Virus record (IMG/VR): IMGVR_UViG_3300009103_000014
Coordinates: 1-64,000 of that record
Strand: one strand, 5' to 3'
From: a virus
DNA length: 64,000 nt
In this document: positions 1-64,000 of the stretch, one piece after another
Layout of the letters: every line of letters begins with the position of its first letter
Position numbering within the stretch: position 1 is the stretch's first letter
Program-made: the position numbers and the translations under genes
The notes under the pieces: model-generated
Seen by the model: only the letters and a program-made list of their open reading frames with translations
Told to the model about the DNA's origin: nothing
Databases searched by the model: none

Positions 1-1997
1 TTGTTTTTTAATTGGTGTATACCTGGTACTACTTGTTTTAATACACCGTGCTTACTTTGTTTAACACTAACAAGACTACGAGGAGGTTCAATGCCATTAG
101 TACTGTTACTAATTTGTGCTGATGTTTCAGCAGGCATAAGTGCCATTAGTGTTGAGTTTTTAATACCGGTTTCTTTAAGTTGCTTTCTTAAACTTGTCCA
201 TGCCATACGTTCTTTGTGTGGAACTAGTTCATCGACATCTTTCTTATATGTGTCAATAGGTAAAATACCATCACTATACTTCGTATCAGCGTTACCTGGA
301 CAAGCACCTTCTTCTTTAGCCAAGTCAGCACTTGCTTTAATTAAGTAATAACTCCATGCTTCTGCCCATCTATCTATTACTTCTAAATTAGGATCACTAT
401 ATGTCATATCTTGTTTAGCCATCCAATAAGCAAGATTAATAATACCAACACCAAGTGGGCGTCTTTTCATTGTTGCTTTTTCGGCCGCTTTAACAGGATA
501 TTTTTGATAATCTAATAAAGCATCTAATCCTCTTACTGCTAATTCACAAGGCAATTGAAAATCTCTAGGATCTTTTATATTACCCCAATTAACTGCGGAA
601 AGAGTACATAAAGCAATTTCACCTTCTTCATCTGTATAACTAGATAATGGTTTGGTTGGAAGATTAACTTCACAACATAAATTACTTTGTCGTATAGGTG
701 CTTTTTCTTTTTTAAATGCTCCGTGATCATTAGCATTATCTACATTCATTAAATAAATCCTGCCTGTGTTTTTACGTTCTTCCATAAAAGAAGCAAACAA
801 CTTAGAAGCGGGAATAGACTTTTTACGAATTTTAGTAGACCTCTCAGCTTTTTCATAAAGTTCTTTAAATTTATCTTGATCAGCAAAAAAGGATTTATAA
901 AGTCCTGGAACATCTTGAGGCGAGAATAAAGTTATATCACTACCAGCAATAAGTCTTTCATACATTAACTTATTAAACTGTACACCGTAATCTATATGAC
1001 GTACACGATTCTCATCTGTACCTTTGTTATTTTTTAAAACTAATAAATCTTCAATTTCTAAATGCCAAATAGGATAGTAAAGAGTGGCGGCGCCATTTCT
1101 TACTCCCCCTTGACTACAACTCCTAGTTGCGGCCTGAAACATTTTATAGAAAGGAACGACGCCAGTATGATAAGCGTCGCCTTTTCTAATAGGTGAACCT
1201 AAAGCACGAATAGAACCTGCGCCAATCCCGATACCTGCTTTTTGACTAACGTACTTAACAATTGAACTTGTTGTGGCGTTAATCGAATCTAAACTGTCAC
1301 CTGTTTCAATAAGAACACAACTACTAAATTGTCGTTGTGGTGTTCTGACCCCAGCCATTACTGGCGTAGGTAAACTTAAATCAAAATTACTAATAGCATC
1401 ATAATAATCTTTAACCCATCTTAATCTTGTTTCTTTAGGATAATGACTAAACAATGTTGCCGCTATTAAAATATAAGTCATTTGTGGTGTTTCTCTTAAT
1501 TCACCTGTAACTCTATTTTGTACTAGATACTTTCCTCTAAACTGCTCCATCGCGGCATAAGTTAAATTCTCATCACGTGAATGAACAATCATATTATTAA
1601 TTTTGTTCCATTCATCTTCTGAATATGTTTCTAATAATTCTTTATCGTAATAACCATCGCGAACATTCTCTTTAACTAACTTAAGAACGTGCCATGGTTC
1701 AAAATCTCTGTAAACCATTTTTCTTAAATGATACGATATTAATCGCCCACCTACATATTGATAATTGGGCGTTGCTTCACTGATCAAATCAGCGGCACTT
1801 TTAATTAATGTTTCTTGGATTTCCGAACTAGTCATGCCATCGAAAAAACTTAGATGACTGTTAATTTCTACTTGACTAGCACTTACATTGGACAAACCAT
1901 CACAAGCAAAAAATACAACTTTGTGCATTTTTTCTAAATCTAATGGTTCTTTATCTTTATTTCTTTTTGTTATTTGTAATGTCGATTGATATGCCAT
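1..1997 (-). CDS. nrdA: Ribonucleotide reductase class I, large subunit (partial, C-terminus outside window)
   Basis: Reduces ribonucleoside diphosphates to deoxyribonucleotides together with NrdB, supplying dNTPs for phage DNA synthesis. About 665 codons are open from the ATG at 1997 to the window edge. An N-terminal ATP-cone-like region (residues 1-90) is followed by the catalytic barrel. Recognisable motifs are QRQFSSCVL (C227, one of the redox-active cysteines), an SQKAGIGIGAGSIR stretch and NLCCEVNLP carrying the thiyl-radical cysteine region. The start is preceded by AGGA and AAAGG about 12-20 bases upstream. The gene lies just downstream of the tail-fibre pair on the same strand. nrdB is not in view. 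Family assignment is certain; only the C-terminal end is missing. Confidence 0.96.
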   Translation of the reverse strand, partial: MAYQSTLQITKRNKDKEPLDLEKMHKVVFFACDGLSNVSASQVEINSHLSFFDGMTSSEIQETLIKSAADLISEATPNYQYVGGRLISYHLRKMVYRDFEPWHVLKLVKENVRDGYYDKELLETYSEDEWNKINNMIVHSRDENLTYAAMEQFRGKYLVQNRVTGELRETPQMTYILIAATLFSHYPKETRLRWVKDYYDAISNFDLSLPTPVMAGVRTPQRQFSSCVLIETGDSLDSINATTSSIVKYVSQKAGIGIGAGSIRALGSPIRKGDAYHTGVVPFYKMFQAATRSCSQGGVRNGAATLYYPIWHLEIEDLLVLKNNKGTDENRVRHIDYGVQFNKLMYERLIAGSDITLFSPQDVPGLYKSFFADQDKFKELYEKAERSTKIRKKSIPASKLFASFMEERKNTGRIYLMNVDNANDHGAFKKEKAPIRQSNLCCEVNLPTKPLSSYTDEEGEIALCTLSAVNWGNIKDPRDFQLPCELAVRGLDALLDYQKYPVKAAEKATMKRRPLGVGIINLAYWMAKQDMTYSDPNLEVIDRWAEAWSYYLIKASADLAKEEGACPGNADTKYSDGILPIDTYKKDVDELVPHKERMAWTSLRKQLKETGIKNSTLMALMPAETSAQISNSTNGIEPPRSLVSVKQSKHGVLKQVVPGIHQLKN

Positions 1998-2022
1998 AGT
2001 ATCTATTATTCCTGGTACCTTT

Positions 2023-2472
2023 CTATAAGTATGTTTCTGTTCTAAGTTCGACATAATTGTAAGACCATCTCCTATTGTCTGTACTACCTACTATAGAAGT
2101 ATTTACAACTTCTCCACTACTCCAATTAAGAGTATATTTGCTGTAGACGTCAACAGCAGGTGTTAGTATCGAACTTTCTTTATTAGTATATATTACTACA
2201 TCTAGGTCCCGTTTGTCAAATCTATTTGTCAAAAAAAGTGTATAATAAATTCCAAGAGCTTTTCCAACATCATCCCAACTAGTATAAGAAATTAAATCCC
2301 ACGGTTGTGGCCAAGTATTTGGCAGGTCATAAGCCAAATGAGGCATGGCAATCGGAGCCATAGACCACAATTTTGCTGTTTTTTGTAAGATATCTTCGCG
2401 GTCAAGGTAAGAAACTTCTAAACGAAAATTCCTCCAAGCCCGAATCCTATCCTGATATAATAGGTCGAACAT
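2023..2472 (-). CDS. Conserved phage protein of unknown function, downstream of tail fibre
   Basis: A 149-residue protein rich in Trp and Tyr, with no signal peptide, membrane segment or recognised catalytic motif. It starts six bases after the tail-fibre-like gene and is probably co-transcribed from the same late promoter at 4057-4063, so a role on the virion (fibre-associated protein, chaperone or accessory) is a reasonable inference from position only. I do not recognise a named family. Confidence 0.7.
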   Translation of the reverse strand: MFDLLYQDRIRAWRNFRLEVSYLDREDILQKTAKLWSMAPIAMPHLAYDLPNTWPQPWDLISYTSWDDVGKALGIYYTLFLTNRFDKRDLDVVIYTNKESSILTPAVDVYSKYTLNWSSGEVVNTSIVGSTDNRRWSYNYVELRTETYL

Positions 2473-2478
2473 TAAGTA

Positions 2479-4032
2479 TTAATAATATTTGTCTAACTTG
2501 TAATAAAAATTTGCTTCTGTGGATTGATTGTTAGTAGTATAGAATAAGTTTGTTACTCCACCACTACGATCTAAACTAAACTCAACTCCAACATCTGCTT
2601 CTTCAATAAATTCATCTGAGATAGAACTATCTACAGTTGTATTTGTAATATACAATATTCCTGTTCTAACCCTAGAACCTCTGCTTATTGAATATGTTAA
2701 TTGTAAATTTGTATCTGCTGTTCTACTAAACGAAAGTCCAGTTGCTACTGCTGAAGATTGGTTATCTATTAATGTAATTTTCTTACCAGCAAATTGTTTA
2801 TGATACCCATAATTTAAACTGTTATCAGCCAATGAAGCATAAACTTCTTTACCGTTATGTTGAACTCTAGGAAAAGTTACAGCGTCGGTGTCATTTCTTT
2901 CATACCAGTCACCAAAACATCCATTTCCATCATCATTAAAATCTACACACGGAGCAATAGGATTACCTGCACCAACTAAATTAGTTGCTACATCTCTGTA
3001 TGTATTAAATGATGAAGTACAACCTTTACCATTAAACAAATAAATTGCTCTGCCAGTAATTTTATCAAACTGACTGTTTTGAATTCTCAATCCAACTGGA
3101 TAACCTGAAGAAATATTCTCTGCGATTCTTAAAGCTTCATACAAATAAGAAAATGAACACTTATCAAACACAACGTTCTTATGTGCTACATCTGAGATAA
3201 CACCTAATTCACTAAATGTAAAATCACAACCATCAAATACAATATGACTTGATATATGAGTTGCTGTTTGATCTATTTTAACACAGGCATATTTACTGCC
3301 GATTGCTGTTGGTCCTGCTGTAAGTCTACCTTTAAATCCTACATCATGGAATCTTACTTCATTACATTGTTCAACAATAACAGCATCGTTCATAGCTGTT
3401 TGATATAATGTCATTCCTGATATTGTAATATACCTAGGTGTTATTGCTGTACCTGTCCCTATACTAGCTGATGTGTTTTGATCACTATCAGCTGTTCTTA
3501 AAACTGGTATCCCGGCTTTTGTATTTTTAATATAAGTTTTTTCTTGGCCGGCTCCAATTAAATGAGCATACGCCGGAACCTTAATAGAGTCTGTGTTAAT
3601 TAAATATGTTCCTGGGGGGAAATACAAAGATCTTCTTGTTAGAGGATCTGTATCTTGTACACAATAAAGTTGATATAAAGCTGTATTGATTGCTGTTGTA
3701 TCGTCAGTTGCTCCATCACCTTTAGCACCAAAATCTAATACACTAGCAAAATCATCTAATTTAGTTTGTAAACTTCTAGCTGATGTACTTCCTGCTGTAT
3801 AACCTGCTCTATCTCCTTTATATGTATAACTATTAGATCCGCCTAAAATATTACTATGTTCAGTTAATATTTCAGTATTACCTATAGTCGGCGCACCTTC
3901 TACAGTAGAACCGTTACCAATATAAAGTTTACGATTGTTAATTACCCAGCCAAGTTCAGCTGATGATAGTTGAGGTAAGTCATCACTTAAACCTCGTCTG
4001 TGTTGAATTCTAGATATTTGAACTACAGCCAT
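2479..4032 (-). CDS. Tail fibre/spike-like protein with pectate-lyase-type beta-helix
   Basis: A 517-residue probable receptor-binding or spike protein. Residues 1-60 (QISRIQHRRG..., then a GWVINNRKLYIGNG segment) resemble the short virion-attachment domain that begins many marine phage fibres, the hyaluronidase/major-tropism-determinant N-terminus. Around residues 95-115 is the sequence VLDFGAKGDGATDDTTAI, the signature opening of the pectate_lyase_3/GH28-like right-handed beta-helix. Repeated short beta-rich units follow up to residue about 400, then a beta-sandwich-like tail. It may bind or depolymerise surface glycan; catalytic residues cannot be assigned by eye. A SD sequence (AAGGAG) and an ATAAATA late promoter lie upstream. 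Confidence 0.85.
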   Translation of the reverse strand: MAVVQISRIQHRRGLSDDLPQLSSAELGWVINNRKLYIGNGSTVEGAPTIGNTEILTEHSNILGGSNSYTYKGDRAGYTAGSTSARSLQTKLDDFASVLDFGAKGDGATDDTTAINTALYQLYCVQDTDPLTRRSLYFPPGTYLINTDSIKVPAYAHLIGAGQEKTYIKNTKAGIPVLRTADSDQNTSASIGTGTAITPRYITISGMTLYQTAMNDAVIVEQCNEVRFHDVGFKGRLTAGPTAIGSKYACVKIDQTATHISSHIVFDGCDFTFSELGVISDVAHKNVVFDKCSFSYLYEALRIAENISSGYPVGLRIQNSQFDKITGRAIYLFNGKGCTSSFNTYRDVATNLVGAGNPIAPCVDFNDDGNGCFGDWYERNDTDAVTFPRVQHNGKEVYASLADNSLNYGYHKQFAGKKITLIDNQSSAVATGLSFSRTADTNLQLTYSISRGSRVRTGILYITNTTVDSSISDEFIEEADVGVEFSLDRSGGVTNLFYTTNNQSTEANFYYKLDKYY

Positions 4033-4056
4033 TTTTTAAAACTCCTTGTATAGAAG

Positions 4057-4063
4057 TATTTAT
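4057..4063 (-). promoter_or_regulatory. Late promoter element for tail-fibre gene
   Basis: ATAAATA on the minus strand, 25-31 bases before the tail-fibre ATG and overlapping the last codons of the exonuclease gene. It matches the core of T4-type late promoters (TATAAATA, NATAAATA in marine relatives). Confidence 0.6.
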
Positions 4064-4743
4064 GCTGTAAGTCGATAGTATGATTGAACTCTATTTAACC
4101 AATGATCGGTGAATACTTCAAATTCTTCGCCTTTTAAGACCCATTTTTGAAACTCTAAGTCTTTACTACACATTAAAATAACACCTTGCTTTATATTAGT
4201 ACCATATACTTCGTTATGAGCAAGAGCATACGCCACTAATTGTGTTTTATAATCATCTACCCATTCGTCTTTTTTAGGCTTATTAGTTTGTTTAAAATCA
4301 ATAATACTAGGTTCGTCATTAAAAACTCCAACGGCATCTGTAGTACCAGCATATAATTCTGGGAAATACATAGGAACTTCAGTACCCCATATTTCACTTA
4401 CATCACACATACCTTCTTCTACAACAACTTTAGCCATATCATTAGCTTGTTTACTCCATGGATTAGAACCAGGGTCTTTTAATTCGCCTTCTATACAATA
4501 ATTTTCCAAGTATTTGTGCATCCTTGTACCTCGACTAGATGCTTCAGTTACTATTGCTTGAGCTTGTTCTTCACCTACACGCTTTTTCCAATTGGCTAAC
4601 GCTTGTTTCTTTTCTTCGCTTTTAGTTTTATCAAGTATAGTCGTGACGCTAGGTAATGCTTTGCCGTCTGGTGTTGTATATAGGCGTTTGCCTTCAACAC
4701 TGGCTCTTTTTAATTGAGTGTATTGGAATTTTTCAGTAATCAT
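4060..4743 (-). CDS. PD-(D/E)XK exonuclease, RecB/YqaJ-like
   Basis: A 227-residue nuclease of the RecB-like PD-(D/E)XK fold, common in T4-like marine phages and probably active in DNA processing or recombination. Visible motifs are RGTRMHKYLE (71-80, the typical RGT-x-x-H helix), GTTDAV with acidic D136, IIDFKQ with D149 and K151 (the D-x-K active site), and a Q-containing helix TQLVAYALA (about 167-175). Family-typical length. The start has no Shine-Dalgarno sequence. Instead a near-perfect sigma70 promoter ends six bases before the ATG, so the predicted transcription start falls on the A of the start codon (see findings). Confidence 0.88.
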   Translation of the reverse strand: MITEKFQYTQLKRASVEGKRLYTTPDGKALPSVTTILDKTKSEEKKQALANWKKRVGEEQAQAIVTEASSRGTRMHKYLENYCIEGELKDPGSNPWSKQANDMAKVVVEEGMCDVSEIWGTEVPMYFPELYAGTTDAVGVFNDEPSIIDFKQTNKPKKDEWVDDYKTQLVAYALAHNEVYGTNIKQGVILMCSKDLEFQKWVLKGEEFEVFTDHWLNRVQSYYRLTA

Positions 4744-4749
4744 TTATAT

Positions 4750-4778
4750 ATTATAACAGATCTATGAGATGAAGTCAA
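4750..4778 (-). promoter_or_regulatory. sigma70-type early promoter for exonuclease
   Basis: TTGACT (4773-4778), 17-base spacer, TATAAT (4750-4755) on the minus strand. The expected start of transcription, 7 bases after the -10, is position 4743, the first base of the exonuclease start codon. The -35 touches the upstream hairpin. Confidence 0.8.
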
Positions 4779-4799
4779 GCCCGAAATTTCTTCCGGGCT
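4778..4799 (-). terminator. Hairpin after the 75-residue gene
   Basis: Perfect 6-bp stem AGCCCG/CGGGCT with a 10-base loop, directly after the 4807-5034 gene. There is no clear T-tract on the minus side, so it could be a weak terminator or a transcript-stabilising hairpin. Confidence 0.5.
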
Positions 4800-4806
4800 C
4801 AAGTTG

Positions 4807-5034
4807 TTACTTACCGTCAACAAAAGAATATAACTTCTCTGCTTCTTGTAGTATATCATCTGATGAAGGGTACTCCGGGGCATCTTTTGTAGATAGTAGT
4901 TGTCCTGTTTCAGGATGTCTACTTGTAGAGTCTTGCCATTTTTGATGTTTGTTATTAAATTTCTCCATAACAAAACCTTGGGCCATGCCTAGTATTTCTG
5001 TACGAATTTCGTACGCATTTTTATTTGTAGTCAT
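4807..5034 (-). CDS. Small conserved marine-phage protein
   Basis: A 75-residue soluble protein starting MTTNKNAYEIRTEIL, a type met repeatedly in T4-like marine phages, with an amphipathic N-terminal helix and a charged C-terminus. It has a strong SD (AGGAG, 7 bases before the ATG), which favours it over an overlapping open frame at 4740-4973 that has none. Function unknown. It lies between the exonuclease and a palindrome-containing intergenic stretch (5035-5120) that probably holds its control region. Confidence 0.75.
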   Translation of the reverse strand: MTTNKNAYEIRTEILGMAQGFVMEKFNNKHQKWQDSTSRHPETGQLLSTKDAPEYPSSDDILQEAEKLYSFVDGK

Positions 5035-5059
5035 TTGTTTCTCCTGTGTGTTTGTGTGT

Positions 5060-5077
5060 TGTAACGTTAGTGTTACA
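5060..5077. promoter_or_regulatory. TGTAAC-N6-GTTACA palindrome
   Basis: Perfect 6-bp inverted repeat in the leader of the 75-residue gene, 26-43 bases before its ATG. It could be an operator or a short mRNA hairpin. No T-tract follows. Confidence 0.3.
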
Positions 5078-5120
5078 TAAATTAGTTATAAAAACTATAC
5101 AGGAGGGAGGGTATTCTTGA

Positions 5121-5453
5121 TTATTTTCTTTTGTTGAGGGCTCGTTTAGCCATATCATCTACTTTTTTATCAGGATCAATTTTTGGCTCTTCAGCATCTA
5201 TAGTGTCGTTGTCTATTTCGTCGGGGGATTTTAGTATAATGTTGTCTTGATTTATATCAGCAATAAGATTTTGTAATTGTGGATTTTCGTCGTATGCTTT
5301 TTTAAGTGCTTGATAGCTTAATGGTAAGCCCATTTTATGACCCATAGCAACAAAGGCCTTCATAGGCATTTCTTTGTTATCACCATCTATTTTATTAGCT
5401 AAAAAAGTTAATAATGAAGATAACTTGGTAGGAGCAAACTCATCGAGTCGCAT
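5121..5453 (-). CDS. Conserved phage protein, unknown function
   Basis: A 110-residue protein beginning MRLDEFAPTKLSSLL, ending in an acidic, Lys-rich tail (EEPKIDPDKK...). The ATG at 5453 is chosen because a SD (GAGAGGA) lies 8 bases upstream and it follows the previous stop by one base (TAAAATG). The open frame upstream of it overlaps the preceding gene and has no SD. Translationally coupled to the 360-residue gene. Probably a small virion or head-associated protein by context; no motif recognised. Confidence 0.7.
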   Translation of the reverse strand: MRLDEFAPTKLSSLLTFLANKIDGDNKEMPMKAFVAMGHKMGLPLSYQALKKAYDENPQLQNLIADINQDNIILKSPDEIDNDTIDAEEPKIDPDKKVDDMAKRALNKRK

Positions 5454-5454
5454 T

Positions 5455-6537
5455 TTAGCGTTCCTCTCTATCCAGTCCTGGTTCGCCTTCTGTTCCACCT
5501 TCTTCTGAATCTAAATCCATTACAGGCATTTCAGCATCAGCACCATCTACGTCTACGTCTAAATCACCTGCTGGTTCCATAGCATCGGCACCTTCTGGTT
5601 CTGGACCTAAGTCAATTCCTGATTCTTCACCAGTTAATAATCTACTAGCACTATCCATACCTGATCTTGCTGATTCAACTGAACTTAAACAACTATCAAG
5701 TGTACCTTTTGCCGCATTGGCAAAAGCATCTGCTTTATCTTGACCCATCTCATCTCTAATAGCATCTACTAATGGTGGTAGGTTTTCGTTTTGTAATTCA
5801 CCTATTTGTTCTTGCATTTTTTGAAGTTGGTCAACCATATCTTTAGCGGCTAATACTAATTCTGCTGACTCCATTTCACCTTCTCTAAGAGTGCCTTCTT
5901 TAATTTTTAGCATTCTTTTACTTCTTTTATCTAACTGTTGCATTATTCTTGTGTTAGAAATACTTGCTGACATTACATTTTCAAGCAAGTCTAATAAAGG
6001 CATTAAACCTTCCATAAAGTTTGCCGGTACAGCCTTGCCTGCTCTAGCATACTCTAAAGCTCTTTTGGCTTTAACATAATTTTGAGAACCTACTAGCAAC
6101 CTTAGGGCCTGTGTTGCTGTAGCATTATCGCCAAATGCTTCTTTAACTGATTCTTTTTTATCTTTTAAATTTGGGTGAGCTTCATATCTAGGATCGCCTG
6201 CTTTGTATCTTTGCCATGCTGGAGAATTTGTTTTTCTATCAGCATCAGTTACTTGCATTTTACGTCCTGGTATATCGTGTTCTTTAATTAGTTTTTGTTC
6301 AGTAAGCCATTTTTCTAATGCTTCAACAGTCATTATAGCATTAAAGTACTTGGCACTTCCTTTAGAATCAGCACCATTAAGTTTAAATGACTGTACATCA
6401 TTTCGGGTGCTTTCTAATATATCTAAAGCTAACTGTGGCGTTAACTTAGAAAAATCAATTTCATGATTAAATGTTTTTTTAAGTTGCTTGTTCACTGCTG
6501 AACTAGTAACTCTTTTTTCAATTTCACTCAAATTCAT
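5455..6537 (-). CDS. Conserved marine T4-like phage protein, probable virion component
   Basis: A 360-residue, mostly helical protein. Residues 1-70 are basic and amphipathic, about 110-310 are coiled-coil-prone, and the last 50 residues are strongly acidic with Asp/Glu/Pro repeats. There is no signal peptide or enzyme motif. A late promoter element sits about 30 bases upstream, consistent with a structural or assembly role. The ESVKEAF stretch recurs in the 7835-8713 product (ESVKEG, GSVKEA), hinting at a shared segment among these late proteins. Function unknown. Confidence 0.75.
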   Translation of the reverse strand: MNLSEIEKRVTSSAVNKQLKKTFNHEIDFSKLTPQLALDILESTRNDVQSFKLNGADSKGSAKYFNAIMTVEALEKWLTEQKLIKEHDIPGRKMQVTDADRKTNSPAWQRYKAGDPRYEAHPNLKDKKESVKEAFGDNATATQALRLLVGSQNYVKAKRALEYARAGKAVPANFMEGLMPLLDLLENVMSASISNTRIMQQLDKRSKRMLKIKEGTLREGEMESAELVLAAKDMVDQLQKMQEQIGELQNENLPPLVDAIRDEMGQDKADAFANAAKGTLDSCLSSVESARSGMDSASRLLTGEESGIDLGPEPEGADAMEPAGDLDVDVDGADAEMPVMDLDSEEGGTEGEPGLDREER

Positions 6538-6566
6538 AATATTAGCCCTTTTAATTTTATATAATG

Positions 6567-6573
6567 TATTTAT
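6567..6573 (-). promoter_or_regulatory. Late promoter element for 360-residue gene
   Basis: ATAAATA on the minus strand, 30-36 bases before the ATG at 6537, overlapping the stop codon of the preceding gene. Confidence 0.55.
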
Positions 6574-6971
6574 ACAATGTTCATTGCTTTTGATAACTCT
6601 CTTAATTCATTTAATATACGATCTGCGTCATAAATGCTGAGTTCTAACCGTGTTTCATAGAATAATACACTACTTTCGTCATGTTTCTTCTTAGCTACCC
6701 TCAAATGATATTTATGAAACATAGCATCGTTTTTATGTTTAGCTAATGAATCATCTAATCGCTTTATTGTATCTCGGCTATCTCCAGTATAATATGCTAC
6801 AGCATACGACACAGCACCCAATCTTGAATAAAAATCATGTTTAAAACCTTTTCTTTTATACCTCCAATAACCATGCTTTATCTGAAAAACGATCGATTCA
6901 CCCACACGGGTGTACGTTTCGCCTTTAGTAATAATCGGAAAGTTATTTTCTATATGTTGGTTTTCTGCCAT
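6570..6971 (-). CDS. Conserved phage protein, unknown function
   Basis: About 133 residues, helical and basic, starting MAENQHIENNFP. Alternative starts exist: ATG 6983 close to an AGG, or GTG 6986. ATG 6971 is preferred because the residues after it are the ones I associate with such phage proteins, but its AGGTG is 14 bases away, so the start is uncertain. A central segment is rich in Tyr and His. It overlaps the 73-residue gene upstream, so the two are probably coupled. No motif recognised. Confidence 0.65.
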   Translation of the reverse strand: MAENQHIENNFPIITKGETYTRVGESIVFQIKHGYWRYKRKGFKHDFYSRLGAVSYAVAYYTGDSRDTIKRLDDSLAKHKNDAMFHKYHLRVAKKKHDESSVLFYETRLELSIYDADRILNELRELSKAMNIV

Positions 6972-7164
6972 AGAGCACATCATCACCTATTCGTTTACGC
7001 CAAAACACACTTTTACTTACCAAACGGTTAACTGTAGCGATGTGTTCTTGTTTTAATGAAGATCTAAGTATTTGACCTTCTGGTGAATTCTCTACGATTT
7101 TTATTAATTCAATTTCGTCCGTTGAAATCCAGACTCTAACTGTTGGTGCTATCTTGTGAAACAT
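6943..7164 (-). CDS. Small conserved phage protein
   Basis: A 73-residue protein (MFHKIAPTVRVWISTDEIELI...), basic at the C-terminus. Its predicted helix-turn pattern (EGQILRSSLKQEHIATVNRLVSKSV) is compatible with a small DNA- or protein-binding fold, but no family is recognised. Its ATG shares bases with the stop of the P-loop kinase frame and its end overlaps the next gene, so it belongs to the same transcript. Confidence 0.65.
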   Translation of the reverse strand: MFHKIAPTVRVWISTDEIELIKIVENSPEGQILRSSLKQEHIATVNRLVSKSVFWRKRIGDDVLYGRKPTYRK

Positions 7165-7843
7165 TATTTCTTATTTTTAGCTATCCAATCTTTTGCTATT
7201 GGATTACGAGGCTCTTGATTTAAAAACTGTCTAATTTTACCTTCTACGTTTTTAAATCCTTCTGCTCTTTCGGGGTCTTCTAACCCGCCTGAATTATCTA
7301 CAACAAGAAAACGTTCAGGTGTGAACAACTGCTGAAACTTCATCATATTTTCTTGTACTCTTCTCCACATTTTTTCTACTTCTTCAGGTTTGAGTGTTCT
7401 TCCGGGTCTATCTAAATTTCTTTGTTGTGCTACGGCTAATTTAGTATTAACATATAACATCATTGTGCCGTAACCTAAGTCGGTCATTTCTTTTCTTATT
7501 TTTGCTGTTTTTTCTAAATCTCTACCTGTACCGTCAATTACTACACCTAACTTACCATCTAACCACCAGCCTTTTTGTTTTGCTAATAGTTCTTTACCTT
7601 GATCTCTAGTTGCTTGACCGGCTGGACTATAAATTTGCTCTGGATCAGTAACGTCCATGCCCTTTTTTCTCATTAAAAATTCAAACATATTATCTGAATC
7701 AGCAAACTTTAATCCAAACCCTTGTAATATTTTTTTTGCTACATATGATTTCCCAGAACCGGGACCACCAGCCATAAAAATCGCTTTGAAAATATGTTTA
7801 TCGTTGGGACCTTCTTCTAGATCAAGACCGGTATCTACAAGTC
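7164..7843 (-). CDS. P-loop kinase (zeta-toxin/AAA-like) domain, probably made by -1 frameshift
   Basis: Nucleotide-binding P-loop protein with Walker A GGPGSGKS, a D-x-D-x motif (ADSDN), a VVIDGTGRD Walker-B-like strand and an arginine-rich lid (about QQRNLDRPGR), resembling zeta-toxin/polynucleotide-kinase folds. The only ATG (7775) sits two codons before the Walker A and would delete the first beta strand. The same frame is open and looks coding for about 23 further codons upstream (...DTGLDLEEGPNDK, then HIFKAIF), with no ATG, GTG or TTG. The frame begins at an A9 tract at the end of the 292-residue gene, so synthesis as a C-terminal extension of that protein by -1 frameshifting is the best reading. 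The end coordinate given marks that junction. Confidence 0.75.
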
Positions 7844-8713
7844 TTTTTTTTTGACAGACTCAATCTGTTTGTTGTATTTTGCTCTAATCAAACTTGGCTT
7901 TAATCCAAGTTCCCTAGTCCTTATATCATCAACAGCATTTTGAATTCTATATGCTATCTCATTTTTATCAATGCCTTTGATTTCTTCACTTTTAAATAAC
8001 ATCTCTACATACTCGTCAATAGTGTTTAAGTACCCTTCTATGTTACCGCCAGCTTCTTTTACAGAGCCTTCTGAAAATGATCCTGTGTCACCTTCAAGTC
8101 TTGCTTTAAATTCTGCTAGGTGTCCAACAAGATCTTCTACGTTCTCGTCATATTCTTCATTGTTAAAATCAACTAGTTCTCTATAAAGCTCGTCTGTAAG
8201 TCGATGTATTTTATCTACATCATTTACGCCTTCTTTAACTGATTCTTCTTTTGGTATATAAGCATCTGCTGGAACAATCTTTTTTGCTCTTTCTAATACG
8301 TCTTGTAAAAGTTTAACACCTTTGTCCATAGTAACTATTTGATCGTGTAAGTCACCAGCACCTGTTCCTCTTGAGTCAATTTTACTTAATAGATCAACAT
8401 CTTGTTTGATAGTTTGTAAATGACTTTCTAATTCTTCTAAACGGTGATGTTTGTAACCGTCGAATTTATCTTCGTGTACTTTTACTTGCTGTCCTGGTTT
8501 AAGTTTTTTACCTACGTTAGGGCCTTTTTTCTTATTTAAATTAATAGATGTTTGACCCATAGATGTACTTACATCAATACCAGTATCTTTATCAGTATCT
8601 AATTCTATTTTTTGTCCTGGTGACGTTTGTATTGTAAACTTTTTACCGTCAGGAGAAACTTTAGTAATTTTTCCTTTTTCTGGCTCTACTTCTAATAATT
8701 TAAACCAACTCAT
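7835..8713 (-). CDS. Conserved phage protein; N-terminal part of probable frameshift fusion with P-loop kinase
   Basis: A 292-residue protein. The N-terminus MSWFKLLEVEPEKGKITKV is followed by a small beta-barrel-like domain (residues 10-80, with VSPDGKKFTIQTSPGQKIEL, KOW/OB-like), then long helical, coiled-coil-prone regions rich in Glu/Lys/Asp. The frame terminates at TAG 7835-7837, three codons after AAA AAA AAA. The kinase frame is -1 relative to it and continues directly. Late context; possibly a virion-associated protein. Its start overlaps the end of a 47-codon zinc-ribbon gene, which suggests translational coupling. Confidence 0.75.
   Translation of the reverse strand: MSWFKLLEVEPEKGKITKVSPDGKKFTIQTSPGQKIELDTDKDTGIDVSTSMGQTSINLNKKKGPNVGKKLKPGQQVKVHEDKFDGYKHHRLEELESHLQTIKQDVDLLSKIDSRGTGAGDLHDQIVTMDKGVKLLQDVLERAKKIVPADAYIPKEESVKEGVNDVDKIHRLTDELYRELVDFNNEEYDENVEDLVGHLAEFKARLEGDTGSFSEGSVKEAGGNIEGYLNTIDEYVEMLFKSEEIKGIDKNEIAYRIQNAVDDIRTRELGLKPSLIRAKYNKQIESVKKKDL
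7844..7852 (-). other. A9 slippery tract, candidate -1 ribosomal frameshift site
   Basis: Nine A residues on the minus strand, read in the upstream frame as GTC AAA AAA AAA GAC. Sliding back one base on A-AAA-AAA gives AGA CTT GTA GAT and enters the kinase frame. Short complementary arms (AAGAC with GTCTT; TAGAT with ATCTA) lie just downstream and could form a weak stimulatory hairpin. Confidence 0.65.
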
Positions 8714-8843
8714 TTTTTTCTTGTTTCCTATAATGCTTACAAACTTCTATTTCTATTGTTTTATTATCACCATCTTGAAATTCTTTAATTAAAGGACTAT
8801 CATGTTTTTCATACCCGCAATTTTCACAATATTCTTTTATCAT
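8700..8843 (-). CDS. 47-residue zinc-ribbon-like protein
   Basis: Short ORF too small for routine calling: MIKEYCENCGYEKHDS then a hydrophilic middle, then VCKHYRK. Cys6-x2-Cys9 and Cys35-x-His37 form a plausible single zinc knuckle. Its ATG overlaps the upstream stop as TAATG and its 3' end overlaps the next gene by 14 bases, the compact junction style seen throughout this phage. This supports real translation. Function unknown; possibly nucleic-acid or protein binding. Confidence 0.65.
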   Translation of the reverse strand: MIKEYCENCGYEKHDSPLIKEFQDGDNKTIEIEVCKHYRKQEKNELV

Positions 8844-9145
8844 TACTTCTTACCCGAAAATTTTCTTGAACCCTTTGCTCTATTTAGTGCTTGAACCCTT
8901 CTTGAAGCTGGGTTAATACGCTTTGTTCTGTTTGCTTTTCTAACATTTCGTCTAGCAAATCTGGCTTTAGTAATAGCTAACTTAATACGTTTTTGAATAT
9001 TAGGTGCTTTATAACATGAAGCCGGCGAAGCAACAATCTTACCTTTTAATCTTCCTGCTGAACAACGAAATTTTCGTACGACTTTCGTCCCTGAACGGGC
9101 CCATGCCATAGTTGCTTCATTTGATGTAATTTCGTTGACTAGCAT
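8843..9145 (-). CDS. Highly basic conserved phage protein
   Basis: A 100-residue, Arg/Lys-rich protein (pI certainly very high). Residues 13-40 (MAWARSGTKVVRKFRCSAG...) and the C-terminal NPASRRVQALNRAKGSRK stretch are of a type recurrent in T4-like marine phages. One Cys pair (C28, C44). It could be a DNA-condensing or capsid-internal protein; this is inference from charge only. The start could be ATG 9145 or the internal ATG before AWARSG (9109). Confidence 0.75.
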   Translation of the reverse strand: MLVNEITSNEATMAWARSGTKVVRKFRCSAGRLKGKIVASPASCYKAPNIQKRIKLAITKARFARRNVRKANRTKRINPASRRVQALNRAKGSRKFSGKK

Positions 9146-9166
9146 ACTAGTATTTAGTATGACTTT

Positions 9167-9430
9167 TTAATTAAGAATAATTAGTTGGTAAGTCAAAAAT
9201 GCCACTGCTGACACTAATGCTCCTATTATTCCTACGCCGATGGTCAAAGTCTGTCTGCTTCGACTGGCTTTATCATTATACATAGCATCTCGTAATTCAA
9301 CCAAAACTTCATCCATTTTGGTCATACGCTCATTAATAGAGTCCAATTTCTCTTCCATTCTTTTATACCTCTCCGCACATAAATCAACGTGTGCCTCCAG
9401 GCTCTCTTTTTCAACGTCTAAAACTGCCAT
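9167..9430 (-). CDS. Coiled-coil protein with C-terminal membrane anchor
   Basis: An 87-residue protein: hydrophilic coiled coil (residues about 5-50, heptad pattern in MEEKLDSINERMTKMDEVLVEL) followed by one hydrophobic segment (TIGVGIIGALVSAVAFLTYQLIIL). Topology resembles tail-anchored accessory or lysis-associated phage proteins, but no family can be named. ATG 9430 is chosen, with an AGGTGAG SD about 10 bases upstream; ATG 9439 and GTG 9445 are alternatives. A late promoter element lies about 130 bases upstream. Confidence 0.7.
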   Translation of the reverse strand: MAVLDVEKESLEAHVDLCAERYKRMEEKLDSINERMTKMDEVLVELRDAMYNDKASRSRQTLTIGVGIIGALVSAVAFLTYQLIILN

Positions 9431-9557
9431 TGTCTTCATTCTCACCTATGTATATTGTTAATTAGTGAGTTGCTACTATTACAATGTTATTGTGTTTTGC
9501 CTATAAAGTTTGCCTAATTGTTGCCTTCTAGTGTCAACTGTTTTTTCTAACCAATAA

Positions 9558-9564
9558 TATTTAT
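9558..9564 (-). promoter_or_regulatory. Late promoter element upstream of coiled-coil gene
   Basis: ATAAATA on the minus strand inside the 135-base leader between genes 9566-10084 and 9167-9430. Nothing else clear is seen in this leader. Confidence 0.45.
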
Positions 9565-9565
9565 C

Positions 9566-10084
9566 TTATACTCCGACAAGATAACATTGTGTATTTACTT
9601 TAAGGCCGGTTGTAGCTAGAACACTAGCATCTAAAGTAACTGTTTCATTTAGACCAGCAACAATAGGAATAATGTCTAGTTGCTCTTTTAATAGCTTTAC
9701 GGGGTCGCTATCGCGTAGATAAATGTCAGGTAGTTCATAACCAAAGTTAAAAGTCCATACTTTATGCTCACCGGTATAACCAAATTCAAATAAATCTGCT
9801 GTTTCCACAACAGGCTTTTCTAACATAATTGGTTGAGCTCTAATAGAAATACATTGTACAATCGTTTCCCAATTACGTTGCTCGTTTCTACTTTTACCCC
9901 AAGTGTCTTGGTCATTAATAATTTGTTTTAAATCATCAACAAAAGGTAATGGCGTTTCTTTTCTAAACTCTGATATTACACCGGTTGGTGAAATATCTAT
10001 TAATGTTTTTATTTGATACTGACTTCTTAAAGTACCAAATCCGTAACCTGCTGTAGGTGAACCATGTGCTTGTGTAGTACTCAT
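9566..10084 (-). CDS. Conserved phage protein, probable virion component
   Basis: A 172-residue beta-rich soluble protein (MSTTQAHGSPTAGYGFG start), with a WETIVQCISIRAQPIMLEKP region and a hydrophobic C-terminal barrel-like half. No signal peptide and no catalytic motif. It starts within the stop of the radical SAM gene (ATGA overlap), so the two are translationally coupled and may act together, for example as enzyme and substrate or carrier. Structural role inferred from its late-gene neighbourhood only. Confidence 0.65.
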   Translation of the reverse strand: MSTTQAHGSPTAGYGFGTLRSQYQIKTLIDISPTGVISEFRKETPLPFVDDLKQIINDQDTWGKSRNEQRNWETIVQCISIRAQPIMLEKPVVETADLFEFGYTGEHKVWTFNFGYELPDIYLRDSDPVKLLKEQLDIIPIVAGLNETVTLDASVLATTGLKVNTQCYLVGV

Positions 10085-11184
10085 TGTACTTCATCCAAAT
10101 AATAAGTTTTTTCATTAAATCTAGTGGAACTACTAAATTCATAACTGTCACCACAAGTTCTACCACAAGTAAATAATTTTGAAATTTCGCTATCCATAGT
10201 ATTACTCCAACTGCTAACTAAATCTTTATCATAAAAATCATGTTCTAAAACTTCTTCTAATGAATATTTTCTTAATGAATTAAAATCTTTACTATAACGA
10301 TTTAATAATTTATTTAATTGTTTTTCTTGAATATTTTGTTTATCATGAAAGTGTTTAGGAGCACCAACCCAACAACAAGGCCAAAGTTTCATTTGAAAAT
10401 CTATAAAAATGTTTTGTTCATTTTTAGTTTTACAATTTATTGGTGTTTGATTTACATACTCGTTAAAACTACCAAACTTTTCTATAATTTGTTCGTATTT
10501 TGTTTTATTTTTATTTTCTTTACTAGAAATAGAATAATCTCCTTTTCTATGTGTAACTTGTTCGCTCATTACTTCCTGAAATTTAGCTGTATTAACAAAC
10601 CTACTAGTATTTTTAAAACTAATACTTTCAAATCCTATTTTTTTAGCAAATGTTTTTGCTCTTGCGACTTGATGTATATTATGATCAAATATTAAATAAT
10701 CCCAATGAGCTTTGCCTCCGGCACCTATAAATGCTTTAACATTTTCTATTAACTTATGCCATTGGGCATTTACACGATATAAATGATTTGTATCCTCAAA
10801 TCCATCAATACTAAAAGTTACGCGATCTTGTGGACCATTAAGAATCTTTGCTACTTTAACCCACCATTCGGAGTTCCTAGCACTACCATTTGTTATTACA
10901 CTAATCTTAGGTACACCTGTACTTTTAACCCATTCTAAACATTCAAGAAAAGTATTACTAGCAATACTATCACCATAATTACCACACCAAAAAACTTTAT
11001 CTAACTGCGATACTAACTCTGGCGTTAATATTTTTTTATAATCATCTAATGTTAATTCATCTAATGGTAATTCTGGTACTACTTTCCCATCTTTTACTCT
11101 AGCACATTGGGGGCAAAGTAAATTACATTTACTAGTATGCTCAAAATGGATACTTCTAATTTTATCGATATCTAAATAATTCAT
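10081..11184 (-). CDS. Radical SAM protein with SPASM/twitch-like C-terminus
   Basis: A 367-residue radical S-adenosylmethionine enzyme. The C-x3-C-x2-C cluster motif is at C20, C24, C27 (CNLLCPQC). A GNYGDSI stretch and VTFSIDG follow at the usual spacing in the half-barrel. The C-terminal part carries further cysteines (WPCCW, FTCGRTCGD) placed as in SPASM/twitch auxiliary-cluster domains, which occur in peptide-modifying enzymes. Substrate unknown. It is coupled to the 172-residue gene downstream, and small abundant-type structural proteins lie upstream. No strong SD; the start codon follows a terminator by about 40 bases, so its own promoter must be near 11185-11226. Confidence 0.88.
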   Translation of the reverse strand: MNYLDIDKIRSIHFEHTSKCNLLCPQCARVKDGKVVPELPLDELTLDDYKKILTPELVSQLDKVFWCGNYGDSIASNTFLECLEWVKSTGVPKISVITNGSARNSEWWVKVAKILNGPQDRVTFSIDGFEDTNHLYRVNAQWHKLIENVKAFIGAGGKAHWDYLIFDHNIHQVARAKTFAKKIGFESISFKNTSRFVNTAKFQEVMSEQVTHRKGDYSISSKENKNKTKYEQIIEKFGSFNEYVNQTPINCKTKNEQNIFIDFQMKLWPCCWVGAPKHFHDKQNIQEKQLNKLLNRYSKDFNSLRKYSLEEVLEHDFYDKDLVSSWSNTMDSEISKLFTCGRTCGDSYEFSSSTRFNEKTYYLDEVQ

Positions 11185-11226
11185 TATATATGTACTTATC
11201 GAGGGCCGAAAAGTAGGTCAAAAAAA

Positions 11227-11244
11227 TAGGCACCTTCGTGCCTA
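11227..11244 (-). terminator. Intrinsic terminator after 116-residue gene
   Basis: 7-bp perfect stem TAGGCAC/GTGCCTA with a 4-base loop, followed on the minus strand by a run of seven T. Textbook rho-independent terminator. Confidence 0.85.
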
Positions 11245-11281
11245 TTCAAAAATACAACGTATTTTAATATTCTATTAGTTA

Positions 11282-11632
11282 TTAACTAACAGCCGCGGCT
11301 GTTAAAATTCCTAATTTAGTATCAGTTACTGTAGCACCGGATAAGTCAACACCGTCAACCGTACCTAATGCTCTAATAGCCGCTTGTAAAGTAGCCGCAA
11401 CTGGAGTTCCTTCAACAGCGAAAGTTTGCTGAGTGTTAGAATCTAGCATTGGACCTACAGCAACGACTGTATTGTGGTAGCTAATACAATTATGAGTTGC
11501 CGCTTGAGCACCTACAGGACCAGTTGAGGCGTTTGTAGCCACATAGTCAACTGTAAAGAAACTCATGTTAGCCCCCATCATTTCAACATCAGATGTTGTT
11601 GACGCTGGGTGGACTCTTGTTACTTCTGGCAT
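11282..11632 (-). CDS. Small TRVH-type probable structural protein (paralogue of 11754-12047)
   Basis: A 116-residue, Ala/Thr/Val-rich, low-charge beta protein beginning MPEVTRVHPAS. It has a SD (AGGAGAAT before the ATG), its own late promoter and a strong terminator, so it forms a single-gene transcription unit, typical of an abundant virion protein such as a decoration or fibre-tip protein. The MxxxTRVHxxS start is shared with the neighbouring 97-residue gene. Function inferred, not shown. Confidence 0.75.
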   Translation of the reverse strand: MPEVTRVHPASTTSDVEMMGANMSFFTVDYVATNASTGPVGAQAATHNCISYHNTVVAVGPMLDSNTQQTFAVEGTPVAATLQAAIRALGTVDGVDLSGATVTDTKLGILTAAAVS

Positions 11633-11694
11633 AATATTCTCCTATGATATCATATTATAGTTGGCAAAGTATAGTTTAACCTGCCTTATACGAT

Positions 11695-11701
11695 TATTTA
11701 T
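11695..11701 (-). promoter_or_regulatory. Late promoter element for 116-residue gene
   Basis: ATAAATA on the minus strand, 63 bases before the ATG at 11632 and just after the hairpin that ends the upstream unit. Confidence 0.55.
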
Positions 11702-11707
11702 CATGAC

Positions 11708-11729
11708 GAAAGGGCCTTTCGGCCCTTTC
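11708..11729 (-). terminator. Hairpin after 97-residue gene
   Basis: Perfect 9-bp stem GAAAGGGCC/GGCCCTTTC with a 4-base loop. The T-tract is better on the plus side than on the minus side, so minus-strand termination may rely mainly on stem strength, or the hairpin may protect the mRNA end. Confidence 0.65.
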
Positions 11730-11753
11730 TATATTTTTCTAATTAACTAAGAA

Positions 11754-12047
11754 TTAGGCAAAATGAGCAACAACTGTAGCTGTTACACCAGTTTGACCAC
11801 CAAAATCAGAACCTGCCGTAGGTGCTATACCTTCAGACAAAACGTGTACGGCATCAGATGCCCCAGCGTTAAATCCACCAGCTGTATCGTCACCGATACC
11901 TACGATAGTTGCTGTTAAGCCTATAAAAGCTATACAGCCGTCTAACTCAGCTTGAGTCATGTTTGACTTTGCTAATTTAGTTAAATGTACTTCCTTACCG
12001 GCGTATCCAACTTTGGAACTGCCGTGTACTCTTGTAAGATCTGCCAT
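11754..12047 (-). CDS. Small TRVH-type probable structural protein
   Basis: A 97-residue, Gly/Ala/Thr-rich protein beginning MADLTRVHGSS, paralogous at its N-terminus to the 116-residue neighbour. It is a monocistronic unit bounded by a late promoter (12100-12106) and a 9-bp hairpin, which argues for high late expression. No cysteine, no signal peptide. Candidate decoration or appendage protein. Confidence 0.75.
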   Translation of the reverse strand: MADLTRVHGSSKVGYAGKEVHLTKLAKSNMTQAELDGCIAFIGLTATIVGIGDDTAGGFNAGASDAVHVLSEGIAPTAGSDFGGQTGVTATVVAHFA

Positions 12048-12099
12048 TTTAAGTCTCCATATTTTTATGTACCCACACTAATTGTTTTGGGCATACTAA

Positions 12100-12106
12100 T
12101 ATTTAT
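12100..12106 (-). promoter_or_regulatory. Late promoter element for 97-residue gene
   Basis: ATAAATA on the minus strand, 53-59 bases upstream of the ATG at 12047. Confidence 0.55.
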
Positions 12107-12128
12107 CAAATTGGAAGATTTTTGGCTT

Positions 12129-12794
12129 TTAAGGCTGGTCGTTTCGAATGCCCTTAATATTACGTTTAATACGCGGGTCTCGTATAGTTTTGTATAAGGC
12201 CGCACCTGCTACTGCTCCCCATACAAGTGGGTTTTTAGATAATGGGCTTTTAGCTTGATCCATGCCCAAGTCTTTCTTTCTAGCTGTTTTCATATAAGTT
12301 CTTGTTAAATCACTGCCTCTAGCGTCATGATTTAAAGAAAAACCTAATCTAGTAGCCGCTAATTTACGTTCTGTAGGCAACATTCTAGGCCAGTCAGCAA
12401 TAACACGTCTTACTTGGTTACTTGTACCACCTCTAACACCTAAACCACGTTGTAACATAATTAACGCCCGTCTGTCAGCTTGAGTATCCATTTTTCCATT
12501 AACAATGTCTTGTAAATATCTTTTTACCTGTGCTTGAGGCGTTTTTTCAACACTTGCTAATAAATTATGTAAATCAGTAGCACCTGGGCGTACACCATCA
12601 AACCCTTGGAATCTCATAGTATCTCTAGCATATTTTTTAGCCGCCGCTGGATTTTCATACTTCATAACTTGTAATCCAAGTAAATGAGAATATAAAGTGT
12701 CTGCTAAACGAGCCTGGCTACTAACATTAATCCTATCAGGATTTTTAAACATCCTAGCTTCACCTAACTCTTCTCTAATCCATTCAAAGGCCAT
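12129..12794 (-). CDS. Conserved phage protein, possible structural/assembly role
   Basis: A 221-residue basic, helical protein (MAFEWIREELGEARMF start). Near the C-terminus is a short hydrophobic Gly/Ala stretch (LVWGAVAGAALYKTI), possibly a single membrane-interacting helix, followed by an Arg/Lys-rich tail. No catalytic motif is recognised. It follows the ligase-like gene by four bases and belongs to the same late operon (12129-14971). Confidence 0.65.
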   Translation of the reverse strand: MAFEWIREELGEARMFKNPDRINVSSQARLADTLYSHLLGLQVMKYENPAAAKKYARDTMRFQGFDGVRPGATDLHNLLASVEKTPQAQVKRYLQDIVNGKMDTQADRRALIMLQRGLGVRGGTSNQVRRVIADWPRMLPTERKLAATRLGFSLNHDARGSDLTRTYMKTARKKDLGMDQAKSPLSKNPLVWGAVAGAALYKTIRDPRIKRNIKGIRNDQP

Positions 12795-12798
12795 TTTA

Positions 12799-14055
12799 TT
12801 AATCCCAGTTTTTCACAGCGTTAAAATTCGCCGCATTAAATTCTAATCTATCATTAAGTTTTACAGCACCATCTTCAATACCAAATGCTACAAAACCTTC
12901 TGGGTTAGTAACTACATAACCCATATCTGTTTTTAAAAACGTACCAACACTTTGTTCAATACGTTGTAATTTATGTAATAACTTTAATTTAATCTGTATA
13001 ATTTGTTTATATACAGCCATTACTGCTAATAAACTATTTAAGTTATCTTCTACAAATAATTCTAATTCAGTAGCACGAGCTATTCTATTTTGTGCCGCGG
13101 TGCCTTCTGGACCACTTTTTAAAGCATCAATTTCTTTGTCCATTTTTTCTTTAAAATAAACAACAAACTCTTGAACAAACTTTGTGGGCTCTCCAACACT
13201 TTGACCTGATTTAATTTTATGATTAATAAATGGTTTAACCCATTTAGCTAACTCAGGTTGCTGTAAAAATGTATTAAATCTTCCCTCGTCAGTTTTACCT
13301 AGTGTGGTTTTAGCTTGTTCAATTGCTTGAGCTATAACTTTATTATCAGCTTTACTTAAGGTTGCTTTTCCGCCTACGTCTTTATAGTAAGCATCATCAA
13401 ACCAAACATCTTTAGTTTGTGTTAAGCCACCCATATTAACACCAAATTCTGCTTTCATATCAGCTAATGTTTCACCTGTATATGTTGTGTGAAATACTAT
13501 ACCTATTTTAGCCGCTTTAATTCTTTTACCAATGTCACTGTCAACAGGTACTGAATATGTAATAGTATTAGGTGTAAATGTATAACACTCTTCTTTACCT
13601 ATTGTTTCAGTTTTAACATCTTCAGATGTAAACATTAGATCACCCTGTAAAACACCTTGTATGCCTAGCTTTCTTAAAGTTACTAATGCTACTTGAAGTT
13701 TGGCGTTAAGGCCTGCTCCAGGATACCAATTATTAATTTGTGCTTTAGTTTTAGCCGCTTTATTTTCTGTTTTACCAAATACTGCTTTAGTACCAACAAA
13801 AAACTTTCCATCAGCTGGATCAGTTCCACAAATAATCGCAGGAGCACCGTCCCACTTAACTGTTATTTTATTTTGTCCTTCACCACCCGTGTTAAGCATA
13901 TCTCTAATAGCATTAATATATTTTAATGCCGAAATAGCTCCTTTATAACCGTCATTTAATATTAAATCTTCTAAATGTTCTAAATGAGTGTTTTTCTCAG
14001 AGGCTTCGAATAAAGTTTGCCAGTTACGTGGCTTGAGTACTTCTGTTATTAACAT
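12799..14055 (-). CDS. DUF6267-type protein with nucleotidyltransferase (DNA/RNA ligase)-like motifs
   Basis: A 418-residue protein of a family found in marine phages and generally left unannotated. I see an ordered set of ligase-superfamily-like motifs: KWDG at 67-70 (motif I, lysine nucleotidylation), FVGTKAVFGK at 86-95, LQGDLMF at 136-142 (motif III-like), GIVFHTTYTG at 185-194 (IIIa-like), and near the C-terminus PEGFVA with E386 (motif IV) and VKL at 398-400 (motif V). A helical insertion of about 190 residues separates IIIa from IV. It might adenylylate itself or a nucleic acid end, but the assignment is motif-based. SD GGAAAG upstream. Confidence 0.7.
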   Translation of the reverse strand: MLITEVLKPRNWQTLFEASEKNTHLEHLEDLILNDGYKGAISALKYINAIRDMLNTGGEGQNKITVKWDGAPAIICGTDPADGKFFVGTKAVFGKTENKAAKTKAQINNWYPGAGLNAKLQVALVTLRKLGIQGVLQGDLMFTSEDVKTETIGKEECYTFTPNTITYSVPVDSDIGKRIKAAKIGIVFHTTYTGETLADMKAEFGVNMGGLTQTKDVWFDDAYYKDVGGKATLSKADNKVIAQAIEQAKTTLGKTDEGRFNTFLQQPELAKWVKPFINHKIKSGQSVGEPTKFVQEFVVYFKEKMDKEIDALKSGPEGTAAQNRIARATELELFVEDNLNSLLAVMAVYKQIIQIKLKLLHKLQRIEQSVGTFLKTDMGYVVTNPEGFVAFGIEDGAVKLNDRLEFNAANFNAVKNWD

Positions 14056-14058
14056 ATT

Positions 14059-14733
14059 TTACTTTCCTACTAGTTCTAACTTACTTGTTGTAAGTGCCCA
14101 TGGAGTACCATTTGGAACTGTTACTTGAGTATTGCCTTTTTTAACACCAACGTCTGTGTCTTTTGTAACGGTACCAGTAATTTGTTTACCTTTTGCGGAT
14201 GTCCAAGTTACTTTATCACCAGCTTTAAAAGATTTAGCAGGTTGATCAGGTACTTGATTTTGTGCCGCTGACGGATTAACATCTTTATCACCAGCTGGCA
14301 TTTTTTCTGCTACTTCTTTATTAATTGGGCTAGGTAATTTATCTGCTACCTGTTCTAAATATGATTGCATTTCAACAGATGATTTTGGTTTTAATAATAT
14401 AGCTATTACTATTCTTAAAATAGCATTGGCGCCTTTTTTATCAGTTTCAACACCAAACTCTGTTGTAGCTTTTTTTAATGATATTTTAGCTGAACTTGAT
14501 CCATAAAATCTTTCAATCCATGCTTTTAATAAACCATCAGGATTAGTTTTAGCTGTATCTTGATTTTTATCAATTATTTTTTTCCAAGCACCGTAATGAC
14601 GTTTTACCATGTCTATAACGTCACCGATTTGACCGCCTTTACCAGTTAACCCACCGTCTAATTTATAACTTCCTTTTTTATACTTCGGGTCTATAACTGG
14701 AGCTTCTGCTATATCTATCTCGTTAATTCTCAT
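14059..14733 (-). CDS. Conserved phage protein with SH3/KOW-like C-terminus
   Basis: A 224-residue protein. The N-terminus MRINEIDIAEAPVIDP is followed by a helical domain, a Pro/Asp/Gln linker (about 145-165) and a compact beta domain (about 168-224: FKAGDKVTWTSAKGKQITG...) resembling small hypervariable-D/KOW-like barrels. It overlaps the upstream 82-residue gene by 11 bases and lies four bases before the ligase-like gene, so they are probably coupled. Function unknown. Confidence 0.7.
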   Translation of the reverse strand: MRINEIDIAEAPVIDPKYKKGSYKLDGGLTGKGGQIGDVIDMVKRHYGAWKKIIDKNQDTAKTNPDGLLKAWIERFYGSSSAKISLKKATTEFGVETDKKGANAILRIVIAILLKPKSSVEMQSYLEQVADKLPSPINKEVAEKMPAGDKDVNPSAAQNQVPDQPAKSFKAGDKVTWTSAKGKQITGTVTKDTDVGVKKGNTQVTVPNGTPWALTTSKLELVGK

Positions 14734-14971
14734 TCTTTAATTTCCTAATTCCTCTAGTAAACTTGATAGGTTCTTGCTTCTTAATTGCGGCCAGAAATCT
14801 TTTTTCTAAATCTACTGCTGTGTCTTCATTAAAGTTTTCTTTAATCATTCTCAATAAATTAATAGATGATTGGATTAGGTGAGTTGCTCTACTCTCTACG
14901 ATATGTTTGCGATCCTTATCAATAGCAATCGCATCTAATTCTTCTAACAATGATTTTGTTTTACGTTTCAT
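14723..14971 (-). CDS. Small helical conserved T4-like marine-phage protein
   Basis: An 82-residue, all-helical, charged protein (MKRKTKSLLEELDAIAI; central HLIQSSINLLRMIKENFNED). Proteins with this pattern recur in marine T4-like phages next to structural genes. It is the first gene of a late operon, with an ATAAATA element 20 bases before the ATG and SD GGGAGAC. Function unknown. Confidence 0.75.
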   Translation of the reverse strand: MKRKTKSLLEELDAIAIDKDRKHIVESRATHLIQSSINLLRMIKENFNEDTAVDLEKRFLAAIKKQEPIKFTRGIRKLKNEN

Positions 14972-14990
14972 TAGAGTCTCCCTGTACTGT

Positions 14991-14997
14991 TATTTAT
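14991..14997 (-). promoter_or_regulatory. Late promoter element for 14971-12129 operon
   Basis: ATAAATA on the minus strand, 20-26 bases before the ATG. It forms a divergent pair with the plus-strand late element at 15053-15059. Confidence 0.6.
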
Positions 14998-15052
14998 TGA
15001 ATTTTTACAAGTTGCTCCATCATTTGGAGTAGCTGTATATTGTTTAAAATCA

Positions 15053-15059
15053 ATAAATA
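15053..15059 (+). promoter_or_regulatory. Late promoter element for lipase
   Basis: ATAAATA on the plus strand, 20-26 bases before the lipase ATG, with SD AGGAGC between. Confidence 0.6.
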
Positions 15060-15078
15060 TGTTTATTAGGAGCAATCT

Positions 15079-15795
15079 ATGAACAGAAGTAGCCATTTTG
15101 CAAATCTATCGGGTTTAGCATACGACAAATTTGACGATAAACTAACTAAAAAATTAAAAGATTTAAAATATACCACTATTAAATACGTTAGTAATAAAGG
15201 TGCCCAAGCAATATATCTATCAAATAAAGAAGAACAAGTAATCGCCTTTAGAGGCACTGAGCCAAAACAATTTAGCGATATTAAAGCTGATTTAAAAGCA
15301 TGGAAAATTAAGTCCAAAACAAGTGGACGAGTACATGATGGTTTCTATGACGAAGTAGAAAAAGTATGGCCTGAATTAATTAAATTAATAAAACCAAAAA
15401 ACTTGCCTTTATATATGTGTGGACATAGTTTAGGTGGTGCTATGGCTACAATAGCCGCTAGTAGACTTAAAACAGAAGCCTTATACACATTCGGTTCACC
15501 TAGAGTTGGTAATAAAAAATGGTTAGATCATGTAAATGTAACCCATTACAGATGGCGTAATAATAATGATTTAGTTACTAAAGTTCCTTTATGGCTCATG
15601 GGCTTTAGACATCATGGGCAATTAATGTATATTAACTATCATGGTAACTTGCGAAACGGATTGAGCACTTGGCAACTAATTAAAGATTGGTTCCGCGGAC
15701 ATTGTAAGGCTGTTAGTAAGTTTGAACTGTTTGATGGGTTAAGAGATCATAGTATAGCACGATATATTAAACGTACTAAAGAAAACTTGTATTAA
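15079..15795 (+). CDS. Class 3 lipase (alpha/beta hydrolase)
   Basis: A 238-residue member of the lipase_3 family, predicted to hydrolyse acylglycerol or phospholipid ester bonds. The nucleophile elbow is GHSLGG with S117. Likely triad partners are D164 (NNNDLV) and H223 (DHSIARY). Upstream FRGT (57-60) is the family's oxyanion-region motif. No signal peptide, so it acts in the cytoplasm, after lysis, or from within the virion. It is a lone plus-strand gene with its own late promoter inside a minus-strand late region. A membrane- or lysis-related role is inferred. Confidence 0.9.
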   Translation: MNRSSHFANLSGLAYDKFDDKLTKKLKDLKYTTIKYVSNKGAQAIYLSNKEEQVIAFRGTEPKQFSDIKADLKAWKIKSKTSGRVHDGFYDEVEKVWPELIKLIKPKNLPLYMCGHSLGGAMATIAASRLKTEALYTFGSPRVGNKKWLDHVNVTHYRWRNNNDLVTKVPLWLMGFRHHGQLMYINYHGNLRNGLSTWQLIKDWFRGHCKAVSKFELFDGLRDHSIARYIKRTKENLY

Positions 15796-15819
15796 TAGGG
15801 AAGAATTTTCGGAATTATT

Positions 15820-15981
15820 TTAGACTATTATAGCCCAAATAAACATTATCATTACTAAAATAAACAAAAACATTAATATTTTTACTACTCCAACACATAA
15901 ATCTGTAATAGCACCAGGAAAGTTTTTCTCGGCGTACATACAAACTAATATTGTTAATAATAATGCTATGAAAAATGACAT
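15820..15981 (-). CDS. 53-residue membrane protein (early)
   Basis: Short ORF: MSFFIALLLTILVCMYAE, a short polar loop (KNFPGAITD), then a second hydrophobic helix to the C-terminus. Two transmembrane segments are predicted. SD GGAGT lies 12 bases before the ATG and a good sigma70 promoter (16019-16046) about 40 bases upstream, so this looks like an early-expressed inner-membrane protein. The size and topology would also fit a small holin or a superinfection-type protein, but nothing specific identifies it. Confidence 0.7.
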   Translation of the reverse strand: MSFFIALLLTILVCMYAEKNFPGAITDLCVGVVKILMFLFILVMIMFIWAIIV

Positions 15982-16018
15982 TGTATATTTTTACTCCTTT
16001 TTTATTAACTATACTACT

Positions 16019-16046
16019 ATTATAGCATCTTTTGGATAGAAGTCAA
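16019..16046 (-). promoter_or_regulatory. sigma70-type early promoter for 53-residue gene
   Basis: TTGACT (16041-16046), 16-base spacer, TATAAT (16019-16024) on the minus strand, directly behind the terminator of the 249-residue gene. Confidence 0.75.
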
Positions 16047-16050
16047 CCAA

Positions 16051-16078
16051 GAAAATCCACAAGATGTTGTGGATTTTC
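16051..16078 (-). terminator. Strong hairpin after 249-residue gene
   Basis: Perfect 12-bp stem GAAAATCCACAA/TTGTGGATTTTC with a 4-base loop, two bases after the stop. The T-tract is imperfect (TTGGTTG). Confidence 0.7.
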
Positions 16079-16080
16079 GG

Positions 16081-16830
16081 TTATAAACGATACAATATCT
16101 TGTCAATTGTACCAGAAGTTAGTGTTCTAGAAAACCTAACGTGCGAATATACGCCATTCCAATTAATATAAACGTTATCTGCTTGGTCTGTGTACGTTTT
16201 TGTAGTAATTTCAAACCATTCATCTGTATCTAATTCACTTATAGCCGCCATACTGCCTTCAATTTTTAACGAACCTGTAAAGTTAGTAAAATATACTTGA
16301 GCTGTATGTAAAGCTGAATTTTGATTTAAATGAGGATAGGCTTGTACTGAAACTGGGTTAGTATCAGGTAATGTAATTTCTGACGACTTTCTAAATTCCG
16401 TATATGGTCCAGCAACAACTTCAATGTTACCCATAGCACCATACTGATCGTCGACATAAACAACACCTCTTTCGCCGCTAGTGTTATCTAAGATACTATA
16501 GTTTAGAAAATGTCCAGCTACAGCACTTAAATCACTTTCAGTAATATCAAATCGTACTTTACCTTTAGAAGCATTTATAATTGTACCAGTTTTACTGATA
16601 AGAGTTTGTGTTTTATCTTCATCTAAAACATTAAAGACAAATGTTTTGCCTGTAATATCGACAGCTTTCTGGTCAGTATTTTTCATTTCTATTACAATAG
16701 GGTTTTTAGCACCTTTGTAAACTTTTAAATTACGAGCATACATAGTCAAATTCCTGTTCGGTGTAGACCCAATAGTGGTATATACTACTGAGTGGTTTTG
16801 TTGTACTAAATAGGTTGTAGTCTTTAGCAT
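16081..16830 (-). CDS. Probable virion structural protein
   Basis: A 249-residue beta-rich protein. Residues 30-130 (MYARNLKVYKGAKNPIVIEM..., ITGKTFVFNVLDED) resemble the immunoglobulin/BppU-like N-terminal domains of baseplate or fibre proteins; the rest is a second beta domain. No signal peptide. A single late-promoter unit ended by a 12-bp hairpin, which fits an abundant structural product. Start ATG 16830 has AAAGGTAA upstream. The specific role is not determined. Confidence 0.7.
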   Translation of the reverse strand: MLKTTTYLVQQNHSVVYTTIGSTPNRNLTMYARNLKVYKGAKNPIVIEMKNTDQKAVDITGKTFVFNVLDEDKTQTLISKTGTIINASKGKVRFDITESDLSAVAGHFLNYSILDNTSGERGVVYVDDQYGAMGNIEVVAGPYTEFRKSSEITLPDTNPVSVQAYPHLNQNSALHTAQVYFTNFTGSLKIEGSMAAISELDTDEWFEITTKTYTDQADNVYINWNGVYSHVRFSRTLTSGTIDKILYRL

Positions 16831-16852
16831 TATAAAATTACCTTTATTACTA

Positions 16853-16859
16853 TATTTAT
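16853..16859 (-). promoter_or_regulatory. Late promoter element for 249-residue gene
   Basis: ATAAATA on the minus strand, 23-29 bases before the ATG at 16830. Confidence 0.6.
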
Positions 16860-16868
16860 GGAGCGAAC

Positions 16869-17240
16869 GTGAATAAATTTGAGAAGTTAAGAGAAAAATA
16901 TCCTTTTTTAAGCCACGTTAAATATGCTGGCAACGAGTTTATAGGAATAATTCAAAATTTTGACAAACATTGTTTAAGTATATACGATATCGAACGATTA
17001 AAAACTACAGATGAAAAAACATTATTTTTAGAGCTAGGTGATACTTGGTGGAATGAATCAAACAGAATGATTCCTATTAACATATTTCTAAAAAAAGACT
17101 TCCAATACTTTAAAATTTGCCTACAAACTTTTATATCTAAAGATTGTGAAATTATTAGCGGACCACAAGTAAGTTTAAAAAATATTAGTGAGAAACGTGT
17201 TAAGAAAAGAAGTATACAACTAGTTAAAAAAGCTACTTAG
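16869..17240 (+). CDS. Conserved T4-like marine-phage protein
   Basis: A 123-residue protein (MNKFEKLREKYPFLSHVKY start, GTG codon) with SD GGAG six bases upstream. The pattern YAGNEFIGIIQN, LFLELGDTWWNESNRMIPINIFLK and a basic C-terminus is one I associate with a widely conserved cyanophage/pelagiphage protein of unknown function. It lies on the plus strand between two minus-strand units, converging with the 17233-17949 gene, whose 3' end it overlaps by 8 bases. Confidence 0.8.
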   Translation: MNKFEKLREKYPFLSHVKYAGNEFIGIIQNFDKHCLSIYDIERLKTTDEKTLFLELGDTWWNESNRMIPINIFLKKDFQYFKICLQTFISKDCEIISGPQVSLKNISEKRVKKRSIQLVKKAT

Positions 17241-17949
17241 GTAATTCTAAAAAATCTTCATACTCTTGATAAGATATAAACTCTCCACCATACGTGTCTG
17301 GACTTATAACCTCAGATATAGCATCAATATTTTTTTGAGCCCATTCTAAATAATTAGTGTCAGCTCTAAATTTTAAATCATCAACATCAATTCTACTATT
17401 AGGAAATTTATTACTATAATATTTTTTAAACCTTTTTATAGTAGACTTTGTTCTTGTTAATGTATCTGTTCTGATATCAACATCACCTTTTACAATTATA
17501 CAAAGAGCCCAATGAAGAATCCAATAAGGATTAGTATAATCTAACCATTTCCAAACTGGTTCTCTAAATAAATTAAAATCAAAATGTGTATGGAACCACT
17601 TACTACTTTCTAAAACATTTCTTCTGCCAAGTCTTGGATTATCTCTATCAGGATTACCAGAACTAAACTTCCACTGATCTGTTGGATCAGTTTTGTTTAT
17701 AAATTCTTTTAATTCTTGTTCAGATGAAAAATTAAGTCTACATTCTTCAGACCATTCTTGATTAATTTCCTTTAAGGCTGTTGATGTTTTATATAACAAA
17801 TCATGAGCAGGGAAAGAATTTAAAGATTTATATCTGTTACTATCTAGTAATATTAATTTTTGACCATTTAGTATCGATGTAACGTATTCACCACCTGCTC
17901 CTGGGTGATATACTAATACTCGCTGATCATCTTTGAACCAATTGCTCAT
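17233..17949 (-). CDS. Sulfotransferase-like/unknown protein with N-terminal Gly-rich loop
   Basis: A 238-residue Trp/Tyr/Asp-rich protein. The N-terminus ([18 protein letters not shown]) has a strand-glycine-loop-helix pattern similar to the starts of two other proteins here (44978-45664 and 45658-46260), loosely reminiscent of P-loop sulfotransferases; no PAPS-binding residues can be assigned securely. It is coupled by an ATGA overlap to the ferredoxin gene. Function unknown. Confidence 0.65.
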
Positions 17950-18314
17950 TCATCACCTTTTCCTGGGGTAGGATCGAATAAATGTTTTTTACCTTCAGGA
18001 AAATTATCTGGGTGATATTCTTCTGCTTCTGGTAATGGTCCTCTATTTTTTGTTATAACTGGCCATTTGTGATCTTGAGAATATTCTGTATTGAAATTGA
18101 ACCAATGATCTAATACATCTTTTTTTGTAGGATCTGTATCCGGCCATATAGCATCAACTGGACATTCTGGTTCGCATACGCCACAATCAATACACTCGTC
18201 TGGGTTAATAACCAGCATATTTTCACCTTCGTAAAAACAGTCAACTGGACATACTTCAACACAATCTAAGTGTTTACATTTTATACATTTATCATCTACC
18301 AAATAAGTTGCCAT
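17946..18314 (-). CDS. fdxA: FdxA-type 7Fe ferredoxin
   Basis: A 122-residue small electron carrier closely resembling Azotobacter-type ferredoxin I and the FdxA of alphaproteobacteria. Cysteines at 10, 13, 18, 22 and 26, and at 41, 44, 47, 51 ([12 protein letters not shown]), match the arrangement that binds one 3Fe-4S and one 4Fe-4S cluster. A family-typical NTEY region follows, then a C-terminal extension ending in KGDE. ATG 18314 is chosen: AGGA upstream and two bases after the preceding stop. In a phage it would be an auxiliary metabolic gene, perhaps feeding electrons to a reductase or radical enzyme. The partner is unknown. Confidence 0.92.
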
Positions 18315-18316
18315 AC

Positions 18317-18481
18317 TTATATTCCTATGTTCTTCCAACTGTCGGACAAATTATAATTTTTTCTTTTCTTTTTTATTAACAATCGAATTCGATTTCGATT
18401 TTTACCAAAATAATAACCTGCTGAAAATGAAACAGCCATTACAGTTACTATTGCTGAAATATGCCATATCCAAAATATCAT
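18317..18481 (-). CDS. 54-residue single-pass membrane protein
   Basis: Short [25 protein letters not shown] forms one transmembrane helix, followed by a very basic segment ([15 protein letters not shown]) that should stay cytoplasmic. SD AAAGGAG and an ATG two bases after the upstream stop, with two bases to the ferredoxin start, so it is embedded in the operon. A membrane-anchored accessory to its neighbours is possible; no family recognised. Confidence 0.7.
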
Positions 18482-18482
18482 G

Positions 18483-19058
18483 TTAATCTCCTTTCTCTTG
18501 TTCTTCTAATAAATTAATGTGTAATGCTACTAAATGAGCATAAGCAACAGCATGAGCTTTTTTAAAGTAATAACTACCATCCATAGGTTTTGTCCATACT
18601 GTATCTGCTATTTGTTTCCAGTGACTATTTCTTAAACTTGCTTTACCTGGTCTCATCACTGCTAAAAACATAGCCATTCTAACCATGCTATCAGGTTTTA
18701 GTTGTGTTAGTAATTCAAAATGATTATTCACGTGTATTACTTTTTCACAAAATTCTTTATCTGTCCATAAACGTTGCCAGTTAGGTTCTTTAGCAAGTAG
18801 TGTATTCATATGTTCTTCGTCTTTAATGCCTTGGTACACATTTACATTTAAAAAGTCTACTTTAAAGTATCCTCTTTCTTCTGCTGTTTCATAATCAATA
18901 CTAGCTTGTCCTGTTGCTGGGTTTAATGGTATATCAATAAAGTAAGCACCAGTATTGTGCTTTTTACCATCTTCCAACGTTGCTGGAATATGTTTAATCT
19001 TATCTAATATTAAATCTCTATTAGCAAAATCTATATCAATGTCTGGTAACTTTTTCAT
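18483..19058 (-). CDS. Miniature DnaE-like (C-family polymerase palm) protein
   Basis: A 191-residue protein carrying the order of signature motifs of bacterial DNA polymerase III alpha: PDIDIDF (5-11, D6 and D8 equivalent to the catalytic D-x-D), YFKVDFLNV (64-72, D68 equivalent to the third catalytic aspartate), a MRPGKA motif (135-140) and KKAHAVAYA (166-174), like the KSHAAAYA motif. PHP, most of the fingers, the tau- and clamp-binding regions are absent. Similar short proteins occur in T4-like marine phages. Activity is uncertain: it may be a structural remnant, a regulator or a minimal enzyme. ATG 19058 is chosen for its ATGA overlap with the upstream gene. Confidence 0.75.
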   Translation of the reverse strand: MKKLPDIDIDFANRDLILDKIKHIPATLEDGKKHNTGAYFIDIPLNPATGQASIDYETAEERGYFKVDFLNVNVYQGIKDEEHMNTLLAKEPNWQRLWTDKEFCEKVIHVNNHFELLTQLKPDSMVRMAMFLAVMRPGKASLRNSHWKQIADTVWTKPMDGSYYFKKAHAVAYAHLVALHINLLEEQEKGD

Positions 19059-19339
19059 AAATTTAAAATCAATGTTATTAAAGCAATAACGTTCATTAGT
19101 GTAAACCAACTACACAAAAATATTACCATTGCCGCCTTTCTAATTACTGAACTAACTACACCTAATGCTGACCCAACCATATACATTGGAACAAATATCC
19201 ACATAGCTGGGTCTAATACTGTAAATGTTAATACAGCACTTGCTCCAACTAATAATATAGTTTCAACAACTTCACACCAAAAAGCCAATGGACTTAACTG
19301 ATACGACTCTTTAAAAAATCCTACAACTTTTTGATACAT
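19055..19339 (-). CDS. Small inner-membrane protein
   Basis: A 94-residue protein with about three transmembrane helices (residues 20-45, 48-65, 70-94) and a short cytoplasmic N-terminus (MYQKVVGFFKESYQLSPLAF). The helix pattern and WCEVVETILLVG segment are seen in small conserved marine-phage membrane proteins. Function unknown. TAATG junction upstream and ATGA overlap downstream place it in the operon 17233-21049. Confidence 0.75.
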   Translation of the reverse strand: MYQKVVGFFKESYQLSPLAFWCEVVETILLVGASAVLTFTVLDPAMWIFVPMYMVGSALGVVSSVIRKAAMVIFLCSWFTLMNVIALITLILNL

Positions 19340-20079
19340 TAAAATCCTACTTCTTTCAACGTTTCTTTAACTATTTTAGATTCTTTATTATACTTGATAA
19401 AATATTGTCTCCAATAATCCGGATCAATGTATTCATAAACTAATTCTAATTGTTCTTGATTAAGTTTACTTAAAAATTCTTTACCTGTTTCTGTATTAAA
19501 AACAACCCAACAACTAATACGACCATTAATAATATCTTGACAAATTTTATTTTTACTATTAGCAAAGAAATAACTTTTAGATAAAACATTTTCACCAGCA
19601 CTATCAGACCAATCATCCATTGTAGTTAAACTTCTAGACAAAGCATCTTCCCAATGTTCTGTTTTAAGATATCCTGATAGCCAGTCTAAATAATATTGTT
19701 CTTTACACCAATAGTCTAATTTAAACTTGCTTTTAATTACATATTCAATATATCGTTTCGTGTTTATAACTTTATAATCAATTAAAAATCTACCAAACTT
19801 TACAAAAGCATTATAATAATTGCTTTTAACAAAATCAGCATACGTTAATTTTCTACCTGAATTTGGTTGTGTATCTTTAAAAAATATTAGATATGCTTGT
19901 TGACCTAATTGTACATTTTTATCATATTGTTGTTCCCAACGTCTTTTAGACTCACACATATGAGCTAATAATGTTGTTTCTTTTACAAAACTTCTATGAC
20001 AATACTTACAACTATATTTCTTGGGAGATTTGTAATTTTCTTGTGCTTGTTTTACTATCTCGGTCATTTCTACATTCAC
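19339..20079 (-). CDS. C2H2 zinc-finger protein
   Basis: A 246-residue protein with one classical zinc finger near the N-terminus (YSCKYCHRSFVKETTLLAH, then C within MCESKRR; ligands C24, C27, H40 and probably C42). A conserved helical domain with many aromatic residues follows. Such proteins recur in T4-like marine phages beside replication genes. A DNA- or RNA-binding regulatory or replication role is inferred. The start is GTG 20079, overlapping the preceding stop (GTGA). Confidence 0.8.
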   Translation of the reverse strand: MNVEMTEIVKQAQENYKSPKKYSCKYCHRSFVKETTLLAHMCESKRRWEQQYDKNVQLGQQAYLIFFKDTQPNSGRKLTYADFVKSNYYNAFVKFGRFLIDYKVINTKRYIEYVIKSKFKLDYWCKEQYYLDWLSGYLKTEHWEDALSRSLTTMDDWSDSAGENVLSKSYFFANSKNKICQDIINGRISCWVVFNTETGKEFLSKLNQEQLELVYEYIDPDYWRQYFIKYNKESKIVKETLKEVGF

Positions 20080-20552
20080 TTGATCTCGGCCTTTATATCA
20101 GAGTCTTGCCATCCTAACAAAACTAGTTGTTCCTTGAGTTCTTTTTTAGTTACAATACTTGACAACAGTTGAACGTCATCTTCTTTCATATTAGGATATA
20201 TTTTCCTAATAGTTTTATCAAATCCAGTTTTACTTGACTTATCTTTTTTCTTATGAGGAATCCACTCATGAAAATGTGTTCCCATTTGTGGACTAATTGT
20301 AGTTAATAACAACCAATGTAATTTAGGATGTTTACTAGTACTTATATCAAAGAAATTCTTGTTGGTTCTTTCGTTAGTCGCTCTTAAATACCATTGCTGT
20401 AAAAGTTCCTCGCCCTTAACAGACGAAGAATATCTATTATATAAGAAAGGTGAAAATGCTTTCTTTTCTTCTACTGAAAGTCTATCCCAGAACTTTCTAT
20501 CTTTTTTATCGATAGCTGGAAGAACTTTGTTTAATGGTAAATTTACCCCCAT
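20076..20552 (-). CDS. Conserved phage protein, possibly clamp-loader small subunit-like (gp62)
   Basis: A 158-residue helical, basic protein (KFWDRLSVEEKKAFSPFLYNRY and EWIPHKKKDK segments). The DR-L-x-EE-KK-x-F-S-P/T pattern with a QQWYLRATNERTN core is shared by a conserved protein of T4-like marine phages sometimes annotated near the sliding-clamp genes. I cannot confirm a gp62 relationship from motifs. It overlaps the upstream 168-residue gene by 10 bases with SD GGAAAAG. Confidence 0.55.
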   Translation of the reverse strand: MGVNLPLNKVLPAIDKKDRKFWDRLSVEEKKAFSPFLYNRYSSSVKGEELLQQWYLRATNERTNKNFFDISTSKHPKLHWLLLTTISPQMGTHFHEWIPHKKKDKSSKTGFDKTIRKIYPNMKEDDVQLLSSIVTKKELKEQLVLLGWQDSDIKAEIK

Positions 20553-21049
20553 GCTTTTCCTACGTCTACAATTTCATTATTTCTTGTAACCTCTTTAACA
20601 AAAAAGGCACACTTAGGTTTATCACCTTCATGTAATGGTACTGCTAATAATTGACCTGCTTTTAATTTTGGAAAGAACCATCTTACTTCTTGATACACGT
20701 CTACTATCTCAACAGGATAAAAGTCTGGTTTAAAATCAGATAACTGATTAAACACAAACGCCTTAAATCCTCTATCGTTAATACTTGTTAATGACAATAC
20801 TTCTAAATCACCGTGGTCTTCTTCACCTATAAGCATACACCAATCTAATGGCATTTTAATTTGATGTTTACCTATCTTAAGAACTAAAGCAGGGCTATTA
20901 AAACTTTCTAAAAATATAAGTGGTATAAAAAAATAATCCGGGTTTTCTGGGTCCGAATTATCTAATACGCCAAATCTCATATCTTCTACTTCATCAGGTA
21001 CCTCGGTCATCGGAAAGCATTTGTTGTCCAATGTTAATATTTGACTCAT
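20543..21049 (-). CDS. Conserved marine-phage protein downstream of uvsW
   Basis: A 168-residue beta-rich acidic protein, without signal or membrane segment (MPLDWCMLIGEEDHGDLEVL; EVRWFFPKLKAGQLLAVPL). The pattern matches an uncharacterised protein conserved in T4-like marine phages next to replication genes. It is the first gene of a unit driven by a good sigma70 promoter (21074-21102), so expressed early or middle. SD AAAGGA before the ATG. Confidence 0.75.
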   Translation of the reverse strand: MSQILTLDNKCFPMTEVPDEVEDMRFGVLDNSDPENPDYFFIPLIFLESFNSPALVLKIGKHQIKMPLDWCMLIGEEDHGDLEVLSLTSINDRGFKAFVFNQLSDFKPDFYPVEIVDVYQEVRWFFPKLKAGQLLAVPLHEGDKPKCAFFVKEVTRNNEIVDVGKAWG

Positions 21050-21073
21050 TTTTTATCCTTTTATAATATGTGT

Positions 21074-21102
21074 AGTATAGCATCATTTAGCCTCCCAGTC
21101 AA
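21074..21102 (-). promoter_or_regulatory. sigma70-type promoter for 21049-17233 unit
   Basis: TTGACT (21097-21102), 17-base spacer, TATACT (21074-21079) on the minus strand. The -35 lies inside the last codons of uvsW. Confidence 0.75.
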
Positions 21103-22549
21103 CTTTTTCTACCTGGAATGGGTAATTAGCTTCTTTATAAAACTTCTTTCTTTTAGTTAAATGTCTTTTAGCAAACTTACAGGTGCTAGTGATATCCCAA
21201 ATTTGAACAAAATCTTTATCATCTGCTTTTCTAATACCACGTCCGATGCTTTGAATTACCCTAACAAAAGACTTGCCTGGTTCAAGCAAAATTAAATTAA
21301 ATATTCTTGGAATATTAATTCCTACTGAAGCTACACCATAAGTTGCTACAATAATTTTATCTGTAGCATCTGCTACTTCGTCGTAATGTTCTTTTCTATC
21401 ATCACCTTTTGTACTACCCGATATGAATACTGCTTTATCACCAATCATTTCTGTTAAATCTTTACCAGCACTAATTCTATCTACCAATATAAGTGTATTG
21501 CCTGACTCTGCTATTTTAGTAAACAATCGAGACAAATATTCTATTCTACTAGAATTTGTTAACAAGTATTTAAGCTCTTGCTGATAGCCTCCATAATCAC
21601 CATAGTCTTGTAATTGTACAACATTAACGTGACAATTGGCTAATACACCCTGAGCTTGTAATTCACTTGCCGGTATTTTTGCTGTTACCTCACCTAAACT
21701 TACTTGTAAACTTTTCCATTCAAAATTTTCTTTAGGTATAGTTCCTGTTAATCCCCAACGTATTGGTACGTGAGCAAAGACTCCTGTTAATAACTGCTTT
21801 AATACATCTGCCTTAGCCATATGTACTTCATCAACCATAACACAAACAACATCTTCTATAAACTCTTCTATAGGAATTAATGCCTCACTATTTTTTGTTT
21901 TCTTTAACAATATATTTAAACTTTGCCAAGTACAAATGGTATGTGTTTTACCAAACTCTTTTCTATCACCAAAAAATACACCAACATCAAGACCCATATT
22001 AAGATAGTCTTCTTCTGTTTGTGTTACTAATGATTTATTAGGTACAATTACAATACTTCTACCATATGGTTCTACCTTTTGACTTAATACAGCCGTTATT
22101 AAAGTCTTACCAGCACCAGTGGCTATTTCTTGTATGCTTTGTGGATTTTCTAAAAACTTATTAATGGTGTCTACTTGGTAATCACGTAATTTAATTGCTT
22201 CACCGACCATTAAATGTTTTTCAGGCCAAGTAATATTACTATAAGAATCTTCTTTAACTTTTTCAAATTGAAAATTAGTTTTATATTGGCGTTTGTCATC
22301 TAGCTCAATTTCATAACCGAGTTCTTCTAATACAGGAATAATTTCTGGTAACAAATTAGTATAGGTGGAACCACCCAGCTGAAAAAATGCTATCTTACCG
22401 TCCCAGCGACCTAATCTTACTGCTGGAAGATATCTAGCATACGGAACTTCATATTTAAAACGATTTGATAATTTTTTACGAGCATTAAGATCTAATCCTT
22501 CAAATTTAATGTTAACTTCATCCTTTATATGTAATATACATTTGCTCAT
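21083..22549 (-). CDS. uvsW: UvsW-type SF2 helicase
   Basis: A 488-residue ATP-dependent RNA-DNA/DNA-DNA helicase which in T4 unwinds R-loops and branched intermediates and switches replication from origin- to recombination-dependent. Motifs: QTD-like region near LRDYQVDTI (121-129), Walker A ATGAGKT (143-149), DEVH (240-243), LTGT (267-270), and C-terminal QSIGRGIRK. The N-terminal 100 residues form the UvsW-specific domain. Overlaps the preceding HARP-like gene as TAATG. Confidence 0.95.
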   Translation of the reverse strand: MSKCILHIKDEVNIKFEGLDLNARKKLSNRFKYEVPYARYLPAVRLGRWDGKIAFFQLGGSTYTNLLPEIIPVLEELGYEIELDDKRQYKTNFQFEKVKEDSYSNITWPEKHLMVGEAIKLRDYQVDTINKFLENPQSIQEIATGAGKTLITAVLSQKVEPYGRSIVIVPNKSLVTQTEEDYLNMGLDVGVFFGDRKEFGKTHTICTWQSLNILLKKTKNSEALIPIEEFIEDVVCVMVDEVHMAKADVLKQLLTGVFAHVPIRWGLTGTIPKENFEWKSLQVSLGEVTAKIPASELQAQGVLANCHVNVVQLQDYGDYGGYQQELKYLLTNSSRIEYLSRLFTKIAESGNTLILVDRISAGKDLTEMIGDKAVFISGSTKGDDRKEHYDEVADATDKIIVATYGVASVGINIPRIFNLILLEPGKSFVRVIQSIGRGIRKADDKDFVQIWDITSTCKFAKRHLTKRKKFYKEANYPFQVEKVDWEAK

Positions 22550-23760
22550 TAAAATAATTCATCACTATCAATTTCATTTTCTGAAGGTACTTTTGGTGCG
22601 ACTTCAATAACTTTATTACTTTGGAATACATTTCTTTTACTAAACATACCGTACCCAATAGTTATCTCAGAATCAAAATCCCATTCTTTATTATGTAACC
22701 TACTCATTTTATCAGTTATTAATACCTTTGTAGTTTCTATAGGCTTGTCTACCTTTGACCCAAGTCCATCAAAAACATTACTCTTACCACTAATTACTAA
22801 TTCATCTACTGTTCCAAACCTAGCTTTCCACATTCTTGCGATCTTTTTAATCTCTTTAATGTTTTCAGTTGAATGACTTGATAATCCAACGGCAATTTTT
22901 TCAAAACCTAAATCTAAACAACTAAACAATATAGTACTTAGATCGTTGTCCAATTTAACAAACCTATTTGTTAAGATTTTCTTTTCAAGTATATTAAAAT
23001 TATACTTGGTTAAGACATCATTGTCAAGATTTATTGCCAATAATCCGCAACTTTTTATTTGTTGGAGAATTGACTTTTCTTTAATATTTTCATCCCAATA
23101 CTTCTGTAATTCTTCAGGGGCATTATGTAATACTAATGAATCATTATTATGAGTAGCATAAATTGAATACTTTTCTTTATTGTTTAGAATTTCATTTAAC
23201 TCATTAACATAAGGCTCGACGTCATCTGAAAACTTATCAAATTCTTTTTCTTTACACCAGTTATACATCTTTAAAAAGTTATGTTCGTTATTATCTATCT
23301 CCCATCTCTTTTTACTTTGATTCCATTTTGAATTCCCGTCATGTAATAAATTATCATCTCGTAAAAACCCGTTAACTTCTTTAATCCAATCTTGATTATA
23401 TGGGAAATGTAAATAAATCCATTTATCGTTAAAATCAAATCTCTTTGAACGATCTACTGTCCTAACTTCTGTTCTAAAAACAGGATCTAAAACAATCTTT
23501 GTAATATCAACACCAACTTGTCTAAACTGTTTGCGGTATTTACTAGTCAATTTAATAGCAAGATCTCGTTGACGTGATGTCATACCTTCGTTTCGATGTA
23601 TGTAAGAAGACACATTATTAACAAAGTTAACATCATAACGAGCTAACTTAATATACATACCTATACCTCGACCGTGCTTTTTAGGAGTACGTGGCGGGGA
23701 CTCAGACCCCGCCATAACTTCTATACAATACTCTATGTCTTTAGGTAAAAGCATCTTCAT
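22549..23760 (-). CDS. HARP-like-domain protein coupled to UvsW
   Basis: A 403-residue protein. Residues about 110-165 (KWIYLHFPYNQDWIKEVNGF ... SKWNQSKKRWEI) fit the small HARP-like pattern (F-x-Y-x-x-x-x-x-x-[V/L]...W-[D/N]-x-x-x-[R/K]-x-W) that accompanies annealing helicases and other SNF2/SF2 motor proteins. The C-terminal half has a Rossmann-like feel (FEKIAVGLSSH, TTKVLITDKMSRL). It begins in the stop of the lyase gene (ATGA) and ends on the uvsW start, so it is likely an accessory to the helicase. Function inferred. Confidence 0.65.
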   Translation of the reverse strand: MKMLLPKDIEYCIEVMAGSESPPRTPKKHGRGIGMYIKLARYDVNFVNNVSSYIHRNEGMTSRQRDLAIKLTSKYRKQFRQVGVDITKIVLDPVFRTEVRTVDRSKRFDFNDKWIYLHFPYNQDWIKEVNGFLRDDNLLHDGNSKWNQSKKRWEIDNNEHNFLKMYNWCKEKEFDKFSDDVEPYVNELNEILNNKEKYSIYATHNNDSLVLHNAPEELQKYWDENIKEKSILQQIKSCGLLAINLDNDVLTKYNFNILEKKILTNRFVKLDNDLSTILFSCLDLGFEKIAVGLSSHSTENIKEIKKIARMWKARFGTVDELVISGKSNVFDGLGSKVDKPIETTKVLITDKMSRLHNKEWDFDSEITIGYGMFSKRNVFQSNKVIEVAPKVPSENEIDSDELF

Positions 23761-24758
23761 TGATTAATTCCTTTTGTTACTGACTCTTTATTTTTGCCTT
23801 TTCTTACTTCATCATAATAGACAATAGTAGTAGGCACTTCAACTGGTTTGTAATACTCTTTACATTTTTTGTAAAGTTTGATTGAATCTTTATGATTAAT
23901 ATTAGGGGCTCCGGCACCATGTTCTAATTTATATAAAGTAAGATTATCATCATCTGTATAACCTTCACTTTGGTAACAATCCCATATAACATTTAAATTC
24001 TGATAATTTATGTACCTTGTTAAGCCTGTACGATAAATGCCCCATTGAAAAAATACACCTCTATATTTTGATTGTGTTCGACCTTTGTAGTTGTATTTAA
24101 GTTCGTTATTAACCCAAACTTTAAAAAATCCGTCTTTCTTTTTAGTCCATTTTACGTTTATTAAAATATCATTCCATTTGCCTATCATATCTTCTTTAGG
24201 AATAAGCAAAACTTCATCTCTATCACAAAATCCCATAGAACAATATCCTTCGATACCTTTATTACCGATAGTTCTTACTAAAGTATATCCACTCCTGTTT
24301 TCTTTAGTTTGAAATACAGGGTCATAACTATCACCAATATAATCTACTTCTTTAAATTGCCCGTATGTGTTTTGTAAAGGCCATAAATTTATATGACTTT
24401 TTGGAAAATACATTGACCAGGCTAACCAATGTTCACCGCCTGTCATATAATCTTTAGAACCTCTAGAATCGCCTGAATTAAATTCACGTCGTTCTCGATC
24501 TGTTTTACAATCTTGATGGAACCCAGTACCTCTACCGCAATCACCTTGTCGTACTTCGATTCTTAATGCTTCATTACCACTTCGTACAATATCATTAACA
24601 ACTGTTACACCATAATCGCTAGGTTTAAAATTTCCTGCTTTATGTAAAGTATAAAAACCAGAACCAATATCATCTGATATTTTATACTTAGGCCCTTGTC
24701 CAGCATACGACTGAAATGATACAACGACAAATACTAAAGTTAGCAAAATCTTTTTCAT
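23757..24758 (-). CDS. Secreted polysaccharide lyase (heparin-lyase I-like fold)
   Basis: A 333-residue protein with a clear Sec signal peptide (MKKILLTLVFVVVSFQSYAG, cleavage near A19). The mature part looks like the Polysacc_lyase/heparin lyase I-type jelly roll: RIEVRQGDCG, RERREF, a WLAWSMYFP strand, QFKEV, then GKWNDILINVKWT and KVWVNNEL..., FFQWGIYR. It should be exported to the periplasm or beyond to cleave a uronic-acid or other surface/exopolysaccharide. The first gene after a strong terminator; SD AAGGAA. Unusual for a phage because it has its own export signal rather than being a tail component. Confidence 0.8.
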   Translation of the reverse strand: MKKILLTLVFVVVSFQSYAGQGPKYKISDDIGSGFYTLHKAGNFKPSDYGVTVVNDIVRSGNEALRIEVRQGDCGRGTGFHQDCKTDRERREFNSGDSRGSKDYMTGGEHWLAWSMYFPKSHINLWPLQNTYGQFKEVDYIGDSYDPVFQTKENRSGYTLVRTIGNKGIEGYCSMGFCDRDEVLLIPKEDMIGKWNDILINVKWTKKKDGFFKVWVNNELKYNYKGRTQSKYRGVFFQWGIYRTGLTRYINYQNLNVIWDCYQSEGYTDDDNLTLYKLEHGAGAPNINHKDSIKLYKKCKEYYKPVEVPTTIVYYDEVRKGKNKESVTKGINQ

Positions 24759-24784
24759 GATAATTCCTTATCCTCAGTTAAAAA

Positions 24785-24809
24785 ATTGGGGAGTATAAAA
24801 CTCCCCAAT
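24785..24809 (-). terminator. Intrinsic terminator after AAA ATPase gene
   Basis: Perfect 9-bp stem ATTGGGGAG/CTCCCCAAT, 7-base loop, followed by six T on the minus strand. Confidence 0.85.
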
Positions 24810-24827
24810 CTGCTTGGTTCGGAGTAA

Positions 24828-25874
24828 CTATGCCGCCCGTTTCATACAGGTCGATACAGCCAAGCTCTGCCACTTTTCGGAAATCTTCTTAAGGTCACCA
24901 ACTTTAAGAGCTGTCCTCAAACTCATTTCACGAAGTCTGTTTCGGTTCTCATATATAAAAGCAAGAATTTCTTCTTCGTCTTCTTTAGTAAAACCGTAAC
25001 CTTGAAACAAATCACCTTTATCAGCAATTTGTTTAATTCTTAAAAACTTATCTCTCATAGTATCAAGAGTAAGATCTAAATAGTGACATCTTGACATAAG
25101 TGCCTCTAGGTGATCTTTAAGTTTCTTAGATTTAACGTGTTCAAATTTAATGTTGGTAACAAAACAAGCTGAACCTTTAAATTCAAATTCGTTTGGTATA
25201 CCTTCTGCTCTAAGTTTTGAACTATCCGCACTCCACATTAACCTACGTCTCTTACCACTATCTAAAGCGGCCTTTAAAATGTTTAATGCCAAGTCATCTA
25301 GTAAAACTGAATCACAGTCATCAAAAACGATAACATTTCCTGAATCACTGAACTCATAAAGTTTAGCATAAAGTCCTAGTGCCGTCATCGCACCTTTAAC
25401 AACTTCATACTTCCTTTTACCGCCACCGATATCATCAAATAGGCTATGCTCATCTAATGTTTGTTCAACACCGTATGATTTACCAACCCCTGGAGGTCCT
25501 GTAACAATCAAAGCACGGATGTCGCCATTTTTTAGACTGGCCGCCATCTCGTTTAAAATTTCAAAACGTTCAGTAATTTCTTTAATACGTTTTTCATCGG
25601 AAACTTGAGAACTAAACTCGCCTTCTTTCTGGCCTTCGTTCATTCCTAATGTTTCACATTGTTTTAAATAATCCGCTTCATCTTCAACGAAGCTAAACCC
25701 TGTTGGTTTAACAGTAACCCTAATTTTATTAAAATCAGGACCGAACACTTTTGAACCATCAACAGTAAGAAACATTCCTTTCTTACCGGATGTCATGTTC
25801 TTGATGAGTGGGAAAATGATGTTCTCTACAGGCTTATTTCTGTAAGAACCTTTCTTAATTAACACATATGACAT
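24828..25874 (-). CDS. AAA+ ATPase of marine T4-like phages
   Basis: A 348-residue protein. An N-terminal region (1-95) has two strand-rich repeats. An AAA module follows with Walker A GPPGVGKS (126-133), Walker B VIVFDDCDSVL (about 180-190) and a sensor-like ACFVTNI. The C-terminal helical lid is Arg/Lys-rich. Similar ATPases are widespread in marine phages; MoxR/CobS-like remodelling or a replication role is possible, but the target is unknown. ATG 25874 is chosen because AAAAGGAG sits 7 bases upstream; the first in-frame ATG (25892) would place that SD inside the gene. A perfect-quality sigma70 promoter precedes it and a strong terminator ends it. Confidence 0.85.
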   Translation of the reverse strand: MSYVLIKKGSYRNKPVENIIFPLIKNMTSGKKGMFLTVDGSKVFGPDFNKIRVTVKPTGFSFVEDEADYLKQCETLGMNEGQKEGEFSSQVSDEKRIKEITERFEILNEMAASLKNGDIRALIVTGPPGVGKSYGVEQTLDEHSLFDDIGGGKRKYEVVKGAMTALGLYAKLYEFSDSGNVIVFDDCDSVLLDDLALNILKAALDSGKRRRLMWSADSSKLRAEGIPNEFEFKGSACFVTNIKFEHVKSKKLKDHLEALMSRCHYLDLTLDTMRDKFLRIKQIADKGDLFQGYGFTKEDEEEILAFIYENRNRLREMSLRTALKVGDLKKISEKWQSLAVSTCMKRAA

Positions 25875-25924
25875 ATAGTTACTCCTTTTCATTGTCTATT
25901 GGTTTTTCTAACTTTACATATACT

Positions 25925-25953
25925 ATTGTACAGTCATTCGGCCCATTTGTCAA
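25925..25953 (-). promoter_or_regulatory. sigma70-type early promoter for AAA ATPase
   Basis: TTGACA (25948-25953), 17-base spacer, TACAAT (25925-25930) on the minus strand, giving a leader of about 44 bases. Confidence 0.85.
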
Positions 25954-25995
25954 CCGAAATGACGTCTTTTTTTCGCTTGTAAGTCGTTGATTTTA

Positions 25996-26589
25996 TTAGG
26001 TTTTTAAATTATTTTCCTGTTTTAACCACTTTTGGAATTGATTTTGGGCATTTTGGAGTGATTTTACCCAGTCAAAATCAGCATTTTCGTCGGCATTATC
26101 AGAAATATACTTGATACAACGAAACTTTATACCCAATTTAGCACAGACAGTTGCCATGGCATAAGCCTCCATATCTACTATATCTACTTTTGCTTCGTCA
26201 AACCATGGGTCTTTTGTGTTTACAAAACTATCACCTGTCCCTAGTGTAATATTAGTGCCTGAATTAAGCATTATAGCATGAGTTACACCGCCTTGATACG
26301 GTGTTTGGCCTCGTGGTGCTAATGGTGTTGCTACCATATCTCGCTGTAAAATAGTATCTACTTCTACTAACCCAGTATGCTTACCATTTACAGAACCAAC
26401 TGTTCCAAAATTAATAACTTCAGTAATTTTACCATAGCTCAGACTGTGATTATCTTGAATAATTCTTCTTGTTAAGTTAAATGTGGCATTTATTTTACCT
26501 ACACCTGTATATACGATGCCAGATATCTCTGGTGGTTTATTTGCTAATGGAAATTCTTCTTCCAAAGCTACACTTATTAATGTTCCCAA
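25996..26589 (-). CDS. MTA/SAH-nucleosidase-like purine nucleosidase
   Basis: A 197-residue protein of the PNP_UDP_1 fold, most like 5'-methylthioadenosine/S-adenosylhomocysteine nucleosidases. The N-terminus ISVALEEEFPL carries the first catalytic acid. Further motifs are VYTGVGKINA, NFGTVGSVNG, VDMEAYAMA (substrate-binding Met-Glu) and YISDNADENA (catalytic Asp). It would clear methylation or polyamine by-products, relevant as this phage encodes several methyltransferases and a radical SAM enzyme. The start is the TTG at 26589: SD AGGAG seven bases upstream and family-consistent N-terminus. Confidence 0.85.
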   Translation of the reverse strand: MGTLISVALEEEFPLANKPPEISGIVYTGVGKINATFNLTRRIIQDNHSLSYGKITEVINFGTVGSVNGKHTGLVEVDTILQRDMVATPLAPRGQTPYQGGVTHAIMLNSGTNITLGTGDSFVNTKDPWFDEAKVDIVDMEAYAMATVCAKLGIKFRCIKYISDNADENADFDWVKSLQNAQNQFQKWLKQENNLKT

Positions 26590-26616
26590 TGTACTTCTCC
26601 TATAAATAACTTTGTT

Positions 26617-26645
26617 ATTGTAACACAGACTAGTAAGTATGTCAA
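26617..26645 (-). promoter_or_regulatory. sigma70-type early promoter for nucleosidase
   Basis: TTGACA (26640-26645), 17-base spacer, TACAAT (26617-26622) on the minus strand. Confidence 0.85.
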
Positions 26646-26672
26646 GTTTATCCTTCATAATAAAATAAACCA

Positions 26673-26679
26673 ATAAATA
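26673..26679 (+). promoter_or_regulatory. Late promoter element for plus-strand operon
   Basis: ATAAATA on the plus strand, 21-27 bases before the oxygenase ATG, followed by SD AAGGAGA. Confidence 0.6.
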
Positions 26680-26699
26680 TCATAACTAAAGGAGACTCA

Positions 26700-27467
26700 A
26701 TGGAAATTGATGATAAAATTATTCCTCTGCCAATTGACTTTGGCATTAAGCCCTTAGACAATCAACAAACATATGATTGGATTAGAGATAACAAACACCC
26801 TCAAGGAAATCATTTTGGTTGTGCTTTACCATGGTTAATGTTAGACTTTCCTGAATGGCCTCATAAAGAAATGGCCGAAGAAGCTAAAAAAATAGATGAA
26901 GCTGGATTGATACCAGATTACAATAGTGGAAGTAATATAGGCTGGTCAGCTGTAGCACTTTATGGGTTAAGTTCCGACTCTACATTACCTCCAGAGGAAT
27001 ATGGTTACAGCAATTACCAAGAAGCTAGAGCCGCCGGAGCATTAAACTGGACTGAGATTGCGGACCATTGTCCAATTACTACAAAATTTTTCAAAGACGA
27101 CTTTCATTACAAACGTTATAACAGAATTAGATTTATGAAAGTAGCACCAGGTGGAATTATACGTTGGCATAACGATGTCCCTGACAACGAAGGCCCTACA
27201 TTTGATTTAGGCGTTGTTAATATTAGTTTAACTAATCCAGAAGGTTGTTATTTTCATATGGGACAATGGGGTAATATTCCTGTAACTGATGGTTGTATGT
27301 GGTTGTTTGGTAACAATCATTATCATATGGTTATTAATACAAGTAAAGAACCTAGATATCATATGATAGCTAGTGGAACACCAGACGAAAAATTCTGGGC
27401 TGATATAACAGCAAATAGTTTTCGTCGACAATGGTGGGGTGAATTTGTAGAGGACGAAAATGATTAG
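26700..27467 (+). CDS. 2-oxoglutarate/Fe(II) oxygenase, aspartyl/asparaginyl hydroxylase-like
   Basis: A 255-residue oxygenase of the AspH-like cupin fold. Iron ligands are probably H157 and D159 (RWHNDVP) and a distal His at 207 or 209 (NNHYHM), with R219 placed to bind 2-oxoglutarate (EPRYHM). Residues 140-225 form the double-stranded beta-helix core. It could hydroxylate a protein side chain or a small molecule. First gene of a four-gene plus-strand operon whose other members are an unknown related trio, so they probably share one pathway. Confidence 0.85.
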   Translation: MEIDDKIIPLPIDFGIKPLDNQQTYDWIRDNKHPQGNHFGCALPWLMLDFPEWPHKEMAEEAKKIDEAGLIPDYNSGSNIGWSAVALYGLSSDSTLPPEEYGYSNYQEARAAGALNWTEIADHCPITTKFFKDDFHYKRYNRIRFMKVAPGGIIRWHNDVPDNEGPTFDLGVVNISLTNPEGCYFHMGQWGNIPVTDGCMWLFGNNHYHMVINTSKEPRYHMIASGTPDEKFWADITANSFRRQWWGEFVEDEND

Positions 27468-28182
27468 TTGGAGTTTTATTAAAAATCAAGTTGCTTTAGT
27501 ATATTGGGATTATCGTAAATTCCTAGACGATAAAATTGATACTATGGATGAAAGTGGTGATACTGGTTTTATATTAACTAAAGCAAACCATGACGAACTT
27601 AAAGATATGTTTGCTTTTGAATATTCAGGCCCTGTTATTGAACTAGGTATTCTAAAAGCTATACAAAAATCTGAATCAAAATTTGCTATTATACAGGCAC
27701 CAGGTAGTGTTATTGCTCGTGAATTTACTATTAGGGCTATAAACTATATGGAAAAAAATACTGAGTGTAGTGTTCTAGCTACCCATATACACAAAGTTGA
27801 TACCGAAGGTGATCGTTGGTGGGGTTTAATGCCGTATGTTATAGTTGTAAATTTAGTACATTTTAAAGAAGCCGGTAGATTATTTTTTGGCAATCGTAGA
27901 GACGGTCCAGATGCTGGACAATTATTTCCTGAAATAGTAGATAACGATGGCATATTAACATCAACTGGTACAGATATACCTCCTCCAAGTAATAAATTGT
28001 TCTATGGATGGAATTGGATATGTAAATTTTTACAAAAAGGATATGAAATTCATAAATTTGATAACAGAATAAATCCATTCAGACAATTTGTGTACTATGA
28101 ATCAGAAAAAGATTTGAAAAAGCACAATTGGTTGCTAGAGAATATGACTGATTATATTGAGGACGGCGAACTTGACATCTGA
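27460..28182 (+). CDS. Unknown protein, first of three related operon members
   Basis: A 240-residue soluble protein. Its segment LKAIQKSESKFAIIQAPGSV followed by an amphipathic helix (REFTIRAINYMEKN) parallels the N-terminal part of the next gene's product, suggesting a shared alpha/beta domain, perhaps glycosyltransferase-like; a histidine-rich strand (LATHIHKVD) follows. It lacks the C-terminal domain of the other two. Starts 8 bases inside the oxygenase gene with SD GAGG. No catalytic motif assigned. Confidence 0.7.
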   Translation: MISWSFIKNQVALVYWDYRKFLDDKIDTMDESGDTGFILTKANHDELKDMFAFEYSGPVIELGILKAIQKSESKFAIIQAPGSVIAREFTIRAINYMEKNTECSVLATHIHKVDTEGDRWWGLMPYVIVVNLVHFKEAGRLFFGNRRDGPDAGQLFPEIVDNDGILTSTGTDIPPPSNKLFYGWNWICKFLQKGYEIHKFDNRINPFRQFVYYESEKDLKKHNWLLENMTDYIEDGELDI

Positions 28183-29362
28183 TTTTAACAAAGATTTTAA
28201 CAAATACAAAGTTGATGATAACGAATATCCTAATGCCCAAAGGATATTAGAATCTAAAGTTGACTTAATATTAGTAAACCCAAACGAAGAAACATATTTC
28301 TATAGTTTACTTGTTAATAACGTTGTTAATAATGTACAAACTGTTAAAACACTAAAAGAAGCACTCGAATATAAAAGTAACTATGCTATTATTGTAGAGC
28401 ATAATGCTAAATTTTGTGAAACATTGTTTATTGAAATGTTAATCAAACACATTCGTGAACAAAAAAATATTAGTACTGGTAACATTCATCTTTTAAAACA
28501 AAGAGACCCTTTAATAGTTCGTGGTGGACAAGGAAACACTTTAGAAGATTGTATTACTGACAAAACATTAGAAGAATTTTCTACTCTTGACAGACCTGTT
28601 TGTAATGATTTAACAACATTAAAAATTGATGAATCAATTAGTCCTTGGCGGAGTAATATTTTTGCTTTTAATACAGAAATATATATAAACCCTTTTGAAA
28701 AAATTAACAACAAAGAATTTGGTCACTATATGATGGTTGCTTCGGGTTGGTTATGGGCATGGTTATTACATACTAATAATTGGAACCCAAGAGAAAATCA
28801 ATATGTAACATTATTCGATGTTAGTGGGTTACAATTATTATTTGTAGAAAACTTAATAAGTTATTGGTCTCCGTGGGACCAATCTTATACTGACTTTGTT
28901 ATGTCAAATGATCTTGCTAAAAGTATAATGATTAAATCTGGATGGATTGAAGATTTTTCAGAGGAAAGAATTAAAGAGAGTAAAGAACATTTAGATTCTT
29001 TATGGGATCAAGAAATGAAAAGATGGGGCGATGAACAATCATTTCTAGAATTTTTTCGAGAACTACAATGGGCATCAGCTAATGGTAAACTATCTTATGC
29101 TAATTTAAATATTATAAGTGATGGTTATATAACAAAAAAATTAGCATCTTCAACAAATGGAAGAACTTTTTGGTTTGTAAGTAACATCTTTACTAGTCAT
29201 GCTAGTCGTATGTGGTCGAATGGTAGTAAAGAAAACGAACTAGACTGGTATGAGGTATTTAAAAAGAGACTAAACAAAAAAGATATTATATATGGACGTT
29301 ATCCAATTTTTGATGAAAAAGAAGATATAATTAGACCTGAAAAATCCCCAGAGGAAATATAA
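28172..29362 (+). CDS. Unknown two-domain protein (paralogue of 29364-30512)
   Basis: About 396 residues, starting at TTG 28172 (GAGGA nine bases upstream); TTG 28157 is an alternative. The N-terminal half has an alpha/beta unit (ALEYKSNYAIIVEHNA, then a helix). The C-terminal half has a recognisable block shared with the next gene: [A/P]SG-x-x-[W/F]AW-[L/M]LH, LFD-[V/I]-S-x-L, SLWD-x-E, [N/S]LN-[I/V]-[I/V]-[S/T]D, FWF-[V/S]-SN. The D-x-S-x-L-x-x-x-F pattern could be a Rossmann-type nucleotide or SAM site, but no family is recognised. Confidence 0.7.
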   Translation: MTSDFNKDFNKYKVDDNEYPNAQRILESKVDLILVNPNEETYFYSLLVNNVVNNVQTVKTLKEALEYKSNYAIIVEHNAKFCETLFIEMLIKHIREQKNISTGNIHLLKQRDPLIVRGGQGNTLEDCITDKTLEEFSTLDRPVCNDLTTLKIDESISPWRSNIFAFNTEIYINPFEKINNKEFGHYMMVASGWLWAWLLHTNNWNPRENQYVTLFDVSGLQLLFVENLISYWSPWDQSYTDFVMSNDLAKSIMIKSGWIEDFSEERIKESKEHLDSLWDQEMKRWGDEQSFLEFFRELQWASANGKLSYANLNIISDGYITKKLASSTNGRTFWFVSNIFTSHASRMWSNGSKENELDWYEVFKKRLNKKDIIYGRYPIFDEKEDIIRPEKSPEEI

Positions 29363-29363
29363 T

Positions 29364-30512
29364 ATGAAATATACTGAATACTATGAAATAATGAGAGACA
29401 ATTATTCTATTATAGTTCCTAAAACTATGAATCAAAATACTAAATTCTTTTCTAAAATAGTTTCATATTGTTTTGGTGATAGAATTTATTCTTCTGTTGA
29501 ACAATGTCCAACAGCTGGGTATTTTACTATTACTGACAACAATAAAAATATTAGTGAAGATATTTTAATGATGTTAGTACATCTTCAACATACAAAAAAA
29601 GCAGGTGAAGTTAAATCACATTGTGGTTCTATTATTGCTACCTATAATACATTTGATACTAATAACAAAGAAACATTAAACTCAAGTGATTATCAAGATG
29701 CTTTAACTATTACAGATGATTGGCAAACTAATAATTATTTTAGAAATGTAATTTCAATTTCATTAGGAGGATATACTTTAGTCCATCATATGTACAATAC
29801 TGAAAAATATTGGAATGGTGGTATAAAGAAAGCAATTCGTACTAAGGCAAACTTTGATCAATTTGTTATGTTACCGAGCGGATTAAAATTTGCTTGGATG
29901 TTACATAAATTAGGTTGGACACCTGATAAACCTTTAGTTCTTTTTGACATTAGTAGTCTTCCTATTGCTTTTGCTAAAGAAATGATACTATCATGGGATG
30001 GTTCTTATCCATTACATGATTGGGCGATAAAAGACCCTATTGCTAAAGGAGTACTATTAGCTAGTGGTCAATTACAAGAAGGTACAAGACCAGGAGCAGG
30101 ACCAAAAGAATGGGACGATCTTTGGCAAAGAGAAATTAAACTCTGGGACGGAATTGAAAATATTATCGACACTATGGCAGACTTAAAAGAAGCAGAAGTT
30201 AATAAAAACATTGTTTGGTGCTCTCTTAATGTTGTTACTGATTCAATGGGACAAGATATTATTTTTAAAAACTTAGATAATAAGCCTACAGTATTTTGGT
30301 TTAGTAATTGTTATAATACTAGTAGTACTGGTTCAATGATAGCAAGTGATGTTGATAACATTTATAACATTAAATCTAGATACAGCACATCTATTGACTT
30401 ATACCAAAACTTAAAATCTAAACTACCAAAAGATAGTTTAATAATAGGTAGCATTCCTGTTGAAGATTATGGAAGACATTCGGATGGTTGGGCTGGATTT
30501 GATTGGTTATAA
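29364..30512 (+). CDS. Unknown two-domain protein (paralogue of 28172-29362)
   Basis: A 382-residue protein sharing the C-terminal block of its upstream neighbour (PSGLKFAWMLHKLGW, VLFDISSLPIAF, DDLWQREIKLW, CSLNVVTDS, VFWFSNC), so the two arose by tandem duplication. The N-terminal part has a metal- or disulfide-capable cysteine trio (C36, C48, C87). SD AGGAAAT two codons before the ATG. Its stop overlaps, tail to tail, the stop of the FkbM gene on the minus strand (shared TTATAA). Function unknown; operon with the 2OG oxygenase. Confidence 0.7.
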   Translation: MKYTEYYEIMRDNYSIIVPKTMNQNTKFFSKIVSYCFGDRIYSSVEQCPTAGYFTITDNNKNISEDILMMLVHLQHTKKAGEVKSHCGSIIATYNTFDTNNKETLNSSDYQDALTITDDWQTNNYFRNVISISLGGYTLVHHMYNTEKYWNGGIKKAIRTKANFDQFVMLPSGLKFAWMLHKLGWTPDKPLVLFDISSLPIAFAKEMILSWDGSYPLHDWAIKDPIAKGVLLASGQLQEGTRPGAGPKEWDDLWQREIKLWDGIENIIDTMADLKEAEVNKNIVWCSLNVVTDSMGQDIIFKNLDNKPTVFWFSNCYNTSSTGSMIASDVDNIYNIKSRYSTSIDLYQNLKSKLPKDSLIIGSIPVEDYGRHSDGWAGFDWL

Positions 30513-31340
30513 AAGTTTATTAGCTTTAGTTAAATCATTAGACACTCTAGCATACATTTTTTTATAACTATCATTTTCATCTAATACAGGTTCTAAATAT
30601 TCAAATTTAACATTTATCTTAGGTGATATTACTAACAAGTTAATTACCCCGCTACTACCAAATATATTTTTTTCAAAATTATTATAATTATCTGGATTAA
30701 AATTCCTAACAGGACACCAATACATTTTTTCATATCCTAATTTTTTAAATCTAGTATATATATGAGTAAGATGTGTTTCATCATTACATTCAACAAATAC
30801 ACTAGGTAAATGTTTTGCCAATGTATGTTTGGCTCCTTTAAATACAGATAATTCTTCTCCTTCTACATCTACTTTTAAAAGATCTAATCTCGTAAATTGC
30901 ATTTGATCTAATCTCATTGTAGGAACTAGTTCCATATATTCGCCACTTGTATTTAAACTAGATTCACCGTAGTTGCCAGGTTTTTGAGGATTGTAATTAC
31001 TTAAATATCTATTACCAGCACTTCTACTTAAAGCATAAGGAAATACTGTAGCATTAGTAACTTTATTATCTAATAAATTACGTTCTAATAATCCTCTAGA
31101 ATATTCATTTGGTTCAAAGGCGTGTACATGACCTTTATGTGCTAATCTTGTAAAAGGTACTGTATGGGTTCCAATGTTAGCACCTATATCAGCTATATGC
31201 CAGTCTGGTTCTATTATTTGTTCTAAACACATTATTTCCCATTCACAATATTCGCCATATACATTTAAACTTTTTCCAATAATAATATCATTATCAAAAA
31301 AAGTATATGAACCGTGTCTACATTTTTTAGTTGTTATCAT
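30507..31340 (-). CDS. FkbM-family methyltransferase (1)
   Basis: A 277-residue SAM-dependent methyltransferase. Motifs: WHIADIGANIGTHTVPF (motif I), VHAFEPNEYS (acidic end of strand 2), LDLLKVDVEGEELSVFKGA (the FkbM hallmark DVEGEE) and SVFVECND. These enzymes O-methylate sugars or secondary metabolites. ATG 31340 is chosen for the ATGA overlap with the preceding glycosyltransferase stop; the TTG at 31346 is less likely. Part of the glycan island; one of three FkbM-like genes here. Confidence 0.88.
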   Translation of the reverse strand: MITTKKCRHGSYTFFDNDIIIGKSLNVYGEYCEWEIMCLEQIIEPDWHIADIGANIGTHTVPFTRLAHKGHVHAFEPNEYSRGLLERNLLDNKVTNATVFPYALSRSAGNRYLSNYNPQKPGNYGESSLNTSGEYMELVPTMRLDQMQFTRLDLLKVDVEGEELSVFKGAKHTLAKHLPSVFVECNDETHLTHIYTRFKKLGYEKMYWCPVRNFNPDNYNNFEKNIFGSSGVINLLVISPKINVKFEYLEPVLDENDSYKKMYARVSNDLTKANKLL

Positions 31341-32038
31341 ACCCAATTCTCTGCTATTATAGGATCATTAGCAAGTTCAGAAGGATTTGGACTACCATGA
31401 AAAACTAATACACTTGTATCATTATCTATTGTTGTAATATCTGAATTGTATTCTGTGGTACCCATTCTTTTTAATCCGCCGTTTAATACTTCCCATTTAT
31501 AACTCATTACCCATTTTTTAGGCCACCAAACTTTGTTGTCGCCTAAAATACTTGTTAACCAATCTTGGTCGCCTTTAAACTTATTAATAATTTTTGTTTT
31601 ATCATTTAAAAAGTCTACATAATATTTAACAAAAGAATTAGCCTTGAACATCATAACAGAACTATTACTTACATGGTAATCTGGCATAGAGTGTCTATTA
31701 AAATCTTGACATATATTAAATTCTTCTGGTGAATTCTCAAACAATTTATCTAATTGTCCTACAATTACAGTATCTAAATCTAAATATAATACAAGACCTT
31801 CCCATTGTTGTTCATTAAACATATTAGTTTTATACCACCAGGCTTTATTACCTTTTTGAAATTGTTCATCAACAGGAAGTTCTATAGGTATAACACCAGG
31901 TATATTTACATTTAACTCTGTTGTTAAGCAATAAAAATTAAAAGGTTGATGTAGATGTCGTTTGACGCTATTGTATAATTTCTGTACATAAGAAATATCA
32001 TACTTTGGTGGTACCCAAACACAAGCTACATTTACCAT
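31337..32038 (-). CDS. Glycosyltransferase, GT8/GT-A-like
   Basis: A 233-residue GT-A-type glycosyltransferase candidate with LYLDLDTVIVG (D-x-D metal/nucleotide-sugar motif), an N-terminal VACVWVPPKYD strand, NSSVMMFKAN and a C-terminal FHGSPNPSEL motif with the His typical of GT8-type active sites. It would transfer a sugar from a nucleotide-sugar donor to an unknown acceptor. TAATG junction with the upstream cupin gene, ATGA with the FkbM gene. Confidence 0.8.
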   Translation of the reverse strand: MVNVACVWVPPKYDISYVQKLYNSVKRHLHQPFNFYCLTTELNVNIPGVIPIELPVDEQFQKGNKAWWYKTNMFNEQQWEGLVLYLDLDTVIVGQLDKLFENSPEEFNICQDFNRHSMPDYHVSNSSVMMFKANSFVKYYVDFLNDKTKIINKFKGDQDWLTSILGDNKVWWPKKWVMSYKWEVLNGGLKRMGTTEYNSDITTIDNDTSVLVFHGSPNPSELANDPIIAENWV

Positions 32039-32394
32039 TATACTTTTCTACCTATCGTTCTACGAACTATATCATTATGGTTAAACTCTGCCCAATACAA
32101 TTCAAAAGCAACACCATCTTCTATGCCCTCAAATTGATGGACCATTCCAGGCTTAACTACTGTAAAGTCTCCTGGACTTAAAATTGTTTCGTCTATTAAT
32201 CCGTCTTGATCATTATCTTGCCAAACACGAACAAGCATCTTTCCTGACTCTACAAAAAATCCGTTAAACTTATATTTGTGTTCATGTTCTGAACATTTAA
32301 ATCCTGCTTTAAATTCTATTCTATGAAATTCTAATACACCATTGGCGTGTATTAATTCTGTTTGTCCCCATACTTTTCCTGCTTTTACTGTCAT
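32038..32394 (-). CDS. Single-domain cupin
   Basis: A 118-residue cupin barrel: motif 1 SEHEHKYKFNGFFVESG (H37, H39 and an E) and motif 2 PGDFTVVKPGMVHQF (H86) give a likely metal site. Between the motifs, residues 60-70 (DNDQDGLIDE) look like a calcium-binding DxDxDGxID loop, unusual inside a cupin. Sugar isomerase or epimerase-like or sensor function is plausible next to glycosyltransferases. ATGA overlap with thyX upstream. Confidence 0.8.
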   Translation of the reverse strand: MTVKAGKVWGQTELIHANGVLEFHRIEFKAGFKCSEHEHKYKFNGFFVESGKMLVRVWQDNDQDGLIDETILSPGDFTVVKPGMVHQFEGIEDGVAFELYWAEFNHNDIVRRTIGRKV

Positions 32395-33056
32395 GCTATA
32401 TCTCCTATTAATGGAAAAATCTTTGCTATAGCTATAGCACAGGCGTGAGCTATTTCCATGTGTTCTTTTTGTGTTCCGTGAGCACTTCTTAAATCAATAT
32501 AATGTACCCAGCTTCGTAAAGTACCATTCATATACAAAGTTGTTTTAGTTAATCCTTCTGGCAAAACTGCTCTAGCTTGTTCTTTAGCTATTCCGTTAGT
32601 TATTGCCCATTCATAAGCTCTTTCAGAGGCTTCTATGACTCCTTGTTGATACCTAAACCAATCCATAGTTAATTGAACATCTTCTGTTGGAATTGAATTT
32701 TGTCTATTAACAGGGTCTTGTAATCTTGTTTCTTTAGTAGTATACCAATCTTCCATTTGTGTAGGGTCAGCATAACGTTGACTAAATTCTTGAAAACTAA
32801 AACTACGATGTCTAACTATTTGATGAGCAATATCTCTTGTTGTTTTAATTTCCAAACAGGCATTAACCATTTCCAAAGGTGACCAATGTTGATGTTTAAT
32901 CAAATACTTAATTAACTTTTCACTAGTTGCTTTGTTTACTTGATTACTTGGATTGCTTACTTTGGCACAATAGGCTATTAACTCTTGTATATTATCAAGA
33001 CCTAAATGCTTATATTCGTCTGTAGGTTGTGTATACGATACTAATTTTACATTCAT
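32391..33056 (-). CDS. thyX: Flavin-dependent thymidylate synthase
   Basis: A 221-residue ThyX, which methylates dUMP to dTMP with methylenetetrahydrofolate and FAD/NADPH. The signature RHRSFSFQEFSQRY (RHR-x-x-S-x-x-E-x-S-x-RY) is present, with C-terminal TLRSWVHYIDLR containing the conserved Ser/Arg region. Standard length. It is the promoter-proximal gene of the thyX-cupin-GT-FkbM string and is driven by its own sigma70 promoter, consistent with early dNTP synthesis. Confidence 0.95.
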   Translation of the reverse strand: MNVKLVSYTQPTDEYKHLGLDNIQELIAYCAKVSNPSNQVNKATSEKLIKYLIKHQHWSPLEMVNACLEIKTTRDIAHQIVRHRSFSFQEFSQRYADPTQMEDWYTTKETRLQDPVNRQNSIPTEDVQLTMDWFRYQQGVIEASERAYEWAITNGIAKEQARAVLPEGLTKTTLYMNGTLRSWVHYIDLRSAHGTQKEHMEIAHACAIAIAKIFPLIGDIA

Positions 33057-33076
33057 AATAATTTCTCTATAATACT

Positions 33077-33105
33077 ATTATAACAAAACTTACAACAATG
33101 GTCAA
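33077..33105 (-). promoter_or_regulatory. sigma70-type early promoter for thyX
   Basis: TTGACC (33100-33105), 17-base spacer, TATAAT (33077-33082) on the minus strand, abutting the stop of the upstream methyltransferase. Confidence 0.8.
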
Positions 33106-33747
33106 TCATTTTAAAAACACAGCCTCTTTTTTAAATTGTCTTGGTTGCCACTTATAGCCATGTGACGCTAATAGTTCTTTCATTTTTCTGTGGGTGTGTT
33201 TTTCTTGTTGACTTCGTCTAGGCAACTCTACTACTAAACATACGTCATTATTTTTTAAAGTTTCCAATGACCCTAGTATTACTTCTTCCTCTGTACCTTG
33301 TACGTCTATCTTTATATACCCAACGTTGGTTAAATTGTAACTATCTAATGTATGTACTGAAGTTGTTTCTCCACTATCTGTTGTTGCCCATTCACTATTT
33401 AAACTACCAGCACCACAATTTTTAGCATTTGAATACAATACTTGATCATCTTTTTCTTCTTTGCCTAATGCTAAATTATATAATGTATAGTTTTCACTAG
33501 TGACATTTTTTTCTAAACATTTACAGTTATCTAGGAAAGGTTCAAAAGCATGAACATGATTAAATTTTTCACAGAGAGGACTTGTCCAAAATCCAATATT
33601 AGCACCAATATCTATTGCTATTGTATTAAAGTCTTTTACCTTTTTAAGAGTAAAGTCTCTACTATACTTTTGATAATGCCCTTCAATTATTTGCTTTTCA
33701 AAGTGGTAGTCATAATCTGGCATCCACCAACCTTTTACATTTTTCAT
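33106..33747 (-). CDS. FkbM-family methyltransferase (2)
   Basis: A 213-residue SAM-dependent methyltransferase: AIDIGANIGFWTSPL (motif I), VHAFEPFLDNCK, YIKIDVQGTEEEVILGS (FkbM hallmark DVQGTEE) and LVVELPRRS. Its ATG lies in the stop of the next FkbM gene (ATGA). Tandem with 33744-34388, with which it shares architecture, implying duplication; both act presumably on sugars of the same glycan. Confidence 0.87.
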   Translation of the reverse strand: MKNVKGWWMPDYDYHFEKQIIEGHYQKYSRDFTLKKVKDFNTIAIDIGANIGFWTSPLCEKFNHVHAFEPFLDNCKCLEKNVTSENYTLYNLALGKEEKDDQVLYSNAKNCGAGSLNSEWATTDSGETTSVHTLDSYNLTNVGYIKIDVQGTEEEVILGSLETLKNNDVCLVVELPRRSQQEKHTHRKMKELLASHGYKWQPRQFKKEAVFLK

Positions 33748-34388
33748 TTCATTACCACGTTTCGGTTATAACTATCCCAAGCAACAATATCATAATTGAG
33801 ATGTTCTCGACAATAATCTATTCCAGATGTATCACCTGCTTCTGCTTCTACTACTAGTACAGGTTTGTGTTTTAGAATAGTTTCTTTTGCGCCTGCTAAT
33901 ACTCTTGTTTCAAATCCATCAACATCTATTTTAATATAATCTACTTGAGGTATATCAAACTGATCCAAAGCATAAATTCTATGATCTTGCCAGTTTGTTT
34001 TTTCTCCTACCCTCTCAACCATCATATTAGCACCGCCACTAACTTTAATAACTTTTTCTGCTTCACCTAGTCCTGTATGAAATAAAGTTATTTTGTCTAG
34101 GGGTATGTTATGAGTAAAATATGCTCTTGGTCTATAATCAAAGCAATATACGTGATTAAAGTTGTTTGCTAGATACCTAGCATATTCTCCATCTCTACAT
34201 CCAATATCAATAGCATTATTAAACGAATCAATATGTGGTATACTGGCTACCCATGTAACTTTACAATGATGGTTTGGAAATTCTTTATTTCCATCAACAC
34301 TTTTAAAATAATCTCTTTCATACCAATCAGGCTGGTAACCACCTTCTACTGATTGGGGTAACTCGACAGGTTTAATTGGATACATCAT
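33744..34388 (-). CDS. FkbM-family methyltransferase (3)
   Basis: About 214 residues: AIDIGCRDGEYARYL (motif I), YCFDYRPRAYF, YIKIDVDGFETRVLAGA (FkbM hallmark) and LVVEAEAGD. Start placed at the ATG 34388 (ATG ATG TAT...), overlapping the end of the cytidylyltransferase gene; ATG 34394 or TTG-type starts upstream are possible and no strong SD discriminates. Tandem paralogue of the preceding methyltransferase. Confidence 0.82.
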   Translation of the reverse strand: MMYPIKPVELPQSVEGGYQPDWYERDYFKSVDGNKEFPNHHCKVTWVASIPHIDSFNNAIDIGCRDGEYARYLANNFNHVYCFDYRPRAYFTHNIPLDKITLFHTGLGEAEKVIKVSGGANMMVERVGEKTNWQDHRIYALDQFDIPQVDYIKIDVDGFETRVLAGAKETILKHKPVLVVEAEAGDTSGIDYCREHLNYDIVAWDSYNRNVVMK

Positions 34389-35235
34389 GTTCATACCACC
34401 GTTCAATATCATTTTCTGTTAGCTTGTTAGTTTCGCCTTTCCATATTTCAATAATATGTGCTGGCTTATCACTTTTGTTTCTACCTTTATGCCAATACCC
34501 TTTTGCTATATCAACAGGATTAGCAGGAGCCAACGTCCACACATTTGCTCCATCAAATGGATTACCCATTAATGTCCAATTAACTAATACTTCAGCTTCA
34601 CCACTAACAAGGTTCCAAGTTTCACTTCTGTTTTGATGACGTTGCATACTCAAACTACTATGTGGGTTAATAACTAATTCTTTAACCATAAATCCTTTGC
34701 CTTTATATAAGTTTCTATAATGCCCCCAACTACGAACAACTTTAGGTGCCTTCCAATTTTCTAATAACCAACTACTTGAATTCTTTTTATCTTCTCCACC
34801 TACACCAAAAACAAATTGTACCTGGCTTTCATCATAATAATGAGAAACTTCTGGTATATTTTCTCTTGTTCGATCACCGCCATTAGCAAATATAACAGTA
34901 TCTTCCCAAGAAGCAGTTTTTGAACCTACGTTAAACACATTACCAGCAAGAACTTTTTCAATAGCATCTATGGCAGTTCCATCAGTCCAAACTTGGTCAC
35001 CATTTATATTTGTATCATTAAATGTAATAGCTTGATCTACACATCTTAATTCTTCAACAACAGCAAGACGCTCTTTCATAGGCATAAAAGGTTTTCCTTT
35101 TTTACGCCTTAACCATTCATCTGAATTAAGACCGACAACTAGTTTATCACCAAGTTTTCTTGCTTCTTTAAACAAAGCAATATGACCTGAATGTAATGGG
35201 TCAAATCCGCCAGTTACTAATACAATTTTAGACAT
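34372..35235 (-). CDS. Cytidylyltransferase-like domain fused to mannose-6-P isomerase type II cupin
   Basis: A 287-residue fusion. Residues 1-175 form a nucleotidyltransferase of the TagD/HldE-C type: GGFDPLHSGH (9-18, HxGH-like), ...RKKGKPFMPMKERLAVVE. Residues about 185-285 are a cupin like the C-terminus of bifunctional GDP-mannose pyrophosphorylase/phosphomannose isomerase enzymes (SLSMQRHQNRSETWNLVSG, then DIAKGYWHKGRN). It could make an activated sugar or polyol phosphate from an isomerised precursor. A combination I do not know as standard. Two bases downstream of a glycosyltransferase gene. Confidence 0.82.
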   Translation of the reverse strand: MSKIVLVTGGFDPLHSGHIALFKEARKLGDKLVVGLNSDEWLRRKKGKPFMPMKERLAVVEELRCVDQAITFNDTNINGDQVWTDGTAIDAIEKVLAGNVFNVGSKTASWEDTVIFANGGDRTRENIPEVSHYYDESQVQFVFGVGGEDKKNSSSWLLENWKAPKVVRSWGHYRNLYKGKGFMVKELVINPHSSLSMQRHQNRSETWNLVSGEAEVLVNWTLMGNPFDGANVWTLAPANPVDIAKGYWHKGRNKSDKPAHIIEIWKGETNKLTENDIERWYEHDVSN

Positions 35236-35237
35236 TA

Positions 35238-35924
35238 TTATTGACTAGAGTATAGATTAATAACTTCCTTTTTCCAGATATCACTGTACTCACAATTCCT
35301 CATATTATCAAACCAAGGTCCTCCCAAGGTATAATGTAAAACTTTTGGTTTTACATCTGCTGTTTCTTTATACCAACCAACAAGCCAATTATAACTGTGA
35401 TGTAGACTACCTATTTCCGAATCATCTAACCAACTAAACCTATGGAGGTATTTTCCGGTGGTGTTAGGGTCGTTAATAAGCTCACTAGTTAACTTTTTAT
35501 TGCTAGGGTGTCCACAGTTAAACAAAACAACAGAACTCCAATTTTTCCGCGGATATGGTAGTTGTAACTGGTTATCCATTTTAGTACCTTCACTGATATT
35601 ATATTCATGTTGAACACACATTACAGCATATTTGTCATCTGCTTGATCAAATATTTCTTTAGCATCTGTTAAAAATACCATATCACAATCGCAGAACATA
35701 GCCCAGCCTTCATAGTTGTTTAAAAATGGAACTAAAAATCTAGTAAACGTAAATTCTGTACTACCTAACTTATCTACTTCTCTAGTATATGCGCCTTTAT
35801 CTCTTAACTCATTTTGTTTTAACGGTAATACATTTGTTGTTTTAGATCTCTTAAGAATACTATGCTCACAAACTTGATAAGCAATATCCTCTCTACTATC
35901 CCATCCTATATAAACGTTATTCAT
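35238..35924 (-). CDS. Glycosyltransferase (GT-A, GT8-like)
   Basis: A 228-residue protein: MNNVYIGWDSREDIAYQV start, FCDCDMVFL (D-x-D), SSVVLFNCGHP and a C-terminal LHYTLGGPWF motif, the pattern of small marine-phage and bacterial GT8-like transferases. ATG 35924 is chosen: SD GAGGA just upstream and a TAAAATG junction with the preceding gene. Confidence 0.82.
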   Translation of the reverse strand: MNNVYIGWDSREDIAYQVCEHSILKRSKTTNVLPLKQNELRDKGAYTREVDKLGSTEFTFTRFLVPFLNNYEGWAMFCDCDMVFLTDAKEIFDQADDKYAVMCVQHEYNISEGTKMDNQLQLPYPRKNWSSVVLFNCGHPSNKKLTSELINDPNTTGKYLHRFSWLDDSEIGSLHHSYNWLVGWYKETADVKPKVLHYTLGGPWFDNMRNCEYSDIWKKEVINLYSSQ

Positions 35925-35925
35925 T

Positions 35926-36648
35926 TTATCCTCTGAATTCTCCACTACGTCCTGCTTTTTTTCTTCGTGGTCCTTTTGTGTGATCGTATATTTGTCCTAA
36001 TATACTTCTACATTGAACATGACCTTTTTGATCATCGCCAATGTTATGGTTTAAAGTTCCTTTTTCATTTTCAAATTTTAATCTTACTACGTCCCATATC
36101 CAACTGTCGTGCCATTCTTGTTCATTATAAAGCAAATCTGAATCGTACATTTCTTTCATTGCTTCAGCAAATTGTTTAGTATGCGGATGTTTTAAATTAA
36201 AATATAGATAACCACACTCGCTATAATCTGGTCTCGGTCTACCTAAATAAGTTAACATACAATCATCGCGATGTATATGTTCCTTCATCCATTCTATATC
36301 AATCGGATTATAAAATACACTATCGGCATCTATACATATTAATCCATCTGTACCTGCTTTAATTTGTTTTAATATTTCATGTATATAAACATATACTTTG
36401 TAACAAAACCTAACAGCATCAAACTTAAAAGTATCATTTCTAAGATCTGGAACTTCCCTGTCTTTATTTCTTTCAACAAACTCTTTACATTGTGGTATAA
36501 TATCAAAAGTATTTTCATGCTCAACTTCGGGTATGCTATCTTCACTGTAAACAGTTAATTCAAACGGCCAATTATATGTTCTCATGAACCGATGAGCATA
36601 CTCATCATATAATCGTTTATTAAAAGTTGTTACACAATTTATTTTCAT
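35926..36648 (-). CDS. Glycosyltransferase-like protein
   Basis: A 240-residue probable GT-A transferase: N-terminal INCVTTFNKRLYDEYAHRF, then LICIDADSVFYN (D-x-D), and SECGYLYFNLKHP where GT8-type enzymes have the acceptor-side strand. The basic C-terminal tail (GPRRKKAGRSGEFRG) is unusual. ATGA overlap with the membrane protein gene upstream. Acceptor unknown. Confidence 0.75.
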   Translation of the reverse strand: MKINCVTTFNKRLYDEYAHRFMRTYNWPFELTVYSEDSIPEVEHENTFDIIPQCKEFVERNKDREVPDLRNDTFKFDAVRFCYKVYVYIHEILKQIKAGTDGLICIDADSVFYNPIDIEWMKEHIHRDDCMLTYLGRPRPDYSECGYLYFNLKHPHTKQFAEAMKEMYDSDLLYNEQEWHDSWIWDVVRLKFENEKGTLNHNIGDDQKGHVQCRSILGQIYDHTKGPRRKKAGRSGEFRG

Positions 36649-36923
36649 TCTGCTATCTCGTCTACTATCATATTAAATGTTTCTTCGCCTAGTAAATGAT
36701 AAAGTCCGACTACTAATAAAATAAACCATAATAACCAAAATACATAGTAACCTAGTTTTTTCCAACCTAAACCACAAACTTTATATACTGTTTCCATTGG
36801 CAAATACTTTTCAAATAGTGTTGTTATATCCCATACATATCTAAATAGTAAGACATAACAAAACCATCTAACGTATTTGTTTGGTACTGTCTTTTCGTTT
36901 ATAGTCTGATCGTATTTTTTCAT
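36645..36923 (-). CDS. Small membrane protein of glycan island
   Basis: A 92-residue protein with one or two hydrophobic helices (RWFCYVLLFRYVWDITTLF, about 20-38; LGYYVFWLLWFILLVVGLYHLL, about 57-78) and an acidic C-terminus. No family recognised. ATGA overlaps on both sides place it within the 39446-thyX gene string, so it may anchor glycan enzymes at the inner membrane. Confidence 0.7.
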   Translation of the reverse strand: MKKYDQTINEKTVPNKYVRWFCYVLLFRYVWDITTLFEKYLPMETVYKVCGLGWKKLGYYVFWLLWFILLVVGLYHLLGEETFNMIVDEIAE

Positions 36924-37387
36924 ACTTTGTACTCAAAATTTTGTGTTGTAGGATTAATATTAATTAATCTAGCACCATTTCTAATATGGTAATGTGTGGC
37001 CATAGGTGTTAATGGTGATAAAGTCATTATGCTATCTACTTTATCTTTTGCTTTCATGTATCTTAAAAGCTCTTCCATAATCTTTTTCCCTGCTCCTTTT
37101 TTCAAAGACCATACTGTATATGCTACTGCTATTTTACCTTCATCTTTACTCATCAAATCTAGTTCTTTAACAGTAGTAGGTATATCATCTGTATAAGCAA
37201 CACAAATTACACCTTCTATCTCATCTTTATATTTTAAACCAAATATTTTTCTACCTTTTTCTTTTCGAAATTCATTACTTAATTCTGGTCTTACTGGATC
37301 ATGTGCTGGGTCTATTTTATCTAACTCTACTAATTCTGACCGTGAAATCCAACTAAAAAAATCAAAATCATAATTACCTATTTTCAT
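36920..37387 (-). CDS. GNAT-type acetyltransferase
   Basis: A 155-residue protein consistent with the GNAT fold: a V-A-Y-T-V-W-S strand (beta4) followed by the acetyl-CoA loop KKGAGKKIMEELLRYM (Q/R-x-x-G-x-G/A-like) and MTLSPLTPMATHYHIRNGA, the usual beta5-alpha4 region. Family members occur in marine phages near structural or sugar genes. Target unknown; might acetylate an amino sugar. ATG 37387 is preferred over GTG 37393, with AAGGG six bases before. Confidence 0.75.
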   Translation of the reverse strand: MKIGNYDFDFFSWISRSELVELDKIDPAHDPVRPELSNEFRKEKGRKIFGLKYKDEIEGVICVAYTDDIPTTVKELDLMSKDEGKIAVAYTVWSLKKGAGKKIMEELLRYMKAKDKVDSIMTLSPLTPMATHYHIRNGARLININPTTQNFEYKV

Positions 37388-37389
37388 TA

Positions 37390-37596
37390 TCACCCTTCAT
37401 CTTTCCTACTTCCTATATCTGTAATATTGCCACCATCATCGTCAACCCTTTTTTGTTGACTACTATGTAGCTGGGCGACAATTATTGTACATACAGCTAA
37501 CATAGGTATAACGTAAATCATTTTATCGGTTAGATATGCCATAAGATATGTTGGTACTAGTATTATTAGAATAGCATATACAGTCTTTTTAATCAT
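37390..37596 (-). CDS. Small two-helix membrane protein
   Basis: A 68-residue protein: two hydrophobic helices (VYAILIILVPTYLMAYLTD and MIYVIPMLAVCTIIVAQL) and a charged C-terminal tail of about 25 residues. SD AGGAAT upstream. Position between the kinase-like and GNAT genes gives no clear function. Confidence 0.7.
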   Translation of the reverse strand: MIKKTVYAILIILVPTYLMAYLTDKMIYVIPMLAVCTIIVAQLHSSQQKRVDDDGGNITDIGSRKDEG

Positions 37597-37605
37597 ATTT
37601 AATTC

Positions 37606-38571
37606 CTATTTCAAACCATTTAATGTTTCTTGAACTACTCTCCATGTTTTAGGTTTTGTCCAATCTAATTTCTTTGTATCTCTAATAAGTTTCTTACAAG
37701 TACCACTTTCAAATAATGACTCGTCTGTTGTTTCAAACATCTTATTAAATTTATTACTAATCTGAAGCATTGATGCTATACCTTCTATAAAATTTTTAGT
37801 ATGTATATCATCATCTGGGGTTCTATGATATTCAATATGTAATAAAAAATACCACTTCAACATTGTACTATTAAGTACACCTAACATGGGCCTTTTATAT
37901 GATTCGACGTACTTATTCTTTTTTTCATACCCTTGCCATTTTGCTAAAATAGTATTTCCTTCTGGCATACAAAAAGCATTTCCGCCATAGTCAACCCAAC
38001 GTGTTTTGCCCGATTCATAATGTTTCATATAATTTAAACCACTTTTAAACTTTGAATCTTTTAAATCGGCTATTCCGACAAAACCATAATCCCATATTGC
38101 CATATTGTGCTCTAGCAATTTAGAATTTAATCTAGCAATTTCAATAAGTGCTTTAATCCATTCTTCTTTACGATTTATAGGATCATACTTAATGTATGGT
38201 TCATTACATGGATATCCTATTACTTCATAAACTTTACCTGCTGTTGATATTTGTTCAGGAAATCTAATAAGATCATTAAACTCTTTATCTAAATTTACTT
38301 TTTCATAAATTCTTTGTACTGATTCTGTCCTATGATAAAAAGCTCGACCATAATGCGATTGTACTTTTATTGCCCATTTACTTTTATCATCACTACGTTC
38401 ACAAAAATAAGTACTACCATCCTTACCCCTGCCTAGTTGTTCTTTAACAAGATATATAATTTTTCCACCGGCATGAATTTCTGTTAAAATATCTGATTCT
38501 AATGTGTCTGGATTATAAGCATATCCAAATACATTATTCTTAGAAAATACAAGATTATTTTTTTTCGTCAT
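37606..38571 (-). CDS. Protein-kinase-like protein
   Basis: A 321-residue protein with features of the protein kinase/aminoglycoside phosphotransferase-like fold: glycine-rich loop LGRGKDGST (46-54), VAIK-like WAIKV with K69, a YPCNEPYI hinge-like stretch, LLEHNMAIWDYGFVGIADL in catalytic-loop position and RWVDYGGNAF in DFG-like position (DYG). The HRD motif is degenerate, so activity is uncertain; it could phosphorylate a sugar, lipid or host protein. ATG 38571 is chosen for its ATGA overlap with the upstream gene. Confidence 0.65.
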   Translation of the reverse strand: MTKKNNLVFSKNNVFGYAYNPDTLESDILTEIHAGGKIIYLVKEQLGRGKDGSTYFCERSDDKSKWAIKVQSHYGRAFYHRTESVQRIYEKVNLDKEFNDLIRFPEQISTAGKVYEVIGYPCNEPYIKYDPINRKEEWIKALIEIARLNSKLLEHNMAIWDYGFVGIADLKDSKFKSGLNYMKHYESGKTRWVDYGGNAFCMPEGNTILAKWQGYEKKNKYVESYKRPMLGVLNSTMLKWYFLLHIEYHRTPDDDIHTKNFIEGIASMLQISNKFNKMFETTDESLFESGTCKKLIRDTKKLDWTKPKTWRVVQETLNGLK

Positions 38572-39446
38572 AATACCCACTCCTGTATCAAATTCCAAGC
38601 TGTGCCATTCTCCATTTCACTCAAATGAAACTGGTGATATGCTAAAGCATTAAACCATCTTTGACGATCTGGTTCTTGTGATAATCTTTTAGTGTTATTA
38701 ATATCACTTAAATCAAAACTTATTGGCCAACTAGGTGCTTGATCAGTACTAAACACTGGCACACCTTCTGATATTGCTTTAACTACAGCACCACTATTAT
38801 AAGCTATTACACAATAAGCATCTTGAATATCTTCTTCAAAGGATGTTTGTCTAACTAATGGTTTCATTTCGTTTTTCTTTTGTTCTATTAGTTCATGCTG
38901 TAACGGAAACCCAAAAGAATCACAAAACGTTACTGGAGGTTTATATCTAACAATTACTTGCCTATCAGTATGAGTTTGTAACCAATTTACTGTATCATTC
39001 AACCAGTTATCAGCACCTAAATACCATGCCGTTGGTTGGGTAGGCGGGAGAACTAATATATGTCCTGTTGATTTAACCCGCCAAGGTTTAATGTTTACTG
39101 ATGATTTAAAATAATGATCGAACCGATCTTGAGGGAATACTTTGTTTAATTGTTTAAGATTAATGCCATTTTTACTAACACGATACCACGGGTCCTTATG
39201 TTTATGGTGCCCTGCTAAAAAGTAAGCATGGTCAATATGTAAATAATTTATATTATTTGCTATTGCTTTTTTATATACTTCTGCTGTTCCTCTTAAAATT
39301 CCAAAGCTAGTAAGATACGTTGTATTAGATGGTATTCCTTCTTGTTCTAATACGGATATGTCTTTAAATTCGCCACCAGATCCTGTTGTAAATACCCGGA
39401 CAACCTTTGTTGTTGTTTTTCGTCTGGTGCTATAGCCGTATAACAT
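38568..39446 (-). CDS. KpsS/capsule-type glycosyltransferase-like protein
   Basis: A 292-residue protein resembling capsule polysaccharide-synthesis GT-B-like enzymes: ILVLPPTQPTAWYLGAD, a KPPVTFCDSFG segment and the distal DAYCVIAYNSGAVVKAISEGVPVF motif (donor-binding loop typical of KpsC/KpsS and polysialyl-type transferases). It shares its end (RQRWFNALAYHQF...E-x-ENG-x-AWNLI) with the divergent plus-strand gene 39502-40386. SD AGGAAAT and a late promoter element upstream. Confidence 0.75.
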   Translation of the reverse strand: MLYGYSTRRKTTTKVVRVFTTGSGGEFKDISVLEQEGIPSNTTYLTSFGILRGTAEVYKKAIANNINYLHIDHAYFLAGHHKHKDPWYRVSKNGINLKQLNKVFPQDRFDHYFKSSVNIKPWRVKSTGHILVLPPTQPTAWYLGADNWLNDTVNWLQTHTDRQVIVRYKPPVTFCDSFGFPLQHELIEQKKNEMKPLVRQTSFEEDIQDAYCVIAYNSGAVVKAISEGVPVFSTDQAPSWPISFDLSDINNTKRLSQEPDRQRWFNALAYHQFHLSEMENGTAWNLIQEWVL

Positions 39447-39481
39447 TGAATTTCCTATCCATTAATTGAGTTGCTCAGTGA

Positions 39482-39488
39482 TATTTAT
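39482..39488 (-). promoter_or_regulatory. Late promoter element between divergent glycosyltransferase genes
   Basis: ATAAATA on the minus strand, 36-42 bases before the ATG at 39446. The plus-strand gene must use another signal in the same 55-base gap. Confidence 0.5.
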
Positions 39489-39501
39489 TGTAAATAGTTT
39501 T

Positions 39502-40386
39502 ATGAAAGTATCTTTCTTCACTAAAAATTCAAGTAAAGCAGGCATACCAGTTTTTAAATCAATGATGAAAGCTGTAGCTGAAACTGATACCGTTTTAGAA
39601 AATAGTATTGACGCCGATGTGGCTGTTATTTGGAGTTTATTATGGCATGGCAAAATGGCCGCAAATAAACTTATATGGAAAGAATTTAAAAAACAAGGAA
39701 AACCTATAGTAGTTTTAGAAGTTGGCGGTATTAATCGTAACACTACATGGAAAGTTGGTATAGATGGCATTAACGGTCGTGCTAATTTTTGTAATAAAGA
39801 AAATTTAGATGTTAATAGACCTAAAAAATTAGGTATAGAACTAAAGCCTTGGAAAACTAATGGAGAGAATATTATTATATGTGGGCAACATCAAAAAAGC
39901 GAACAATGGATAAATTTGCCTCATATTGATCAATACTATGAAAATAGAATTTTAGAAATTAGAAATCACACAGATGCTCCAATATTTTTAAGAGAACACC
40001 CTAGACATCTACGTGGAATTCACTATATGAATGAAATTGATTTACAATTAAAATATGCTGTAAAATATATGGCAACTAATCATATAGAAGGAACATACGA
40101 TAATTATGATTTTAATACAGCACTAGAAAATGCCAAATTGGTTGTTAGTGAAAGTAGCAACCCTGGAATGGAAGCCACTATTAACGGTGTGCCAGCATGG
40201 ACTGGTCCTGAAAGTTTAACATATCCTGTTAGTGTTCATCCAAAAGATTTAGATAAAGAATACCCCGATAGAGAACAATGGCTAATAGAACTAGCACATA
40301 CAGAATGGACAGTTGAAGAAATTGAGAGTGGAATACCTTGGGCTAGATTGTTGAATAGTCTATCAACGTACCATCAATCCAACTAA
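39502..40386 (+). CDS. KpsS-like glycosyltransferase, plus-strand paralogue
   Basis: About 294 residues starting MKVSFFTKNSSKAG (ATG 39502; an upstream TTG at 39466 would extend it but has no support). Motifs parallel the divergent neighbour: VVLEVGGINRNTTWK, LREHPRHLRGIHY, ALENAKLVVSESSNPGMEATINGVPAWTG and a shared C-terminal E-x-I-E-S-G-I-P-W-A-R. Likely a polysaccharide-synthesis glycosyltransferase. Its 3' end overlaps the minus-strand methyltransferase gene by 44 bases. Confidence 0.75.
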   Translation: MKVSFFTKNSSKAGIPVFKSMMKAVAETDTVLENSIDADVAVIWSLLWHGKMAANKLIWKEFKKQGKPIVVLEVGGINRNTTWKVGIDGINGRANFCNKENLDVNRPKKLGIELKPWKTNGENIIICGQHQKSEQWINLPHIDQYYENRILEIRNHTDAPIFLREHPRHLRGIHYMNEIDLQLKYAVKYMATNHIEGTYDNYDFNTALENAKLVVSESSNPGMEATINGVPAWTGPESLTYPVSVHPKDLDKEYPDREQWLIELAHTEWTVEEIESGIPWARLLNSLSTYHQSN

Positions 40387-41125
40387 GAAGTAAATTTTTA
40401 TTTGAAAGATATCCAACTTTATTAAGCTGGTTTACCATAGAAGGAGGTAAGCGATCCATTTCCATTAAATCATAAGGTGTAACAGATCCAACTTCATATG
40501 TTTCATCAGTGTTTTTATAAACTATAGCATTAATTAAATTACTATTCTTTTCTTGTAAAAAATAAGCATCACGGCAATCATATCCTGCCAACGCTAACCC
40601 ATAAATTAAATTTACTATATTAATATCAGAATGACAATCTGTATATACTCTATAATCAGGGTCACCATAAAACATATTATGAATTTTTGGAACTGTTATA
40701 CATAACAATCCGTCTTTTTCTTGTAGTGTATTAATATTACATAAAACATCATAAAAATTAGTAAATTTATGTAATACACAATGGGCCCAAACAACATCAA
40801 ATAATTTAGAACCCTTTCTCATAGATTGATAATATTCCCAAAAGTTTTTTTGAGTACGATTAAATGTTACTCGATCTAAAGATAAAACTTCTTGCTTCAT
40901 TTCATCCATTCTAGAACAAGCTGTTACATCAATTTCTAATGGCTTTGGATTCTTCTCATCGTCATCCATTCTAGTAGCCCACCACTCTGTGTCTAAACCT
41001 ATACCAGATTCAACATCTAATACTGAAGAAATACTTGACATCATTTCTCCGTGCTGTTCTAGTGCTGATAAAAATTTGAGAGAGTGTAACCCTCTTGTTT
41101 GATGGTTATTTAATAGTAGATCCAT
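40343..41125 (-). CDS. SAM-dependent methyltransferase (class I)
   Basis: A 260-residue protein with a class I Rossmann methyltransferase layout: VLDVESGIGLDTEWW (motif I position, degenerate glycines), LEIDVTAC, FDVVWAHCVLHKF (post-motif strand 4 followed by H) and LLCITVPKIHN. The substrate could be a sugar or a host molecule. It lies at the end of the recombination operon and converges with the plus-strand glycosyltransferase, suggesting it was added to this junction. Confidence 0.75.
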   Translation of the reverse strand: MDLLLNNHQTRGLHSLKFLSALEQHGEMMSSISSVLDVESGIGLDTEWWATRMDDDEKNPKPLEIDVTACSRMDEMKQEVLSLDRVTFNRTQKNFWEYYQSMRKGSKLFDVVWAHCVLHKFTNFYDVLCNINTLQEKDGLLCITVPKIHNMFYGDPDYRVYTDCHSDINIVNLIYGLALAGYDCRDAYFLQEKNSNLINAIVYKNTDETYEVGSVTPYDLMEMDRLPPSMVNQLNKVGYLSNKNLLLSWIDGTLIDYSTI

Positions 41126-41411
41126 GTTTTATACCTTCTATCATTGATTGATACTTGTAGTTATCATAATATTCACTAGCTTTCTTATATTTCGTTATTA
41201 ACTTATCTAAGTTTTCATTAGTATTAACTTTATCATATTGAGTTAAATTTCTTTTCATATCATCCATTAAAATTTTTAATGTATTATGTCGAATAGAATG
41301 TTGCTGAAATTCTTTTTCATCGATAACTGATTTTTGCTGTGATATTGTATCAAACCACTCGTCTTTTTGCCATTCTGTTAAAAGGTTTTTTACTTTATTA
41401 TACGCTAACAT
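41106..41411 (-). CDS. Small conserved protein next to uvsY
   Basis: A 101-residue, all-helical, Lys/Asp/Asn-rich protein, heptad-like in the middle. Overlaps uvsY by 14 bases and the methyltransferase gene by 20 bases, so it is co-translated with them. No motif; may be a small recombination accessory by position. Confidence 0.65.
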   Translation of the reverse strand: MLAYNKVKNLLTEWQKDEWFDTISQQKSVIDEKEFQQHSIRHNTLKILMDDMKRNLTQYDKVNTNENLDKLITKYKKASEYYDNYKYQSMIEGIKHGSTIK

Positions 41412-41868
41412 CTTCCATACCTGCCGTTCTGAGTCTAGTTATATGACCAATTTGAAAGTTCTTGGATTCAAGCCCTTTCATTATACCTAAATAACGGTTT
41501 CTCAATAAAGCTACTTCATTAATAAGTGTTTCAAAATCAATAACTTCATCTTCACCATCAACATACTTTTCAGCATCTCTTGTAGATAATGCCCTAGCAT
41601 AGTTTTCTAGATATTTTTTAAAATAAGTTTGTCTAATTTTTCGAAGTCTAATATTAAGAAGATTTAGAACAGCCTCAATCTCTTGAAGCTGACTAAATCG
41701 GACTTCTGTTTGTGCCGGAAGTTCCTTTAGGTTTTTTTCTACGTTGCCGTGAATGCCGGCATCATAACGAGCTTGTTTTAACTCTTCGTTATACCAATCA
41801 AGAAAATCTGGTATAGCGCCTAAATCATGTACTATCTTTCCGTACCAATTTTTACTAATAATTGTCAT
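41398..41868 (-). CDS. uvsY: UvsY-like recombination mediator
   Basis: A 156-residue helical protein. Its C-terminus (a helix with LLRNRYLGIMKGLESKNFQIGHI, then TRLRTAG) aligns by eye with the end of T4 UvsY (...A-I-K-S-R-G-F-A-I-K-H-I, then R-x-x-E-A-G). UvsY loads UvsX onto gp32-covered ssDNA. Position two genes from uvsX and in operon with it agrees. The N-terminal half (DFLDWYNEELKQARYDA) differs from T4, as in other marine phages, hence moderate confidence. Confidence 0.75.
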   Translation of the reverse strand: MTIISKNWYGKIVHDLGAIPDFLDWYNEELKQARYDAGIHGNVEKNLKELPAQTEVRFSQLQEIEAVLNLLNIRLRKIRQTYFKKYLENYARALSTRDAEKYVDGEDEVIDFETLINEVALLRNRYLGIMKGLESKNFQIGHITRLRTAGMEDVSV

Positions 41869-42106
41869 TGTCCTCAGTTTCTAAATCTTCTTCTTCGTCA
41901 TACAAAGGTTCTTCCATAGCATTTGTACAATGTTCTTCCATTATTTCATCTGTATCAGCCAAAGCATTAAGTACTTCATTTTCTACACCATTGTCTTGTA
42001 ATACTCGTACCCAATGTTCTCCTGCTTTATCTTTATCCTTCTCAGGAATATATTCTTGTAAAGTTCTCCAGGTCTCGACTATAATATCTACTACATCTTC
42101 GCTCAT
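41855..42106 (-). CDS. Small acidic protein between uvsX and uvsY
   Basis: An 83-residue strongly acidic protein, helical in the first 55 residues, then a run of Asp/Glu with few other residues (EEDLETEDNDNY end). The acidic tail could act as a DNA mimic or bind UvsX/gp32. It overlaps uvsY by 14 bases. Similar small acidic proteins sit at this site in T4-like marine phages. Confidence 0.7.
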   Translation of the reverse strand: MSEDVVDIIVETWRTLQEYIPEKDKDKAGEHWVRVLQDNGVENEVLNALADTDEIMEEHCTNAMEEPLYDEEEDLETEDNDNY

Positions 42107-42111
42107 TTAAA

Positions 42112-43194
42112 CTACTCCGTGGTTGTTATTTCTTCTTCTGATTCTTCAGTACTTATATTATCATTTGTACTTTTTAGATCAGCAGAAACTATATCATCCA
42201 TAACTATCTGTAGTTTTTCACCTGTCCAGCCTTTACGAAATTCTTTAATTTCCTGCCCATTTGCTGTAATATACTTTAACTTGTTTCCTTCTTTTACAAC
42301 ATAATTATTCTTTTCAAACATTTCAAGTAAACCACTATAAGGGTCCATTCCTCTATCATAAGGAATTTTTACTTGTACTCCTTCAAACGGTTTAGAGTAA
42401 CGTGTTTTCATTACTTTACAACCTGCTCTAATACCTCTAACATCACTTATCTTGTTACCTGCTTCGTCTTCTTTTAGTTTCAATTTTTTCATTGCTATTA
42501 CAATTGAACTAGCATATATAAACCCTTGACCACCGGATATTTTATCATCTGGATCAAACATATCCTGCGAAGCATAAGTGTGGTTTGTACATACCATGCC
42601 AACATTGTAAGCACCGATCATATTAACTGTATTACGAACAAGAGCTGTTAAGGCTTTAGGTTTACGACCCATATCACCTTTCATATCACCCTTGTCAAAT
42701 TGATCTACGTCAGTTGGTGTTAATAACATACCTAAACTGTCAATTACAAACAATACTTTAGTTTCAGCCCTTTCTTCCGGCTCCATTGTTTTATAATCTT
42801 TCATAAACGTTGAAATTGTTTTAGCTACATCATCAACCATACTCATTGATAACTTTAATAACTTATCTTCATCTGTGCTAACGCCTAAAGCATGAAGCCA
42901 AGTTTCATCTAAAGCATTTTCTGAATCAATTAGTACTACAAAAATTCCTTGTTCTTGTGCGGCCTTTACAATATTACCTGCCGCGAAATAACTTTTACCT
43001 GAACCTGATTCTCCAGCAAATACTGTAACTTTGCCTAATGGTACACCTTTATTAAAGTCGCCACTAACCAAGTAGTTTAAACAATAATTACCTGTTGAAA
43101 TCCAATCTGTTGGATCATGAAACCCAATGTTTAATCCGTCTATGGATTTTGTTATATCTCTTCTAAATTTACTTACATCGAATGGTTTTGCCAT
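42112..43194 (-). CDS. uvsX: UvsX RecA-like recombinase
   Basis: A 360-residue strand-exchange protein that pairs ssDNA with homologous duplex in recombination-dependent replication. Walker A is GESGSGKS (61-68). Further motifs are VVLIDSENA (Walker-A-adjacent D/E), VLFVIDSLGML (Walker B) and NHTYASQDM (L2 region), with a Thr/Glu-rich acidic C-terminal tail that could contact UvsY or gp32. SD GGAAGG upstream. Gene order 32-uvsX-uvsY forms a recombination block. Confidence 0.96.
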   Translation of the reverse strand: MAKPFDVSKFRRDITKSIDGLNIGFHDPTDWISTGNYCLNYLVSGDFNKGVPLGKVTVFAGESGSGKSYFAAGNIVKAAQEQGIFVVLIDSENALDETWLHALGVSTDEDKLLKLSMSMVDDVAKTISTFMKDYKTMEPEERAETKVLFVIDSLGMLLTPTDVDQFDKGDMKGDMGRKPKALTALVRNTVNMIGAYNVGMVCTNHTYASQDMFDPDDKISGGQGFIYASSIVIAMKKLKLKEDEAGNKISDVRGIRAGCKVMKTRYSKPFEGVQVKIPYDRGMDPYSGLLEMFEKNNYVVKEGNKLKYITANGQEIKEFRKGWTGEKLQIVMDDIVSADLKSTNDNISTEESEEEITTTE

Positions 43195-43217
43195 ATCTAC
43201 CTTCCATATTGGTTAAA

Positions 43218-43247
43218 GAGTGTAGCAGACCTAAGTCTACTACACTC
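43218..43247 (-). terminator. Hairpin between gene 32 and uvsX
   Basis: 13-bp stem (GAGTGTAG... pairing with CTACACTC..., one mismatch) and a 4-base loop directly after gene 32. No T-tract on the minus side, so partial terminator or mRNA 3'-end stabiliser that raises gene 32 over uvsX. Confidence 0.6.
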
Positions 43248-43261
43248 GTATCTTACTAAGA

Positions 43262-44287
43262 CTACTTCTGTTGTGAACGTTCCTTAATCATAGAGAGTAT
43301 ATCTTGAGCTCTCTTTGGACTAGTTGTTTCACTTGAAGCCTTTGGAGCAGAAGTCGATTCCGTCTGAATCGGTTCTGGTGCTACCTTTTCTGTACTTACT
43401 TCTTCAGTTGTAGCTTTGGCAACAGACTGTTCTGAGACAGTCGGAGCGGGAGACGGTGTTGCCTCTTTTTTTGAAGTATTAGTAGTACTTGGAGCACTTA
43501 CCCCTGCCGGACGATAATAAGCACCAAATCTCTCAGTATCGTAAGGTTTGCCATCAACTGATTCTTCAAACATTTGTTTGATGATTTTTAATTCAGTTTC
43601 TGACGGTTTCTTAGGTAAGAAATCGTTTAAATTAAACAATCCGTTAGTATCGATAGCTGTTTGCTCTTCAGCAGTCAACGGTGTTTCTTTACGTGACCAA
43701 GTTGAAGTTGAATAATCAGCATATCCACCTTTAGTTGTTTTTGTTACACGGAAATCTAAACCAGCTGTGTAATCAGTTGGTAATTCTTCCATTTCTGGGT
43801 CCATTAAACTTGCTTTAATAATATTAAAGAGTTGTGGTCCCATTATAAAACGTCTAATTGGGTTTTCAGGTGTATTTTCCTCAGTCAACGGATTATCACG
43901 AACAAAACCTTGGAAAACGTATGAACGTTTTTTCCAATATTTACGACCCATGTCTTCTAGTGAGCTGTCTTTAAACCAAGGACGAACCTCAGTTAAAATT
44001 GGACATGAACCAATGGCTTCCCACATTTCCATACACGGTACTTGTACCGTTACCGGCTTACTGTCAACTTGACCTTTAATACCTTGAAAAGGTAATCGAA
44101 TCATTTGACGTTCTGCCCAGAAGAATGTGTTTCCTGAATTTCCGTCAGGAAGAAATCTTAATGTTGTTGTTTCGTTTTCTTGGATATTCCAGTGAGGGAA
44201 GATAGCGTTGTCGCCACCTGTGCTACCGCCTGATTGGCGTGTTTCTTGAGCTTGTAGCCTCGCTCTAATTTCGGCTAATGATGCCAT
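43262..44287 (-). CDS. 32: Single-stranded DNA-binding protein gp32
   Basis: A 341-residue T4 gp32-type protein that coats ssDNA during replication and recombination. The N-terminus (MASLAEIRARLQAQE) corresponds to the basic cooperative domain. The OB-fold core includes FLPDGN, WAERQMIRLPF and VPCMEMWEAIGSCPI with a cysteine pair (zinc-type region, reduced relative to T4). The C-terminal Ser/Thr/Pro/Glu tail is followed by an AQDILSMIKERSQQK end. SD GGAGG and two promoters in a 175-base leader. Confidence 0.93.
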   Translation of the reverse strand: MASLAEIRARLQAQETRQSGGSTGGDNAIFPHWNIQENETTTLRFLPDGNSGNTFFWAERQMIRLPFQGIKGQVDSKPVTVQVPCMEMWEAIGSCPILTEVRPWFKDSSLEDMGRKYWKKRSYVFQGFVRDNPLTEENTPENPIRRFIMGPQLFNIIKASLMDPEMEELPTDYTAGLDFRVTKTTKGGYADYSTSTWSRKETPLTAEEQTAIDTNGLFNLNDFLPKKPSETELKIIKQMFEESVDGKPYDTERFGAYYRPAGVSAPSTTNTSKKEATPSPAPTVSEQSVAKATTEEVSTEKVAPEPIQTESTSAPKASSETTSPKRAQDILSMIKERSQQK

Positions 44288-44361
44288 AATGTGTGCCTCC
44301 TATGTGCCTATGTTTATTTTGCCTTGATAAAAACATAATCCCAATTATGCTTCTAACGTTA

Positions 44362-44368
44362 TATTTAT
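44362..44368 (-). promoter_or_regulatory. Late promoter element for gene 32
   Basis: ATAAATA on the minus strand, 75-81 bases before the gp32 ATG. Confidence 0.5.
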
Positions 44369-44426
44369 CATCTTTACCTTAAAGTTAAATAATAAATGGC
44401 CTGTTAATTTTTTATTAACAAGTATA

Positions 44427-44455
44427 TTATTACATAAAACCGTGGTACTTGTCAA
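44427..44455 (-). promoter_or_regulatory. sigma70-type promoter for gene 32
   Basis: TTGACA (44450-44455), 17-base spacer, TAATAA(T) (44427-44432) on the minus strand, giving a leader of about 135 bases. Perfect -35 and a moderate -10. Confidence 0.65.
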
Positions 44456-44462
44456 CCTTTTT

Positions 44463-44981
44463 TTAACTTTTTTTCCATTCGGCGTAGATCCGATTACTCG
44501 AATCCCATTTACACTCAACTACTTCACATCCATATTTTTGAGCCCATTCGTAATTTAAATCAATTGTCCAAGGAAAAAACTTAACTACTTCAACACCTTT
44601 CCAAGGATGATCTCCAACTCCTGGGTTTTGTCTCCAATATATTCGACCGTTTTTCTTTAATAAACTAACTGCTTTTTCAACTTGTGGTTCAACATCTTCA
44701 ATTGTTCCAAAATTTAAACTTCCTAATGCTAAAATAACGTCCCATTGTTTGTCTGTTTGGAATTCCATAATTCCAACAACTTCATCTGCTTCGTCATTTG
44801 CTGGATCAATACCATATAATTTATTACCCCAATGCTTTTTAAATAAATTATAACCACAGCCAATATCTAAAATTTCTTCGTCTGATTGAACTTTATCAAG
44901 TAATGCCCAACCACTATACTTAAAATATGAGTAATCAGGTTTCCAACTTTTTCCAAAATAATCTAATAAGTCTTTTTTCAT
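44463..44981 (-). CDS. Class I SAM-dependent methyltransferase
   Basis: A 172-residue methyltransferase: EILDIGCGYNLFKKHW (motif I), LYGIDPANDE (acidic D of strand 2), WDVILALGSLNFG (strand 4) and NGRIYWRQNPG (strand 5). Short variant typical of marine phages. Substrate unknown. ATGA overlap with the upstream sulfotransferase-like gene; it ends just before the gene 32 promoter. Confidence 0.85.
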   Translation of the reverse strand: MKKDLLDYFGKSWKPDYSYFKYSGWALLDKVQSDEEILDIGCGYNLFKKHWGNKLYGIDPANDEADEVVGIMEFQTDKQWDVILALGSLNFGTIEDVEPQVEKAVSLLKKNGRIYWRQNPGVGDHPWKGVEVVKFFPWTIDLNYEWAQKYGCEVVECKWDSSNRIYAEWKKS

Positions 44982-45664
44982 ATATCTAAATACTCACGTA
45001 ATTCATTGTCTATTTTTATATGTTTCTTATACAACTTACTATTTTCAGTTGTCCAGTCTTTACACATTTTAGAAAATATCTCATTATTTACAGGTACACC
45101 AAGTATAGAAGATAATTCATTACAAAATTTATCTTGTTTCAGCCTGTGATAAAAACCCATATACGGGAATTCAATATCAAATTTTATTTTTCTCGACTTC
45201 ATTACAAAATCCATAGGATTCGGTAACTCGTTATTTAAATACGGCTTTTGTTGTGGTGGATTGTGTTCCCACAAACTTGTAAATTCACAGTCTGGTGAAT
45301 TACTATTATTATTTTTTATAATTTGATTTAACCTAACAGATATTATTTCCCAATGTGTTTTTGTTGTGATTTTAATTTTAACTATTTTTGAAAATTGCCC
45401 TGAATCTTTTTGACTTCTAGAGGCACGTTCTTCAGTAAATTTCCACGGTTGATGACACTCGTCTACAAAAATGTTAACTTTGTCTTTTTGGTAATCTTTT
45501 TTATCAACATTAAAAAACCATCTATTACGATTCATTTTTTTTGGCTGATCATCGTGTAATTTAAATGTATAAGGAGAAACATTATCTTCTAAGGCTTTAG
45601 CTATTGCGCCAGACAAATATTGTCCACCGCACCCCATATCATAAAATACTGTTAAACCTAACAT
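44978..45664 (-). CDS. Unknown protein with Gly-rich N-terminal loop (sulfotransferase-like?)
   Basis: About 228 residues starting MLGLTVFYDMGCGGQYLSGAI. The Gly-Cys-Gly-Gly loop after a hydrophobic strand resembles the starts of 17233-17949 and 45658-46260; the rest is basic and aromatic with no catalytic motif recognised. ATG 45664 is chosen, overlapping the previous gene's stop by 7 bases. Function unknown. Confidence 0.65.
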   Translation of the reverse strand: MLGLTVFYDMGCGGQYLSGAIAKALEDNVSPYTFKLHDDQPKKMNRNRWFFNVDKKDYQKDKVNIFVDECHQPWKFTEERASRSQKDSGQFSKIVKIKITTKTHWEIISVRLNQIIKNNNSNSPDCEFTSLWEHNPPQQKPYLNNELPNPMDFVMKSRKIKFDIEFPYMGFYHRLKQDKFCNELSSILGVPVNNEIFSKMCKDWTTENSKLYKKHIKIDNELREYLDI

Positions 45665-46260
45665 ACTGCCAACCAAACATCCTTGTCAAATTTAAAATCT
45701 ATATTTCGTTTAAAATTTTGTCTAAACCAGTTTTTTCCTGGTTGTTCTAGCCTTAAGCCTTTCTTATAACAAAAGTCTAGTATTGCTTTATTTTGTTCTG
45801 TTATCTGATGATTCATTGTAGTGTTATCTCTATACCATTCATAGCTAGGATATGTAATATCCCAACCACCTGCTTCATGCCACCATTTGTAACATTCGTC
45901 GTCTGGTCTATAACACAATACTAACTTACTATCAGGAAAAGTTTTTACTAATTCATCTAAGTAATAAGCAAAATTGTGGCTAAGAATAACTTTTACAGAA
46001 TTAGGAAGACCTTTAAAACTTTGTTTAATTTCCTTTTCCCACATATCCTTTGTGCCAAATTCATAATCTAACCAATGACCGTTAAGCATCTTAGGACCAT
46101 AATAGTTTCCTTTATGGCCGCTGTATTTGTGATGTGTGTATAATTTTTTAGGATCTAATAAATCTGAGTTATCAGCATCTTCCCAAGTATCTCGTATTAC
46201 TTGACTTACGCCACTCCAACGACTTCCTGGTGCTCCTGTAAAAAATACCCAATTCTTCAT
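45658..46260 (-). CDS. Sulfotransferase/P-loop-like phage protein
   Basis: A 200-residue protein with N-terminal FFTGAPGSRWSGVSQVI, a variant P-loop like those of sulfotransferase-like phage proteins (no final GK[S/T]). SHNFAYYLDEL and LVLCYRPDDECYKWW (3'-phosphosulfate-type loop position) support a sulfotransferase-like fold. Proteins with the FFTGAPGS-[R/K]-WSG start recur in marine phages. Substrate unknown. ATGA overlap with the membrane protein gene. Confidence 0.7.
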   Translation of the reverse strand: MKNWVFFTGAPGSRWSGVSQVIRDTWEDADNSDLLDPKKLYTHHKYSGHKGNYYGPKMLNGHWLDYEFGTKDMWEKEIKQSFKGLPNSVKVILSHNFAYYLDELVKTFPDSKLVLCYRPDDECYKWWHEAGGWDITYPSYEWYRDNTTMNHQITEQNKAILDFCYKKGLRLEQPGKNWFRQNFKRNIDFKFDKDVWLAVC

Positions 46261-46610
46261 GTATATACACTTCCTATTATAAAGTAATCAACTATAAAAG
46301 TCAACTCTGCTCCAATGAATAATGCTACCCAGTAGTTTCCAATCCAATCCCATAACTGCTTAATAACCCACCAAGCACACAATACTCTTATACAGTATAA
46401 CACATTCGCATCTATGATGTCAATCCATAAAAAGGAATTAGCTGAAAAATAATTATAAAATATGATGTTATCGTATATAAAACTTAACTGGGCCATTAGA
46501 AAAACGGCCAAGTAGTAAGGAAGATAGTTTATAGAAAACTTAACTAACGGTCCAGAGATCGCCATTCTATAAAAAACATATATCGCGTTAGCTAGTGCTA
46601 ACTCAATCAT
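46257..46610 (-). CDS. Polytopic membrane protein
   Basis: A 117-residue, strongly hydrophobic, aromatic-rich protein with about four predicted transmembrane helices and few charged residues. It starts immediately after the TctC-like gene (stop TAA directly followed by ATG), so it may belong to the transport cluster, although it does not look like TctB. No family recognised. Confidence 0.7.
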   Translation of the reverse strand: MIELALANAIYVFYRMAISGPLVKFSINYLPYYLAVFLMAQLSFIYDNIIFYNYFSANSFLWIDIIDANVLYCIRVLCAWWVIKQLWDWIGNYWVALFIGAELTFIVDYFIIGSVYT

Positions 46611-47753
46611 TTAATCTTTCTTTAGTAACGATTTAATCCAACCAATAATACCTTCTTTTTTGGGTTCTTCTGGTTTTTCATCTATAGTAGTTACAGGTTG
46701 ATTCGCATAATGTAATAAAATTTTTGTTTTATCTACACTTGCTAAACCCAATGCTTTTGTATTAAACTCAACTAAATTTTTAAGAGCATCTGCTGTAATA
46801 AATGTCATCAGTGTATCTCTTTGATTATCACCAGCATCACCTATTAGCCATTCATAGTTACCAACTTTAGCTGTAATAACTGCGATAGCATCTGGATCTT
46901 GTGACATTTCTAATAATGCTTTTTGAAGTTTTGCGGCATTAGGATTTCCTTTATTAACCCACATTGCCTTTTGTAAACCATCTCTAAAAGATTTTACAAG
47001 ATTATAAGCATCATAAAATTCACCACTTGGTTTTACACCCCATCGCTCTTCAAATAAGTTTTCTAACTGATAACCAGGATAGTTAGGATCGTCTATGCGA
47101 CTACCATCTGGTTGTAGTATTCCGTGATGGAACCAAATTTCAGCATTTTCATTTCCAGCAACGTGTTTCTTATAAGCCGCAGGATTTTCTCTTGTTCCTG
47201 TTAACTCTCCACGTTTAAATGCTAAACGTCTTTCTCCACCGCTCATACCAGCTACCCAAGTAACGTGTTCTTTAAAACAAGTTATGTATTCGTCTACAGT
47301 TTTACCTGGTCCGCAAATTAATAGTGTCATAGCAAATGCTTCTGGCACCATTCCTGACCCTGCGGCAAAACTTGGGTTATCCATATCAGCACCTTTTAAC
47401 TTCCCAGCAATAATATTAAGATTCATTAATCCAATTGACGTGTATTCACCGTAATTGTAATCAACTTCTTCTTGTAAAAATGCTACTCCGTTACCACCAT
47501 GTGATACCATAACAACTTTGTCGTCATCTCGCATCTCATTATGCCATGTATTAAAACCAGGTATATCTCTAGCACCAGGTTGATGTGATATTACAATTTT
47601 TTCACCTAAAAAAGGTTCTAGTTGTTCAGCAATAATTGCCGCCCATTGACTAGTTCCTGCTCCTGGTTTTTGAGGTACAACAAATGTATATTCAGCGAGT
47701 GCTGAAGTACATATACCTAACGTTAATAGTATAGTTAAAAGTAATTTTCTCAT
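46611..47753 (-). CDS. tctC: Tripartite tricarboxylate transporter substrate-binding protein (TctC/Bug-like)
   Basis: A 380-residue periplasmic binding protein: Sec signal (MRKLLLTILLTLGICTSALA), then YTFVVPQKPGAGTSQWAAIIAEQLE (Bug-type first lobe P-x-x-P-G-x-G-x-x loop), VISHQPGARDIPGF and an alpha/beta body. The C-terminus extends with a charged tail (EEPKKEGIIGWIKSLLKKD). The family captures tricarboxylates or other carboxylates for the TctAB permease. TctA is encoded two genes upstream on the same strand. Longer than usual members (about 320-330). Confidence 0.85.
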   Translation of the reverse strand: MRKLLLTILLTLGICTSALAEYTFVVPQKPGAGTSQWAAIIAEQLEPFLGEKIVISHQPGARDIPGFNTWHNEMRDDDKVVMVSHGGNGVAFLQEEVDYNYGEYTSIGLMNLNIIAGKLKGADMDNPSFAAGSGMVPEAFAMTLLICGPGKTVDEYITCFKEHVTWVAGMSGGERRLAFKRGELTGTRENPAAYKKHVAGNENAEIWFHHGILQPDGSRIDDPNYPGYQLENLFEERWGVKPSGEFYDAYNLVKSFRDGLQKAMWVNKGNPNAAKLQKALLEMSQDPDAIAVITAKVGNYEWLIGDAGDNQRDTLMTFITADALKNLVEFNTKALGLASVDKTKILLHYANQPVTTIDEKPEEPKKEGIIGWIKSLLKKD

Positions 47754-47764
47754 TTTATTTTCCT

Positions 47765-48004
47765 TTATAGTTTTTTATGTAATTGAGCAACTAACTTATC
47801 TTTGGTTAGTCGTCTATCAAGCTCGATACCAGCTTTTTGTCTTCCTAATTCTTCTAATTGAACTTTAGTTAATTTAGAAAGTTCTTTTTTAGTGAGCTTT
47901 TTTTCTGTTTTAACTTTAGGCGCCACTTTTTTTACTGGCTTTTTCTTTTCTTCTGTACCAAAGAATAGCTCAGTTAAAGTAGGCCAATTTTTAAACCAAC
48001 TCAT
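47765..48004 (-). CDS. Small basic protein with SAP/Rho-N-like C-terminal motif
   Basis: A 79-residue protein: MSWFKNWPTLTELFFG, a Lys-rich linker, then LTKVQLEELGRQKAGIEL and RRLTKDKLVAQL, matching the helix-turn-helix pattern of SAP/Rho-N-like domains found in many phage proteins. It might bind nucleic acid. Its ATG lies in the stop of the 46-residue membrane gene, with SD GGAG inside that gene. Its first residues resemble the start of the 7835-8713 product. Confidence 0.65.
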   Translation of the reverse strand: MSWFKNWPTLTELFFGTEEKKKPVKKVAPKVKTEKKLTKKELSKLTKVQLEELGRQKAGIELDRRLTKDKLVAQLHKKL

Positions 48005-48141
48005 GATATTTTTTCTCCTTTAATAAATTTATTATTAAACCAATCTAGCATTACAGCTAGTCCCATAGGTATACCTATCAGTATATAAAATAATGCCATT
48101 CCTAAAAATAAAAATGGTATTAGTATTATTGCTTTAAGCAT
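48001..48141 (-). CDS. 46-residue membrane protein between TctA and TctC (possible TctB surrogate)
   Basis: Short ORF: MLKAIILIPFLFLGMALFYILIG, then PMGLAVMLDWFNNKFIKGEK. One long or two short hydrophobic helices. SD GGAGT ten bases upstream; starts 8 bases inside the end of tctA and ends with an ATGA overlap on the next gene. It occupies the slot of TctB, the small permease subunit, but is a third of the usual length, so equivalence is only a suggestion. Confidence 0.65.
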   Translation of the reverse strand: MLKAIILIPFLFLGMALFYILIGIPMGLAVMLDWFNNKFIKGEKIS

Positions 48142-49573
48142 ACTCTAATTTACTCCTTCTTGTAACTCCCCATCCAAATAAAATAATTATAGCTAATACT
48201 AATATTAAGAAGATTGGTCTAGTAAGTAAACTATCTACTGTATAAAGTTTAGTTAGCTGTATTGTTAATGCTTCAACTCTATCAGCTAGAATAAATGCCA
48301 TTAACAAAGCAGGTCTACTAAACTTGTATTTCTTTGCTAGTACTCCTAACAAAGAACAAATACCAAGTATAGCATAATCTTCCCAACCACCTGTATATTG
48401 AACACAGGCCCAAACTATAAAAACTATTAGTACTGGGAAATAATATTTATAAGGAACGTAGGTGATGAGGGCTATATAACGGTTGAACAAAATACATACT
48501 ATTCCAACAATTACAGTTGCCCACATAAACCCAAATGTTAAACTGTCAAAAAATCTTGTATCACTAGCAAGATCAGGAACACCTAATTCAAAACCCAAAT
48601 ACATAAACAACGCCATTAACACCGCGGCAAAACTTGCCCCAGGAATTCCAAATAATACTGTTGGAATCATTGATGTTGCTTTTTGAGAATTATTAGCACC
48701 TTCAGGTCCTATAACTCCTCTAATATTTCCATTACCAAATTCTTCATTAGGATTTGATGCTACTGTTGAACCATATGCCATCCAATCTGCCATAGCACCG
48801 CCTATACCTGGAAGGAATCCTATAAAGGCTCCAATGGCTCCACCTCGTAAGGCATCCCATTTATATTTCCAAACTGCTTTAATACCTTCCCAAGTTTGTT
48901 TACTATGTGTATGGTCTCTTATTTTTGCTATTGATTTACCTTTCCGCCAGCCATCTAAAATTTCTGGGAAGGCAAACAAACCAGCAACAAATGGTAAAAG
49001 TTGAATACTATCTGCTAGATAATCCCAACCAAATGTAAACCTATCAACGTTAGTAGCTGGGTCTACTCCTATAAGTCCTATAAAAATTCCTACAGCGATT
49101 GCTATTAAACTTCTAAACCAAAATCTATTACTAACAAATCCTACACAGGCTAAACTTAACATTATAAAAGCCCAGAGTTCTGGTATTCCAAGATACATTA
49201 TAAGTTTCGCATACCATGGTAATAAAGCAAAAGTAAGTGTACCCCATAATAAACCGTTTATTGTTGATGTTGTAATTGCTGAAGTTAAGGCGTATGTGGC
49301 TTTACCTTGTTTTGCTAAAGGATAACCATCTACCATTGTAGCCGCGGCTGAATTGGCTCCTGGTATCCCTAATAATATTCCGCTGTATGTGTCGCCTGTT
49401 GTACTGGCGGCTACTACAGCCATACAAAATATTACGCCTAAATAAGGATCAAATCCAAAATAACCTATAAAGCCAAACAAAGCTACAAGTCCTGTTGTAG
49501 CTCCAGCCGCCGGTATTAATCCTATGATTAATCCGTAAAATGTTCCTGCTAATAATGTTAATATGGCATCCAT
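48134..49573 (-). CDS. tctA: Tripartite tricarboxylate transporter large permease TctA
   Basis: A 479-residue polytopic inner-membrane protein with about 12 helices. It carries TctA signatures: an N-terminal LIIGLIPAAGATTG loop, TTGDTYSGILLGIPGANSAAATMVDGYPLAKQGKA (read as separate blocks: ILLGIPG, ATMVDGYPLA), and the repeat-related FIGFLPGIGG, with SMIPTVLFGIPGASFA. It would couple proton or sodium influx to uptake of carboxylates delivered by TctC. Full length for the family, no frameshift. Phage-borne transporter genes of this class are rare. Confidence 0.92.
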   Translation of the reverse strand: MDAILTLLAGTFYGLIIGLIPAAGATTGLVALFGFIGYFGFDPYLGVIFCMAVVAASTTGDTYSGILLGIPGANSAAATMVDGYPLAKQGKATYALTSAITTSTINGLLWGTLTFALLPWYAKLIMYLGIPELWAFIMLSLACVGFVSNRFWFRSLIAIAVGIFIGLIGVDPATNVDRFTFGWDYLADSIQLLPFVAGLFAFPEILDGWRKGKSIAKIRDHTHSKQTWEGIKAVWKYKWDALRGGAIGAFIGFLPGIGGAMADWMAYGSTVASNPNEEFGNGNIRGVIGPEGANNSQKATSMIPTVLFGIPGASFAAVLMALFMYLGFELGVPDLASDTRFFDSLTFGFMWATVIVGIVCILFNRYIALITYVPYKYYFPVLIVFIVWACVQYTGGWEDYAILGICSLLGVLAKKYKFSRPALLMAFILADRVEALTIQLTKLYTVDSLLTRPIFLILVLAIIILFGWGVTRRSKLEYA

Positions 49574-49642
49574 GTGAATTCTTTATGTTAATACGTTACT
49601 ATTAATTATTTAGAAAATGTATGCCCTTGATTATTACTGAGC

Positions 49643-50131
49643 CTATTCTTCTTTTTGATGTTTTCCTAGTATCTCAATAATTTCCCAACTACCATCAGCA
49701 TAATGATGTATTTGAGCATCAACCAGATCACACATAAATTGTAAACTCTCGCCTTCTATTTTATAAGTGATGCCATTGATTTCTATAGAATCAGTTGAGG
49801 CTTGTTTGTTGCGCCATTTCTTTTCAACTTCTCTTTTAGTTTTTAAACAATCACTCATGCTGTCAGCACCTTTGTGATCTACTAATGTTCCATCAGCAAA
49901 TACACATACGGCAAAAACAACTTCTGGATCTGGTGCTGTTGATTGCTCTAGTTTTTCTTCATGCTTGTGATCATGAAAAATACCTATAACATGATCATGG
50001 TCTTGACTTGATTCGTGAGTATGGTTTGGATCTTCTATACATACTCCGTGGCCTTCTTCGCCACAGCCTGTACAAGCGGCATATACGTTAAATGTAAACA
50101 ATAGCGTAAATAAAAATATTAAATATCTCAT
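49643..50131 (-). CDS. Exported His/Cys-rich protein
   Basis: A 162-residue protein with signal peptide (MRYLIFLFTLLFTFNVYA) and then ACTGCGEEGHGVCIEDPNH..., with HESSQDHDHVIG and FHDHKHEE, a probable metal-binding region. The C-terminal part has SMSDCLKTKREVEKK...QFMCDLVD, a Cys motif shared with the 103-residue gene at 51200-51511. Probably periplasmic; metal (zinc or copper) binding is inferred. SD AGGAGA. Confidence 0.75.
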   Translation of the reverse strand: MRYLIFLFTLLFTFNVYAACTGCGEEGHGVCIEDPNHTHESSQDHDHVIGIFHDHKHEEKLEQSTAPDPEVVFAVCVFADGTLVDHKGADSMSDCLKTKREVEKKWRNKQASTDSIEINGITYKIEGESLQFMCDLVDAQIHHYADGSWEIIEILGKHQKEE

Positions 50132-50140
50132 TTTGTTCTC

Positions 50141-51190
50141 CTATCTAAAAGGTGGAACATATAATATACCACCATTGTTCCATAAATTATTTAATCCTCT
50201 GTCTATAGCAAGAGGTGTGTTTGGTCCTACGTTTCTTTCGTAAGATTCTCCGTAGTTTCCTACTTGTTTAATAATATTATATCCAAATTTCATTCCAAGT
50301 CCTAACATAGGACCCATATACCCATCTTCACCTAAAAGTCTTAAAACTTCTTTTGATTTAGATGTTAACATTTCGTCAACGTTGTCAGATGTGATTCCTA
50401 ATTCTTCAGCACTAATCATAGCAAACATACTCCATCTAACTATATCTTCCCATTCTTGATCACCTTGTCTTACAAGTGGACCTAAAGGTTCTTTAGATAT
50501 AATTTCTGGTAACACAACCCAATCGCTTGGATTATCTGCTCCAGCTCTTGCTGATGCTAACCCAGAAGCGTCTGTTGTAAATACATCACATTCGCCAGCA
50601 AATAATTTTGCCTTAGCGTCTTTATTACCTTCAACTGGTATTTCTTTATATTGCATACCATTCTCTGTGAAGTAATCATTTAAGTTTAGTTCTGACGTTG
50701 TTTCTTTTGTAATACAAACAAAAGCACCGTTTAATTGTGTAGCACTTGTAATCTCTAATGACGCTGGCACCATAAAGCCTTGACCATCATAAAAATTAAC
50801 ACCAGCAAATTCAAACATTAAATTAACATCTCTGCTAATTGTCCATGTAGTATTTCTTGCTAGTAAATCAATCTCTCTAGATGCTAATGTAGGAAATCTC
50901 TGAGCGGCATTTAAACCAACATATTCTGTTTTAGTAGCATCTCCAAATATTGCGGCCGCAACTGCTCTACACATATCAACATCTAAACCACTCCAATTAC
51001 CTTCTTCATCTTGAGCAGAAAAACCAGGTAGTCCTGCGTTAACTCCGCAGATAACATATCCTCGTTCTTTTACAGTTTTTAATAAGCTAATTTGTTCTGG
51101 TTGGTATACTTGTATTTTATCTGGTGTGCTACATCCTATTAGTAAACTACTTAATAATAATGTAGCAATAGTCATTAATAATTTTTTCAT
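50141..51190 (-). CDS. aapJ: AapJ-like amino-acid ABC transporter substrate-binding lipoprotein
   Basis: A 349-residue solute-binding protein closely matching AapJ/YhdW general L-amino-acid binding proteins: LKTVKERGYVICGVNAGLPGF, GNWSGLDVDMCRAVAAAIFG, RFPTLASREIDLLARNTTWT, FYDGQGFMVP, DVFTTDASGLASAR, LPEIISKEPLGP and a C-terminal YVPPFR. The signal carries a lipobox (LLIGCS), so it should be membrane-anchored, whereas most AapJ are soluble. No permease or ATPase genes are in the window; it would have to work with the host AapQMP. Confidence 0.93.
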   Translation of the reverse strand: MKKLLMTIATLLLSSLLIGCSTPDKIQVYQPEQISLLKTVKERGYVICGVNAGLPGFSAQDEEGNWSGLDVDMCRAVAAAIFGDATKTEYVGLNAAQRFPTLASREIDLLARNTTWTISRDVNLMFEFAGVNFYDGQGFMVPASLEITSATQLNGAFVCITKETTSELNLNDYFTENGMQYKEIPVEGNKDAKAKLFAGECDVFTTDASGLASARAGADNPSDWVVLPEIISKEPLGPLVRQGDQEWEDIVRWSMFAMISAEELGITSDNVDEMLTSKSKEVLRLLGEDGYMGPMLGLGMKFGYNIIKQVGNYGESYERNVGPNTPLAIDRGLNNLWNNGGILYVPPFR

Positions 51191-51199
51191 TGATACTTC

Positions 51200-51511
51200 C
51201 TATGGCTTTGTTAATACTTTTAATCCGGACTTTTCCTGTTTTTTCTTAGTTGTTAATGACGTAGCGTTTGTACCACCTAATTTTAAACTACCAGAAGTAT
51301 CTGGCATTTTATTATGAATAGTAACTATATTACCGTCGGCATCTAGTTCTGCCATTGATGGTCCACAAATTGCTTTTCGACCATCTTTTGCTTTTGTTAT
51401 TTCTCTTTTGTCTTTCATACATTCCATTAAACTGTCATAAGGAACAAAATGACTCGATGTATTACTTACAATAAACATAGTAATAATTGTTACGAGTGTT
51501 GTTGCTGTCAT
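51200..51511 (-). CDS. Small exported or membrane-anchored Cys-motif protein
   Basis: A 103-residue protein: N-terminal hydrophobic segment (TTLVTIITMFIVSNTSSHF), then SLMECMKDKREITKAK and AICGPSM, the C-x-K-x-KRE...C arrangement also found in 49643-50131, then a hydrophilic Lys/Ser/Thr tail. Likely periplasmic. Similar short Cys-pair domains occur in marine phages. SD AGGATAAG. Function unknown. Confidence 0.7.
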   Translation of the reverse strand: MTATTLVTIITMFIVSNTSSHFVPYDSLMECMKDKREITKAKDGRKAICGPSMAELDADGNIVTIHNKMPDTSGSLKLGGTNATSLTTKKKQEKSGLKVLTKP

Positions 51512-51520
51512 TTTCTTATC

Positions 51521-51985
51521 CTAGTTGTTGGAACTAACGTGACCGTTACCTTCTCTAATTTTGTCTTTTAATTTTTCTATATCTTGTAAGACTTTTTCCA
51601 TGTCAGTTTGTAACCTCTCGATATTTACTTTATTATTCATCATACCTTCGAGTTGTTTTTGTATAGACTCTACTTGTCCGCTCAAAAATTCAATCAACAT
51701 GAATTGCTCACTATCAGCCGGTGGAGAACCTAAATCTCCCCTTGGCCATTTTATTCTAAATTCATTATTTTGGGCTATATCGCCTTTTACTAAACTTTCA
51801 ACAGCACCATCGATTCTTTCTACTTCAGATTTAATATCTTCTTGTATTAGAATAATTTGTGTTTCAGATTTGTTTAGTCTTTCAACTATACCAAAATATG
51901 CCCACACACCTAATCCTACAGCAATGACTATAGAAATTAAATTCCGCATTGGCATCGCTACAGATGTGTCGCTCGATACTTTCAT
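51521..51985 (-). CDS. Membrane-anchored coiled-coil protein
   Basis: A 154-residue protein: one N-terminal transmembrane helix (MRNLISIVIAVGLGVWAYFGI, residues about 14-32), then a coiled coil, a conserved-looking NNEFRIKWPRGDLGSPPADSEQF block, and a second coiled coil. The topology (N-in, coiled coils in the periplasm) and the block are ones I associate with conserved marine T4-like phage proteins near terminase. SD GAGAGGAAG. May be a lysis or superinfection-related spanning protein; not established. Confidence 0.7.
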   Translation of the reverse strand: MKVSSDTSVAMPMRNLISIVIAVGLGVWAYFGIVERLNKSETQIILIQEDIKSEVERIDGAVESLVKGDIAQNNEFRIKWPRGDLGSPPADSEQFMLIEFLSGQVESIQKQLEGMMNNKVNIERLQTDMEKVLQDIEKLKDKIREGNGHVSSNN

Positions 51986-52002
51986 TACTACTTCCTCTCG
52001 AA

Positions 52003-54222
52003 TTAACTGTTTCTTTTATGTATTGACCTCGGTGTTGTTTGATGTTCACTAGTTTTAGGTCTTAATGCTTTATTAGATGACATAACACCTGCTAACTTTT
52101 TCATATGATTTAAAGATTCATCTGTGTCTTCTTCATCTTCTAATTCATCTTCTACTTTATCAGCAAGTTCATCCGCCATTGCTTTTTTAAGAACTTCTTC
52201 TGGGTTTTTTGATTCATTAATATCTACACCAAAAGGAGCATCACCAAAGAAATCTTCTAGTCTGCTTTGAACAATGTATCTAACGTCAAGTACATCTCCG
52301 CCATCTTCTGCTTCACCTAGGCTATCTAATAACTCATCATCAAATACAAAACCAGTTACCATGTTAGTTGTTTCTTCGCCTGGTGGACGAGGTTTAGACA
52401 TAAACTCTTTGTATCTCGCTACAGCGTCTTCATGTTCGCCTTCTGGTTGACCATCATATTTCATTAGTCCGCCAATCATAGTGCCTTCAGCAACTTTTTT
52501 TGCTTCAATTTCTTCAACTGCCGCCTCTGCCTCAATTGGTAATTCTTTTGTTTCACCAACAACGCCTACCATTTTATTTAAAATTTCATTATGTGGTTCT
52601 TCAAAGCCAGCCTTCGCGGCTTTTTTCAACCAAGCTATAATTGTAGGACGGGTATCTTCTTGTTCGCCTTGGTCTTTCCCAACAGCATATAGATCATCAA
52701 ATAATTGATCATCACCAAATATTTCACCAATTTCATCTGTTGCGGCTTGACCTTCTTCACCTGCGAAAACAGGTGTTGACATAATTTCTTTAAACCTTGC
52801 TACGTCTTGATCACTTGATGGTAAATGCCATGTTCCTTCTTTTACAACTGAATCTGTCCATTTTTGAAATTCATCAACAGGTTCTTTAAGTTTAAATTTA
52901 GGATCGAAGTCTTGTACTTCTACATCACCTTTAAGCCATTTACTAGCAACTGCTGTCATTAATTTAGCATCATGCTTATTTTCAAAACTATCATCTAAAT
53001 TAAAAATAGCTCTTGCTAAATCATCATTTTTTGTACGAACTGATATTGTAGTTAAAATTCTTCTTACTAAAGCCTGTAAAGGATTCTCAGCATGATCTAA
53101 ACCTTGTGAATCGTTTGGCTTTTTAAACTTATTAGCTTTAACAAAGGCAAGTTGCTTTTTAATTAAAGCATCTTCTTCTTCATTAGGCGTAACAACAATT
53201 TTTTCTTTGCCTTGAATTATATCATGTAATGGTCCCATATCTTCTTGTACTTTCTTTCTTGCTTTAAGTACTGTAGGTAATAAACTTTCTAATTCTGTTT
53301 GATCAACATTTCTTACTAACTTACCTTTTAATTCATTAATGTCTGATTCATCATATGTTGATTCTGTTGGTTTAAAGTTTTCAGCATACAATCTATATCC
53401 TTTTGGTCTACTAAGAGTTGTTATTGTTTCTCGTAAACCTTGATAACGTTTTTTAGCATCTAAAATAATATTAGCAGAATCTTCATCAACAAACCCGTCA
53501 GCACGGTTTAATTTGCGAACAAACTGTTTTAGCTCACGCATCTCTTTTATACATTCAATAATGTGTGTTCCTAATTCATCATGTGGATTGCCTCCAGCGT
53601 TGATGTGTCTTGCCATTGCTCTAGCACCTGGTAAGTACCTGTAAGGAAATTTAAATCTTTCTTTTGAACTATTTTCAATAAAGATTGCTTGTATTTGTCT
53701 ACTTCTAGAACCCATTTTATCTTCATCTACTGCGGTTCTATGTTTTACTATAATTTTTGCTGATTCAACTGTTTGGTAACTTGTTTTAGTTGATCCCCAT
53801 AATTTGCTGACTGATTCCATGGTTATCTCATCCGTTGTGTATTGAGAACTATTTTTAGTAATAGCCTCATAATCTCGTTTATCTAACTGATTTTTACCAA
53901 TGTTTCTTACATCAAAATTCATCATATTTCTTTTAGCAAATTGTCTCATTTCTTTTAAAAATTTAAACCAACTATTTTGTATTGAGTCGGGTAAATCACC
54001 ACTTAAACTTTCAGCAAAATAAATTGTAAAATTAGCTGGGTCAATAATACTAATTGTTACAGGTCCGTACTTTTGTCCCTCGACAATGTAGTTAAAGTCA
54101 AATAATCTAGCTTGTTCTGACTCTAATACAGCACCTGCTGAACTATCAGCTATGTTTACTTCGCCGAATTTACTGGCTAAATTTTGATATAATGTATCAG
54201 CAATCTTATTAATCAGTTCCAT
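52003..54222 (-). CDS. Large conserved virion-associated protein
   Basis: A 739-residue protein (MELINKIADTLYQNLASKFGEVN start) conserved in T4-like marine phages downstream of terminase; largely alpha-helical with an acidic C-terminal third containing repeated EED-type patches and repeats of a [R/K]-[F/Y]-KE-[I/F]-MS-x-P unit (residues about 485-500 and 600-620). No enzyme motif. A late-type ATAAATA lies so close that its predicted start site is the A of the ATG; no clear SD. Probably a structural or packaging-associated protein. Confidence 0.75.
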   Translation of the reverse strand: MELINKIADTLYQNLASKFGEVNIADSSAGAVLESEQARLFDFNYIVEGQKYGPVTISIIDPANFTIYFAESLSGDLPDSIQNSWFKFLKEMRQFAKRNMMNFDVRNIGKNQLDKRDYEAITKNSSQYTTDEITMESVSKLWGSTKTSYQTVESAKIIVKHRTAVDEDKMGSRSRQIQAIFIENSSKERFKFPYRYLPGARAMARHINAGGNPHDELGTHIIECIKEMRELKQFVRKLNRADGFVDEDSANIILDAKKRYQGLRETITTLSRPKGYRLYAENFKPTESTYDESDINELKGKLVRNVDQTELESLLPTVLKARKKVQEDMGPLHDIIQGKEKIVVTPNEEEDALIKKQLAFVKANKFKKPNDSQGLDHAENPLQALVRRILTTISVRTKNDDLARAIFNLDDSFENKHDAKLMTAVASKWLKGDVEVQDFDPKFKLKEPVDEFQKWTDSVVKEGTWHLPSSDQDVARFKEIMSTPVFAGEEGQAATDEIGEIFGDDQLFDDLYAVGKDQGEQEDTRPTIIAWLKKAAKAGFEEPHNEILNKMVGVVGETKELPIEAEAAVEEIEAKKVAEGTMIGGLMKYDGQPEGEHEDAVARYKEFMSKPRPPGEETTNMVTGFVFDDELLDSLGEAEDGGDVLDVRYIVQSRLEDFFGDAPFGVDINESKNPEEVLKKAMADELADKVEDELEDEEDTDESLNHMKKLAGVMSSNKALRPKTSEHQTTPRSIHKRNS

Positions 54223-54227
54223 ATTTT

Positions 54228-54234
54228 TATTTAT
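54228..54234 (-). promoter_or_regulatory. Late promoter element abutting the 739-residue gene
   Basis: ATAAATA on the minus strand, six bases before the ATG; with T4 spacing the transcript would begin at 54222, the start codon itself. Confidence 0.4.
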
Positions 54235-54237
54235 CCA

Positions 54238-55809
54238 TTATATAACTACAAAAGGCATTGGCTCAATAAAGTCATCTTCACTTGATCTCATATCTTTTTG
54301 TATACTAGGGTCGTATGTTCCTAAAAATACAGCAATTCTCAAAGCCAAAACAAGAGCCATAACTAAATCGTCATGTTCTCCTGGCTTACTTTGGTAGCTA
54401 TTACCACTCGCTACAAATGTTTTTAACTGTGATATAAGAGGTTTACTATGAACTACTAGCTTTTGATTTTCTACTAGTTCTTTTAACTTGGCACAAGAAG
54501 CCAATTTACTTTTATGTGTTGTATTAAATCCTTTTCTAAAGCGTCTAACGTGACCGCTTCTAGCAGGTTCACTCATAAAATATCCATGGATTGCTTCTTC
54601 GCCTACTTCTGCTATAGAAACTAGGGCCGCCTCTCCTAGCGTATTGTTTTCTACGCTGTAATAGATATTATTATTATCATTTGTAATGCCATAGATATAT
54701 TTTGTAATCTGTTTTAAAATAGTTATTTGTTCTTGTATTGTTGTTTTATTATGTTGCCATTCAGCACATTGTTTCATACCTGGTAATTCAAATACTTGAA
54801 TAGCACTATAGTCACCACCTGTACCTAAACTTGGATCTAATCCAAGCACATACGTCATTCCTTTTCTAGGTTTATGATACCAACGTACTTGTCCTTGTTT
54901 ATATAAAGGTTCATGTCCTTCTAAACTTGCTAATATAATTGGGTTGATTAGCGTCTCGTCAAATATGATAGGCTCACATTCGTGTTCACGTTTGAACCTT
55001 TCAATTCCTATTCTTCCTCGCTCATCTTCAGCCCATTTTTTATCTCTATCAGGATGTTCATCCCATAAAGCCTTAAAGGCATGGAACCCGTTAACACCAA
55101 CTTCATTAGCATTACCAAAGTTATCTAAAATTTTATTTGCTTCAGTCCATAATAACCAAAACTGGTCTTCGTCTGAATTTGGTGTAGAAGTAATAATCGC
55201 TTTACCACCTGTTGCTAGTGTAGGTGAAATAGAAGTCCAAAATTCTGTTGCTATGTTATTTCGCACAAAGGCAAACTCATCACAATATAATAATGTAATG
55301 GACATACCTCTTCCTGTATTTTCTGTAGTCGCTTGTGATACAATTCTACTACCGTTCTCAAATTCAATTGATCCTCTATTGTAATTTGTAACACCTGCCC
55401 TAATATAATCAGGACAAAGTTCATATCCATATCTAATACGTTGCATAATTTCTTGGGCGCCAGCGTATTTGTGTGCCGCAATTAATATTACACTATCGGG
55501 AATAAACATAGCATACCATAATAAGTATCCAGCCGCTGTTGTAGTTTTACCCATTTGGCGACTTAACAAGTTTATACTAAATCTATTTTTATGGTAACTA
55601 TCTGTTAATAATTCTTGGAATGGGTACGGTTTATATAACAACTTTCCATCAACAGGATGTTGTATATGGAAATAATTTTCAAGAAAATGCTTTGGACCAC
55701 CAACAGGGTCGGCACAAGCCACAAAACTGTCAATTTGTTCTTTAGTAAACTGTTGACCTTTGTTAGCTTTTTTAACTAAAACACCATCTAAAGTTTTATT
55801 ACTGCTCAT
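54238..55809 (-). CDS. 17: Terminase large subunit gp17
   Basis: A 523-residue packaging motor: ATPase with Walker A-like SRQMGKTT (83-90), LLYCDEFAF (Walker B), SPNSDEDQF-type coupling region, and a C-terminal RNaseH-like nuclease with LGLDPSLGTGGDYSAI (first catalytic Asp) and DLVMALVLAL. It cuts concatemers and fills procapsids with gp16. No SD is seen; GTAAATA (55816-55822), a late-promoter variant, sits just upstream so the transcript could start at or one base before the ATG. Confidence 0.96.
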   Translation of the reverse strand: MSSNKTLDGVLVKKANKGQQFTKEQIDSFVACADPVGGPKHFLENYFHIQHPVDGKLLYKPYPFQELLTDSYHKNRFSINLLSRQMGKTTTAAGYLLWYAMFIPDSVILIAAHKYAGAQEIMQRIRYGYELCPDYIRAGVTNYNRGSIEFENGSRIVSQATTENTGRGMSITLLYCDEFAFVRNNIATEFWTSISPTLATGGKAIITSTPNSDEDQFWLLWTEANKILDNFGNANEVGVNGFHAFKALWDEHPDRDKKWAEDERGRIGIERFKREHECEPIIFDETLINPIILASLEGHEPLYKQGQVRWYHKPRKGMTYVLGLDPSLGTGGDYSAIQVFELPGMKQCAEWQHNKTTIQEQITILKQITKYIYGITNDNNNIYYSVENNTLGEAALVSIAEVGEEAIHGYFMSEPARSGHVRRFRKGFNTTHKSKLASCAKLKELVENQKLVVHSKPLISQLKTFVASGNSYQSKPGEHDDLVMALVLALRIAVFLGTYDPSIQKDMRSSEDDFIEPMPFVVI

Positions 55810-55832
55810 ATACTGTATTTACTCAAAAAAAA

Positions 55833-55854
55833 GCCAGCTATATTACAAGCTGGC
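55833..55854 (-). terminator. Intrinsic terminator upstream of gene 17
   Basis: 7-bp perfect stem GCCAGCT/AGCTGGC, 8-base loop and eight T on the minus strand. Separates gene 17 from the preceding acidic-protein unit. Confidence 0.9.
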
Positions 55855-55889
55855 CATTTTTTTATCTTATTATATGCTTTAAAAAGCTA

Positions 55890-56489
55890 TTATTCCATAT
55901 CGTCGTATGATTTCTTTAATTTCATAACTATTCTGTTATGACCATCATTACCTACTGTTGGCATAGCTTTTGGTCTATTAATTCCACCTGATAATTTGTT
56001 TAATTGTGTATCAGCATCAGCATATTGCTCATCTGGTGAGTTAGAATATTCGTCAACTGGTTCAGCACCATCTTGTGGCTGATTAATATCAGCATCTGTA
56101 ACAGGTTTTAGTCCTGCTAAATTTAGAAGTGTTGATAAAGTAGTTGTATCCATAGAAACCATTTCAGGTTGTTCTGTTACTTCTTCTTCAGCTACTTCTT
56201 CTTCAGCAACTGGTTTGTCTTTAACGACAGCAATAACAGGTGTTTCTTCTACTTTAACTATATCTTCAGAAACTTCTTCTTTAGTTTCTTCAACTGCTTC
56301 TTCTTTTGCTTCATCAGTAGTTTCATCAGCTTCTTCGACTGCTGAGTCATTGTCTGTTTCTTCTACTTCTTTAATTGTTTTTTTAAATTCTGATTCTTCT
56401 TTTGCTTCGTTTTTAGCGTACTCTTCTTCCTGAATTTCTCTAAAAAGACCAGCAACTTTATGTAAATCAATTAATTTATTGTCTTCCAT
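55890..56489 (-). CDS. Highly acidic, disordered virion-region protein
   Basis: A 199-residue protein. Residues 20-110 are almost entirely Glu/Asp/Val/Ala/Thr/Lys with short EE-repeats, then a short ordered-looking segment (TTTLSTLLNLAGLKPV) and a basic C-terminal helix (IVMKLKKSYDDME). Strong negative charge suggests an internal head, scaffold-like or DNA-mimicking role; unverified. SD GGGAGA; late operon with gp16 and gp4, closed by the terminator. Confidence 0.75.
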   Translation of the reverse strand: MEDNKLIDLHKVAGLFREIQEEEYAKNEAKEESEFKKTIKEVEETDNDSAVEEADETTDEAKEEAVEETKEEVSEDIVKVEETPVIAVVKDKPVAEEEVAEEEVTEQPEMVSMDTTTLSTLLNLAGLKPVTDADINQPQDGAEPVDEYSNSPDEQYADADTQLNKLSGGINRPKAMPTVGNDGHNRIVMKLKKSYDDME

Positions 56490-56491
56490 AA

Positions 56492-57046
56492 TTATCTCCC
56501 TGCCACCGGTGATTTTGTACCTTGTGGCAAATCACTAGTTGTTTTAGCTTTTTCTGTTGTACCGCCAGCAATTTCAATTTCAGGTGTTTCTTTTACATTA
56601 TTTAATTCTCTAATGAAACCTAATTTTGCTTCTGCTGGTGCTTCACCCGAAGCGTAATCGTTTCCAAGTTTTGTTTCATATTCTTGTCCTTGTGTTGCTA
56701 CTGCTTCTTCTCTAGCAATTTCTTCCGGGTGTTCGCTATTAATAACAACAACTTGGTTTCCAGGAATTCCTGCTAAATTTACTAAATCAGCATGAACAAC
56801 TTGAGGTGTACTTGGATATGTTAATGTAATTTCAAAAATTGTTACCTTGCTATTGCGAAGGTTTTGAAAGTCCATTGGGTGTTCTTGAATTGGCGTTACT
56901 TTAGGAGCCGTGATATCTTTAACATCATACTTGCCTAGAACCCTTTCAATTAGGTCCATCAAATCAGGTTCAGCTTCTATTGCCAGTTTAACCTTAAATT
57001 TATATTCTTTTATTGACTCTGTCAAGTATTCGTTAAATGACTTCAT
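56492..57046 (-). CDS. Conserved T4-like marine-phage structural-region protein
   Basis: A 184-residue protein starting MKSFNEYLTESIKEYKF. An N-terminal helix resembles the MKSF-x-[E/Q]-[Y/F]-L start of several marine T4-like virion proteins, followed by an alpha/beta domain (KVKLAIEAEPDLMDLIERVL...). ATG 57046 is chosen because GGAG lies six bases upstream; the ATG at 57058 lies inside that SD. Sits between gp16 and the acidic protein. Function unknown. Confidence 0.75.
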   Translation of the reverse strand: MKSFNEYLTESIKEYKFKVKLAIEAEPDLMDLIERVLGKYDVKDITAPKVTPIQEHPMDFQNLRNSKVTIFEITLTYPSTPQVVHADLVNLAGIPGNQVVVINSEHPEEIAREEAVATQGQEYETKLGNDYASGEAPAEAKLGFIRELNNVKETPEIEIAGGTTEKAKTTSDLPQGTKSPVAGR

Positions 57047-57069
57047 TTCAATCTCCATTTGTATTATAA

Positions 57070-57588
57070 CTATTTATTATCTTTTGTGTCATTTTTGCTA
57101 AGAATTCTCTCTAATAACTCGTTACGATTTAATATAGTTGCTTCGCCAGTTTCAGCACCATCACCTAGTTTACCCATATCACGGTCTATTCTAGCGTCTA
57201 AGGCCTTCTTACGAAGCTGTAATTCTACCATTTTTAGCTTTTTATCTATCTTAGCCTGCTTGGCATTCAATGTAATAGTTAACATTTTACTAGCTGTATC
57301 AAATATTTGTCCACTAAATCTAGCTTCTACGTTCATACCTAAGTCCATTAGGTTATTAAAAGAATCTTCTGCCTTGCCGGCAATTTCATCCATTTCTTTA
57401 TCATTTGCTGTTAAATTCTCAACTCCTGCCAATGCTGATTCAATAGTATCTACTTGTTTTAACTCTTTTTCTACTTTATCTACTGTTTCCAAAGACTTAT
57501 GTGGATCAACCTCTTCAGGGAGAGCTGTACTATCATCTTTATCTACATTGGGGGCTATATTTAGAAGCTCTTCTAGTTTTTTTGTCAT
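57070..57588 (-). CDS. 16: Terminase small subunit gp16
   Basis: A 172-residue, mostly helical protein with the gp16 pattern: acidic N-terminus, central long helices (MDEIAGKAEDSFNNLMDLG; ARFSGQIFDTASKMLTITLNAK) that assemble into a ring, and a charged helical C-terminus. It recognises DNA and stimulates gp17 ATPase. Located one gene upstream of the structural-region protein and two from gp17 in the packaging module, as in related phages. A late promoter for the next gene overlaps its stop. Confidence 0.82.
   Translation of the reverse strand: MTKKLEELLNIAPNVDKDDSTALPEEVDPHKSLETVDKVEKELKQVDTIESALAGVENLTANDKEMDEIAGKAEDSFNNLMDLGMNVEARFSGQIFDTASKMLTITLNAKQAKIDKKLKMVELQLRKKALDARIDRDMGKLGDGAETGEATILNRNELLERILSKNDTKDNK
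57071..57077 (-). promoter_or_regulatory. Late promoter element for 56492-57046 gene
   Basis: ATAAATA on the minus strand overlapping the gp16 stop codon, 25-31 bases before the chosen ATG. Confidence 0.5.
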
Positions 57589-57616
57589 GTTTAAACCTTA
57601 TTAGTAATAAAGGTAT

Positions 57617-58063
57617 TTAGCGACGGCGTTTTCCTTGATGAAACAAATCGTTTTCTGTTACTACCCTAAAACGTATACCTTTTTGTTTACACCAGGCTGT
57701 TGCGGCCTCCCATTTAGCCATATTTTGTACTACAGCCATTTGTCTATTTTTACTTTTACCAGCGGCTTCCATTGTGGATTGGTTACTAGGTTTAATTTCA
57801 ACTACTTCAGTTCTTTTCTTACCTTTAGCATCTTGATACTGTACAAAAAAATCTGGTACATAAGTTGTTGTTTTACCAGTTAAAGGATTTTTATAAGGAA
57901 TTCGTACAGCTTCACTGGCCCAGCCTATAACACCGTGACTATTATCACAAAACGTCATAAAAGCGTGTTCCCAGCTTGATCTATAAATTGGTGTTTTTGT
58001 GCCGGCGTATTTGTCTGGATTCTTTAATGTGTATCGACCGCGGGCAACTCCCTTGCCTATCAT
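57617..58063 (-). CDS. 4: Head completion protein gp4 (nuclease-like)
   Basis: A 148-residue basic protein of the T4 gp4 (gp50/gp65-type) head-completion family, with an endonuclease-like core: YRSSWEHAFMTFCD, YVPDFFVQY (D of the PD motif) and VEIKPSNQ (E-x-K), a PD-(D/E)XK arrangement, and a C-terminal VVTENDLF. Required to close filled heads in T4. ATGA junction with the upstream gene. Confidence 0.88.
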   Translation of the reverse strand: MIGKGVARGRYTLKNPDKYAGTKTPIYRSSWEHAFMTFCDNSHGVIGWASEAVRIPYKNPLTGKTTTYVPDFFVQYQDAKGKKRTEVVEIKPSNQSTMEAAGKSKNRQMAVVQNMAKWEAATAWCKQKGIRFRVVTENDLFHQGKRRR

Positions 58064-58443
58064 TCAATGATGTTCCTTAATACATTTGGGTTTGCTGTTC
58101 TAGAATTAGCGTATCCTAAGACACTAGTTTTTATTCTATAACTGTTTATAATAGCTATTAAATTTTTTTGTACGTCGTTAATATTTTCTGATTCTAATCT
58201 TTCTATTAAAGACATTATATCATATCCACCATTATAAGCAATCTCAAACAGACTATCTGTTAATGTACTTGCTGTTGTTTGATCATCATTTGTTTTTCTT
58301 AAAAAGAAAGATTTAACTGCTTGATGTTGTGCGGCATCAATAGATATATTTTGATTAAAATATCCATTAAAAAAATCTACTGTTTTTTCTTTTGATTCTA
58401 CGTTTTGATCTACGTTTGTACTAGCATATAAATTCTCAGCCAT
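58060..58443 (-). CDS. Conserved structural-region protein
   Basis: A 127-residue soluble helical protein (MAENLYASTNVDQNVESKEK start; middle DAAQHQAVKSFFLRKT, LFEIAYNGGYDIMSLIERL). The pattern is conserved in T4-like marine phages between the tube-like gene and gp4; a neck or baseplate-wedge role is possible by position. TAATG and ATGA junctions on either side. Confidence 0.7.
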   Translation of the reverse strand: MAENLYASTNVDQNVESKEKTVDFFNGYFNQNISIDAAQHQAVKSFFLRKTNDDQTTASTLTDSLFEIAYNGGYDIMSLIERLESENINDVQKNLIAIINSYRIKTSVLGYANSRTANPNVLRNIIE

Positions 58444-59993
58444 TATTCACCTGCCTCTGGAGTCCAAGTACTAGAATTATTCTTTTTAACAATATATGGT
58501 TCGCCGTCAATTTCTGCTAGTTCTGAACCTTTAGCAATTGATTGTCCTGTATAAGCTGTAGCGTCTTGATGAGGATTACTTGCTGTTCCGTATGTTGTGC
58601 TTCTCGAAGAAGCAGACGAAGAACTTAATTGTGTGTTTACTTCACCTTTACTAGTTGTTGCTCCACCTAATGTGTTTATTATTGTACCTGCGGCCGCACC
58701 AGCAATAACTCCTTTAACCATTCCTTTAATATCACCGTCCATGATAGCACCTGCGGCGGCTCCAACAATAAGAGATTTAGTCATTGTACTCATATTAAAT
58801 CCTGATTGTACTCTGCTATTTCCACCTTCTGGAACTCCCATTCCACCAAACTCCATCCCGCCAGCACTAGCAACTGATCCAGCACCACCACTCGCGTCAG
58901 CTTGTAAGTACGCCATTGGGCCAGCGGCAAACGGTTGTGTACCTTGAACAGCATTTCCGTCTTCACCAGTAACTGTGCCTGTGCCTGTTATAAAATTCGT
59001 TTTAGGTAATGGGTTAAATTTTCTTGCGACGCTTTGACCGGCTGATCCTGGGAAGGCAAATGGATTTTCACCTTTTAATGCTTTACGAACTCCCTGACTT
59101 ATTTCAGAATTTACAAAACTTTTTAAATCAACATTTTGGAAATTTTGAAATGTTCTTAAACCTTGTATTGCGGCACTTCCAAATTTTCCTGAAGCTAAAT
59201 CCTGAGACATTTGTCCAGTAGCATCAAATAAACCGCCTACACCAAATAATGATGTTGTACCTCCGCCTTCTGGCGACAATGGACTTGCTTTTTTATCATA
59301 GTGTAAATCACCAAAGCCTGTCGGCGAACCTACACCACCAATAAAACCAGTAGCATATTTTACAAGTTCATATTCAACTTGCATTATATTTTCTAATACA
59401 TCACTTTGACTATGATCATGACTGTCATGATTATAATTTGTTAGTAATGGATTAATTAATGTGTATTCTGTAAACTTTTTACCGTATATACTATAAATTC
59501 TTATATCATCAAAAAACGGTTCGTGATTTGCTCTTTCATAACCAAACATTCTAGCAACTCTAGGGCCATATGTATCTTTATACCTATAAGTAGCGAAATT
59601 TTCATATGCTTGATCAGTATAGTAATAATCCATGTAAGCATACCACATATTTCGTGATATGTCTGCCATATCATCGTGTATTCGTATGTTTATAGGATTA
59701 AAATTTAATTTAGATTGAATATTTCTGACACGATTGTATTGATTCATCTGAGTTGTGTCAAAAGTGTATGTTGGTAATTCAACTGATTTTACCAACATAC
59801 TTATTTCTCTTTTTGTTTCGTCTTTTACTATAGCCGCCGCTGTTGGCGACAAGTTAAACACGACATAAAATAAAAACTTTTGCTTCGGTGCTAACCTAAA
59901 ATTACCATCTCTAAAAGTTCTAGAGGCGTGTTGGTAATCTCTTATAGCTTTCCGACCGGTTAAGGCATTAAGAAAAGCGTTCATGCTCCCCAT
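58443..59993 (-). CDS. Tail-tube-fold structural protein (gp54/gp48-like?) with Gly-rich C-terminus
   Basis: A 516-residue protein. Residues 35-170 (PKQKFLFYVVFNLS, MLVKSVELPTYTF, NPINIRIHDD) follow the same strand pattern as the neighbouring gp19 tube protein, so this probably has a tube-like domain, as do the T4 tube-initiator/cap proteins gp54 and gp48. Residues 230-480 are Gly/Ala/Ser-rich with a hydrophobic Gly-zipper stretch (VGAAAGAIMDGDIKGMVKG region), possibly a membrane-interacting or tape-like tail. Start ATG 59993, or ATG 59984 with GGGAG very close. Confidence 0.72.
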   Translation of the reverse strand: MGSMNAFLNALTGRKAIRDYQHASRTFRDGNFRLAPKQKFLFYVVFNLSPTAAAIVKDETKREISMLVKSVELPTYTFDTTQMNQYNRVRNIQSKLNFNPINIRIHDDMADISRNMWYAYMDYYYTDQAYENFATYRYKDTYGPRVARMFGYERANHEPFFDDIRIYSIYGKKFTEYTLINPLLTNYNHDSHDHSQSDVLENIMQVEYELVKYATGFIGGVGSPTGFGDLHYDKKASPLSPEGGGTTSLFGVGGLFDATGQMSQDLASGKFGSAAIQGLRTFQNFQNVDLKSFVNSEISQGVRKALKGENPFAFPGSAGQSVARKFNPLPKTNFITGTGTVTGEDGNAVQGTQPFAAGPMAYLQADASGGAGSVASAGGMEFGGMGVPEGGNSRVQSGFNMSTMTKSLIVGAAAGAIMDGDIKGMVKGVIAGAAAGTIINTLGGATTSKGEVNTQLSSSSASSRSTTYGTASNPHQDATAYTGQSIAKGSELAEIDGEPYIVKKNNSSTWTPEAGE

Positions 59994-59999
59994 GGCGCC

Positions 60000-60626
60000 T
60001 TACCCCGTAATAACTTGTCCTGCCGCTCTAGCCACTGCCGCGCCTATACCTGCTCCGCCGGCTCCAGCTGGTAATTGTACCGCATTATCAAATCTAATTG
60101 ACATAGTAACACTTGCTGGTTCTGATGAAGCATAGTTCAAGTCATTGTAATTAACATTCTCAATATAACAACCATATAGTTCCCACTCTTCTAATGAAGT
60201 AGGAGCAGATGATCCGTTACCGCCATCTAATAGCTCAAATCTTGTTAAGAACTTATAATCAATACCAGCTGAAGCTGATGCTTGTTCCATGAAGTCAAAT
60301 TGCTTCTGAACTTGCTCGCCTACTAGTTTTGATACATTACTTGAAACGTCATCTCTTATATTAACTGTAACGGGGTCCCACGTATGTTTCCCAATTATAT
60401 TAATCTTAGAGTTATAAACATCTACAGGAATTTGCTCAAAGTTAACGCTTGGACGGGTTACATCCATAACCTGTTTTGTAAGTTCTGCTCTTGAAGTAGA
60501 TACTCCAAAATTCTCAAAACTCACTCTAAAGCGATATTTAAGTTTTGGCATAAGCAGACCTTGTGAACTTGCACTTTGTCCGCCTGCTAGTGGAACAGTA
60601 AACTTGTTTAATGAACTTACTGACAT
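60000..60626 (-). CDS. 19: Tail tube protein gp19
   Basis: A 208-residue major tail-tube subunit: MPKLKYRFRVSFENFG, the strand pattern PSVNFEQIPVDVYNSKINI, TWDPVTVNIRDDVSSNV and a C-terminal Gly/Ala-rich tail. Polymerises on the baseplate to form the tube inside the sheath. Just downstream of gp18 and with its own late promoter (60652-60658) and SD GGAGAC. Confidence 0.93.
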   Translation of the reverse strand: MSVSSLNKFTVPLAGGQSASSQGLLMPKLKYRFRVSFENFGVSTSRAELTKQVMDVTRPSVNFEQIPVDVYNSKINIIGKHTWDPVTVNIRDDVSSNVSKLVGEQVQKQFDFMEQASASAGIDYKFLTRFELLDGGNGSSAPTSLEEWELYGCYIENVNYNDLNYASSEPASVTMSIRFDNAVQLPAGAGGAGIGAAVARAAGQVITG

Positions 60627-60651
60627 TTGTACGTCTCCTTTATTATAATAT

Positions 60652-60658
60652 TATTTAT
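60652..60658 (-). promoter_or_regulatory. Late promoter element for gp19
   Basis: ATAAATA on the minus strand, 26-32 bases before the gp19 ATG, directly after the sheath-gene hairpin. Confidence 0.65.
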
Positions 60659-60676
60659 CATATCTTTCGACCTATA

Positions 60677-60701
60677 AATTAGGCGGCATAACCGCCTAAT
60701 T
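60677..60701 (-). terminator. Hairpin/terminator after tail sheath gene
   Basis: 10-bp perfect stem AATTAGGCGG/CCGCCTAATT with a 5-base loop; extends by one more A-T pair. Followed by TATAGG rather than a long T-tract. Confidence 0.75.
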
Positions 60702-60717
60702 TAATTGATTCAATTAA

Positions 60718-63700
60718 TTATACCCCTGATATAGACCCAGTATTCTGTATTCTTACTGGAATGTATATAAACTCAACACTCTTAACAGGTTCAACAGCAA
60801 CGTCAATATATAATTCGTTTCTATCTATTCTGTCTGATGTGTTATTAGTTTCATCACAAACTACCAAGTAGTCGTATAATCCACGTTTAGCAACCAAGTC
60901 ATTCATTAGTGACTCAACAACACCTTTAACTTCATCTCTAGTTAACTTGTCGTTTGGTTCAAATACAAATGGTTTTGTAATTTCGCCTAGTCTTTCTCTA
61001 ATATAAGCTACTAATCTAGCAACGTTAATTCTGTCTAACGCTGAAGCAGAGCTATGTCTTGTTTTGTTACCAAAGTTTAATATACCTACACCTGGGAAAA
61101 ATGATATAGGATTAATTTTATTTTCATATAACGTATCTCTTAAAGATTCTCTAATACCTACAGTTTGGAATTCACCTGTCGCTTTGTCAATGTGACCCAA
61201 TGCTGTAGCATTATCTACGCCACCTCGTCTAGTACCAGCTGGAGCAAACCAAGGAAAACTAGCATCATCTGAACGTAATATTGTTCTCAATGCCATGTGT
61301 GTAGGCGGAACAACAACTTTGTTTCCGTCTAAGTCTGTTGTGTTACCCGCTGGATAAAACACACCTTGATAAGTGTCTGCTGTAACTAGTCCATCTTCAT
61401 CATTGTCAATAGCTAATTTAGTATTACTAGCCCAGTTCTGAATATCAGTACTATTTGGTGCTAATCTAAATGGAGCATCTCCAAGAATAAAGCCAGTGTT
61501 ACGTCTTTCATTATTAAGAGCTACTAGGTTAGCCATAAGTTCTGGATATCCAGGAGCAACTAATAAGTTAAAGTTACGTTGTTCTTCACGAATCTCTGCT
61601 GATGTTTTAACAGCTGACTTCATAGCTGATACAACAACGTTACGTTGAGCAAATCTGCCCATAAACGGTGAACCATCATTTTTCAATCCTGAAGTTGTTA
61701 CCCAAGCATTTGTTTCTGTAGGTAAAGTTTCACCTGCGAAATCAGTAGCATTAAAGTAACTCTTAGTATATTTTTTAACACAATTCGAGCTTCTTCTTAA
61801 GTTATATGCTAGTGTGCCTTTTGGATATAAGGCGGCACTTGGAGCATCTAAGTCTAAGTAGTCACTCTTTAACAATGTTTTTGTTGATGTCATTGATGAT
61901 GTTGTTACATCATCAGTACCACTATCATGGAATCTAAAGTCAGCAAATACAATACCATCTTCAGTAGTTTGGTCAGCATTATCAATCAATACCCATTTAT
62001 CTTCACCAGATACACTTTCGTATCTGTTAAGTTTAGGATAAGCATCTAAATCTGAACTGTCTAACCATAAGTCACCATATACCAATGCTGTCTTATCTGA
62101 CTGGGCTGTGGGCTCACTTGCTGAAACAATTACACCATTTGGTGAAGTGTTTGACAAGTTAAAACCTCTAGCATCAGAAGTAACATTTTGGTAACCTTTC
62201 CAAGCTGACCCATCATGTATCATTACATCAACTTCATCTACAGCCGCACTAAACCAAAGTCTTCCATCTGCTGGATCGCTAGTTGGTTGTGTGTTTGAAG
62301 CTGTATATGTGTAAGTTTTCCAATTTGATATAATAAGATCACTGTTATTACCTGATCTTACTGTATCGTCGTCTGTACTAATACCAGCGTCAGCTATCGG
62401 AGTACCACTTGTATCTTTAACTACAATAACACCACCTAAATCATGTGTTAAAGTAATTTTATTAGTAGTAGTATCTCTTGATACTGATAAATTGGAAATG
62501 TTTTTAGCTGTTAAGTCTGCTACAAACGTTTCAGCAGTTGTACCACTCATAGTAACTGTTACTGCCGCTGGTAAAGTTGCTGTCTTATCTGAAACTTGAA
62601 TTGTGAACGTTTCAGACGCTGTAAAGCTAGGACTATCAACACCGCTCGCTGTAGTAACTCCTTTGGCGTGTCTAGTATAGAATCTATATCCTACTCTTCC
62701 GTTGTCTGCTGGATCGTATTTTACATACATAGTATCAGCTTCAACATTTAATCCGCCGCCTGCTTTATCTAAACCAAAGTTAGCTGATTGATCATTTTGA
62801 TAAATCGGAGCTGTTAACGTTTCAAATAAAGAAGTATTAGAGTTATATTTTTTCAAACTAACATTAGCACCTAAGTTAGGTGTAGTAGTTTTAATCCACA
62901 TAGCACCACTTGGTCTAGTGTAAGTATCTGCTGTTTTCCATTCAGGTACGCTAGTGTGAGCCGCTACTGTTAAAATAGGGCCATAATAAGTACCAGCAGT
63001 TAACCCACAGACTGTGAGGATTGTACCTGTGCCGTTCGCTAGTACGATTGTAGCATTAGCTGTTGAATCTCCACCTGATGAACTATCAGCATAAATCTGT
63101 AATTTGTTATTAACTACATCAGCAGTAACTCCAGTTAATGAAGCACCGTTAATATCTGATGCCATTGTAGTAACTGTAGTTCCTGAAGCTGTAACAACAT
63201 TACCATTAATAGAAATTGTATTACCAGCAACAATAGTTGGTGAACTTTCTGTTCCTGCTATTGTTGGGAATGATTTCTGCCAAGTAGATGTTCCAACTTG
63301 TGTCCAAGCATTGTTAGACTTTTTGTAAAATAACGGGTTTTGTGTATTAGTAGCATCAATGGCGTAATCGCCTATTGATCCAAAAGCCGCTTTAGGAACT
63401 GAACCGGAAATATCATTTGAATCTGTAATAACTTTTGGTACTTTGTTTTCGAACTTCTGTGTAGAAGCATTCCAAACTTGGACACCAAATAATGTTTTAC
63501 TAGTATCAAACCATTGTGTATTTGCCGCTGGTGTTCCTGTAGGTCTTCCAGCTGATGTAATTATTTCTGATAAATCTACATCTGCTCTTAATACATAAGC
63601 TCTGTTACTAACACCTAATACGCTGTAGGCCGCTAATAATCCGTACTCGTTTGGTTCAATACCATGTAACGGAGTACCACTTGTATTCTTATAAAAATTA

Positions 63701-63918
63701 GGCTCACCGTAGGTTGTCACCAACTCTCTTTGAGACCCAATTAAATATGTTTTTTCTGCATTTGCTTTAGTAGTACCTGCCGCCGTTGCGGTGCTTGTAC
63801 CACTAGTTTTGTCTTGGGCTGTGGCGATAACAATTAACGGAATCGTTCCAACTGCCGTTGGAGCGTATTGCGATTCGTCTGTTACACTAACCTGTATGCC
63901 CGGTGATATAAGTGCCAT
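60718..63918 (-). CDS. 18: Tail sheath protein gp18, enlarged
   Basis: A 1066-residue contractile sheath subunit. N-terminal ALISPGIQVSVTDESQY and PTAVGTIPLIVIATAQDK, and the C-terminal 400 residues (NLLVAPGYPELM, FFPGVGILNFGNKTR, LNRINVARLVAYIRERL-type block, FIYIPVRI) are canonical gp18. T4 gp18 has 659 residues; here the middle (about 150-640) is a long beta-rich insertion with Ig/Big-like Thr/Ser repeats (for example FTASETFTIQVSDKTATL). SD GAGG; a GTAAATA late-promoter variant lies at 63963-63969. Confidence 0.92.
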   Translation of the reverse strand: MALISPGIQVSVTDESQYAPTAVGTIPLIVIATAQDKTSGTSTATAAGTTKANAEKTYLIGSQRELVTTYGEPNFYKNTSGTPLHGIEPNEYGLLAAYSVLGVSNRAYVLRADVDLSEIITSAGRPTGTPAANTQWFDTSKTLFGVQVWNASTQKFENKVPKVITDSNDISGSVPKAAFGSIGDYAIDATNTQNPLFYKKSNNAWTQVGTSTWQKSFPTIAGTESSPTIVAGNTISINGNVVTASGTTVTTMASDINGASLTGVTADVVNNKLQIYADSSSGGDSTANATIVLANGTGTILTVCGLTAGTYYGPILTVAAHTSVPEWKTADTYTRPSGAMWIKTTTPNLGANVSLKKYNSNTSLFETLTAPIYQNDQSANFGLDKAGGGLNVEADTMYVKYDPADNGRVGYRFYTRHAKGVTTASGVDSPSFTASETFTIQVSDKTATLPAAVTVTMSGTTAETFVADLTAKNISNLSVSRDTTTNKITLTHDLGGVIVVKDTSGTPIADAGISTDDDTVRSGNNSDLIISNWKTYTYTASNTQPTSDPADGRLWFSAAVDEVDVMIHDGSAWKGYQNVTSDARGFNLSNTSPNGVIVSASEPTAQSDKTALVYGDLWLDSSDLDAYPKLNRYESVSGEDKWVLIDNADQTTEDGIVFADFRFHDSGTDDVTTSSMTSTKTLLKSDYLDLDAPSAALYPKGTLAYNLRRSSNCVKKYTKSYFNATDFAGETLPTETNAWVTTSGLKNDGSPFMGRFAQRNVVVSAMKSAVKTSAEIREEQRNFNLLVAPGYPELMANLVALNNERRNTGFILGDAPFRLAPNSTDIQNWASNTKLAIDNDEDGLVTADTYQGVFYPAGNTTDLDGNKVVVPPTHMALRTILRSDDASFPWFAPAGTRRGGVDNATALGHIDKATGEFQTVGIRESLRDTLYENKINPISFFPGVGILNFGNKTRHSSASALDRINVARLVAYIRERLGEITKPFVFEPNDKLTRDEVKGVVESLMNDLVAKRGLYDYLVVCDETNNTSDRIDRNELYIDVAVEPVKSVEFIYIPVRIQNTGSISGV

Positions 63919-64000
63919 TTTTTGTCCTCACTAATAAGTTTGTTATATCTTTTTTATAAGTGTATTTACCAATAATGTTGAAAAAGGCTCTAAATAAAAG

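What the first reader, a model, noticed from the sequence alone, without database searches (positions are those of the whole stretch)
7164..8713. Probable programmed -1 frameshift joining a conserved protein to a P-loop kinase
The kinase frame has its first ATG two codons before the Walker A, which would remove the first beta strand. The frame remains open and coding-like upstream (GLDLEEGPNDK then HIFKAIF) with no ATG, GTG or TTG until it meets an A9 tract at 7844-7852 at the very end of the 292-residue gene. In that gene the tract reads AAA AAA AAA GAC TTG TAG; a -1 slip on A-AAA-AAA enters the kinase frame and would make a single protein of about 515 residues, while unshifted ribosomes stop three codons later. 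The compact alternative product and the slippery site fit known -1 frameshift architecture. A homopolymer assembly error would produce the same picture and must be excluded.
Basis: partly seen in the sequence, partly recalled or inferred. Interest (0 to 1): 0.82.

Follow-up and report, generated by a model that had tools for sequence, protein, structure and literature searches.

The report
Fused phage kinase gene, frame broken
In related marine phages this is one ordinary continuous gene fusing a variable leader region to a small kinase, and this one contig lacks a single base at the junction, so the apparent "programmed frameshift" is most likely a sequencing error or a recent mutation.

Summary
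The described layout is real. A 292-aa ORF (8713-7835, minus strand) ends just past an A9 tract (7852-7844). A P-loop kinase frame overlaps it at -1 and has no usable start; its only ATG lies inside the first beta strand. The inference that the two parts form one protein is right, but the programmed frameshift is not supported. Eight other IMG/VR contigs (about six distinct sequences, kinase 69-80% identical) encode both parts in ONE uninterrupted frame. They carry the same C-A9-GA (CAA AAA AAA AGA, Q-K-K-R). The window has one base fewer than all of them immediately before C-A9. More distant relatives have a stand-alone kinase gene with a normal start about 20-25 codons before the Walker A. 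No relative found needs a frameshift. This is the only coding-strand frame break in the 80-kb record against relatives. No downstream RNA structure was found. Linker and kinase are under strong purifying selection, so the break is very recent, an error, or (less likely) bypassed. The kinase belongs to the Zeta_toxin/AAA_33 clan; a conserved [LIVM]-x-E|G before it suggests (unproven) a head-packaged, protease-trimmed enzyme. Slippage at A9 cannot be excluded.

The parts
7835..8713 (-). N-terminal part of the fusion gene as it reads in this contig (292 aa: MSWFKLLE... modules ...ESVKKKDL, then TAG)
7164..7859 (-). kinase frame, open stop to stop: linker plus P-loop kinase, ending NKK*
7844..7852 (-). 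A9 tract (T9 on + strand); same length in all eight fused relatives; only A/T run >=9 in the record
7853..7855 (-). GTC just before the A9; relatives have four bases here, so the frame break lies here
   Evidence: DNA alignment A2
7835..7837 (-). TAG reached in the unshifted frame (not a stop in the relatives' reading)
7770..7787 (-). kinase strand 1 (KAIFMA); contains the only ATG of the frame (7775-7773)
   Evidence: AlphaFold model
7746..7769 (-). Walker A motif GGPGSGKS
   Evidence: Zeta_toxin and AAA_33
7812..7820 (-). LEE|G: putative prohead-protease site directly before the kinase domain (conserved as [LIVM]-x-E|G)
   Evidence: processing is inferred
8231..8242 (-). SVKE|G: putative processing site between modules of the N-terminal part
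   Evidence: inferred
8054..8065 (-). SVKE|A: putative processing site between modules of the N-terminal part
   Evidence: inferred

Best explanation
In this clade of T4-like marine myoviruses the region is one gene read in one frame: a variable, modular N-terminal part fused to a P-loop kinase. In this contig a single base is missing immediately before an A9 tract, which splits the gene. The split is not programmed; it is most likely a sequencing or assembly error, or else a very recent real mutation. Shown: in-frame fusion in relatives, one-base difference, purifying selection on linker and kinase. Inferred: error versus mutation. Also inferred from motifs: the protein is packaged in the head and cut by the gp21-type prohead protease at [LIVM]-x-E|[AG] sites, releasing the kinase domain beginning at GPNDKHIFK.
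For: Eight IMG/VR contigs (L002, L003, L004, L005, L006, L014, L027, L030) read through C-A9-GA in one ORF. The DNA alignment shows one base fewer in the window just before C-A9, with A9 equal in all. Against 1024 ORFs from six related contigs, this is the only coding-strand frame break in the record, with 52.8 of 64 kb and 15.0 of 16.4 kb covered. Linker dN/dS is about 0.01-0.10 and kinase dN/dS 0.13-0.25 between window and relatives. GTC is a rare Val codon here (3.9% of Val; GTT 47%), which fits loss of a base from GTTC or GTCC. There is no RNA structure. Four further, independently fused kinases (L081/L091, L090, L099, L102) are also in frame. For the packaging inference: CTS-like leaders, gp21 and gp23 in relative G003, gp23 with ...YLKE|AATAG in the matching place, and the T4 rule of cleavage after L/I-x-E (PMC9026906).
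Against: No raw reads and no second copy of the same strain across the junction: the 100%-identical contig L012 stops at 8283, short of the site. A compensated old deletion would leave the same selection pattern. A9 is a known hot spot for transcriptional slippage in bacteria (PMC5009743), so some full-length product could be made even from this sequence. The lost base lies next to the A run, not in it, which is less typical of a pure homopolymer error. The protease and packaging inference rests on motifs only.
Confidence: 0.85

Rival explanations
1. The single-base loss is real and recent in this phage population: the fusion is truncated and the kinase lost, or made only in traces. This is a polymorphic pseudogene (one of the two forms covered by the best explanation, stated apart).
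For: Only one frame break in an otherwise clean 80-kb record, so the contig is not error-ridden. The base loss is not inside the homopolymer. Phage accessory genes are often disrupted (general knowledge).
Against: The kinase and linker show no sign of decay. No second contig shows the same break.
Confidence: 0.3
2. The break is real and bypassed: -1 ribosomal slippage on A_AAA_AAA, or RNA polymerase slippage on A9, makes both the 292-aa product and the ~515-aa fusion.
For: The geometry is right. Runs of 9 A or T slip efficiently during bacterial transcription in vivo (PMC5009743). A9 is kept in all members and is rare genome-wide. Strong purifying selection continues past the break.
Against: No relative uses a shift. 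There is no downstream structure and no evident Shine-Dalgarno-like stimulator upstream by eye. A_AAA_AAA is a weaker ribosomal site than A_AAA_AAG. Invariance of the four Q-K-K-R codons is unremarkable beside other K/Q/R codons (7/15, 6/8 and 4/12 invariant).
Confidence: 0.1
3. Two separate genes: the kinase starts on its own at ATG 7775 or at a non-standard codon.
For: Stand-alone kinase genes exist in more distant relatives.
Against: Those starts lie about 20-25 codons before the Walker A and carry a leader absent here. ATG 7775 removes most of strand 1. No ATG, GTG or TTG lies upstream in frame. All close relatives are fused.
Confidence: 0.03

Closest known systems
Fused leader-kinase genes of uncultivated marine T4-like phages (IMG/VR L002, L003, L005, L006, L014, L030)
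   Same: Same gene, same kind of modules, same junction C-A9-GA, 69-80% kinase identity; linker residues identical in the closest pair
   Different: Single uninterrupted frame in all of them; the N-terminal part varies from about 160 to 385 aa by gain and loss of modules
Stand-alone kinase of Pelagibacter phage HTVC008M (AGE60463) and Methylophilales phage Melnitz (QZI95068), PHROG 2071 'ATPase'
   Same: Same kinase family (38-44% identity), same x-x-E-G then x-x-D-x-x-I-F-K-A start
   Different: Separate gene with its own start and a short leader
Agrobacterium phage Atu_ph07 AUZ94865 (PHROG 12810 is the best family match of this kinase)
   Same: Kinase embedded in frame in a larger protein, preceded by VTEG-VNDKHIFKA
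   Different: Different N- and C-terminal parts
E. coli dnaX -1 frameshift (A_AAA_AAG) and Thermus dnaX slippage (run of 9)
   Same: A-run next to a frame change; two products would be possible
   Different: No conserved frame change in relatives, no stimulators (PMC5009743)
T4 internal proteins and Alt with capsid-targeting propeptides cut by gp21
   Same: Short N-terminal leader ending in L/I-x-E before A or G; relative G003 carries gp21 and gp23
   Different: Packaging and cleavage not shown; homology of the kinase to T4 internal proteins or Alt was not tested

Membership tests
Programmed -1 ribosomal frameshift | Slippery heptamer in the right phase | tested here: met
   A_AAA_AAA in phase, shift enters the kinase frame
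Programmed -1 ribosomal frameshift | Frame change conserved in relatives | tested here: not met
   0 of 8 fused relatives have it; all in frame
Programmed -1 ribosomal frameshift | Stimulatory downstream structure | tested here: not met
   z = +1.05, 177 of 200 shuffles fold at least as well
Programmed -1 ribosomal frameshift | Two products made at a set ratio | not testable with these tools
   needs proteomics or a reporter
Programmed transcriptional slippage | Run of 9 or more A or T at a frame change | tested here: inconclusive
   run present but no frame change in relatives
P-loop kinase, Zeta_toxin/AAA_33 clan | Walker A and profile match over curated cut-off | tested here: met
   Zeta_toxin 5.1e-14 (52.6 bits, cut-off 22.3), AAA_33 7.6e-10 (39.7 bits, cut-off 27)
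P-loop kinase, Zeta_toxin/AAA_33 clan | Fold of that class | tested here: met
   model pLDDT 86; nearest solved folds adenylate and polynucleotide kinases, zeta also listed
Epsilon-zeta toxin system | Kinase paired with an antitoxin; phosphorylates UDP-N-acetylglucosamine sugars | not tested
   no antitoxin noticed beside it; not filed there
T4-type internal head protein | N-terminal targeting leader ending in L/I-x-E | tested here: inconclusive
   motif present in stand-alone kinases and LLE at residues 6-8 here
T4-type internal head protein | Cut by gp21 and found in the mature head | not testable with these tools
   gp21 gene present in relative G003; no proteome at hand

The most novel reading that the evidence does not exclude
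The conserved A9 is a transcriptional or ribosomal slippage site throughout the clade, giving a truncated leader product and the full leader-kinase from one gene. The relatives sit in the fused frame (slippage truncates, since both other frames stop within four codons of the tract), and the window sits in the truncated frame (slippage extends).
Probability: 0.08. Interest if true: 0.6.

Novelty: not a real feature. Interest (0 to 1): 0.17.

Why it matters
It keeps a false case out of the list of programmed frameshifts. The useful by-product is a testable idea: in T4-like marine phages a family of small kinases is regularly preceded by a prohead-protease-like site, either after a short targeting-like leader or inside large fused proteins. 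That would make them enzymes carried in the head and delivered with the DNA.

Tried and rejected
Homopolymer-length change in the A tract: rejected as the simplest reading, because the tract is A9 in the window and in all relatives; an A10 ancestor with a Q-to-K change stays possible but needs two events. Generally poor contig: rejected, no other coding-strand frame break; the two other places listed there are on the strand opposite to intact window ORFs. Second copy of the strain: a linker pattern gave only the eight relatives in IMG/VR and none in GTDB contigs; a kinase profile over GTDB contigs gave none. Relatives of a virus record cannot be drawn by the genome search. Special conservation of A9 codons: not remarkable. 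Genome-wide enrichment of [LIVM]xE[AGS] per protein: no signal for the fusion gene. The N-terminal part has no match in named phages. Literature on capsid targeting in cyanophages: nothing specific found.

Full report
What is there. On the minus strand, a 292-aa ORF (8713-7835) ends ...GAG TCT GTC AAA AAA AAA GAC TTG TAG. A second frame, at -1, is open from 7859 to 7164 and encodes a P-loop kinase. Its only ATG (7775) is two codons before GGPGSGKS. An AlphaFold model of the open frame (39-row alignment, mean pLDDT 86, pTM 0.81) puts strand 1 at residues 24-29, the ATG being residue 28, so an ATG start would destroy strand 1. Residues 1-13 have low confidence, as a flexible linker would. The A9 is the only A/T run of nine or more in the 80,403-base virus record.

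Relatives. Scans of IMG/VR with the kinase, the N-terminal part, a linker DNA pattern and a profile gave eight contigs with the same fusion and many with a kinase alone. In all eight fusions the two parts form one uninterrupted ORF, read ...GTT (or GTC) CAA AAA AAA AGA CTA GTT GAT.... The alignment of the junction shows the A9 unchanged in length, while the window has one base fewer immediately before it. Four other fusion types (L081/L091, L090, L099, L102) and Agrobacterium phage Atu_ph07 also carry the kinase in frame. Stand-alone kinases start about 20-25 codons before the Walker A with an ordinary start. No member found needs a frameshift.

Is the break an error, a mutation, or used? Translated ORFs from six related contigs were compared with the whole record. 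With 52.8 kb of the window and 15.0 kb of the remaining 16.4 kb covered, this was the only coding-strand frame break; the other places listed lie opposite intact window ORFs. The linker and kinase are under strong purifying selection between window and relatives (linker dN/dS 0.01-0.10; kinase 0.13-0.25 at dS about 0.8-1.0). The break is thus recent, artefactual, or bypassed. A bypass is geometrically possible. In bacteria, RNA polymerase slips efficiently on runs of nine A or T, and A_AAA_AAA is a weaker ribosomal site than A_AAA_AAG (PMC5009743). But no structure follows (z = +1.05), and the A9 codons are no more conserved than other Lys, Gln and Arg codons in the gene. GTC is rare among Val codons here (3.9%), which fits a lost base in GTTC or GTCC better than a native GTC AAA. 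The only 100%-identical contig, L012, ends at window position 8283, before the junction. I cannot separate error from recent mutation. My estimate is about 0.55 error, 0.3 real mutation, 0.1 bypass.

What the protein is. The kinase matches Zeta_toxin (5.1e-14) and AAA_33 (7.6e-10) above the curated cut-offs, PHROG 12810 and 2071, and by fold resembles adenylate kinases and bacterial polynucleotide kinases, with zeta also in the list. Its substrate is unknown. The N-terminal part is modular. Members share the first ~80 residues and the last ~75 (GNIxGYLxTIDEYVEMLF...RTRELGLKPS) but differ by whole modules in between; one of the relatives' modules (FGDNATATQALRLLVGSQN...) also occurs in the neighbouring window gene 5455-6537, and the RTRELGLKPS module occurs in other large proteins of other phages.

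How it most likely works (inference). The kinases examined, stand-alone or fused, are preceded by E-G, nearly always as [LIVM]-x-E-G. Stand-alone forms start with a leader such as MKIHDILEQQIEE|G or MRVNEIIGSIEE|G. T4 packages internal proteins through short N-terminal propeptides that gp21 removes after L/I-x-E (PMC9026906). Relative G003 encodes gp21 (Peptidase_S77) and gp23, and its gp23 has YLKE|AATAG at about the place expected for cleavage. In the window the modules of the N-terminal part are also separated by SVKE|G and SVKE|A. I propose that the fusion is a head-packaged precursor cut into modules plus a free kinase. The window's own record holds no gp21 or gp23 because it is a fragment. 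No proteomic evidence was available to me.

Verdict. The fusion is real. The programmed frameshift is not supported and the break is most likely an isolated single-base error or recent mutation.

Noticed in passing
window 5121-5453, 8843-9145, 12799-14055, 14059-14733 (-): Four genes near the fusion start with leader-like MRLDEF, MLVNEI, MLITEV, MRINEIDIAE|A, resembling the stand-alone kinase leaders; 4 of 93 gene starts but 0 of 484 internal Met match the pattern. The pattern was chosen after seeing kinase leaders. 8843-9145 is a very basic 100-aa protein, like an internal head protein.
   Followed up: partly
window 5455-6537 and 7835-8713; L002, L017, L018, L022: Short protein modules (FGDNATATQALRLLVGSQN..., NIAGYLDTIDEYVEMLF...RTRELGLKPS..., HDIGLLKAVARQMEADAHKGDYTAIEELL...) are shuffled between different genes and phages, in places with nearly identical DNA and flanked by SVKE[AG].
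   Followed up: partly
L081 and L017: Proteins with an N-terminal nucleotidyltransferase-like start (IIFGRFNPPHIGH / IIYPGRFHPFHIGH), in L081 fused to the same kinase; resembles a NadR-like two-enzyme layout. By eye only.
   Followed up: no
L012 (IMGVR_UViG_3300008740_000124): A contig 100% identical to the window over 4431 bases ends inside the fusion gene at window position 8283, so it does not cover the junction.
   Followed up: yes
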